This document shows positions 1-37,394 of a stretch of DNA of 37,394 bases, one piece after another. The notes below the pieces were generated by a model. It was not told the DNA's origin, did no database searches, and was given only the letters and a program-made list of their open reading frames with translations. A program made the translations under genes and the position numbers. Origin of the DNA: an uncultured Chthonomonas sp. (GTDB lineage: Bacteria; Armatimonadota; Chthonomonadetes; Chthonomonadales; Chthonomonadaceae); assembly GCA_903919615.1 (NCBI GenBank), contig CAIXIX010000352.1, positions 1 to 37,394 of the forward strand, given 5' to 3'. Within the stretch, counting starts at the first letter, position 1; each line of letters starts with the position of its first letter.

Positions 1-113
1 CCAATATCGGTATCGGTTCCATCGTTTAGCTTTTCAACGGAACGGTCGAGTATCTCGAAACGCTCAATAATTCTGTCAAGCCAGATTGTAAGCTGCTCTC
101 GGTTCAATCTCAT
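1..113 (-). CDS. Hypothetical protein, N-terminal fragment cut by the window edge
   Basis: The complement opens with ATG at 113-111, preceded by a GGAG ribosome site seven bases upstream, and stays open to the window edge for 37 codons. The visible peptide begins MRLNREQLTIWLDRIIERFE and is rich in charged and aliphatic residues in a helical pattern. There is no signal peptide or recognisable motif. I do not recognise the family. The clear ribosome site and the absence of stops support a real gene, but only the N-terminus is visible. Confidence 0.5.
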   Translation of the reverse strand, partial: MRLNREQLTIWLDRIIERFEILDRSVEKLNDGTDTDI

Positions 114-133
114 TATTTATCTCCGCAAACATG

Positions 134-169
134 AGGCCCATCACGGAAAGTCCGCGATGGGCCTTTTTT
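134..169 (+). terminator. Intrinsic terminator hairpin with T6 run
   Basis: A perfect 9-bp inverted repeat, AGGCCCATC (134-142) and GATGGGCCT (156-164), is followed directly by six T residues on the plus strand. This is the standard shape of a Rho-independent terminator for plus-strand transcription. Both neighbouring genes lie on the minus strand, so it would stop antisense transcripts. In the minus direction the stem could still slow readthrough, but there is no U-run on that side. Confidence 0.7.
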
Positions 170-170
170 G

Positions 171-220
171 CCCCTCACCCCGACCCTCTCCCACACAAGC
201 GGGGAGAGGGAGAAGGTCCG
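171..220. repeat. REP-like palindromic intergenic repeat
   Basis: CCCTCTCCC (184-192) pairs with GGGAGAGGG (202-210) around a 9-base loop, embedded in C-rich then G-rich flanks. The wording resembles a dispersed intergenic palindrome that I recall from many bacterial genomes. It sits between the DUF1080 stop codon and the upstream terminator. Only one copy is present in this window, so its repetitive nature here is inference. Confidence 0.5.
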
Positions 221-269
221 CGTATCCGCGATAGGCCTTCGATCCTTATCACTCAGAATAACCTAACAC

Positions 270-1022
270 TTAAATTGGCACTACCCACACGTTGCGGAAG
301 TGGACCGGGCTGTGGTCGCCCTGAAGAACGATTGGGCCTGTTGCGACTTCGCCCTTAAACTCGCCGTACTGAATACCAGTTGGGCTCGATATCTCGTCGT
401 TGTTCTGTACAATGACACCGTTCATAAATACGGTGGCGCGTGGTCTCTCGGTTACCTTACCATCCGCCCCAAATCGAGGCGCACGGAAAAGGATATCGAA
501 CGTCTGCCATTCGCCAGCCTTCTTGGAAGGGTTCGTGATTGGAGCCTTCCTGCTGTAAAAGGCGCCGCAGTCTGTGGCATCCGGATGCTCTTTGCCGTAG
601 CTATCTAGAATCTGAACTTCGTATCGCCCCATCAGGCCGACGCCGCTGTTTCCCTCGCCAATGGATTTGCCATTAGCATCCACAGAGCACTGAAATTCAC
701 AATGAACGTAGCAGTCGCCAAACTCCATTTTTGTCGTCAAGTCGTCCTTATTGGGTGACGAGACGCCAGCTGCGTCAACGGTCCAGTCGCCTGGGTTCGT
801 CGAATACCGCTTGTAGAAGTTGTTAGCAAACTCCTCAGCTTTTCCGCTAAATAGGATGACCGCGCCCTGTGGCGGACGCATTCCCAGCCGAAAAGCGGTA
901 AGCGGCGACTTTGGCGCCTGGTTCTTTGCCTGATCCTGTGCGTGCAGCCGTGCACCACAGATGGTGGCCACTGCTCCTGCGAGCACGATCGCACCAATCC
1001 TAATAGAGATACCTGTTTTCAA
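270..1022 (-). CDS. Secreted DUF1080 (3-keto-disaccharide hydrolase-like) protein
   Basis: A 250-residue protein with a Sec signal peptide (about residues 1-28, ending RLHAQ). The rest matches the DUF1080 / 3-keto-disaccharide hydrolase family (PF06439), a concanavalin-like beta-sandwich. Typical features are a GNSGVGLMGRYEVQILDSYG stretch, GEWQTFDILFRAP, and a C-terminal GPIVLQGDHSPVHFRNVWV. Family members are thought to act on oxidised sugars or to bind carbohydrate outside the cytoplasm. It is the last gene of a minus-strand operon, starting 20 bases after the DUF1501 stop. The family assignment is firm; the substrate is unknown. Confidence 0.9.
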   Translation of the reverse strand: MKTGISIRIGAIVLAGAVATICGARLHAQDQAKNQAPKSPLTAFRLGMRPPQGAVILFSGKAEEFANNFYKRYSTNPGDWTVDAAGVSSPNKDDLTTKMEFGDCYVHCEFQCSVDANGKSIGEGNSGVGLMGRYEVQILDSYGKEHPDATDCGAFYSRKAPITNPSKKAGEWQTFDILFRAPRFGADGKVTERPRATVFMNGVIVQNNDEISSPTGIQYGEFKGEVATGPIVLQGDHSPVHFRNVWVVPI

Positions 1023-1042
1023 AATCGTCTCCCTTGTACGAA

Positions 1043-2509
1043 TTAACTAATGATTTTCTTTATCGGCTCTATCGGTACAACGCCAACCAGCTTCTGGTTG
1101 AGGCCGTTATAGAAATAGCTGAGGTTGTTTGGATCGAGCCCAAGCTGATGAAGAATGGTGCCATGTAGGTTCTTGACGTGGTACCGGTCAACCGCAGCCT
1201 CCATGCCGAGTTCGTCGGTCTCACCTGCCGTGGTGCCGCCCTTGATTCCGCCACCTGCCATCCACATGGTGTATCCGTAAGCATTGTGGTCGCGCCCATC
1301 TCCCGTACCATGCGACGTACGGCCGAACTCGCCGCCCCACACGATAAGTGTTGAATCGAGGAGACCGCGCTGCTTAAGATCGTTGATGAGAGCCGCGATT
1401 GGCTGATCAGTCCTTAGCGCATTGCGGTTATGGTTTGGAACCAGGCCGCCGTGGGCATCCCAGAAGTTAAGGAAGTTCGTATTGCCGCCTCCCGCATAGA
1501 GCTGAATGAAGCGTACACCATGCTCTACCAATCTGCGCGCAAGCAGACACCGATACCCGAAGTCTTTCGTCTCTTCCTTGTCGAGCCCGTACATCTTCTT
1601 GATAGATTCCGGCTCTTTCGTGATATCCACAGCTTCCGGAGCATGGCTCTGCATTTTGTATGCGAGTTCGTAGCTGGCTATTCGGGCGGAAAGATTGGAG
1701 TTATCCGCTCGAGGAGCGCGATGCGATTCGTTTAGCCGGCCAATAGAATCCAGAACATCCCTCTGCATACCGTCCGTCATTCCTGGCGGAGGCGTTAGAT
1801 CAAGGATAGGATCGCCTGCGGCACGCAACACAGTACCTTGATAGGCAGCGGGCATATATCCGGAAGACCAGTTCTTTGCTCCAGAGATCGGGCCGCCGGT
1901 GGTATCCATCATAACAACAAAGCCGGGGAGGTTCTGATTAACGCTGCCAAGACCATAGTTGACCCAGGAGCCAAGACTGGGGCTGCCTGTAAGGATCTTG
2001 CCAGTGTTCATTTGGATCATTGCTGAGCCATGCACGGGGGCGTCGGAATACATGGAGTGGATAAATGCCATGTCGTCGACACAGCCGCCAAGATGGGGAT
2101 AGAGATCTGAGACGTACTTCCCGCACTGCCCGTATTGCTTAAACTTCCAACGCGGCTCCATCAGTTTAAGTTCGGTTGGCTTATTGCCGTTACGGAAGCT
2201 TCGTACGGTGATCGTTTGGCCATCACGCCCTACGAGCTTCGGCTTGTAATCGAAGGTATCCAGCTGGCTGGGACCGCCATACATAAAGAGGAAGATGACG
2301 CTTTTCGCTTTTGCGGGAAACATCGGAGGCTTTGGCGCTAGCGGGTTAGCGCTGGCGCTATGAGGCCTAGCATGTGCGGTATCTGGAGACGCTCCCGCTC
2401 CGTTAAAGAAACCGTCTGCGCCAAGTAAACCAGTCATCGCCAGACCGGTAAAGCCTGCGCCCGTTTCCCACAGAAACTCTCTTCTCGAAGTTCGGCACAC
2501 ACCGCTCAT
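1043..2509 (-). CDS. DUF1501 Tat-exported protein
   Basis: I place the start at 2509, which gives 488 residues. That ATG has a GGAGAGAA ribosome site and produces MSGVCRTSRREFLWETG, a twin-arginine (Tat) signal; the reading frame stays open further upstream without a better start. The mature protein has DUF1501 (PF07394) hallmarks: SVIFLFMYGGPSQLDTFDYK, WGGEFGRTSHGTGDGRDHN and a C-terminal HLHGTILHQLGLDPNNLSY-like segment. The fold is related to alkaline phosphatases and sulfatases. These proteins usually sit beside DUF1549/DUF1553 proteins, as here, where the partner ends 43 bases upstream. The biochemical role of the pair remains unproven. Confidence 0.92.
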   Translation of the reverse strand: MSGVCRTSRREFLWETGAGFTGLAMTGLLGADGFFNGAGASPDTAHARPHSASANPLAPKPPMFPAKAKSVIFLFMYGGPSQLDTFDYKPKLVGRDGQTITVRSFRNGNKPTELKLMEPRWKFKQYGQCGKYVSDLYPHLGGCVDDMAFIHSMYSDAPVHGSAMIQMNTGKILTGSPSLGSWVNYGLGSVNQNLPGFVVMMDTTGGPISGAKNWSSGYMPAAYQGTVLRAAGDPILDLTPPPGMTDGMQRDVLDSIGRLNESHRAPRADNSNLSARIASYELAYKMQSHAPEAVDITKEPESIKKMYGLDKEETKDFGYRCLLARRLVEHGVRFIQLYAGGGNTNFLNFWDAHGGLVPNHNRNALRTDQPIAALINDLKQRGLLDSTLIVWGGEFGRTSHGTGDGRDHNAYGYTMWMAGGGIKGGTTAGETDELGMEAAVDRYHVKNLHGTILHQLGLDPNNLSYFYNGLNQKLVGVVPIEPIKKIIS

Positions 2510-2552
2510 TACGTTCTCTCCGTATGGTAGTTCACCAAGATCACAATGCAAG

Positions 2553-5468
2553 CTAGTCCAGATACACAAACTCATCCAGGTTCAGCGCCGCGAGGCACAG
2601 ATACTGGAGCGCCTTTTCATGCGTCGCGCCTCTTTGTTCAAGGCGCTTAAGGAGGGCGGCGCCCTCCGTTGTCTCTGCTTCCGTTGGCCTTCGCTGCATT
2701 GTCAGCGAAAATGCTCTAATTACAAATGCTCGATCCGTTCCAGATGCGCCGATATCCTTCGAAACTCTCTCGGCCATCGCTGCGGCTTGCTGATTGGCGA
2801 AGGTGCCATTTACCAATCCTAGCGCCTGAGTAGGCTGCGTTGAGGCAAAGCGCAACGCACTCGTTCTGTCGGTATCCGGCAGGTCGAACGTCGCTAACAG
2901 TGGATAGATCAGCGAGCGCTTAACATGGATATAGATGCTTCGCCGATTAACATCCTCCGGTTTCATTTTCTGGGTATACCAGTCATTTCCGGGTATAGAT
3001 TGCGCCGCGAGAATATCCTTCGGAATTTCGGGATAAACGGATTCTCCATAAAGCTTTAGATTCAGATTACCAGATGCGGCAAGAATGCTGTCTCTTATCT
3101 CTTCCGCTTCGAGCCTACGCATATCAAATCGCCAGAAAAGATCGTTGCCGGGGTCTTTTGCGAGACCGTTGGGATTCGACCGTGAGCTCTGCTTATATGT
3201 ATTGCTGGTAAGGATGAGTTTATGCAGCTTCTTAAAACTCCATCCGTCCTGAACAAATCTGGCAGAAAGCCAGTCCAGAAGCGCCGGATGAGTCGGTCTT
3301 GAGCCCTGTATACCGAAATCGTTGGGTGTGCGGACAATTCCTCTGCCAAAATGACCTTGCCACACTCGGTTGACGATCACTCTAGCGACAAGCGGGTTCG
3401 ATGGCGACGTTAACCATTCCGCGAGCGCTGTTCGTCTGCCAGAGCTTGTTGCACCGGCTGGCGGAGCCGGCATAACTGCTTCCCCACCACCGAGGCATGT
3501 AGGGAATCCAGGCTGTACCTTCTCGTCTGGCGCGTTGGGGTTTCCGCGCTTCAGCACAAAGGTGTCGGTGGCATTTGGTCCAGTTTCGGTTACACAAAGG
3601 ACCTTGGGAGAGGCAACCTCCTGTTTATCCAGCTCCGCCTTTCGCTGCGTTATTTTGTTATAGAGTTCTGCCCTATCTCTTCCGACGATCTGTGCGAGCT
3701 CCGCCTTCAGCAGTGTAGGCAATCCTAATGAAGAGCATGCAGAGAGCGCCGAGAGCGGGCGCCGTTCAAAGCCCGGGCCACTCCAGGCGAAGTTCAGCCC
3801 AAAAGGGCCTACACTTTGAAAATAGTCAATTCGAAATGGAACCTGGCCAGCAGCAAGATGAAGCGTTGCCGTCATCTCGGCGCCCTGGCCGCCTCCCGCC
3901 TTCTCTGTGAGCTTATTGCCCGCGATCGTTAGCTTAGAGCCATCATCTGTATCGATGTAGAATGTGTAGTTCCCTGCCTGTGGCGCCTTCAGCTCTCCTT
4001 CGAAAACGTACCCAAAGTTCTCATCGCGTCTACGAGTTTTTAGATCGATGATCGCAGGCATTAGTGTGCCAGACTTGATTGGTTTTAGCGTCTCAAAATC
4101 CGGCATGCTTCCAAAGGCGCCTTCGAAGTATCGATAGCGCAAACCGACGAAATCGGATGGTTTAATAAGGCTGTCGCGGCCCTTGTTATATGCGTCTTCT
4201 ACCCGCTTTAATTCATTGGCGGCAGCTTTTCGTTTGGCGTCGAGATCTGCTAGCTTTTCTGTATAGGCTGCCTTCTCCTCGGCGCTCGCGAAGAAGATGG
4301 ATTCATCCGTTGGCCCGCCATTCTTGAACCGATTTATGTTCTTGAAGAAGGCGACCATGCGATAGTAGTCCCGCTGAGGAATGGGATCGAATTTATGATC
4401 GTGGCAGCGCGCACAGTCCAGAGTTAGCCCGAGTAGCGCCTGGCCTGTTGTTACGACGAGATCATCGAGATCGTCGTTTTCGGCCTGTTTGATGTCCGCG
4501 GGCTCATCGTCCCAAATCCCGAGGCGATAGTAACCGGTGCCAGTCAGGGCGTCGCCTGCGCCTTTAGCAATCTCATCACCAGCAATCTGTTCGCGCACGA
4601 ACTGATTGTAAGGTTTATCCTGGTTAAACGCGGAAATCACCCAGTCGCGATAGCGATACACGTTGGGTTTTGGATTGTCTCGCTCGTAGCTGTTTGTTTC
4701 GGCATAGCGCACTACATCCAGCCAGTGCCTGCCCCACTTTTCACCATAGTGCGGTGAGGCGAGCAGCCGATCGACAAGCGTATCATACGCGCCAGCCGAG
4801 CTATCCGCTTCGAACGCGCTCACCTCCTCGGGCGTGGGTGGCAGACCGGTGAGGTCAAAGGAGAGCCGCCGTATCAGTTCACGTCTGCTAGCGACAGGCG
4901 AGGGTTTGAGGCCGCGCTTCAGAAGTGGATCGAGAATAAATGCGTCGATTGGATTGCGGGACCAGTTCGCAAAACGAGGATTTAGAACTGTAGGCGACGC
5001 GGATTTACGAAGAGGTTGAAATGCCCAGTGACTCTTTGCGCGACGTGCGATATCGGACGAAGGCGAAACGGAAGTCCCTGATGGCCAGTATGCACCAGCC
5101 TTCACCCACATCTCAATCGCTTCGATCTTGTCTTGTGCGAGCGCAGAGCCGAGAGGCATCCGTGCGGCCTTGCCTTCCCCTTTCACGCGCTTTACGATCT
5201 CCAGGGCGTTCTGCGCAGATACGGGACTATCGAGCCGCAACCCACCGCCCGGGTTTTCCTTGCCGTGGCACCCCATGCATGATGCGATTAAAAGCGGTCG
5301 GATTTTGTTCTCGAAAAGTTTGGCGTGGGCATCCGTCGGCGTTTGTGCAGCAGCACGATTTCCAGAATGGCTGGATATCAGGCAAACTGCCGCTAACACT
5401 GCGGTCAGTGTGTCGGTTAGATGGGTACGTTTAACGAAGATGCGCATCATTTGCATTAAGAGACACAT
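2553..5468 (-). CDS. DUF1549/DUF1553 protein with cytochrome-c motif and PA14 domain
   Basis: A 971-residue exported protein. After the signal peptide (to about residue 42) comes a planctomycete cytochrome-type domain with C64-M-G-C67-H68. DUF1549 covers about 170-375 and contains the usual second haem-like motif ARCHDHKFDPIP. A charged coiled coil and an inserted PA14 domain (about 440-575, DTDDGSKLTI) follow. DUF1553 begins near 690 and ends in the typical LNLDEFVYLD. PA14 suggests carbohydrate binding and the CxxCH motifs suggest electron transfer. Three in-frame ATGs lie within 21 bases of the chosen start (at 5456, 5450 and 5447) and none has a clear ribosome site, so the exact N-terminus is uncertain. 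Confidence 0.92.
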   Translation of the reverse strand: MCLLMQMMRIFVKRTHLTDTLTAVLAAVCLISSHSGNRAAAQTPTDAHAKLFENKIRPLLIASCMGCHGKENPGGGLRLDSPVSAQNALEIVKRVKGEGKAARMPLGSALAQDKIEAIEMWVKAGAYWPSGTSVSPSSDIARRAKSHWAFQPLRKSASPTVLNPRFANWSRNPIDAFILDPLLKRGLKPSPVASRRELIRRLSFDLTGLPPTPEEVSAFEADSSAGAYDTLVDRLLASPHYGEKWGRHWLDVVRYAETNSYERDNPKPNVYRYRDWVISAFNQDKPYNQFVREQIAGDEIAKGAGDALTGTGYYRLGIWDDEPADIKQAENDDLDDLVVTTGQALLGLTLDCARCHDHKFDPIPQRDYYRMVAFFKNINRFKNGGPTDESIFFASAEEKAAYTEKLADLDAKRKAAANELKRVEDAYNKGRDSLIKPSDFVGLRYRYFEGAFGSMPDFETLKPIKSGTLMPAIIDLKTRRRDENFGYVFEGELKAPQAGNYTFYIDTDDGSKLTIAGNKLTEKAGGGQGAEMTATLHLAAGQVPFRIDYFQSVGPFGLNFAWSGPGFERRPLSALSACSSLGLPTLLKAELAQIVGRDRAELYNKITQRKAELDKQEVASPKVLCVTETGPNATDTFVLKRGNPNAPDEKVQPGFPTCLGGGEAVMPAPPAGATSSGRRTALAEWLTSPSNPLVARVIVNRVWQGHFGRGIVRTPNDFGIQGSRPTHPALLDWLSARFVQDGWSFKKLHKLILTSNTYKQSSRSNPNGLAKDPGNDLFWRFDMRRLEAEEIRDSILAASGNLNLKLYGESVYPEIPKDILAAQSIPGNDWYTQKMKPEDVNRRSIYIHVKRSLIYPLLATFDLPDTDRTSALRFASTQPTQALGLVNGTFANQQAAAMAERVSKDIGASGTDRAFVIRAFSLTMQRRPTEAETTEGAALLKRLEQRGATHEKALQYLCLAALNLDEFVYLD

Positions 5469-5512
5469 GCGGTTGGCGCAGGTGACAGAATTTACAGGCT
5501 AATGAGCTGTTG

Positions 5513-6259
5513 TTAAGTGCCACGGACTATGTATCTATCGCTGTATACGCCGCGGGGGAACAGGTCGAGCTTCAAATCGGCAGGAAAGTAGTGCCAAGCG
5601 GTGCGGTAGCTGCTTCTGCCAGAAAGATTTGGGCGGGCTCCGTGAAGAAGATTGGCGGAGAAAAATACGACGGTCCCAGGTTCACAGATCACGTCCACTG
5701 CCTTGTTCTCATCTACATCTGCCCACTGACCATGTGCGTAGACGCCTTTACCGCTATCGTGAGCTACCAGTTCGCCAGTTCGATGGCTCTGGGGCAGCAC
5801 CATAAGGCATCCGTTCTCCACGGTCGTCGCTTCAAGATAAATAGCGCAGCTCAATACCCTGCCTGAGTCTGTGCCGAAATAGTGGTTGTCCTGATGCCAG
5901 CCGGTGGAAGTGGCGCCTCTGCGGTTCATTGGAAAGAATTTGGAGCCGAACATGTCGATGTTGGGGCCAATGAGATCCTCCGCTCGGTCCAATATAGCAG
6001 GCTCACTTGCAAGGTCCAACAGCGCAGGCGCAACCTCACACACGCCTTGAACTTTGTGAAGCTGCCCAGGCAGAGGCTTTCCTTCAGCATCTGGAGCGAG
6101 AGAGAAGTGAGCGCTCGGCAACAGCAGTGTCGAGGCGTGGTCAACGAGAGACTGCATTATCGGCACATATTTTGCTCGCATCTTTTCATCTACCAAACCC
6201 TGAAAAATCAGGTAGCCATCGATCTCAAATCTCTGCTTTTCATCTGCCGTCAGAGTCAT
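5513..6259 (-). CDS. Phytanoyl-CoA dioxygenase (PhyH) family protein
   Basis: A 248-residue cytoplasmic protein of the PhyH family of Fe(II)/2-oxoglutarate dioxygenases (PF05721). The metal triad is visible as W-H-Q-D in GWHQDNHYFG plus a distal His in FFSANLLHGARPN. The Arg of SSYRTAWHY probably binds 2-oxoglutarate. An AGGTG ribosome site precedes the ATG. It is the first gene of the operon ending in DUF1080, 44 bases before the DUF1549 gene. Members in these phyla often accompany sugar or polymer catabolic operons, but the substrate cannot be read from sequence. Confidence 0.92.
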   Translation of the reverse strand: MTLTADEKQRFEIDGYLIFQGLVDEKMRAKYVPIMQSLVDHASTLLLPSAHFSLAPDAEGKPLPGQLHKVQGVCEVAPALLDLASEPAILDRAEDLIGPNIDMFGSKFFPMNRRGATSTGWHQDNHYFGTDSGRVLSCAIYLEATTVENGCLMVLPQSHRTGELVAHDSGKGVYAHGQWADVDENKAVDVICEPGTVVFFSANLLHGARPNLSGRSSYRTAWHYFPADLKLDLFPRGVYSDRYIVRGT

Positions 6260-6369
6260 TTCAGCACCTCAACTACAAGCTTCACGAATGGACCATAAAT
6301 GCTCCTAACAGGGCAAGGAATCCTGCGAGATAAAGAGGCCGATTGCCTCAAGCAATTGGAATAGTCTTT

Positions 6370-6618
6370 ATGTGCTTATGCGCCTTGTTGCTGGCTCTGG
6401 AGATATTCGGTGATGTTTAGATTGATTCTCCTCGGCTCGGTCAGTTTGATAATGGTCATTCAGTACAGGGTACTCCTCGGGGCGTGCCCGACACTGTTGA
6501 AAAGGCATATATTGTATGTGCTGGAGACCTCACTACGACAGTGCATATGGTGAACACAACCATGTGGGGAGCGCCTGCTCACAATGTGCGAACATTTGGC
6601 GGAAAGCTAAAGCTGTAA
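6370..6618 (+). pseudogene. Possible broken small secreted protein with internal TAG
   Basis: Frame 6370-6618 begins ATG and encodes a hydrophobic signal-like stretch (MCLCALLLALEIFGDV). It meets TAG at 6418-6420, then runs open for 65 codons to TAA with polar, beta-prone content (for example VEKAYIVCAGDLTTTVH and VRTFGGKLKL at the end). A signal peptide followed by an exported-looking tail in the same frame is suggestive of a decayed gene. I recognise no family, and chance remains possible. The rest of the 6260-6756 stretch shows no other gene. Confidence 0.25.
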
Positions 6619-6714
6619 GTTGCGGTATTCACGCATAGCGCGCCGACGGAGATTAAAGGCGGTAAAATCGACGAGGTATCTGTCCTCAGGCTTGGGCCAC
6701 CTTAAACAACAATC

Positions 6715-6734
6715 GCCCGCAGAGCTCCGCGGGC
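6715..6734 (-). terminator. Probable intrinsic terminator of msrA
   Basis: GCCCGC (6715-6720) and GCGGGC (6729-6734) form a GC-rich hairpin 22 bases beyond the msrA stop codon. In the minus direction it is followed by GATTGTTGTTT, a T-rich tail. The tail is imperfect but position and orientation fit. Confidence 0.5.
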
Positions 6735-6756
6735 CATTGGTACAAACGGTTCATCG

Positions 6757-7410
6757 CTACTGCTTCAGTTTCGAGCGAAAAACCGCGTGGAATTTGTCGA
6801 TTTCGGGAGCGATCACCAGACGACAGTATGGCTGATTGGGATGCAGCTTGTAGTAGTCGATATGGTAGTTTTCGGCTGGATAAAAGTTCACATACGGCGA
6901 GACTGCCGTGACAATGTGGCCTGGCCATACGTGATTATCGGTAAACTTCTTGATCATCTCATACGCCTCTCGACGCTGTTGATCGTTGTGGTAGAAGATC
7001 ACAGACCGATACTGCGGCCCGTCATCGTTACCCTGTCGATTGAGTGTCGTTGGGTCGCGCATAGTGAAGTAGACGTCAAGCAGCTCTTTAAAGGTGATCT
7101 TTGATGGATCGAAGGTGATATTGATGGTTTCGGCATGCCCTGTCGTGCCGGTCTCCACATCCTCATAGCTGGGATCCTTCAACTGACCTCCTGCATATCC
7201 TGGTACAGCCTTCTCAACTCCCTTTAGCTGCTTGAAGATGGCCTCCATGCTCCAAAAGCATCCCGCAGCCAGAGTCGCAGTCTGTCGTTCAACTCTAGGT
7301 GGAGCTGCACTGGAGACTTGGGCGGTTGCTGTAGTAGACCCACCGATAGTCAGTGCGATTAACAATCCACAGATAAGTTGCAACGGGCTCTTCATTGTGT
7401 ATCGAAGCAT
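6757..7410 (-). CDS. msrA: Exported peptide methionine sulfoxide reductase A
   Basis: A 217-residue protein that reduces methionine-S-sulfoxide in proteins. The catalytic GCFW motif places the nucleophile at C51. The rest is canonical: VPGYAGGQ, YEDVETGTTGHAETINI, FYHNDQQ and a C-terminal HPNQPYCRL carrying a second Cys that could resolve the intermediate. Residues 1-31 form a signal peptide (LICGLLIALTIGG, cleavage near TAQ), so the enzyme acts in the cell envelope rather than the cytoplasm. A second ATG five codons in (7395) is an equally good start. It has its own terminator and appears monocistronic. Confidence 0.95.
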   Translation of the reverse strand: MLRYTMKSPLQLICGLLIALTIGGSTTATAQVSSAAPPRVERQTATLAAGCFWSMEAIFKQLKGVEKAVPGYAGGQLKDPSYEDVETGTTGHAETINITFDPSKITFKELLDVYFTMRDPTTLNRQGNDDGPQYRSVIFYHNDQQRREAYEMIKKFTDNHVWPGHIVTAVSPYVNFYPAENYHIDYYKLHPNQPYCRLVIAPEIDKFHAVFRSKLKQ

Positions 7411-7613
7411 TTCTATGGTCTCCAGGTTCTGGCATAGCTTCGCGTTATACGCGGCAGTATCAGCAGCGGTACGACGCTAAAGATTAAAACGCAAAACTTC
7501 AGGCAATGGTTCCTACGCCAGAAAACTCAGCAGGCAATGCAATATTATGGCATCCGGCGAGGCAATGACGAGCAATGCACTGCGATGTCACCAAATATTC
7601 GATGCGACATGGA

Positions 7614-8504
7614 TCAATGGTTCGACTTGATTAGTGCCGTTGCATCGTAGTAATCATAAACGGTTTTTACGACAAAGCCACACGAGGTGTAAACGCTGAG
7701 AGCGCTCTCGTTTTCGGTCGCCACGTCGAGCTCGAAGTGTCGATTGCCCAGTACGATTAGTTTCTGCAGTACGGAAAATAGCATTCGTCGCCCATAGCCT
7801 CGCCCGCGCAACTCTGGCAAAACTCCAACGCCACGAATGTAGCCCGAATCACCTGTCGAGATGGCTCCGATTTGCCCGATCCGCTGCCCATTCTTAAGCG
7901 CGAACCAGTAGTAATAGCCCTCTTGCGAAAGCTCTTTTCGGATATCTGATGGGCTGCCCCAGGTAGCGTTTGGGAACGAAATCTGCAACAGGTTGGACAG
8001 CGTCTCAATCTGATCTTCATTTGTGATTGAAACGGGCTCGAGGTCCATTGTTCCTGCTTTGGGCTGAACCAATTCGTCAATGGTCGCGCGCAGGCAATAT
8101 TCGGATTCTTTGAGTGAAACACCAAGTGACGCGATCGCAGCCGAGCCTGCCCCCGATCCTCGATACCCTACAAGTAGAAGGCTATCTACGGGGCCGATTG
8201 CTGCCTCAGAAATGGCGGCGAAATAGAGGCGTTTGAAAATTCCTTGTCTGCGAAAATCGGGATGAACGGCTGAAGTTAGCTCTGCCTTTGTGCCGAATCG
8301 ATCCAGAGCGAGGTAGCCTGCGAGTTTTCCCGACATGTAATAACAGTAGTCGCAGTTCATTCCGGGGTCGCGCCGCCGCATCATGTCGTAGTTAAACTTA
8401 ACGTTGACTCCGTCGTGAGCGTTGCACATTAACTGCAGCTCTCGAACTAGCGCAAACTCCTCTGGCAGCAGCCCATTGAGCGCATGGATTCCATCGGTTC
8501 TCAC
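7614..8504 (-). CDS. Tandem GNAT-family N-acetyltransferase
   Basis: A 296-residue protein starting at GTG (8504) with a GAGG ribosome site seven bases upstream. The C-terminal half has a clear GNAT acetyl-CoA loop, VLPELRGRGYGRRML. The N-terminal half has a second, weaker copy, HPDFRRQGIFKRL, so this is a double GNAT protein of the type seen in MshD-like and many uncharacterised acetyltransferases. It has no signal peptide and is cytoplasmic. The start faces the divergent serine hydrolase gene, leaving about 160 bases for both promoters. The acceptor substrate is unknown. Confidence 0.85.
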   Translation of the reverse strand: MRTDGIHALNGLLPEEFALVRELQLMCNAHDGVNVKFNYDMMRRRDPGMNCDYCYYMSGKLAGYLALDRFGTKAELTSAVHPDFRRQGIFKRLYFAAISEAAIGPVDSLLLVGYRGSGAGSAAIASLGVSLKESEYCLRATIDELVQPKAGTMDLEPVSITNEDQIETLSNLLQISFPNATWGSPSDIRKELSQEGYYYWFALKNGQRIGQIGAISTGDSGYIRGVGVLPELRGRGYGRRMLFSVLQKLIVLGNRHFELDVATENESALSVYTSCGFVVKTVYDYYDATALIKSNH

Positions 8505-8666
8505 GGATTAACCTCATCGTGGTGGAATAGATACAACCTGTATCGCCTTCAGCGCCCCATCTGGCAAATGAATCATTGGACCTCATTTAAATGGCATGTC
8601 GTGGTGCAGGTCCACGCCACTGTACTGTTGTATCTATGCATATTATGCGCGACTATGGGGTGGTTC

Positions 8667-9932
8667 ATGCTGTTTACTTCAAGGTTCACTAAATGCTCGA
8701 TGGCTGCACTTGTTGGTGGTCTGATAGCAATTTCTGCGAACCGCACAATGGCGGATCAAAAAGAGTATTTCCCTCCGTCTGATAGCCAGGGAGGATGGCG
8801 CATGTTGAAGGATGCCGGATCGATTCGTCGATTGGCAGGCATGGAGCAGGACCGTTTACAACAGGCGTTCGAGTTCACTTCGAGATGCACGCAGAACGGC
8901 GGCCTGCTGGTCGTTCGGCACGGGTACCTTGTCTACGAGGGCTATTTCGGACGTGCTCACCGAAATGGCAATCCCGATATGGCATCGACTGGCAAAGCCG
9001 TTACCAGCATCGCGTGCGGCATCATGCTTCAAGAGTTCAAGAACAAAATTCCCGATGGCCTCGATCAGAAAGTGTTTACTCCTGTATACTTGCCTGAGGC
9101 GTTTCCGCTCGACGATCCGAGAAAAGCGGCGATAACGTTAGGGCAGTTATTATGTATGTCAGCAGGATTTCATGGCGAAGGCGGCAGCCCGGGAATGGTG
9201 CACGGCAAAGTCGTGCCGTTAACGCCTGTACCGGGCCAGGACATTCGAGATCTGGACGGGTCATCACTTCGAACGCCTTTATGGACTGATCCCGGCGAAG
9301 GCTACTCCTACTCCTCACCGGCTCCACATATTGCCTCCATTGTTTTGCGGAATGTTACGGGCCTGGAGTTGCAGGACTATGTGAATGAACGGTTGGCGAA
9401 GCCCATGGGCTGGGGTCGATGGGGATACTGCCTCCATCGAGGCGACTACTTAATGCCCCACGCTAACGGCGCAGGAAGCACTGCTTTGCATGCAACCGAC
9501 GCGCTGCGATTTGGGTATTGCCTGCTGCACAAAGGGAAATGGGGCGATAAGCAGGTTGTCCCCGCCAGCTACGTGGCGCTTTGCAACAAACCGCTGACCT
9601 ACAACGTTCACACACCGTTCAGCCTTCAATTTGAGAACAATTCCGATGGCCACGTGGTGGCTGCGCCACATGACGCCTACTATAAATCAGGAGCCGGTGG
9701 ATTCGGAATCTTCGTCGTTCCATCGCTTGATCTTGTGATCTATAAACTTGGCGGTTCCGATGGGCAGTGGGATGCATCACTTACTGGAATCCAAGACCCG
9801 TATCAATACGATGGCTCCAGGGCGAATTGGAGACCGATTCAGCGAACGCCGTTTAATGACGGCGGACTCGGTGGTGACGACGGATTGCGACGGGTTCTCG
9901 AAATGGTTTGCACGGCGGTCCGGGAGCCATAA
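8667..9932 (+). CDS. Secreted class C beta-lactamase-type serine hydrolase
   Basis: A 421-residue protein of the beta-lactamase/transpeptidase-like family. S107-T-G-K110 is the nucleophile motif, Y215-S-S the second motif and K340-S-G the third. I start at the ATG at 8667 because GGGGTGG lies just before it and the peptide then begins with a signal sequence (SMAALVGGLIAISA). Longer readings would run into the antisense GNAT gene; an in-frame ATG at 8655 is also possible. Such enzymes include carboxypeptidases, esterases and amidases, and the sequence does not decide between them. Nothing here shows antibiotic resistance. Confidence 0.88.
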   Translation: MLFTSRFTKCSMAALVGGLIAISANRTMADQKEYFPPSDSQGGWRMLKDAGSIRRLAGMEQDRLQQAFEFTSRCTQNGGLLVVRHGYLVYEGYFGRAHRNGNPDMASTGKAVTSIACGIMLQEFKNKIPDGLDQKVFTPVYLPEAFPLDDPRKAAITLGQLLCMSAGFHGEGGSPGMVHGKVVPLTPVPGQDIRDLDGSSLRTPLWTDPGEGYSYSSPAPHIASIVLRNVTGLELQDYVNERLAKPMGWGRWGYCLHRGDYLMPHANGAGSTALHATDALRFGYCLLHKGKWGDKQVVPASYVALCNKPLTYNVHTPFSLQFENNSDGHVVAAPHDAYYKSGAGGFGIFVVPSLDLVIYKLGGSDGQWDASLTGIQDPYQYDGSRANWRPIQRTPFNDGGLGGDDGLRRVLEMVCTAVREP

Positions 9933-10176
9933 CACACAATTTCACTTGATGTGCGTAATTTGTGCACTGTAACTCCGCCGTTAGCAGGATGTAAACGAAA
10001 TAATTTAAGGTTTTCTTAACAATATCATAATATCATGCAGGTATCTTGTGCCCAGATGTAAAAAGAACCATCCACCGGGGTCTGTGGAGAATCTCGGGTC
10101 TTTCCGGTTCGCTGGCGCCGCTCGTCACGTTCGCCAGGCATCCTGTTCACGCTTCCACGTTCAGAGGAGAAGATTC
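9933..10176. other. Intergenic region upstream of the prepilin gene
   Basis: About 240 bases without a convincing gene. An AT-rich stretch around 10000-10035 contains CATAAT (10026-10031), a possible -10 element for the prepilin cassette, but no matching -35 is evident. The remainder up to the prepilin ribosome site would be a 5' leader. Confidence 0.3.
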
Positions 10177-11067
10177 ATGCCGCTTACGTCATCCGCAAGC
10201 AAGAGCAACAAGTCAGGTTTTACCCTGATCGAACTGCTTGTTGTCATCGCGATTATCGCGATCCTTGCAGCCATCCTGTTCCCCGTTTTCGCCCAGGCTC
10301 GTGAGAAGGCTCGCGCCATCTCCTGCCTTAGCAACACCAAGCAGATCGGTACCTCGTTCTACATGTATGTCCAGGACTACGATGAGACGACGATCGCACT
10401 TGGCGGCCCTGTGGGCGACTGGTACTTCGCGCTCTATCCCTACACGAAGAATGCGCAGCTTTACTTCTGCCCGGATCGCAACGACTGCTGCGATGGCTAC
10501 AACAATACTAGCGTAGGTGTTAACATCAGCCCAACCGGCAAAGAGGTCGGCTACGGTATGAACTGGGGCCCAATTCACCGCCGTGGTGGCGGTCTTCTAG
10601 GTGGCCAGCAGCCAGACCCGAACCGACCTGGCAGCAAGTACATCCCGGGTATCTCTCTCGCGTCCATGACCTCGCCCGCACAGCTCTTCGCGTTCGGCGA
10701 CTCCTATGACACGCCTCGAACAACCATGACCATGAGCTTCCTGCTCTGCACATGGGGCGGAAACACGAACAGCTCCCTGCGCCACAGTGGCGGCCACTTC
10801 AACGTTGCCTTCGCAGACGGCCACTCCAAGGCGATCTACTACCGCGCGGGCTACATGGCTGGCGCCGAAAATGGCAAGTTCGCAATTCCGCGCTCAGTGG
10901 ATCAGGTTTCCTACTACTGCGCCGATCCGAGCGAAACCATCACCAACCCGGATGGTGACTCGCTTGACCTGCCAAACCCAATCACTTGCGGCAACATCGG
11001 TGCATGGATCTACCAGAACTACCCACCATGCAACGGTGGCTCATCGCACTGCCTGATGCCTGATTAG
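10177..11067 (+). CDS. DUF1559-type prepilin-like secreted protein
   Basis: A 296-residue type II/IV secretion pseudopilin. The start at 10177 has a strong AGAGGAGA ribosome site and yields a short basic leader followed by the prepilin peptidase site G^[18 protein letters not shown]. The next segment, [12 protein letters not shown], and [10 protein letters not shown] are typical of the DUF1559 family. The C-terminal H-x-x-x-x-x-x-x-x-x-D-G signature appears as [13 protein letters not shown]. The protein would anchor in the inner membrane and assemble or display at the surface. These genes are abundant in Armatimonadota and Planctomycetota genomes. It is followed closely by a lipoprotein gene. 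Confidence 0.93.
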
Positions 11068-11084
11068 TTCGGCGCAGGAGCAAT

Positions 11085-11255
11085 ATGATGGTTACGAACA
11101 AAAATACACAGCGCTTCCTGGTCTGCTTCGCTGCCGTGTCGGTAATTGGTTTTACCTGCATCGGCTGCAACAAGACAGAACCAAAACCAGCACACGATCC
11201 GAAGACCGATATTTCGGCTGAGGAGCGTAAGGACAAACAGGGCGAAGTCAAATAG
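11085..11255 (+). CDS. Small lipoprotein downstream of prepilin
   Basis: A 56-residue protein with a strong AGGAG site; ATGs at 11085 and 11088 are both usable. The N-terminus is basic, followed by a hydrophobic stretch (FLVCFAAVSVIGFTCIGC) ending in a lipobox-like C-I-G-C, although position -3 is Cys rather than Leu. The mature 29 residues are charged and proline-rich (NKTEPKPAHDPKTD) and look disordered. It begins 17 bases after the prepilin stop, so it is probably co-transcribed. I recognise no named family. Confidence 0.7.
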   Translation: MMVTNKNTQRFLVCFAAVSVIGFTCIGCNKTEPKPAHDPKTDISAEERKDKQGEVK

Positions 11256-11283
11256 ACGTCGCCAGGTTTATCGGCGCAAATGG

Positions 11284-11321
11284 TCCGGATGGCAAACAGT
11301 TAGTCCTGAATGCCATCCGGA
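11284..11321. terminator. Long inverted repeat between lipoprotein and CxxCH genes
   Basis: TCCGGATGGCA (11284-11294) and TGCCATCCGGA (11311-11321) form a perfect 11-bp stem with a 16-base loop, followed by TTATCATTG. It may be a weak terminator or an RNA-stabilising hairpin at the 3' end of the prepilin-lipoprotein transcript. The T-tail is poor, so it may let some transcription through to the next gene. Confidence 0.5.
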
Positions 11322-11345
11322 TTATCATTGAACAGGAATTAAGCG

Positions 11346-11543
11346 ATGCTGAAGAGACGCATCTCAAACAAGGCCGCATTTACCGTTGTTGTTTTGGCGA
11401 TCTGCGCCACGTTTACCGTCGGTTGGGCAGCAATCCGCGATAAAGAGACACATGTGGCCGTTCATCCTAAGGACTACTGCGTAAAGTGCCATCGAGATCC
11501 CAAGACGGCTCAAAAAATGCTGGAGAAACAGGGTTTCGAGTAG
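11346..11543 (+). CDS. Small membrane-anchored or secreted CxxCH (monohaem-type) protein
   Basis: A 65-residue protein with an AGGA ribosome site. Residues 1-11 are basic, 12-30 form a single membrane segment or signal peptide, and the short outer domain carries C45-V-K-C48-H49, a c-type haem attachment motif, followed by RDPKTAQKML. There is no obvious distal Met or His ligand motif, although H36 and H40 are near. It would be periplasmic, either anchored or released. It lies 24 bases past a hairpin that follows the prepilin-lipoprotein pair. Haem attachment is inferred from the motif alone; a metal-binding role is the alternative. Confidence 0.7.
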   Translation: MLKRRISNKAAFTVVVLAICATFTVGWAAIRDKETHVAVHPKDYCVKCHRDPKTAQKMLEKQGFE

Positions 11544-11546
11544 GGG

Positions 11547-11735
11547 CTACTGCCGTTCCCAGGTAACGAGAACGTAGAGGACGTTGCGGACTGGCTCGAC
11601 ACACATTGACGTGCTAACGATAACCGCCTCCGTGCGCTCTGCCCACCGGTTTATTTCCGAATCCATATCTTCAGTTATGCTGTCTGGCTCCTCAATAGAA
11701 CTTATCTTGAACCAGAAAGAGGTTACCTGCCTCAT
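11547..11735 (-). CDS. Small hypothetical cytoplasmic protein
   Basis: A 62-residue protein beginning MRQVTSFWFKISSIE, with an AAAGGCGGA ribosome site four bases before the ATG. The pattern of a short strand, an acidic helix (EDMDSEINRWAERTE), then two strands (AVIVSTSMCV and NVLYVLVTWER) looks like a compact alpha/beta protein, of a kind I have seen as small conserved unknowns. The stop lies 3 bases from the convergent CxxCH gene stop. I recognise no function. The region 11736-11893 shows no convincing gene. Confidence 0.5.
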   Translation of the reverse strand: MRQVTSFWFKISSIEEPDSITEDMDSEINRWAERTEAVIVSTSMCVEPVRNVLYVLVTWERQ

Positions 11736-11893
11736 CTTTCCGCCTTTCAACTATCCTGAACTCCTGCACTGCTTCGAACAAGCTTACCGAAATGCGGACC
11801 AATTTGCAACCAGGCATTTAAGAGATTACAATTGGATAGAGGAGCAAGAGCATCACCGGAAACTTCTGCGTGCTCCTCTATCACAACCTACGA

Positions 11894-12478
11894 CTATAAC
11901 CCCTTTGAGGTTTTTCTCTTTCGCAATGGCGCGATGGTTGCTGCAATTCCCAGGCCGATCAGTAGGCCAGCGCTGCCCGGCTCGGGTGTGATCTTTCTGA
12001 TGCCGATTCCATCTACAAAGTAGTTGGTGTCGCTGCCAACCTGTGCATTGATCTGCAAGTCTGCAGTGGTTGTATTTCCGGTTGTGAACAGAAAGCTAAA
12101 AGGCTTCCAGTAGCCGACGTATCCGGTATCATTGTTTACGAAATCCGTAACGCCATTTATCTCTGCTGTTAACGCATGGTTTCCAGCAAAGCCGCCATAG
12201 TTACCATAGTAACCGGTTATCACATATGCGCTATCGAAACCCAGGCCCGTAATGGTCTGTGATATGTACGCCTGGGCTGTTGGGTCGGTGTTGTTCAGCC
12301 AGGCTTCACCAGGAGCTCCATCGGAGCCTGCATCTGCGATCCAGGCTGTATCAGGATTATGGGCCCAACCGCTCAGGTATGCTGGCGAACTGAAGTTCCC
12401 GTTGACGATAGTTTGAGCGTGTGCTGCGCTTCCTGCGATTGCGCACAAAGCACTTGCGAGCGCTATACCGTACTTCAT
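11894..12478 (-). CDS. PEP-CTERM sorted secreted protein
   Basis: A 194-residue exported protein. The signal peptide covers about 1-21 (ALCAIAGSAAHAQ). The body is beta-rich, starting VNGNFSSPAYLSGW, which resembles the carbohydrate-binding-like sandwich common in these proteins. The C-terminus is a textbook exosortase signal: P165-E-P, a hydrophobic helix (AGLLIGLGIAATIAPL) and a basic tail RKRK. It is probably processed by an exosortase and released or attached to the surface or matrix. No exosortase gene is in the window. The ribosome site is GAGGGAG. Confidence 0.9.
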   Translation of the reverse strand: MKYGIALASALCAIAGSAAHAQTIVNGNFSSPAYLSGWAHNPDTAWIADAGSDGAPGEAWLNNTDPTAQAYISQTITGLGFDSAYVITGYYGNYGGFAGNHALTAEINGVTDFVNNDTGYVGYWKPFSFLFTTGNTTTADLQINAQVGSDTNYFVDGIGIRKITPEPGSAGLLIGLGIAATIAPLRKRKTSKGL

Positions 12479-12733
12479 TTGCTATACTCCCTCGTTCAAG
12501 TGTCATTGATATATACCGCGCCGCCTACAGTGTACGCATAGATCGTGCCAATTTCCGTATATAGCGCAATTAATTGCAATTCTGTAATACATAGGAACAT
12601 TATCATGTCCCTTCACAATGATTGGATGTAAGAAGGAGAATGAGTTTCAATGTTGAACTGACAATTATTCCTCGTTATCTGCATCGTGTTTGACCTGAGA
12701 GCCCCTTTCTGGTGATTACAGGAGATTCCATAG
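12479..12733. promoter_or_regulatory. Divergent intergenic region with a 12-bp palindrome
   Basis: About 255 bases separate the PEP-CTERM gene from the divergent oxidoreductase gene. A perfect palindrome GCAATTAATTGC lies at 12566-12577 in an AT-rich stretch and could be an operator, but AT-rich palindromes of this length occur by chance. No third gene is apparent. Confidence 0.3.
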
Positions 12734-14068
12734 TTGGATAGAAGACAATTTCTCACCGCCGCCGCTGGCGCGTCGCTAACAGCTGCATCGAATATTCCTG
12801 CCGAGGCGCTGGTACAGCAGAAAAAGCTGCGCGTTGGCCTTATTGGATGTGGATGGTACGGCAAGTGCGACCTGTTTAGGCTGATTCAAGTTGCGCCTGT
12901 AGAGGTTGTATCCCTCTGTGATGTTGATAGCCGGATGCTGGCTGAAGCTGTTGAATTGGTATCCCAGAGGCAGGCTTCCCACAACAAACCGAGAGCCTAT
13001 CGCGACTACAGAGAGATGTTAAAACAGAAGGACGTCGATATCGTTCTGATCGGCACGCCAGATCACTGGCATGCTTTAAACATGATCGCCGCCGTTGAGG
13101 CTGGCGCCGACGTGTATTGCCAGAAGCCGATCAGCACAGACATCGCCGAGGGTCAGGCGATGGTCAATGCCGCACGAAAGCACGGAAAGGTTGTGCAGAT
13201 TGGTACACAGCGGCGCAGCACACCTCATCTGGCCGAGGCACGCGATATCGTCCGCAGCGGAGCGTTAGGCAAGATCGGCCTCGTTGAAATTTGCTGTTAT
13301 TACCACATGCGAGCCTCGGGCAATCCGCCGGATGGACCGGCCCCAGAATATCTCGATTACGAGATGTGGACCGGGCCGGCTCCGATGCGGCCCTATAATG
13401 CCTGGGATCACCCTCGCGGCTGGCGTGCGTTTATGGAGTACGGCAACGGCATCGTGGGCGACATGTGCGTGCATATGCTGGATATGACTCGCTGGATGAT
13501 GGGCCTTGGATGGCCGAAGAGCGTGACCTCAAGCGGTGGTATCCTCGTTGATAAAGCCAGCAAGGCGAACATTTCGGATACGCAAGCAGCAACGTTTGAT
13601 TTTGGAGAAACCAAGGTTCTGTGGGAGCACAGAAGTTGGGGCGACGCGCCTGATCCCGCCTATCCGTGGGGGGCAGTACTGTATGGCGATAAGGGCACGC
13701 TCAAGGCAAGCGTAATGAGCTATGACTTTAAGCCAAACAATGGCCAAGCTGTGCACAAAGACGTTACCTATGAGCTGGATCAATACCCTATTGATCGAAC
13801 GGAGCGCGACCTCGAACGCCACTGTGCCCCAGCGATACGGCATCATATGCTGGACTTCCTGAATGCCGTTGCAACGCGTGGCCGGCCCGTTGCTGATATC
13901 GAGGAGGGCCACATCTCAACAGCATCGTGCATTCTCGCCAATATATCGATGAAACTGGCCCGAACCCTCGTCTGGGATCCACAGGTTCAGCGCGTCGTTG
14001 GTGATCCAGAAGCGAACAAGCTGCTGCACCGTCCCTACCGGAAGCCATGGGTTCATCCAGAGGCGTAA
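12734..14068 (+). CDS. Gfo/Idh/MocA family oxidoreductase, Tat-exported
   Basis: A 444-residue NAD(P)-dependent oxidoreductase. I accept the TTG start at 12734 because AGGAG precedes it at a good distance and it supplies the twin-arginine signal DRRQFLTAAAGAS. The Rossmann motif is GLIGCGWYGK, and the usual EKP catalytic motif appears as CQKP. The rest (VQIGTQRRS, GNGIVGDMCVHMLDMTRW) is typical of exported family members that act on sugars or glycosides outside the cytoplasm. The GH97 gene starts 25 bases downstream, so the pair probably acts on one glycoside. Confidence 0.92.
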   Translation: MDRRQFLTAAAGASLTAASNIPAEALVQQKKLRVGLIGCGWYGKCDLFRLIQVAPVEVVSLCDVDSRMLAEAVELVSQRQASHNKPRAYRDYREMLKQKDVDIVLIGTPDHWHALNMIAAVEAGADVYCQKPISTDIAEGQAMVNAARKHGKVVQIGTQRRSTPHLAEARDIVRSGALGKIGLVEICCYYHMRASGNPPDGPAPEYLDYEMWTGPAPMRPYNAWDHPRGWRAFMEYGNGIVGDMCVHMLDMTRWMMGLGWPKSVTSSGGILVDKASKANISDTQAATFDFGETKVLWEHRSWGDAPDPAYPWGAVLYGDKGTLKASVMSYDFKPNNGQAVHKDVTYELDQYPIDRTERDLERHCAPAIRHHMLDFLNAVATRGRPVADIEEGHISTASCILANISMKLARTLVWDPQVQRVVGDPEANKLLHRPYRKPWVHPEA

Positions 14069-14093
14069 GACCGCGCGGAAGATTGAGAGAGCA

Positions 14094-16508
14094 ATGTTTC
14101 GTCCCACAGCAATTCGACAAGTCGCTCAGGTGTTGATTCCACTGGCTTTATACTCCGTGGGATGGATTGTGCCGTGCAAAGCGCAGGCGCCTGTTTCTGT
14201 CAAGTCTCCCGATGGCGCTCTTGAGGCTCATGTTAACGCTGGCGCAGCGCTCACATACACGGTCCAGTTTCACGGTACAGACGTTATCAGAGATTCGCGT
14301 CTGGGCCTCGAATATCGCGGTTTGCCGATCTTGGGACCGAATTTGAAGATTACATCGACCGTCCGGCGAGCGAGTGACTCCACCTGGAAAACAGTCTGCG
14401 GTAAGTTCAGCACGGTTCGCAACCAGTACAACGAAGCTGCGATCCACCTTGCGAGTTCAGACGTAGCGCTGCCACAATTGATCCTGACGTTCAGGGCATA
14501 TAACGACGGAATTGCCTTCCGTTATTCTGTATCAGATTCTAAATCAAACCGACTGTTCACTCTAACGCGAGAGCTAACCGAGTACCGATTTGCCCGAGAT
14601 GCGCGTGCCTGGGCTGCTAACAAGGAGCCAGCATATGAAACGGAGTATAGCCCACGACAGCTCTCCAGCATTGGCGCATCCAACCTCATTAGCCTTCCTC
14701 TACTGGTTCGAGTTCAGCCCGATCTGTATTCTGCGATAACAGAGGCGGATTTAACAGACTGGTCTGGCGCCTATGTAAGCGGTGAATCGTCCGGCATCCT
14801 CTATCGAAGCCCGCTGATCGTTGGAAATGAACCTCCGCGTAAGATAACGGTGCCCGTTAAAGGTATTCGGTTACTTGAGCTCTCTATCGGAGATGGTGGA
14901 GATGGGTTTGAGTTTGATCATGCGGACTGGGCCGACGCTACGCTCATCTCAGCCGATGGTAAGCGCACACGGCTTTCAACGCTTACGCCGGTAAGTGCTT
15001 CGCAGGGATTCGGCAAGCTAAGTATCGACAAGAGCGTAGGTGGTAATCCGATCAGCATCGCTGGCATTCCGTTTAATACAGGACTTGGCACGCATTCTGT
15101 CGGTTCATTGGTTTTTGATCTTGGCGCCAAATATGAGAAATTTGAGTCATCAATTGGCATCGACTCGGAAACCAAAGGTAAAGGCAGTGTTGTCTTCTCT
15201 GTGATTCGATCCCCGGAGCCGTCAAAGACGGCTCAGCCAGTTACGCTGACGACGCGCCTTGCCCCTCGAATCGATGGCGAAGGTCTCGTTAAACGATCAG
15301 GGCCGCACAGTTCTCCATGGCGCATCGTTATGCTTGGTAATCGACCGGGAGCGCTTGTCGAATCGGAGCTTGTCGAAAACCTGAGCCCGCCCTGCGCTAT
15401 ACCAGACACCTCCTGGATTCGTCCCGGCATGATGGCATGGGACCATTGGTGGAGTGGCGATGTAAAGATGGATACCGCAACAGATGAGCGGTTTATCCAG
15501 CTTGCCGCGGACATGCACTGGCCCTATCAGCTTGTAGACTGGCAATGGTACGGTCAATTCGACACTGCATCCGCTGACATCACACATACTAACCCCGCAG
15601 TAAATATGCCCGAATTGCTTCAGTACGCCAAGGATCGGCATGTGCGGCTCTGGGTTTGGCTGCATTCAAACGATGTGAACCGTTTTCTGGTAAAAGGAAA
15701 GCTTGGCGAAGCGTTTGCGACCTATGAGCAATGGGGGCTCGCGGGTGTCAAGATCGATTTTATGAATCGTGACGACCAGGAGATGGTTAACTGGTACGAG
15801 AAAGTCGTTCAAATCGCCGCTGCGCATCACCTGATGATAGATTTTCATGGCGCCTACAAGCCAACAGGATTGCGGCGAACCTATCCGAACCTGCTCACTC
15901 GGGAAGGAGTTCTTGGGAATGAGTACAATAAGTTCTCGAACAGAGTCACCCCTGAACACACGGTCACGCTGCCCTTCACGCGAATGTTGGCTGGCCCAAT
16001 GGACTTCACTCCTGGCGGTTTCTTGAATGTAACAAAGGCAGAGTTTAAGCAGACTAAGCCCACGACCGTGATGGGTACCCGGGCACATCAGCTAGCAATG
16101 TTTGTTGTCTACGATAGTCCGCTCTGTTGCGTCTGCGACGACCCGGATAATTACAAAAACCAAGCTGGCGTTGAGTTTCTCAAGATCGTTCCAACCACCT
16201 GGGATGAGACACGTGTACTCGCGGGTGAGCCCGGGGAGTTCATCGTTTCTGCCCGACGCAGCGGATCGAACTGGTTTCTCGGTGGTATGGCAGGCCAGGC
16301 AGCCCGCACTGTTGATGTGCCGCTTTCGTTTCTCGGCAGCGGAACCTATGAGGTTCTCATCTTTCAGGATGCAAAAGATGCCGATCGTGCGCCAACTCAC
16401 CTTAGCGAGTCTCGCCAAATCGTCAAAGCAACGAATAAACTCCATCTCGTGATGTCGCGCGAAGGTGGATTTGCAATCCGCTTATCTAAATCTTCGGCCG
16501 CACATTAG
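14094..16508 (+). CDS. GH97 glycoside hydrolase with inserted NPCBM-like module
   Basis: An 804-residue secreted enzyme; the ATG at 14094 has a GAGAGA site and begins a signal peptide ending CKAQA. Residues about 28-290 are the GH97 N-terminal beta-sandwich (VKSPDGALEAHV). About 298-375 look like an NPCBM carbohydrate module (GIPFNTGLGTHSVGSLVFDL). The TIM barrel and C-terminal domain follow. D555 in GVKIDFMN sits where retaining GH97 enzymes carry their nucleophile, with E604 or E610 in REGVLGNEYN as acid/base candidates. This suggests a retaining alpha-galactosidase-type enzyme rather than a SusB-type inverting alpha-glucosidase, from recalled family knowledge. Confidence 0.9.
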   Translation: MFRPTAIRQVAQVLIPLALYSVGWIVPCKAQAPVSVKSPDGALEAHVNAGAALTYTVQFHGTDVIRDSRLGLEYRGLPILGPNLKITSTVRRASDSTWKTVCGKFSTVRNQYNEAAIHLASSDVALPQLILTFRAYNDGIAFRYSVSDSKSNRLFTLTRELTEYRFARDARAWAANKEPAYETEYSPRQLSSIGASNLISLPLLVRVQPDLYSAITEADLTDWSGAYVSGESSGILYRSPLIVGNEPPRKITVPVKGIRLLELSIGDGGDGFEFDHADWADATLISADGKRTRLSTLTPVSASQGFGKLSIDKSVGGNPISIAGIPFNTGLGTHSVGSLVFDLGAKYEKFESSIGIDSETKGKGSVVFSVIRSPEPSKTAQPVTLTTRLAPRIDGEGLVKRSGPHSSPWRIVMLGNRPGALVESELVENLSPPCAIPDTSWIRPGMMAWDHWWSGDVKMDTATDERFIQLAADMHWPYQLVDWQWYGQFDTASADITHTNPAVNMPELLQYAKDRHVRLWVWLHSNDVNRFLVKGKLGEAFATYEQWGLAGVKIDFMNRDDQEMVNWYEKVVQIAAAHHLMIDFHGAYKPTGLRRTYPNLLTREGVLGNEYNKFSNRVTPEHTVTLPFTRMLAGPMDFTPGGFLNVTKAEFKQTKPTTVMGTRAHQLAMFVVYDSPLCCVCDDPDNYKNQAGVEFLKIVPTTWDETRVLAGEPGEFIVSARRSGSNWFLGGMAGQAARTVDVPLSFLGSGTYEVLIFQDAKDADRAPTHLSESRQIVKATNKLHLVMSREGGFAIRLSKSSAAH

Positions 16509-16765
16509 TTCGTAAGCGGCGCCCCCTCCTACGACGTTTCCTAGCCCCCTTTACAGGTTTTGGACGGCTGGCCCCTGCAGACTTTGTTTATCGCTATATA
16601 ACTCATACCTACAATTGTTCCAACTATCGCCTAATCGGGTCGATTGAGACTTTTTCGGTTGTATCTTACCAAGAACTCCGATAAACTGAATCACCAGCCT
16701 GCCTTGGCTAGAGCTGGAGTAATGTGTGCCACAGTCGGCACGTCGTTGGAGGCGGTACAACCCTG

Positions 16766-17551
16766 ATGAAGGCGCTTGTAATTGATGACGAGCCACTTGT
16801 TCGGTTACATTTGAGAAGTATGCTGGAAGCTAAGTCAGTAGAAGTTGTAGGCGATTGTTCAACTGTGATTGAAGGCTTAACGCTTGCGGAGGATCTGACG
16901 CCTGACATAATCTTTCTCGACTTCCTGATACCAGGAATGACAGGTCTGCAGATGGTAGCTGCGCTTCAATCACTCGACAGAGTACCGTTTACCATCTTAG
17001 TGATGGCTGGCAACGAGAATCCAGTAGCTGCATTAGAATTCAGCACACTGGAATATCTATCAACACCAATTTCGCTCGAGGGGCTCGAATCGGCTTTGGA
17101 ACGCGCGGGCACCCGGGTCGCAGAAATCTCGATGCGAGATTCGGTAGGCAATGCGGCCTCCGAACAATCATTGGCGATGGATGATGATGCGTTCATTCAG
17201 AATCTGACCACTCTGGCACACCTTCCAATTCGCGAGGGTTCTTCAGTACGATTGCTCCTCTTGGAGGAGGTAATATGCGCAATCACGAGGCAAAATCGGG
17301 TCTTTGTACGAACACGCGATGGCGATTTCAAAACCTACTACTCCTTAACACAGCTAGAGGCACTGCTGCCTGCGGATCGATTTTTACGAATTCATGACAC
17401 GTGTATTGTACAGCTTGAGCTCGTTAGAGAGCTGCACAATCTCGGCAGCAACTCGTATTCTGTTCGATTGTCCGATGGCTACTTCACTCCTGTAAGCCGG
17501 TCCCAGTATCGAGAGTTGCAAATCTGTGTCGGAATAACTCCTGCGGTGTGA
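16766..17551 (+). CDS. LytTR response regulator with degenerate receiver
   Basis: A 261-residue transcription factor starting at ATG 16766 after GGAGGCGG. The receiver (1-110) has D7, D8 and the phosphoacceptor D52 (IIFLDFLIPG). The conserved Thr/Ser is Met (M80, ILVMAG) and the conserved Lys is Thr (T100, EYLSTPI). An acidic linker leads to a LytTR DNA-binding domain (about 160-258: NRVFVRTRDGDF, FLRIHDTCIV, PVSRSQYREL). No kinase is adjacent. It lies directly upstream of the first efflux operon, whose promoter carries LytTR-like direct repeats, so it is the likely regulator of that operon. The preceding 16509-16765 contains no gene. Confidence 0.92.
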   Translation: MKALVIDDEPLVRLHLRSMLEAKSVEVVGDCSTVIEGLTLAEDLTPDIIFLDFLIPGMTGLQMVAALQSLDRVPFTILVMAGNENPVAALEFSTLEYLSTPISLEGLESALERAGTRVAEISMRDSVGNAASEQSLAMDDDAFIQNLTTLAHLPIREGSSVRLLLLEEVICAITRQNRVFVRTRDGDFKTYYSLTQLEALLPADRFLRIHDTCIVQLELVRELHNLGSNSYSVRLSDGYFTPVSRSQYRELQICVGITPAV

Positions 17552-17591
17552 TTCCCGCGCATTACAACCACCTCTATCCGCAATAAAGCTT

Positions 17592-17626
17592 GGTCAATTG
17601 GTACACGTTGGGGGTCATTTGGTACA
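17592..17626 (+). promoter_or_regulatory. Two direct repeats, probable LytTR operator
   Basis: GGTCAATTGGTACA (17592-17605) and GGTCATTTGGTACA (17613-17626) are identical at 13 of 14 positions and start 21 bases apart, two helical turns. LytTR-family regulators bind pairs of direct repeats with this spacing. The sites lie between the LytTR gene and the efflux operon it precedes. Confidence 0.65.
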
Positions 17627-17656
17627 GACGGCCAGAAACCCCTGTTTTGACAGGGA

Positions 17657-17662
17657 TATAAT
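17657..17662 (+). promoter_or_regulatory. -10 element (TATAAT) of the first efflux operon
   Basis: A consensus TATAAT sits 31 bases after the second direct repeat, putting the repeats at roughly -70 and -49. The position expected for -35 (17634-17639, AGAAAC) is poor, as expected for an activator-dependent promoter. The TTGACA at 17647-17652 is only 4 bases from the -10 and cannot serve. A 145-base leader without a gene follows. Confidence 0.5.
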
Positions 17663-17807
17663 GCCTGCCATGCAACGCGTCGTAGCCCATTGCCTCTAAC
17701 CTTGCACCTGTTTCGCTTGTCACCTGAACGAGACTACGCTTGAGCAGCCCAAGATCGGCAGGTAAAGGTATGTTGGCCCTTAAGAGCGACTAGGCTAGAA
17801 AGAAACC

Positions 17808-19169
17808 GTGATCTTGTCCATTGCACGATACTTCTTATCCATAACAGCGTTTACACTTTGCGCATCTGCATACGCACAGGATGCTGTGAAGCCTGGAGCA
17901 GCACCCTCAACCGAACTCCCGGTGCCTGTCCCTGCGGCAAACAAAATATCCATTTCTCAAGCAGTTCAAATCGGTTTAAAGGACAATCCGCAAACCACGG
18001 CTTCTCATTTCGCCGTTGTGAGCGCGAGAGAAAATTACAACGGTCAAAAGTCACCTGTAAACCCTACGGTGCAGTATGGCGCACTAAATAATACCGTTGC
18101 GCCGGCAACCGTTACTGACGGCCTATCCCAGGCAGCCAATTACACCGCATACATTACGGTAGAGACCAGCGGTGCACAAAAGTTCCGTGCGTCTCAATCG
18201 AAAGAGCAGTTCCATCAGGCAGAGTTCGATGCCGCTTCTCTCAATCTGGCCCTCAAGTTAAATATCCTGACCGCTTACGTCAACCTTGAAACCGCAAACC
18301 GCGCGCTGGAGGTTGAACAGACGGTATACGCAAACTTACGGCAGCTAGCTGAGCTGACTCGCAAGCGCTTTGAAGCTGGAGCAGGGAACGAAGCAGACAG
18401 CATCCGCGCGAACATAACGGCCATCCAGGAAGAGCAGAACTTGATCGAAAGTGTAGCTGCGGTTAACAGCGCGCGTGCCGTGCTAAACCAGCAGCTAGGG
18501 CATCCGACTGACAGCCCAATCGACGCCCTCACGCCTCTAGAATTTCAGCCTGCAACGATCCCGTCATTTTCCGATCTTAAGGCAGCCGCAGAGAGACGTC
18601 GCCCCGAAGTACAGAGCGCACTGGCGAACCTCAAATCTCTCCATGCTTCCGCTGGACTTGCTCGCTCAGCATACTATCCGGATTTGGTTGTTGGCAAGGA
18701 CTTTACCGCAACTGGCGAAGTCAATATTGGCTTTTCCGTTCCGATCGATTTAGGCAGCATTAAAGGTTCGGTACGAAAAGCACAGGCAGATGTGCGCTCT
18801 CAAGAAGCTCAGGTGGAGCTTGCAAGACAAGCGGTTGATCTCGATGTAAAGTCATCCCAGATCAGTGTCCTCGCGGCAAAGCGCCAGGTAGAGACATACG
18901 ACAACGGAATACTCAAACAATCGGAACGGTTGTTCAACCAGATGAAAGAGAGCTACCTGCTCGGCGGGAATTCGCTGCTGGATGTGATAACGGCTGAGAA
19001 CACATATCGGGCAGTACAAAGCGCATATAACTCCGCACTAGGCGCATATAGCGTTGCACTTTACACACTCGAGCATGCGGTCGCTGCGCCCTTAAACGCT
19101 GCTCCAGGTACAGGATTGATGATTTCCACAGCTTCGGCGGCGTTTGGCAAGCAGGCTGCGGGTAAATAG
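17808..19169 (+). CDS. TolC/OEP-family outer membrane efflux protein
   Basis: A 453-residue protein starting at GTG with a Sec signal peptide (cleavage near AYAQD, residue 23). It has the two-repeat alpha-helical pattern of outer membrane efflux channels (PF02321). Helix segments include ISQAVQIGLKDNPQTTASH, YVNLETANRALEVEQTVYAN with LTRKRFEAGAGNEADSIRA, and in the second repeat QMKESYLLGGNSLLDVITAE. It would trimerise into the outer membrane conduit of the RND pump encoded downstream. It is the only such gene in the window, so the second RND system may share it. Confidence 0.93.
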   Translation: MILSIARYFLSITAFTLCASAYAQDAVKPGAAPSTELPVPVPAANKISISQAVQIGLKDNPQTTASHFAVVSARENYNGQKSPVNPTVQYGALNNTVAPATVTDGLSQAANYTAYITVETSGAQKFRASQSKEQFHQAEFDAASLNLALKLNILTAYVNLETANRALEVEQTVYANLRQLAELTRKRFEAGAGNEADSIRANITAIQEEQNLIESVAAVNSARAVLNQQLGHPTDSPIDALTPLEFQPATIPSFSDLKAAAERRRPEVQSALANLKSLHASAGLARSAYYPDLVVGKDFTATGEVNIGFSVPIDLGSIKGSVRKAQADVRSQEAQVELARQAVDLDVKSSQISVLAAKRQVETYDNGILKQSERLFNQMKESYLLGGNSLLDVITAENTYRAVQSAYNSALGAYSVALYTLEHAVAAPLNAAPGTGLMISTASAAFGKQAAGK

Positions 19170-19182
19170 CGGGGAGAATGAA

Positions 19183-20898
19183 GTGTCTGAATCGGAACAG
19201 AACAACGAGACAACGCCAGTACCGGTCACCGGGCCCGGTCATCGAGCGGATCGCGATGCCATCAAGACATCACCGCCGCGGCGACAACTTATACTGATTG
19301 CAATTATCGTTATTGCCACTTTTGTGGCGATTAAGTACATAGGCTCGCATTCGGGCACGAAAGAAAAGGATACCGTTAACGCACTGAACCCCAACCAGGC
19401 GATCGTATCAAAGGCAGCATCTGAAGCAATTGAGCTGCAGACAGCCTCGATTACTGTGGAGCCGGGAAAGAAGCTAATTAAGACCAACGGAGTGGTCCAT
19501 TTCACGCCAAGCAGCAGCATCAATGTAAGCCCTAGACTCGTCGGTAAGGTCCGTACAGTGTTTGTTAACGTGGGAGATCATGTAACTGCCGGACAACCCC
19601 TCGCTGAAATGGTCAGCTCCGATGCAGCTAACGCTGTCGGCGCCGCTAAAGATGCCGATGAGCAGGTAAAGCTTACAGCGGGGGCATTGGATACAGCAAG
19701 GAAGCAGTTTAAGTTAGGTACCCCCGAGGTACAGGCTGCGGAAGCGGCATATGTTCAGGCCAAAGAGGCTACTGGATTCAACCGTCGAGCGCTGGAACTG
19801 GCACGAGAACAGAGCAATATCGGCGGATTTACCGAGAAACCGCTTTCGGACGCGCAGAGCGCGGAAAAACAGACATCGACACAGCTTGCGCAGGATGAAA
19901 AAGATCTCGCGTTCGCCCAGAAGCAATATGATAGAGCTCTAAAGCTGCTTTCGATTGGCACTGCTGCAAAACAGGAAGTTGAAGCGGCAGAGGCTACTCT
20001 GGGCAAGGCGAATGATGCGGTTTCAAACGATCGTGAGCAACTGCGTATCGCCATTCAGACCCTTGCCCGAGAGCAAAGGGCATTTTCGAGCAAACTCTAC
20101 TCAAATCAGAATATCTCGCAGGCCGAAACAAACTACAAACAGGCAACCATTGCCGAACAGGCGGCAGCAACAGCGTTGAAAATGGCAAAAGCAGCGCTGT
20201 ATCACGATCTTAAGCAGGCCGAACATGATTACAACGCTGCCGAGAGCGATGCGCACGCTGCGCATGTAGCGCTCAGCACATTCGATAATCCAACGCACAT
20301 GGGGGTTGTGGTTGTGCGCGCCCCTGCAGTGGGGATCATTACCGCACGGAATGTTAATCCCGGCCAAATCGTCGACCAGACCGGACAGACTCCATGGCAA
20401 ATGTTTACCATTGTAAACTCGGCGACCGTATTTGTGGACGCGCAAGTCTACGAGAAAGACATAGCAGGGGTGCGTATCAACGACGCCGTCTCCGCGAAAT
20501 CAGATGCGCTTCCTGGTAATTTCGTGGCGAGAGGGCGTATCAGCTTCATATCTCCCGGCCTCGATGCGGCAACTCATGCGCTATCGGTAAGGGCCGATGT
20601 TGACAATCGTGCGGGTCTCCTCAAGGACGGCATGTTTGTAAGCGTCGAGATCGATATCTCTTCTCACTCTCCCTATTCGGCCATACCGGTTGTTCCTCTA
20701 ACTGCAGTGGTTCACGATGGCGATGCTGATTACGTTTTCGTTGCTGCTGGAGAAGGTAAATACGACAAACGGAAAATCTCGATGGGTGAGCAGCGCGGCG
20801 AGGGCCAGGTAGCGATCACGTCCGGCCTGACGGGCAAAGAGACCATTGTAACGCATGGCGCACTGTACCTTGGCGCCGGCGGAACCGCACTGGACTGA
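19183..20898 (+). CDS. RND periplasmic adaptor (HlyD/CusB-like)
   Basis: A 571-residue membrane fusion protein. I choose the GTG at 19183 because GGGGAG lies ahead of it and it falls 13 bases after the TolC-like stop. A single membrane segment (about 36-55, ILIAIIVIATFVAIKYIG) anchors it. A lipoyl half follows (VGDHVTAGQPLAEM), then an unusually long alpha-helical coiled-coil hairpin, the second lipoyl half (VRAPAVGIITARNVNPGQIV) and a beta-barrel/MP domain. It links the TolC channel to the inner membrane pump. The long hairpin resembles CusB/CzcB relatives. Confidence 0.92.
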   Translation: MSESEQNNETTPVPVTGPGHRADRDAIKTSPPRRQLILIAIIVIATFVAIKYIGSHSGTKEKDTVNALNPNQAIVSKAASEAIELQTASITVEPGKKLIKTNGVVHFTPSSSINVSPRLVGKVRTVFVNVGDHVTAGQPLAEMVSSDAANAVGAAKDADEQVKLTAGALDTARKQFKLGTPEVQAAEAAYVQAKEATGFNRRALELAREQSNIGGFTEKPLSDAQSAEKQTSTQLAQDEKDLAFAQKQYDRALKLLSIGTAAKQEVEAAEATLGKANDAVSNDREQLRIAIQTLAREQRAFSSKLYSNQNISQAETNYKQATIAEQAAATALKMAKAALYHDLKQAEHDYNAAESDAHAAHVALSTFDNPTHMGVVVVRAPAVGIITARNVNPGQIVDQTGQTPWQMFTIVNSATVFVDAQVYEKDIAGVRINDAVSAKSDALPGNFVARGRISFISPGLDAATHALSVRADVDNRAGLLKDGMFVSVEIDISSHSPYSAIPVVPLTAVVHDGDADYVFVAAGEGKYDKRKISMGEQRGEGQVAITSGLTGKETIVTHGALYLGAGGTALD

Positions 20899-20917
20899 GA
20901 GCAGGCACAACCGACCC

Positions 20918-23900
20918 ATGGTAAACAAGCTCATTCAATTTGCAATGCGCCAGCGCATTCTCGTGCTTTTTGTAGCACTTGCTCTGCTGGTCTGGGGCGC
21001 ATTCAGCTTCTCTCAGCTTCCAATTGAGGCCTATCCGGACGTGATGAACGCCCAGGTAATCGTGGTTACTCAATGGCCCGGACATGCTGCTGAGGAGATG
21101 GAAAAGCAGGTAACGATCCCACTTGAGATCAGCCTGTATTCGGTGCCTCATATTACGGCTCTTCGAAGCCGGTCGCTGTTTGGTCTCTCTGCCATCTATC
21201 TGACCTTTGATGACGATTCCAACGATTACTTCGCCCGTGAGCAGGTAAACCAGGCGCTAAGCGGCACGAACCTGCCTTCCGGCCTGCAGCCCTCTATGCA
21301 GCCCATGACCAGCGCTGCCGGCGAAGTGATGCGGTATGTGGTAACAGGCAACGTTTCTCTAAAGAAGCTCAAAGAGATCCAGGACTGGACCCTGTTTCGT
21401 GAGTTCCACCAGGTGCCGGGCGTCGCGGATGTCGCGATCTTCGGAGGAACAACCAAGGAGTATCAGATTCAGCTGGATCGGCGAAAGCTATCCAACTATG
21501 GCGTAACGGTTCAGCAGGTTGAGCAGGCAGTATCCAACTCGAACTCGAACGGCGGTGGCAACTACATCGCTCGAGGCAGTGAGAACTACATCATTCGAGG
21601 GATCGGTCTGCTCAAAGATTCTGCGGATATCGGCAATGTCGTGGTAGCAGAGCGTAACAGCACACCTGTTCTGGTTCACGATATCGGTGTGGTTCGGACA
21701 TCTTATGTGCCTCGCCTGGGCAAAGTGGGTTTGAAGGTAGGCAATGGCGGCGCGGATGTGGATGATGTGGCGATGGGGACCATCGTCATGCGACGTTACG
21801 AGAATGCCGGTGAGGTTCTTGAGGCGCTGCACAAGAAGATCAAGGAGCTGAACACCGAGGTGCTGCCAAAGGGTGTGCAGATCGTTCCGTTTATCGACCG
21901 AACGGATCTGATCCATGTAACAACGCACACGGTTCTCCACAATCTTGTGGAGGGTGTGGTCCTGGTGATTATTGTACTGGTTCTGTTTCTCGGAAATGTC
22001 CGAGCGGCAACAATTGTAGCGATTACGATCCCGTTCAGCCTGTTGTGGGCGTTTTCGTGGATGAACCTGCTGCATGTACCTGCGAACCTGATATCGCTTG
22101 GCGCGATCGATTTCGGCATCATCGTGAACGGCGCTGTGATCCTCGTTGAGAATATTATCCGTCATCTGGATCACCGTCACCATGATGAGTCTGTGGCTTC
22201 GACGATCCTGGCCGCATCGCGCGAGGTTAGTTCTGAGCTCTTCTTTACGACGGTGATCATCATAGTGGGTTACCTGCCGCTGTTTACGATGCAGAGTGTC
22301 GAGAAGAAGATGTTCAGCCCTATGTCGTACACGATAGGGCTTGCGATACTCGGGTCACTGTTGATGGCGCTGCTTATCGTGCCTGCACTCTGTTACATCG
22401 CACTCCAAAAGCAGGGTCCAAGCCGAGAACCACGATGGCTTTCCTGGCTCACCTCCAAATACCGGCGTGCTGTGATGGTAGCGCTGCACAACCCATGGGT
22501 CACCGTGACGCTAGGCGCGGCGGTCTGCCTGGTGGCCACTGTCGTTACACCCCTTCTCGGCACAGAGTTTCTTCCGCATCTGGATGAGGGCAATATGTAC
22601 ATCCGGGGTTCGCTACCCCAGACGGTTTCGTTTCAAGAGTCAACGCATGTCGTCTCACGAATTCGCGCTCTTCTTTCGGAATTTCAGCCAGTAGACCTGA
22701 TTGAATCCCAGATCGGGCGTCCGGACGATGCGGAAGATGTAACCGGTTACGACAATGCGGAGTTCCTGGTGAACTTGAAACCCTACGGCGACTGGAAAGG
22801 CTTCGCGAACAAGGAGGAGCTTATTAAAGCGATGAACGCGAAGCTGAACCAGATCCCGGGGGTCACTTTCAACTTCTCGCAGAACATCGAAGACAATGTG
22901 GAAGAGGCGATTACAGGAGTCAAGGGAGAACTTGCGCTGAAGGTTTTCGGTGAAAACCTGGATACATTGGAGCAGAAAGCGCACGAAATCCAGACGGTGA
23001 TGTCTCACGTCCGCGGCATTGTCGACCTGTCGACATTTGATGAAACCGGGCAACCGCAGGTACAGATCGCTGTTGACCGCGCCAAGTGCGCGAGATACGG
23101 GCTCAATACTTCAGATGTTCAGGACGCGGTACAGACGCAGATCGGCGGACAGGATTTTACGACGCTGCTTGATGGCGAAAAGCAGTTCGGCGTAAGGATC
23201 GGGCTGCGCTCGGACCAGACGAACAACATCAGTAAGATCGGCAAGGTTCAGATAGATACGCCCGAGGGGTACCGAATACCGTTATCGATGGTGGTTAACA
23301 TCTCCGATACTCGTGGCGCCTCATTTGTATACCGTGAATCCGGGCGTAGGTACATCGCGATTAAGTTCGGAGTGCGCGGCCGGGATATCGGCAGCGCCGT
23401 TGCCGAAGTGCAGCAGGCTGTTAAGACAGGAGTAAAGCTGCCGGAAAACTACCACGTGGTTTTCAGCGGAGAATTTGAGTCAATGCAGCGAGCTGGAAGA
23501 CGCCTTGCAATTATTATTCCCATCACTATCGGGATCATCTGGCTGATTTTATATATGCTATTCGGCCATCTGTCGCGCACGGTAATCGTCATGCTCAACA
23601 TGCCGATCGCAGTTTCCGGCGGTATCTTTCTCCTCTACATGGCAGGACATCACCTTTCGGTATCTGCAGCGGTCGGGTTCATTGCGCTGTTCGGAGTAGC
23701 TGTCCAAAACGCCGTAATCATGGTCTCGTATTTTGACCATCTGAGACAGCAGGGACGTACGCTGTATGAGGCAATCATTGAAGGCGTTGAGACGCGTATT
23801 CGCCCGGTACTGATGACGGCAATGCTTGCAACTATCGGCCTCGTGCCGGCGGCAATGTCAAATGGTATTGGCTCAGATGTGCAGAAGCCGCTTGCCATAG

Positions 23901-24049
23901 CGATAATAGGCGGCATGGTGACCGACGTGCTGATAGGAACGCTGTTTGTGCTGCCCGTGCTGTACTTGCTCATAGCAAGACGGAATCCTGGGACGCCGAA
24001 ACAAGCCGATGCCGGCGGACTGGATACCGAGCCAGTTTATCCACACTGA
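20918..24049 (+). CDS. CzcA/CusA-like RND efflux permease
   Basis: A 1043-residue inner membrane proton-driven pump with the 12-segment RND layout. The ATG at 20918 follows the adaptor stop by 19 bases. The N-terminus (IQFAMRQRILVLF, LPIEAYPDVMNAQVIVVTQW) and LLGTEFLPHLDEGNMYI fit the heavy-metal efflux group. TM4 reads D398-FGIIV-N404-GAVILV-E411, aligning with CzcA D402, D408 and E415 with a constant offset of four; the middle proton-relay Asp is Asn here. Whether it moves metals or organic compounds is open. Confidence 0.92.
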   Translation: MVNKLIQFAMRQRILVLFVALALLVWGAFSFSQLPIEAYPDVMNAQVIVVTQWPGHAAEEMEKQVTIPLEISLYSVPHITALRSRSLFGLSAIYLTFDDDSNDYFAREQVNQALSGTNLPSGLQPSMQPMTSAAGEVMRYVVTGNVSLKKLKEIQDWTLFREFHQVPGVADVAIFGGTTKEYQIQLDRRKLSNYGVTVQQVEQAVSNSNSNGGGNYIARGSENYIIRGIGLLKDSADIGNVVVAERNSTPVLVHDIGVVRTSYVPRLGKVGLKVGNGGADVDDVAMGTIVMRRYENAGEVLEALHKKIKELNTEVLPKGVQIVPFIDRTDLIHVTTHTVLHNLVEGVVLVIIVLVLFLGNVRAATIVAITIPFSLLWAFSWMNLLHVPANLISLGAIDFGIIVNGAVILVENIIRHLDHRHHDESVASTILAASREVSSELFFTTVIIIVGYLPLFTMQSVEKKMFSPMSYTIGLAILGSLLMALLIVPALCYIALQKQGPSREPRWLSWLTSKYRRAVMVALHNPWVTVTLGAAVCLVATVVTPLLGTEFLPHLDEGNMYIRGSLPQTVSFQESTHVVSRIRALLSEFQPVDLIESQIGRPDDAEDVTGYDNAEFLVNLKPYGDWKGFANKEELIKAMNAKLNQIPGVTFNFSQNIEDNVEEAITGVKGELALKVFGENLDTLEQKAHEIQTVMSHVRGIVDLSTFDETGQPQVQIAVDRAKCARYGLNTSDVQDAVQTQIGGQDFTTLLDGEKQFGVRIGLRSDQTNNISKIGKVQIDTPEGYRIPLSMVVNISDTRGASFVYRESGRRYIAIKFGVRGRDIGSAVAEVQQAVKTGVKLPENYHVVFSGEFESMQRAGRRLAIIIPITIGIIWLILYMLFGHLSRTVIVMLNMPIAVSGGIFLLYMAGHHLSVSAAVGFIALFGVAVQNAVIMVSYFDHLRQQGRTLYEAIIEGVETRIRPVLMTAMLATIGLVPAAMSNGIGSDVQKPLAIAIIGGMVTDVLIGTLFVLPVLYLLIARRNPGTPKQADAGGLDTEPVYPH

Positions 24050-24100
24050 TGAGATCGCTGAAGCGCATAATTATCACGGCTGTTTCAATAGGATAACAAG

Positions 24101-24532
24101 ATGCCAGATTTACACAACCAGCATATCGAGCGTACATTTGTAATGATCAAACCCGAAGGCGTGCGGCGACATCTCGTCGGCGAGTTTATACGACGTTTCG
24201 AGCTGAGAGAACTCAGACTTGTCGCCATTAAACAGATTAGGGCATCACGGTCGCTTGCCGAGACACACTATCACATTCACGCAAATAAGCCGTTCTTTGA
24301 AGACCTTGTGAACCTGATGTTAAGTGGACCTGTGATCGCAATGGTATGGGAGGGCGAACATGCCATTAAGATCGGTCGTATGCTAACCGGCTCAACGAAT
24401 CCTTTGGAAGCGTCGCCGGGCACAATACGGGGCGACTACGCCGGCACAGCTCTGAACAGTCTGGTTCACACATCCGATAGCCCGACAGCGGCCGAGAATG
24501 AAATAGCTCTCTGGTTCCCTGAGGGCTACTAA
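24101..24532 (+). CDS. ndk: Nucleoside diphosphate kinase
   Basis: A 143-residue cytoplasmic enzyme that transfers the gamma phosphate from ATP to other nucleoside diphosphates. K17 in FVMIKPEGV binds phosphate, and H123 in SLVHTSDS is the phosphorylated catalytic His. GSTNPLEASPGTIRGD is the family's nucleotide-binding stretch. An AGGATA site precedes the ATG. It begins 51 bases after the RND permease stop, so it may be carried on the efflux transcript, although a separate promoter is not excluded. Housekeeping genes at the end of efflux operons are unusual. The length and motifs are ordinary. Confidence 0.95.
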   Translation: MPDLHNQHIERTFVMIKPEGVRRHLVGEFIRRFELRELRLVAIKQIRASRSLAETHYHIHANKPFFEDLVNLMLSGPVIAMVWEGEHAIKIGRMLTGSTNPLEASPGTIRGDYAGTALNSLVHTSDSPTAAENEIALWFPEGY

Positions 24533-24575
24533 ACGGGCTGCTCGAATCACACGTTAAAGTCTGAAATACGATCGG

Positions 24576-24608
24576 AATCAGGCATAGCAAACTGCGCCAT
24601 GCCTGATT
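24576..24608 (+). terminator. Inverted repeat after ndk, probable terminator
   Basis: AATCAGGCAT (24576-24585) and ATGCCTGATT (24599-24608) form a perfect 10-bp stem with a 13-base loop, 44 bases after the ndk stop. It is followed by TCATATTG, a weak T-tail. It probably ends the first efflux transcript before the tetR promoter. Confidence 0.55.
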
Positions 24609-24613
24609 TCATA

Positions 24614-24659
24614 TTGACACTATATTCTTTTGCGTGGTAAAGTGTGAACACTGTTCACA
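24614..24659 (+). promoter_or_regulatory. tetR promoter with 17-bp palindromic operator
   Basis: TTGACA (24614-24619) and TAAAGT (24638-24643) make a plausible promoter with an 18-base spacer. The perfect palindrome TGTGAACACTGTTCACA (24643-24659) overlaps the -10 and the transcription start. This is the expected place for autorepression by the TetR protein encoded just downstream. Confidence 0.65.
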
Positions 24660-24675
24660 AAGAGTGTGGTGTTCA

Positions 24676-25299
24676 ATGGCGACGGGTACCCGACGTGCAA
24701 GGGAGATTGAAAATCTCCGGCGCGCTATTTTAGATGCAGCAAGAGAACTGTTCTATGAACAGGACTATCGTGCTGTCTCTATGCGCAAGATTGCGGAAAA
24801 GGTGGAATACTCACCTGCCGCGATCTATCGCTACTTCAGCGACAAGGAGGAGATACTTTTCCACCTGATCGACGAAGGGTTTCAGCAACTAAACAGCCGC
24901 TTCAAGGAACTTGAGATTATTGCCGATCCCGTCGATCGGATGCGGCTTGGAGGTAAGGCCTACACGGAGTTCGCTCTGACCCAGCCCCACTACTACCGTC
25001 TGATGTTCCAACTTGAACGAAACGAAATGATGGCGAAGTATATGCCGCAATGCACAAATGCTAATGATGCATTTGGATTCGTTATCCATGCGATGCAAGA
25101 GGCAATGGATAAAGGCATCTTCAAGCAAGATCTGCCGGCCGTTGTCGTCGCGGCTTCCATATGGGCAGGATTGCACGGAGCAATATCGCTGGCTCTCACC
25201 GGGCATTTGCACATCATGATGGCCGCAGAGCACGATGCGATTCTGTTTGAGTATGTCGCAGAAGGACTGTTACGTCAAAATCTTGTGGATGCAACCTGA
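24676..25299 (+). CDS. TetR-family transcriptional regulator
   Basis: A 207-residue repressor. I start at ATG 24676; a longer GTG reading would include the operator. The N-terminal helix-turn-helix is clear (ILDAARELFYEQDYRAVSM, SPAAIYRYFSDKEEILF). The C-terminal ligand domain is of the WHG/TetR_C type (EFALTQPHYYRLMFQ, IWAGLHGAISLAL), often seen in regulators of efflux and fatty acid genes. A matching operator occurs before its own gene and before the adaptor-RND pair 96 bases downstream, so it probably represses both until an efflux substrate binds. Confidence 0.92.
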   Translation: MATGTRRAREIENLRRAILDAARELFYEQDYRAVSMRKIAEKVEYSPAAIYRYFSDKEEILFHLIDEGFQQLNSRFKELEIIADPVDRMRLGGKAYTEFALTQPHYYRLMFQLERNEMMAKYMPQCTNANDAFGFVIHAMQEAMDKGIFKQDLPAVVVAASIWAGLHGAISLALTGHLHIMMAAEHDAILFEYVAEGLLRQNLVDAT

Positions 25300-25316
25300 T
25301 CTAATTTTTAACACTT

Positions 25317-25352
25317 AGTTAACACTGTTTACAAATAATTACATGTTCACAA
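25317..25352 (+). promoter_or_regulatory. Second TetR operator upstream of adaptor-RND pair
   Basis: AGTTAACACTGTTTACA (25317-25333), with two further A residues, matches 16 of 19 bases of the perfect palindrome in front of tetR. A half-site, TGTTCACAA, follows at 25344-25352. TTAACA at 25308-25313 may be the -35, with AATAAT (25334-25339) a loose -10. The operator would then occupy the promoter spacer. Confidence 0.6.
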
Positions 25353-25395
25353 TATTGAGGAGGATTGGCTCACGAGCGAGCTGGAGATAACAAGA

Positions 25396-26988
25396 ATGGC
25401 AAGAAAAAATGACGCGTGGGTTCTTAATCTGCGTGCCTATGCTGCGCTTATTGTAGTCGTTTTGTCAGTCCTGGGAATTGCAATCGTTTCCCATCAAACT
25501 GGGGCCGCAAAGGTCGGCGCCGAACGAGACGTTGCCTCAAAGCTCGCAGCAACAGAGAACTTGCCTATTCTAGTCGATTCAGTTACGGTCGAACAGGTCA
25601 ACAATTCAGCGGCAAGTTACATTAGCGGTGATGTTGAGCCCTACCGATTGGCAACAGTGGCTTCGGAAGTCGGCGAGAGAATGATCAGTCGAAAGGTCCA
25701 GCGCGGAGATCACGTGGCAGCAGGCCAGATTCTTGCGCTTCTGTTCGATGACACGGCAAAGATCTCGCTCGCTCAGGCGCAACACGAATTTGAGCAGGCA
25801 AAATCGACGAGGATGGCTGCCGAGACAGACTATCAGCGGCTCATTGTCGAGACTGAGTCGTCCAGAACCCAGGCTCGCGCGCAGGTGGAGCAAGCGCTCT
25901 CCGAAGTTCAGCGCGCACGCTCGGGATCGCTGCAAGCAAGCGCCGGACAACGAAAGGCGATGAGCTTTACCCGAAAACAGGAGTTGCGCCAGGCCGAAGA
26001 TGCGCTCGCACAGGCAAAAGTAGATGAGCGGCTCGCATTGACGGAGCGCAACCGGCAGAACTATCTGCTGAAGGAAGGCGCGATCTCCAGGGACGCTATG
26101 GACCGTGCCCAGGCTGCTTATGATTCCGCAGCTGCTCGCAGACAATCGGCAGATCAGGGGTTGTCTCTAGCCCGCGAAGGCGCGAGGCAAGAGGATCGAG
26201 ACAGCGCAGAGGCGCAGGTTGCAGGCGCGAACGCTCAGGTGGCATCAGCGGAACACCAGGTTGAGCAGGCTCGCGCTTCACTGCGCGCAGCAGAAACCCG
26301 CGACACGCGCCTAACCGCTGCGCGCCAGCAGATTGAAACGCTCAAGGCTAAGGAGAAGGGGGCACTCGACGCAGTCCACTCCGCATCCGTAGCGTTAAGC
26401 AAACGGCAGATTGTTGCGCCATTCTCTGGACGCATCCTCGCGATAATGGCGGAAAAAGGCGATATGCTAGCGCCAGCCTCCCCGGTGCTTCGAATCGGCG
26501 AGATAGACAAGGTCAAGGTCGTATTTGCAGCGCCGGAGTCCATTCGTCCAGGGCTTCACTGCGGACAGGCTACAACCATCACGGTGGATTCGCTACCCGG
26601 GCAAAGGTTTAAGGGCGAGATTACAGCTCTTGGCTACCAGGCCGATACAAGGTCGAGATCCTTCCCTGTCGAAGTAACCGTTCAAAATCCAAAAGAAGCG
26701 TTGCTGCCCAGCATGGTAGCCAGAACTTGCTTCAACTCGGGCCCGAGCATTACGCACCTCTTGATACCCTCTTCTGCGGTTACTGGAGGAGCACATGGTG
26801 AAACGATGGTCTATCTCCTCAAGCAGGACCATGCGTTGCTGCGCGAGGTAAAACTCGGAGCGCCATCCGGAGATTCTGTCGAGATTATCTCTGGTTTGGA
26901 GATCGGAGACGCGATCGCGGCGGCGCCCCAAAGATTGAGCGATGGCGCTGCAGTCCGCATCACTGGCGCAACAGCATCGATCCGATAG
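25396..26988 (+). CDS. RND periplasmic adaptor (HlyD/AcrA-like)
   Basis: A 530-residue membrane fusion protein. Residues about 12-33 are a membrane anchor (LRAYAALIVVVLSVLGIAIV). A lipoyl half (VQRGDHVAAGQILALLFDD) leads into a very long coiled coil rich in Ala, Gln and Arg (about 135-335). The second lipoyl half (APFSGRILAIMAEKGDML) and the beta-barrel and membrane-proximal domains follow. The ATG has GGAG nine bases upstream. It lies downstream of a TetR operator and 13 bases before the RND gene. It is longer than AcrA (about 400 residues) owing to the extended hairpin. Confidence 0.92.
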   Translation: MARKNDAWVLNLRAYAALIVVVLSVLGIAIVSHQTGAAKVGAERDVASKLAATENLPILVDSVTVEQVNNSAASYISGDVEPYRLATVASEVGERMISRKVQRGDHVAAGQILALLFDDTAKISLAQAQHEFEQAKSTRMAAETDYQRLIVETESSRTQARAQVEQALSEVQRARSGSLQASAGQRKAMSFTRKQELRQAEDALAQAKVDERLALTERNRQNYLLKEGAISRDAMDRAQAAYDSAAARRQSADQGLSLAREGARQEDRDSAEAQVAGANAQVASAEHQVEQARASLRAAETRDTRLTAARQQIETLKAKEKGALDAVHSASVALSKRQIVAPFSGRILAIMAEKGDMLAPASPVLRIGEIDKVKVVFAAPESIRPGLHCGQATTITVDSLPGQRFKGEITALGYQADTRSRSFPVEVTVQNPKEALLPSMVARTCFNSGPSITHLLIPSSAVTGGAHGETMVYLLKQDHALLREVKLGAPSGDSVEIISGLEIGDAIAAAPQRLSDGAAVRITGATASIR

Positions 26989-27001
26989 AACGAGCAGAAC
27001 C

Positions 27002-30000
27002 ATGAGTATTACCCGCTTTGCGATAAAGAACCGCCCGCTTACATACGTCCTGCTCATCTCTATCCTTGGTCTCGGCGCGCTGGCAATCTCTACCCTTTCC
27101 CGGCGAGAAGATCCAGACCTTCAGGGTCGATTTGTCGAGATCATCGCTCTTTATCCTGGAGCGACAGCACAGCAAGTTGAAGAGCAGCTAACCGACAGGC
27201 TGGAACGAACCCTGCTCGAGCTAGACGACATTAAGAACGTTAACAGCAGTTCACGACCCGGTATGGCTGTGCTTCAGACGGAGTGCTCAGATCGTGTACA
27301 TGATCTGAAAGCATTTCGAGATGAACTGCGAAACCGCGTAGGCGACATCCGTTCTACGCTGCCGAATGGAGTCGTCAGCATTGATATAAACGACCGCTAT
27401 GCCGACACAGCGGCTGTGATTGTTGGTGTTACCCGGAGTGAAGCAACAGATCGAGAACTCGGGGATGACGCTCGCATGGTTCGCGATCGACTTCGAAAGC
27501 TCCACGACGTTGCCAAGGTCGAACTGCTAGGAGAGCAGGAGGAGCGCGTTTGGGTTACATTGTCGCCTCAGAAGCTTGCACGTTTCGGCATCGGTGTTAA
27601 CGACCTTGCCCGAACCATCGCCAGGTACAATGTGCTGCCCGCAACAGGCGGTTCGTTAGCATCCGGTACCACGCGCTTTTCAATTCAGCCAACTGGCAAC
27701 ATCACAGACATTAACGAGCTGAACAGCCTCATTGTTGCTGCTCCTGGTGGCGCCCCGATCTACCTGAGAGATGTTGCTGAGGTAAAACGGGGCTATGCGG
27801 ATCCTCCGCCAATGCTCTTTAGAGTGGATGGAAAACCTGCGGTGGGCGTATCGGTCACCATGCGCAAAGGTTATAACATTACGGCGCTTGGGGACGAGGT
27901 GCGAGAAAAGTTTGCTGCGCTGCAGCCTGAGCTCCCCTTCGCAACCACGCTCACAATGATCAACGATCTGCCTCGATCAGTTGTAACCCGCATGGCCGAG
28001 TTCCGCGACAATCTATGGAGTGGAATCGCGCTGATCATCGTGGTTCTAACCCTGTTCATGGGCATTCGCTCCGCCGCAATTGTCGGCGTCATGCTTCCGA
28101 TTACCATTCTCGGCACCTTCGCGTGTATGTATGTCTTTGGCCGCGATATTCAGCAGATATCGATCTCGGCGCTCATTATCGCTCTTGGATTGGTTGTTGA
28201 TAACTCGATTGTTGTTGTGGATAACATCGAGAGGAAGTTAACAGAAAACCCCGGTGTCGACCGAGAAGAGGCGGCGATCGAAGGAGTGGATGAACTCAAG
28301 GTCCCGCTGCTGACTTCGAACCTGACCACAGTTGCGTCATTTGCACCTATGCTGCTGCTATCTGGCGGTGTTGGCGAGTTCATTCGCGATATCGGTGTCG
28401 TTACCAGCCTCGCGACACTCATCTCGCTGCTCTTTAACTACACGATCGCTCCCATTATCGCCGTAAAGTATCTCAAAGGGGCGCACGATGATATTCCGGG
28501 CCCGGTTCGTAAACGCTTTCTGGACGGGGTCGATCGACTTAGAGACGCGATTTCGTGGCTGGCAGTTCGCGGACTGCGCCGCTCTGCGCTAACAGTTATG
28601 ATCGCAATCGCTGCACTGCTTGCAGCGATTGCATTGATCCCGCGGCTGGGCGTCCAGTTCTTTCCCTCGGCGGTAAGGAATCAGTTCACAATAGACATAA
28701 GCCTGCCCATTGGGCGAGACATTCTCTCTACGCTTGAAACCGCGAAACGCGTCGAGGCCATCGTCCAATCTCAGAGGGGTGTCGAGTCTGTGGCGACCTA
28801 TGTCGGGCAGGGCGGTCCCCGCTTCTACTACAATATCTCACCGGAGCCGCCTGCGCCAAACTACGCGCAAATCGTGGTCAATATCAAAAGCGCTGATGAT
28901 ACTCACAGGCTCATCACCTCCATTCAGAGCGAGGCGGATAGCACGATTTCTAATGCACGCGTCACGGTTCGCTCGCTGGAACAGGGACCACCCATTGGCG
29001 CCCCGGTTGCCATTCGGCTCTCCGGCGACAAAATTTCGGAACTTCGCGCGGCAGGAGAACGCGTATCCTCCATCCTGAACGGCTGTGCGGGCGCACGCTC
29101 TGTCTATCAGGATTACGACGAGCCGCCGCTAACGATGCAGGTAAAAGTGGATAAAGATCAAGCCAGGCTCGCCGGCATCAACAGTGCGGATGTGGCTGAA
29201 GCAGTACAACTTGGATTTTCTGGGTCACAGGTATCCGCTCTGAGAGATGGCGAAAAGCTTATCCCTATTGATTTGCGTTTCGAGCGTCGCGAGCGCTCTA
29301 CCCCTCAATCTCTGCTGGACATGTACCTGCCGACTGCTGACGGGCAAACCGTTCCGTTAAGACAGGTCGCATCGCTCTCCCTTGTTCCGCAGGAGAGCCG
29401 CATTCTTCGCCGAAACCATGTGCGCACGCTCACAGTTTATGCGTTTACATCCGGCAAGAGGCTTGCCTCAGAGATTTTACATGAGGCTCTTGGCAAGATT
29501 AAGGGCTCATCTCTTCCGAACGGCATCACAATGAGCATTGGTGGCGAACAGGAGGAGGTTGGCAGATCTTTCACAGAGCTGCTATTAATACTCGGCGTTA
29601 CCGTAGCTGCCAACCTGGTGATCGTCGTGTGGGAGTTCAACTCGTTTCGCGCTGCAGCTACCGTTCTCGTCGCTGTGCCCTTTAGCATGATCGGCGCAAT
29701 CCTTGGGCTGTGGGTGATGCACCTGCCGTTTGGATTTATGGCATTTCTTGGAATCATTAGCCTGAGCGGGGTCGTTACCAACCATGCGATCGTACTTTTT
29801 GAGTATGCACTTGCTGAGCTGAAAGACGGTATGAGCATGGATGAGGCGCTGCTCAATGCGGGCAGGCGTCGATTGCGACCAATTCTGCTTACGGTTCTGC
29901 TCTCGATCTTCGGTGTGCTGCCACAGGGGTTAAACGGAGGTACGCTCTGGCCACCGCTGGCATGGTCGCTTATCTTCGGACTTTTGATGTCGCTGGTACT

Positions 30001-30073
30001 GACGCTCGTGATCATACCATCGTTCTACAAGGTGATTGGCAAGCGCGAAGTGAGAGGCGCATCTAGCCGATAG
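27002..30073 (+). CDS. AcrB-type RND efflux permease
   Basis: A 1023-residue inner membrane drug/proton antiporter-type pump. The ATG at 27002 lies 13 bases past the adaptor stop, consistent with translational coupling. It has the RND signature SITRFAIKNRPLTYVLLIS at the N-terminus, the porter sequence YPGATAQQVEEQLTDRLE, and TM4 ALGLVVDNSIVVVDNIER with the usual Asp. The length is normal for the family. No outer membrane channel gene accompanies it. It ends 5 bases from the convergent histidine kinase gene, with no terminator between them. Confidence 0.93.
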   Translation: MSITRFAIKNRPLTYVLLISILGLGALAISTLSRREDPDLQGRFVEIIALYPGATAQQVEEQLTDRLERTLLELDDIKNVNSSSRPGMAVLQTECSDRVHDLKAFRDELRNRVGDIRSTLPNGVVSIDINDRYADTAAVIVGVTRSEATDRELGDDARMVRDRLRKLHDVAKVELLGEQEERVWVTLSPQKLARFGIGVNDLARTIARYNVLPATGGSLASGTTRFSIQPTGNITDINELNSLIVAAPGGAPIYLRDVAEVKRGYADPPPMLFRVDGKPAVGVSVTMRKGYNITALGDEVREKFAALQPELPFATTLTMINDLPRSVVTRMAEFRDNLWSGIALIIVVLTLFMGIRSAAIVGVMLPITILGTFACMYVFGRDIQQISISALIIALGLVVDNSIVVVDNIERKLTENPGVDREEAAIEGVDELKVPLLTSNLTTVASFAPMLLLSGGVGEFIRDIGVVTSLATLISLLFNYTIAPIIAVKYLKGAHDDIPGPVRKRFLDGVDRLRDAISWLAVRGLRRSALTVMIAIAALLAAIALIPRLGVQFFPSAVRNQFTIDISLPIGRDILSTLETAKRVEAIVQSQRGVESVATYVGQGGPRFYYNISPEPPAPNYAQIVVNIKSADDTHRLITSIQSEADSTISNARVTVRSLEQGPPIGAPVAIRLSGDKISELRAAGERVSSILNGCAGARSVYQDYDEPPLTMQVKVDKDQARLAGINSADVAEAVQLGFSGSQVSALRDGEKLIPIDLRFERRERSTPQSLLDMYLPTADGQTVPLRQVASLSLVPQESRILRRNHVRTLTVYAFTSGKRLASEILHEALGKIKGSSLPNGITMSIGGEQEEVGRSFTELLLILGVTVAANLVIVVWEFNSFRAAATVLVAVPFSMIGAILGLWVMHLPFGFMAFLGIISLSGVVTNHAIVLFEYALAELKDGMSMDEALLNAGRRRLRPILLTVLLSIFGVLPQGLNGGTLWPPLAWSLIFGLLMSLVLTLVIIPSFYKVIGKREVRGASSR

Positions 30074-30078
30074 TCCGC

Positions 30079-32919
30079 TCACCAGGTGACACTGGCGCCG
30101 TGCAAGATATTGGCCGTCTGAATAATCTGTTTCACTCTCTCGGTCAACTCCTTCATGCGAAACGGCTTCTGGAGAAACGGAAGGTCTCCGATGGCAGCGC
30201 CATGCCCGTTAAAGATCTCGTCTGTAAACCCGGATATGAGCAGTACGGGTACCCCGGGACGGGTCTCGGAGAATTGTCTGGCAAGCTCAATACCACCAAT
30301 AATGGGCATCATCACATCGGTCACGAGCAGATCAATAGCAGATCGGTCGTCCGCCAACATCTGAAGCGCTGCCTGCCCATCTGCTGCCTGTAGAACGTGA
30401 TATCCTCGACGCTCGAGGGCCGTAACCATTAATGACCGGAGCAGCGGTTCATCATCTACCACCAGCACCGTTGAGTGAGTCAGTTTTGGTGCAGGCGTGG
30501 TCGTAATGACCACTCCCGCTCCTTGCTCAACGGGTCGATCGATGAACGGCAGGTACACGCGGAACTCGGCGCCTTCACCCATCGCCGAATCCAGTTCTAT
30601 ATGCCCGCCACTTTCCCTTACGATGCTGAACACGGTTGACAGGCCCAGGCCCGTGCCATTGCCTTTCGCCTTCGTCGTGAAGAATGGCTCAAATATCCTC
30701 GACTTTATCGCATCCGGTATTCCCGTTCCAGTGTCCTTTACGGTAAGGACCGCGTACTTTCCGCCCGAAAGCACGGGGATCCGGTCCTCCTCCATGTTCT
30801 CGGTAGTGCTGGTCTTAATCAAGAGTTCGCCACCCTCAGGCATTGCATCTCTAGCGTTCACCACAAGATTAAGTAGTATCTGCTCAAAGTTGTTCGAATC
30901 GACGTATACCGCTCCAGCATCGGGATCAAGATCGATTTGAATCCGAATGCGTGGACCGACAATCGAAACGAGCATGCGATCCATATTCTCAACGAGTGCA
31001 TTTAACACAAAAACGTCAGGAGTGACAGGCTGTCTGTGAGCAAACGCCAGCAGCTGCTTCGTAAGGCTGGCAGCTCGTTCTGCCGCAGACGTGACAGAGC
31101 AGAGATACTGTTGAACGGGATCATCGGCTTCAAGAGCCTCAGTGGATTGTTCCGTGTAGCCCTGAATAATCGTGAGCAAATTGTTAAAATCGTGTGCGAT
31201 AGCGCCGGCAAAGGTTCCTATGCTCTCCATCTTTTGAATGTGCATTAGATGGCTCTCCAGCTCGCGCTGCTGCGTGATATCCATAAACGTGTGGACTACT
31301 TTTGCGACGGCTCCGGTCTCATCTTTAATCGGCTTGCCGCGTGCCTGAAAGCAACGGCTCATTCCATCCGAGCAGGTCCTCGTAATCTCGAGCTCATAAC
31401 CCCTGCCGGTCGTTATTGCGACCTTAAGCGCACTCTCCAACCGTTGTCGATCGTCAGGGCTGTATGTACTTAGGAGCTGTTGCAAGTCGATTACACACTC
31501 CTCATCATTGCTCCCCATCAATTGACTGAATTCCCTGGAGAGCCAGACCGAGCCGGTTGAGACATCCAGCTCCCAGCTGCCAATGTGCGCTATCTCAAGC
31601 GCTTGATGCAGCCGGGTACGCGCCAAATCAAGCTCGGAGGTATGAGCTTTCTGAGTACTGATGTCGCGCCCAATTCCAGAGCGATAGAGTATTCGGCCGC
31701 CTTCTAGACTGTGAACCAGCATCTTCAGAGATACCGGCACCTTACGTCCATCACGCGAGACAAACTCGCACTCACCGGTCCAGTTGATATCTGCATTAAA
31801 TACGGGAATATGAGGGCTGAATTTTGTCCAAGACTCGGCGGAGTGAATGTCTCGGACAGTATGTTTCGTAACCTCATCCTCTGAAATGCCAAGCAGTCGT
31901 CTCATGGCAGCATTACAATATAGCAAGTTGCCCTGCATGTCCGCTGTTGCGATAAAATCGGTAGAATCCTCAACAATGGCAATAAGACGGCTCTGTGTTT
32001 GTTCAAACTCCTTACGTTCAGTTATATCCGTCGTCGTGCCATACTGCCGGATGACGTTTCCTTCATCATCACTTTCGACCTGGTTAACTGTGTGAATCCA
32101 CTTCTCTCTGCCATCCGGCATGGTTAGACGGATATCGAATTCGCCGGGCGTGTTGACGCTGCCGTTCTGCCTGACCGGTTCCTCTCTCTGCTCAATAACT
32201 TCGCCATGATATAGGCTCAACACATCATCAAGTTGCGGCACATCTCCACGCGGGTCGAACTCCATGATGTGGAACATCTCGTCGGACCAGGCGATGACGT
32301 TGGAAGCGAGGTCGTGCTCCCAGTTGCCAACATGCGTCATGGACTGTGCCTTGATAAATCGCCGGATCGCCATTTCCGACTCTCTCTGTTTGTTTTTGAT
32401 GTAGATGCGCTCTACGGCCTGTCCAATGAAGAAACTGATCGACTCCGCTGCGATACGTTCGGCTGAACCAATCGCTGAGTTCTCTATGTATTCATATCCT
32501 ATGGCGCCAAGCAACTGCCCTCCGACCGATATGGGGGCAAACAGACCACGCTCAATACTGCTGAGAGATGCGCATTGCGAAAAGAGAGGGCATGAAGCTG
32601 CAATAGCCTCATATTCTTCGTATAGCGGTTGAGGAGGCGCCGTTGCGCATGCGCAGGCAGGGAGATCCTGACAGCAATGCATGCCACAACCATGCGGTAG
32701 ATGGTCGTTCTGAAGCAGGCGTGACACGTATTTGGACAATTCGGTTGGTATAAGCGCAATTATGCACCGCTGTGCGCCACACTTAGCCGGAACAGAGTGT
32801 GTGACTACATTCACGATAGATTCAACATCTTCAGCTCGCGCAAGTTCTCGCACCAATTCGAGCATGTTTTTACTGGACCCGTCTTGGTAATCCAGTCCAT
32901 TTGAACGATCCAATTTCAA
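30079..32919 (-). CDS. Hybrid sensor histidine kinase with Cys-rich GAF-like domain
   Basis: A 946-residue kinase without membrane segments, so cytoplasmic. Domain order: a GAF-like input (about 20-170) with nine cysteines (47, 52, 78, 82, 83, 89, 91, 110, 116); three PAS domains (about 190-560), the first two showing PAC endings; HisKA with H576 in IAHDFNNLL; HATPase_c (VNARDAMPEGGELLI, DTGTGIP, GNGTGLGLSTVFSIV); and a C-terminal receiver with D868 (LLVTDVMMP) and FLQKPF. The cysteine set could bind a metal, an Fe-S cluster or sense redox. The output partner is unknown. It is transcribed toward the second efflux operon and lies beyond the surface locus. Confidence 0.93.
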   Translation of the reverse strand: MKLDRSNGLDYQDGSSKNMLELVRELARAEDVESIVNVVTHSVPAKCGAQRCIIALIPTELSKYVSRLLQNDHLPHGCGMHCCQDLPACACATAPPQPLYEEYEAIAASCPLFSQCASLSSIERGLFAPISVGGQLLGAIGYEYIENSAIGSAERIAAESISFFIGQAVERIYIKNKQRESEMAIRRFIKAQSMTHVGNWEHDLASNVIAWSDEMFHIMEFDPRGDVPQLDDVLSLYHGEVIEQREEPVRQNGSVNTPGEFDIRLTMPDGREKWIHTVNQVESDDEGNVIRQYGTTTDITERKEFEQTQSRLIAIVEDSTDFIATADMQGNLLYCNAAMRRLLGISEDEVTKHTVRDIHSAESWTKFSPHIPVFNADINWTGECEFVSRDGRKVPVSLKMLVHSLEGGRILYRSGIGRDISTQKAHTSELDLARTRLHQALEIAHIGSWELDVSTGSVWLSREFSQLMGSNDEECVIDLQQLLSTYSPDDRQRLESALKVAITTGRGYELEITRTCSDGMSRCFQARGKPIKDETGAVAKVVHTFMDITQQRELESHLMHIQKMESIGTFAGAIAHDFNNLLTIIQGYTEQSTEALEADDPVQQYLCSVTSAAERAASLTKQLLAFAHRQPVTPDVFVLNALVENMDRMLVSIVGPRIRIQIDLDPDAGAVYVDSNNFEQILLNLVVNARDAMPEGGELLIKTSTTENMEEDRIPVLSGGKYAVLTVKDTGTGIPDAIKSRIFEPFFTTKAKGNGTGLGLSTVFSIVRESGGHIELDSAMGEGAEFRVYLPFIDRPVEQGAGVVITTTPAPKLTHSTVLVVDDEPLLRSLMVTALERRGYHVLQAADGQAALQMLADDRSAIDLLVTDVMMPIIGGIELARQFSETRPGVPVLLISGFTDEIFNGHGAAIGDLPFLQKPFRMKELTERVKQIIQTANILHGASVTW
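32572..32688 (-). other. Cysteine cluster in kinase GAF-like domain
   Basis: Codons 78-116 hold seven Cys: C78-x3-C82-C83-x5-C89-x-C91, then C110-x5-C116. The stretch HGCGMHCCQDLPACAC also contributes two His. Such density inside a cytoplasmic sensor fold suggests ligand coordination rather than disulfides. Confidence 0.6.
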
Positions 32920-33063
32920 GTCCTCTCACATCTTCGTGAAGGCTCCAGGGAGCTGAACCACAGGTGTGTATGTTGCCAGATTGAAGGTCTATTCCGGTCG
33001 GGCAATGTACTCACATATCACCTGCGCTCACATCCAGAGTACTGCATTGTCAGATATATGCGA

Positions 33064-33564
33064 CTAATAACCGAGGGATTCAACCTTCCACACAATGTTT
33101 AGTGAGTGCATGCCAGCGTGGACATGAGCTGGCAAGGGGGCTAGCTTGAAGGTGATGTCGCATCGCCCCTGAGATGGGTTGGTGATACTATCGAACAGGT
33201 CGCGATAGGATGATGCATCCAACATGCCGGCAACCCCCGACCCGCCGGACGCTCCAGATACGGACCACGAAATATTCGAGGCTGGGATCTGCGTGCCAGA
33301 CGGGCCGGCAAACGTAGTAGCCCCCGCCTTCGCTGAAATTCGCATCGAATGACCGGTGTTTAGATGCGCTGCGGTGAAGGTGAATGTGGTTGGTGTTGGT
33401 ACACCGACTGTTGTTTCGCTCATATCTAGCACATAGAAGGCCACGGAAACTGGCATGTCGATCGTAACGGATTCAATATCCGCGCGAGACTGTGAGACCG
33501 CAATCACTATAGCTACGGCACATAGTGATGCGAAGCCCGAATGAGCAGCCATGCCACTGTTCAT
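33064..33564 (-). CDS. Secreted beta-sandwich subunit B (putative tip or terminal subunit)
   Basis: A 166-residue exported protein with GGAG before the ATG and a signal peptide to about residue 28. The mature part is a paralogue of subunit A encoded at 36560-37153: F43-YVLD aligns with F63-NVGD, MRISAKAGATTF with LRVSVKASATNF, and the ends share HSLNIVWKVES versus MLSLTWKVES. B starts directly at the first shared strand and lacks the roughly 20-residue extension of A. It is the last gene of the locus, the place of tip subunits in chaperone-usher operons. Function is inferred from context; no known family was recognised. Confidence 0.75.
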   Translation of the reverse strand: MNSGMAAHSGFASLCAVAIVIAVSQSRADIESVTIDMPVSVAFYVLDMSETTVGVPTPTTFTFTAAHLNTGHSMRISAKAGATTFAGPSGTQIPASNISWSVSGASGGSGVAGMLDASSYRDLFDSITNPSQGRCDITFKLAPLPAHVHAGMHSLNIVWKVESLGY

Positions 33565-33650
33565 CTCTTCGACTCCGCAATCCAGCGCGGCGTATTAACG
33601 TCATCCATGTTGTCGCCCACGTTCACCAGCCTCAGTTGGGCCGGATATCT

Positions 33651-35675
33651 CTACTTGACTTCTTGAAATTCGATCGGCCTGTCCCTGTATTCTATCTGAA
33701 AAACCACTTCCGGCGCAGTGCCATCTGCTGCAAGATTCACATCAACCGCCGGTGGCGACAGCAGCACATAACCGGTAGGAAGTTTCGCAGTGTCGATCTC
33801 TATCCGACGTGGTCCAGGGTCAACATTATAAAACGCGAACGATCCGTCATCCGCGGTTGCCGTAGCGGCATCGCCCAGTCTCAAAACAACGCGCGCAATA
33901 CCTTCACCGGGGTCGGGTCTGCCATTGCCATTCTTATCCGCATAGACCCTGCCCATAATCGCCCTCAAAGGCACAACCCGGAAATCCAATCGCTGTCTGC
34001 TTCGTCCTGATAACGTTACCCGTTGCTCTTTTGTCTCAGATCTATAATCAGCAGAGAGGGCTTCTTGGTCGATCTTGACAGAGTAGATACCTGCTGGAAT
34101 ATCCGGAACGTCATACTCACCTTTATCGTTTGTCAGCGCTTTGTACTCGCCAATCTTTATCATTGTCTGCTTGACAGGTTTGCCTGTCTGATCCACAACC
34201 TTACCGAAAAGATGCGCGCCGTGCGCTGGGGTTCGCTCGATCCAATGTGATCTAAGCATTAACATAAATCCGTTGCTGGACTGAACGGTCGAGACGCTCT
34301 GGTAGGGCATTAGCCGACCGTACTCAAGCGACATAGCGAGGTCGGGAGTCAGTGTGTGATTAACACGCACTCGCATGCGATCCTGCGCAAAAAGCTCTGG
34401 GAATCCGCTCAGAAATTGCAAATCATAAGACCGAGCCAGCCGAAAGGTGGCGACTACCTGAGCCCAGTTTTCCGCTCTATTTGACTGATCCCACCGAAGC
34501 GAATTTTGTATCGAGAGGGTTGTTTCGCGACGGGGAGAATAGTTGGCAGTGATCAGTAGTGTCCGGTTCGACTGAAACAGCACCGTCGGTGCGTCTGGGG
34601 ACGTGATAAATGAAACGCCACCCAGTTGATACCGCGCCTGAAGGTTCATGCGTCCAGCCGGGAGGCTCAGGGAGATGGCGGTGCCCGTCGTCGTGGAACT
34701 TGTGGTCGTGGTCTTAGACTGCTCTAAGCCGAGCGAAACGCCATGTCGTAGTGGCACGGTGACGCCATATAGAGTGCTGATGCTCTGGCTCATGAGCGTC
34801 GTAGTTCGCCCGAGGCCGGTGGCTCCGCTCGCGGTCGTAACCGCGTTATTGTGGTTTAAGCCTCCATAAACGCTAATGCCTCGTCCGAAATTGTATACGA
34901 TTGAACCGCCAGCGCCGGTCGAGAGCTGCATGGGCTTATACTGGTAGTTTGCGAACAGGCTGAGGCGCCGGGCAAGGGTTTGCGCGTGAAGCAAGAAACT
35001 ACGGTCAGAATCGATCTCACCGCCAACGCTGGTCCTGTTTCTGAGCTGAATCGAGTCTCGGTAAGTAACCGCGAAATGAGATGGAGAGCCTGGTTGGTTG
35101 ACAAGGATTGCAGCTATGGCCGGGGAACGGTTGGGCTTTGATGGCAACGAGTAGCTGACACCGTGCACAAGACCCCAGATCTCACTTGATAGGTCACCTG
35201 CCTGCAATGACCAGCCGCCATCATGGTTCCAGAGATTCAGATGCTGCGAAGCAAGCCTTGTGCCGAGCGCGCCCTGTGTGGCAAACGCGCCAAAATCGAC
35301 CAGAGTACCAGCATCACTTCCGGACGCTGTAAATTCTATCGCGGAATCTGCACCCTGAACAAGGCCGATGCCTAGGCCATATCTGAGCGACTCGTTCTGA
35401 GAAGGCAGCTTCTCATCGTGTGGCCGCGAAGGCATCTGATTCGATGCGGCGAGTTCCGCCTGGTGTTCCGCCATCTCCTTTTCGGTCATGTTCAGGTTGA
35501 AGGTTGCTAACCCGCTATCAACACCAGACCCGAGGGCTGCCTGCGGCTTCGCTTCCTGGGCATTAGCAAGTCTCCCGAGTGGAAATGCAACAAGACCGAC
35601 CGACACCAGAACCCATGCGTAGATGTGATGCTCACTTCTTTGTTTGAGCGTCCGATTGTGTGCTGGCTGTCGCAT
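33651..35675 (-). CDS. Outer membrane beta-barrel with Cna-B/SdrD-like C-terminal domains (usher-like)
   Basis: A 674-residue protein. I choose ATG 35675, which overlaps the chaperone stop by 44 bases and implies coupling; residues to about 43 contain the signal peptide. About 85-510 show repeated amphipathic strands typical of a beta-barrel (VTYRDSIQLRNRTSVGGEID, SLFANYQYKPMQL), with WSLQAGDLSSEIWGLVHGVS recalling usher barrels. Two small Ig-like domains follow: a carboxypeptidase-regulatory type (GKVVDQTGKPVKQTMIKIG) and an SdrD-B type (VYADKNGNGRPDPGEGI). Standard FimD-like ushers are longer (about 800 or more residues), so this would be a divergent or minimal usher. A different surface barrel is the alternative. 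Confidence 0.7.
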   Translation of the reverse strand: MRQPAHNRTLKQRSEHHIYAWVLVSVGLVAFPLGRLANAQEAKPQAALGSGVDSGLATFNLNMTEKEMAEHQAELAASNQMPSRPHDEKLPSQNESLRYGLGIGLVQGADSAIEFTASGSDAGTLVDFGAFATQGALGTRLASQHLNLWNHDGGWSLQAGDLSSEIWGLVHGVSYSLPSKPNRSPAIAAILVNQPGSPSHFAVTYRDSIQLRNRTSVGGEIDSDRSFLLHAQTLARRLSLFANYQYKPMQLSTGAGGSIVYNFGRGISVYGGLNHNNAVTTASGATGLGRTTTLMSQSISTLYGVTVPLRHGVSLGLEQSKTTTTSSTTTGTAISLSLPAGRMNLQARYQLGGVSFITSPDAPTVLFQSNRTLLITANYSPRRETTLSIQNSLRWDQSNRAENWAQVVATFRLARSYDLQFLSGFPELFAQDRMRVRVNHTLTPDLAMSLEYGRLMPYQSVSTVQSSNGFMLMLRSHWIERTPAHGAHLFGKVVDQTGKPVKQTMIKIGEYKALTNDKGEYDVPDIPAGIYSVKIDQEALSADYRSETKEQRVTLSGRSRQRLDFRVVPLRAIMGRVYADKNGNGRPDPGEGIARVVLRLGDAATATADDGSFAFYNVDPGPRRIEIDTAKLPTGYVLLSPPAVDVNLAADGTAPEVVFQIEYRDRPIEFQEVK

Positions 35676-36486
35676 GGATGATATCCATCTGCTTCTGTGC
35701 GCCAATATAGTGCGCCAGGCCAATATCTAACACCGCGCGAACCATATACTTTCCGGATGGCAGCGCTGCGGGTGTAGGAAGGGGCACTGAAATGATTGAT
35801 GTATTAATGGGCTCCGGCAATACCGTGCTGCGGGTCATCTTGACGCTTGCCACAGGCTTGGTCAGATCTCCTAGCGAATAGTATTCGACACGGCCCTCAA
35901 TGCCGAGCGGACAATTTCCATCATTGCCGACTTTCAATGAAGTCGCAACACCATCGGTGCTCAACTGTAGGATCTTCGCGCTCCGGTCTACTGAGGTAAC
36001 GTTTATGAAGATCCCGATCGAAACCGATGCCGTAAAGACGACGCCAACACCTTGTGGAACGATCTTGTTCGGATCGGCAACCTCATCGACGGTCAGTGCG
36101 CACCAGTAACCTCCCGGCTTCGTATCGTTGGGAACGGCTGCCGAGATTCGAACCGTAAGCGTTTCACCTGGATTAACAGAACTCTCGACCGGGTTCAATT
36201 TAATCCAATTTGCGCAAGAATGTTTTAGAGTGCCGGGAGCCTTGTAAAACGATTGTTTGCCATCCTCACTCCTCCACCAATCTTCAAGGTGCGCTTTAAA
36301 TTGAGTTCGCTGTTCACTTTTGTCTAAAGTCAATCTGAAAGCGCGTGTAATCTGTTGTCCTGTCTGGGCGTCCACTTTTATGGAACTCATATCTGAGTGG
36401 AACTTAAGTCCAAGTGCGCCAGTACAAGGCAAAAAGAATTGAATTGCAGCCGCGATGGTTAAGAAGGCGCTGGTTCGATGTAACAT
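35632..36486 (-). CDS. Periplasmic PapD/DUF916-like chaperone
   Basis: A 284-residue exported protein with GAGGAG before its ATG and a signal peptide to about residue 24 (CTGALG). Two Ig-like halves are seen. The first has ITRAFRLTLDKSEQRTQF, NWIKLNPVESSVNPGETLTV and VPNDTKPGGYWCALTVDE. The PGGYW stretch and the ordering resemble both fimbrial chaperones and the DUF916 proteins that partner WxL proteins in Firmicutes. The second half ends with GKYMVRAVLDIG. Placed between a subunit gene and a barrel gene, it probably caps or delivers subunits A and B in the periplasm. Exact family membership is uncertain. Confidence 0.72.
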   Translation of the reverse strand: MLHRTSAFLTIAAAIQFFLPCTGALGLKFHSDMSSIKVDAQTGQQITRAFRLTLDKSEQRTQFKAHLEDWWRSEDGKQSFYKAPGTLKHSCANWIKLNPVESSVNPGETLTVRISAAVPNDTKPGGYWCALTVDEVADPNKIVPQGVGVVFTASVSIGIFINVTSVDRSAKILQLSTDGVATSLKVGNDGNCPLGIEGRVEYYSLGDLTKPVASVKMTRSTVLPEPINTSIISVPLPTPAALPSGKYMVRAVLDIGLAHYIGAQKQMDIIHATASTQSDAQTKK

Positions 36487-36500
36487 CGATCGATCTCCTC

Positions 36501-36532
36501 AAAAAGGTCCGTCTCATCGCTGAAACGGACCT
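36501..36532 (-). terminator. Intrinsic terminator between subunit A and chaperone genes
   Basis: On the minus strand AGGTCCGT (36532-36525) and ACGGACCT (36512-36505) form a perfect 8-bp stem with a 12-base loop, followed by four T residues. It lies after the subunit A stop and just ahead of the chaperone ribosome site, so only part of the transcription should continue into the assembly genes. Confidence 0.75.
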
Positions 36533-36559
36533 GGAATCTCATTTCTGTTCTCGATTAGG

Positions 36560-37153
36560 TTAATGGCCGTCACCACCGTCGCCGCCATCGATGCTTTCCA
36601 CTTTCCACGTAAGTGATAGCATGTGACCACCTGAGCGCTTGACGCCTGTATTCGCGGCAAGCGTAAAGTGAAGGGTTGTGGTAGAGAACGCTGCTGTATC
36701 TGCATTGCCAATAACAACGGGCGTATACGATGACTGTGATAGCGTTCCAGCCTGCCCAGTTCCGCCGGTCCAGTAGGTCGCTGCATCCCAGGTTACAGCG
36801 GATGCTGCCCAGGTCGTTGCACCATTTACGGAAGGAGTAAAGTTGGTTGCCGATGCTTTCACTGATACGCGCAGTTGCTTAGTTGGACTGACGGTAACAA
36901 CGTTTGTCACAGTCAATGCCGCCGCAGTCGTCGAAGGAGTTGGGTCTGAGATATCGCCAACATTGAAGGTTATCGCCGCCGGAACTGTTATGTCACACTG
37001 CTCATACACATGAGCCGTAAGGGTCGTGCCGGTAAGCTCGTTTGCGTGGGCTGTTATATCGGTAGCGCTTTGCGCTATCGCTGCCACACTTGACATTGCA
37101 AACCATACGATCACAGTCACAATTGCCGGAGCGAAGATGCGCTTTGAGTACAT
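36560..37153 (-). CDS. Secreted beta-sandwich subunit A (putative major fibre subunit)
   Basis: A 197-residue exported protein with a GGAG ribosome site and a signal peptide to about residue 28 (SVAAIAQ). Residues about 29-50 form an N-terminal extension with alternating residues (LTGTTLTAHV). A beta-rich domain follows (CDITVPAAITFNVGD, LRVSVKASATNF) ending MLSLTWKVESIDGG and a Gly/Asp/His tail. It is a paralogue of subunit B downstream. The extension could act as a donor strand as in chaperone-usher pili. A terminator follows the gene, as expected for a highly expressed structural protein. No named family was recognised. Confidence 0.75.
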   Translation of the reverse strand: MYSKRIFAPAIVTVIVWFAMSSVAAIAQSATDITAHANELTGTTLTAHVYEQCDITVPAAITFNVGDISDPTPSTTAAALTVTNVVTVSPTKQLRVSVKASATNFTPSVNGATTWAASAVTWDAATYWTGGTGQAGTLSQSSYTPVVIGNADTAAFSTTTLHFTLAANTGVKRSGGHMLSLTWKVESIDGGDGGDGH

Positions 37154-37200
37154 TTCGCTGATCTCCTAAGATTTGATCCTGTTTCAACTGAATGGATCAA

Positions 37201-37235
37201 TGTGCCGCCAGCTCCGCAATGACACTGGCGGCACA
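37201..37235. terminator. 11-bp inverted repeat upstream of the subunit operon
   Basis: TGTGCCGCCAG (37201-37211) and CTGGCGGCACA (37225-37235) form a perfect GC-rich stem with a 13-base loop, 47 bases before the subunit A start. There is no good T-run on either side. It may terminate a gene beyond the window or be a leader hairpin of the subunit transcript. Beyond it, to the window end, no gene is visible. Confidence 0.45.
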
Positions 37236-37394
37236 CAGATCTCATTTCGGGCTAACTAGGAGCCTGTCCCGGAATAAATCTTTTATCGCCAGAGAGTCAT
37301 TTCGTTAGCAGATGGTGAACTTACTCTTATGGCACACGAATTTCGCGAATATGCTCCCGACCAGGCATTTCTCATGCCTCCCAGCCCACGAGAC

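Follow-up and report, generated by a model that had tools for sequence, protein, structure and literature searches.

A cassette of Armatimonadota with chaperone-usher gene order and a chaperone related to both the PapD superfamily and WxLIP

Which surface structure, if any, is built by four neighbouring genes of an uncultured Chthonomonas sp. that resemble a chaperone-usher operon in order but not in detail? The window analysed, i.e., the whole stretch of 37,394 nucleotides, is the whole of contig C352, one of 614 contigs of a 7.4-Mb genome that is diderm, as documented by the presence of the OEP family. Its ORF list holds a four-gene cassette on the minus strand (33064-37153) in the order A, chaperone, barrel and B, with all four reading frames being present as claimed by the original prediction:

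36560..37153, minus strand: subunit A, 197 aa, secreted, single-domain, predicted rod subunit (ORF; a homologue precedes the chaperone gene in group I relatives, and a paralogue lies on contig C110)
35632..36486, minus strand: chaperone of the periplasm, 284 aa, with two Ig-like domains and without C-terminal membrane helix, member of the PapD superfamily and WxLIP-like (profile comparisons)
33651..35675, minus strand: outer-membrane barrel protein, 674 aa, start ATG 35675, proposed plug-less usher
33064..33564, minus strand: subunit B, 166 aa, a secreted paralogue of A made up of one domain and lacking the N-terminal extension; predicted to be the tip or first subunit

The overlap of the chaperone and barrel genes, likewise predicted, amounts to 44 bp (35632-35675) with ATG 35675 as barrel start and is identical in L001 (6782-6825), the locus of an uncultured Chthonomonas MAG used as close relative. 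The mechanical ORF list starts the barrel at TTG 35723, which would extend the overlap to 92 bp; ATG 35675 is the better start, since the L001 relative begins at the aligned position. As the window is a whole contig, as the same genome has a second A gene (66% identical) at the start, and thereby the edge, of contig C110 and as three A genes precede the chaperone gene in L001, the operon was probably truncated by the contig end. The GC content of the locus equals that of the remaining window, hence a horizontal transfer reading gains nothing from composition, and scans of the locus for promoters and terminators returned signals at the level of shuffled sequence.

With the chaperone protein as query, relatives were identified in 35 of 291 Armatimonadota genomes, and with the chaperone family profile in 43 of the 291 (E 1e-8). 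Full-length relatives of the barrel occur mostly in those genomes of the phylum in which the chaperone matches best; barrel matches of lower strength, which are numerous, cover mainly the generic C-terminal domains. An order of one to three subunits, chaperone, barrel and optionally B recurs in many Armatimonadota families, similar cassettes reside on Deinococcus plasmids, and cassettes with DUF4402 subunits were found on plasmids of Polaromonas, Novosphingobium, Sphingopyxis and Pseudoalteromonas. The cassette is not a chance arrangement, given that its order recurs in numerous families of Armatimonadota and also beyond the phylum. According to the original prediction, the idea would have had to be given up if homologues of the four genes never co-occurred; the synteny survey found them co-occurring, with the gene order kept across Armatimonadota, Deinococcota and Pseudomonadota. 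Those Armatimonadota loci whose flanks were read sort into groups I, II and III, of which group I is the window type with A and B, and group III is distinguished by N-terminal Ig domains on the barrel and other small secreted proteins upstream. The DUF4402 type was encountered in one Armatimonadota genome (G107, locus L051). The spread is patchy, and among the genomes searched the window's genus is the only one of its family to carry the cassette.

The identity of the chaperone was derived from profile comparisons, with the following positions being of relevance:

36190..36192, minus strand: codon of Pro99, aligned with the invariant proline of the chaperone-usher superfamily (alignments, PMC4654587)
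36103..36105, minus strand: codon of Trp128, at the strand-F1 Arg position of the archaic chaperone (alignments)
35998..36051, minus strand: alternating hydrophobic segment GVGVVFTASVSIGIFINV, proposed by its place in the alignments to act as donor strand G1

Single-sequence searches with the chaperone returned no matches. The chaperone family profile was matched by an archaic chaperone taken from a canonical operon (97.9%, E 5.2e-13, 200 columns), as was the subgroup to which the window chaperone belongs (82.6%, E 9.7e-6), with the reversed control at E 0.22; the contig carrying this archaic reference measures 6.7 kb and is part of a genome with 6% contamination, and an origin outside Armatimonadota is conceivable, without consequence for its use as a query. 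The K-12 chaperones alone reached E 2e-4 against the chaperone profile, and together with one archaic chaperone E 6.6e-6 against the Armatimonadota members only and 7e-10 against the whole family. Two proteobacterial members scored 25.3 and 23.2 bits with Pfam PapD_N (cut-off 23.0), and the Armatimonadota chaperones are homologous to those of the proteobacterial plasmid cassettes (E 2e-16). As judged by these comparisons, the chaperone is a homologue of PapD-superfamily chaperones, most strongly of an archaic one. Pro99, which aligns to the invariant Pro of FimC, is kept in 18 of 18 Armatimonadota sequences and in at least 90% of 22 sequences; the corresponding proline was reported to be the sole residue invariant across the chaperone superfamily (PMC4654587). 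The F1 Arg, described as the residue most characteristic of non-classical chaperones (PMC4654587), is shared by the archaic reference and the entire proteobacterial-type set of seven (L051 and six proteobacterial sequences) and would, judged from the strand, correspond to CsuC Arg89; the window has Trp128 at this position. The window chaperone keeps neither the classical Arg/Lys anchor nor the archaic Arg, and no conserved basic pair was seen in its A1 and G1 strands.

The subunits differ from one another in a manner that bears on their possible roles:

36995..37072, minus strand: extension at the N-terminus of mature A, QSATDITAHANELTGTTLTAHVYEQC, with the conserved motif TT[LF]TA.V.EQ, candidate donor strand (alignment)

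Subunit A used as query retrieved B from the same genome (E 1.3e-9, 29% identity), and their presumed paralogy was thus borne out. Ahead of the Pro that is conserved in the first core strand, 12 of 12 A-type subunits have 25-30 residues and 9 of 9 B-type subunits 7-11, two ranges without overlap, the signal cleavage sites having been set by eye (AxA) and L034, L036 A1 and L037 having been read from the printed sequence. TT[LF]TA.V.EQ is common to the A-type extensions, L038 excepted, and in L036 subunits of both types are encoded upstream of the chaperone. Apart from the window's A and its closest relative, the subunits stop right after the last strand. The difference in extension length is as expected if A donates a strand and B, located at the tip, solely accepts one, the tip role being proposed for B because it is without extension. 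Pfam matched none of 17 group I subunits (SCPU, PF05229, and WxL included), and profile comparison of the subunits gave no pilin, Fim, SCPU (E 0.29), DUF4402 or WxL (E 0.13) match; these negatives are uninformative, as canonical SCPU against Fim was also negative by the same comparison.

A WxL/DUF916-like surface system moved into a diderm had been named as alternative to the chaperone-usher-like locus, and at the chaperone level this idea has support, whereas nothing supports the move. The chaperone family profile matched both domains of DUF916-DUF3324 proteins from lactobacilli, pediococci, enterococci and Niallia (E 3e-10 to 1e-11; reversed 0.2-0.6) and the solved EfmWxLIP1 (chains 9i1y, 9i25; E 4e-8). 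The link runs via the wider family, the window subgroup alone yielding E 0.03 against DUF916, which is background and below the Pfam cut-off. As K-12 and archaic chaperones fail to match DUF916 directly (E 0.13 and 0.31), it is the chaperone family that links PapD and WxLIP, and since one chaperone profile matches both, the two ideas are compatible. These results match what a chaperone related to both Gram-negative pilus chaperones and Gram-positive WxLIP may be expected to yield; in the literature searched, no earlier connection between PapD-type pilus chaperones and WxLIP was found. WxL/WxLIP clusters share with the window a two-Ig-domain partner homologous, at the level of the wider family, over both domains and a set of one such partner plus two small partners per cluster, but differ in their monoderm hosts, in the lack of a barrel, in a WxL domain that is unmatched by A and B, and in the membrane helix of WxLIP: those Gram-positive DUF916-DUF3324 proteins that were retrieved at full length terminate in a hydrophobic helix, the window chaperone in a polar tail.

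From the family-level match to both DUF916-DUF3324 domains and to EfmWxLIP1, one might conceive a WxL/WxLIP-like display in a diderm, in which the chaperone-like protein would keep A and B bound and show a small surface complex, with the barrel serving as anchor or export pore and no fibre being formed. We regard this as unlikely: the window subgroup lies at background against DUF916 but not against archaic chaperones, its chaperone is without a membrane helix at the C-terminus, a conserved extension sets A apart from B, the comparison of the subunits with WxL was negative, and the adjoining gene encodes an outer-membrane-type barrel whose counterpart in relatives is a true usher.

The barrel protein itself is composed of two parts:

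34227..35393, minus strand: residues 95-483 (389 aa), rich in beta-strands and proposed to form the barrel (alternating segments numbering about 22, z 3.0 relative to shuffled sequence)
33654..34226, minus strand: two C-terminal beta-sandwich domains of CarboxypepD_reg and SdrD_B/SpaA type, where usher CTD1/CTD2 would be (generic match)

Both the length below that of FimD and the Cna-B/SdrD-like C-terminus agree with what had been predicted. The alternation score of the window barrel compares with 2.2-2.5 for the FimD barrel and -2.5 for a histidine kinase of the window; in other group I barrels it is weaker (0 to 1.5). An AlphaFold2 model built from two sequences (window and one relative) was unusable (pLDDT 31). 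The barrel-only profile of the window type reached E 0.0015-0.005 against ushers, with the highest reversed control at 0.0052. No plug was seen in the group I alignment, by reading only, and no usher N-domain was found in the window barrel; a copper-amine-oxidase-type N-domain present on some barrel relatives is also missing from the window, L001 and L036 barrels. Usher homology via the C-domains of the window barrel was dropped, because non-usher CarboxypepD_reg tandems of the phylum match just as well and the match hence is no usher evidence. A GD motif at the plug site, noted by eye as common to window-type barrels and FimD, was left unused because segment-wise profile comparison was at background. 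Sequence alone thus cannot establish the tie of the window barrel to ushers, and its barrel fold and pore are proposed. For the proteobacterial-type barrels encoded beside homologous chaperones, profile comparison identifies usher homologues: E 3.4e-11 over 534 columns including plug and C-domains against classical and archaic ushers together, E 4e-7 for the barrel part alone against ushers, and E 2.9e-8 against the archaic usher alone.

A barrel modelling as a porin or autotransporter without plug or usher N-domain features had been given as grounds against the original prediction, and the window barrel would fail in this respect, but the proteobacterial barrels beside homologous chaperones possess a plug and usher homology. 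The claim of a divergent chaperone-usher-like locus is supported by the PapD-superfamily chaperone and by the co-occurrence of the genes in three phyla; the window barrel, in which neither plug nor N-domain was found and whose barrel-only profile is at background, is a putative usher. These barrel results, together with the generic nature of the C-domains, would suit a porin- or autotransporter-like exporter, with A and B as monomeric proteins, either secreted or of a sheath, the Ig protein as a general holdase and the operon likeness as convergent. Such a reading appears rather improbable, since the chaperone is homologous to pilus chaperones and not to general holdases, the related proteobacterial cassette couples a homologous chaperone to a barrel with usher homology and plug, and the operon order is that of archaic operons.

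The latter order, i.e., subunit-chaperone-usher-subunit, is shared with the archaic (sigma, Csu-type) pathway, as are the PapD-superfamily chaperone and the combination of extension-bearing subunits with one lacking the extension. Together with archaic chaperones being closest to the window's, this could be taken to indicate an archaic chaperone-usher operon of the usual kind that has simply diverged beyond the reach of Pfam. This is held to be very improbable: PF00577 (Usher) matches nothing in this genome and passes the cut-off in 1 of 291 Armatimonadota genomes, SCPU subunits are missing, Trp replaces the strand-F1 anchor Arg, plug and N-domain were not found in the barrel, and the two-domain WxLIP similarity is absent from the archaic chaperone itself (E 0.31). 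Classical pili (Fim, Pap) share gene set and logic with the window, and both domains of their chaperones can be aligned with those of the window's, the invariant proline included; yet direct similarity is low, the Arg/Lys anchor is gone, and B is a single-domain protein rather than a two-domain adhesin. Tip adhesins of canonical chaperone-usher systems carry an extra receptor domain, which B is without.

Considering the parts that are established, namely gene set, order and conservation, the homology of the chaperone, the usher homology of the proteobacterial barrels and the differing extensions of A and B, the locus is likely to represent a plug-less chaperone-usher variant with a WxLIP-like chaperone, assembling a thin surface fibre. 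The suggested mechanism, in which strand donation, donor-strand exchange, the fibre and the tip role of B are inferred, assumes that A and B initially cross the inner membrane with the aid of signal peptides. Once in the periplasm, each subunit would receive the G1 strand of the two-Ig-domain chaperone in its incomplete sandwich, whereupon chaperone-subunit complexes would dock at the outer-membrane barrel without a classical N-domain or plug. At this barrel, the next A is suggested to displace the chaperone strand with the 20 residues of its N-terminal extension, so that A may polymerise through the barrel and form a thin fibre on the surface, with B at the tip, where it would have initiated assembly.

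The wider proposal is more tentative, being put at slightly below an even chance: the cassettes may form an undescribed chaperone-usher class in Armatimonadota, Deinococcota and Pseudomonadota whose chaperones unite PapD and WxLIP, strand donation then being one old mechanism of diderms and monoderms and Armatimonadota fibres passing a barrel without plug and N-domain. If true, chaperone-usher assembly would extend into a phylum nearly blank to the standard usher model, and a reduced usher would be at hand for probing the roles of plug and N-domain. The most interesting part is the bridge between PapD and WxLIP, which, if real, would explain the predicted strand insertion of WxLIP into WxL, as seen for a DUF916 strand in an AlphaFold2 model (PMC10599100), and would render the origin of donor-strand complementation testable.

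A likely function would in this case also be gained for widespread proteins labelled DUF4402, 'molecular chaperone', 'carboxypeptidase regulatory-like' and 'FimB/Mfa2'. The literature searched contained no paper on DUF4402, none on the annotated DUF4402 plasmid cassettes and none joining usher, chaperone and Armatimonadota. These plasmid cassettes, annotated as DUF4402, 'molecular chaperone' and 'carboxypeptidase regulatory-like', share with the window the order of subunit(s), chaperone and barrel, a homologous chaperone and similar C-terminal domains of the barrel, but differ in that their subunits are of the DUF4402 type, the barrel is significantly homologous to ushers and includes a plug-like domain, and the F1 Arg is kept.

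Across the 291 Armatimonadota genomes searched, the Pfam usher family PF00577 was matched above cut-off at a single locus, L113 (G228:C105:1-6725). The chaperone-usher operon found there is a canonical one of the archaic type, and its subunits are SCPU-like. As L113 derives from a short contig and its source genome shows a contamination of 6%, the operon is possibly foreign to that genome.

Within the group III loci, the barrel ORFs of L046, L047, L048 and L050 were identified to carry chaperone-like Ig domains, matching the profile of the chaperone family, fused to their N-terminus. It looks as if the usher had here absorbed either the chaperone itself or a copy that serves for docking. In a further relative (L042, G193:C366), the barrel gene (4719-6938) is split by an in-frame TGA, located between the barrel and the C-terminal domains. 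In many Armatimonadota genomes, proteins are encoded in which the chaperone-like two-Ig unit is present twice in tandem, the barrel being absent:

L045 2619-4328, and other ORFs of 530-650 aa: tandem two-Ig-unit proteins

Another chaperone-family member is encoded on Deinococcus deserti plasmid 2 (L109, 5947-6717), whereby its public label, 'FimB/Mfa2 family fimbrial subunit', is likely a misannotation.

Outside the cassette, the gene following subunit B was identified as follows:

Window 30079-32919, minus strand (as subunit B), 144 bp after B: hybrid histidine kinase (PAS, HisKA, HATPase, receiver)

A regulatory link of this kinase to the cassette is only a guess, as in L001, the locus of an uncultured Chthonomonas relative, the kinase does not adjoin the cassette. 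At 1043-5468, the window further encodes DUF1501 and, adjoining it, a PSCyt2/PSD1 (DUF1549/DUF1553) protein with a PA14 domain, a pairing known from Planctomycetota.
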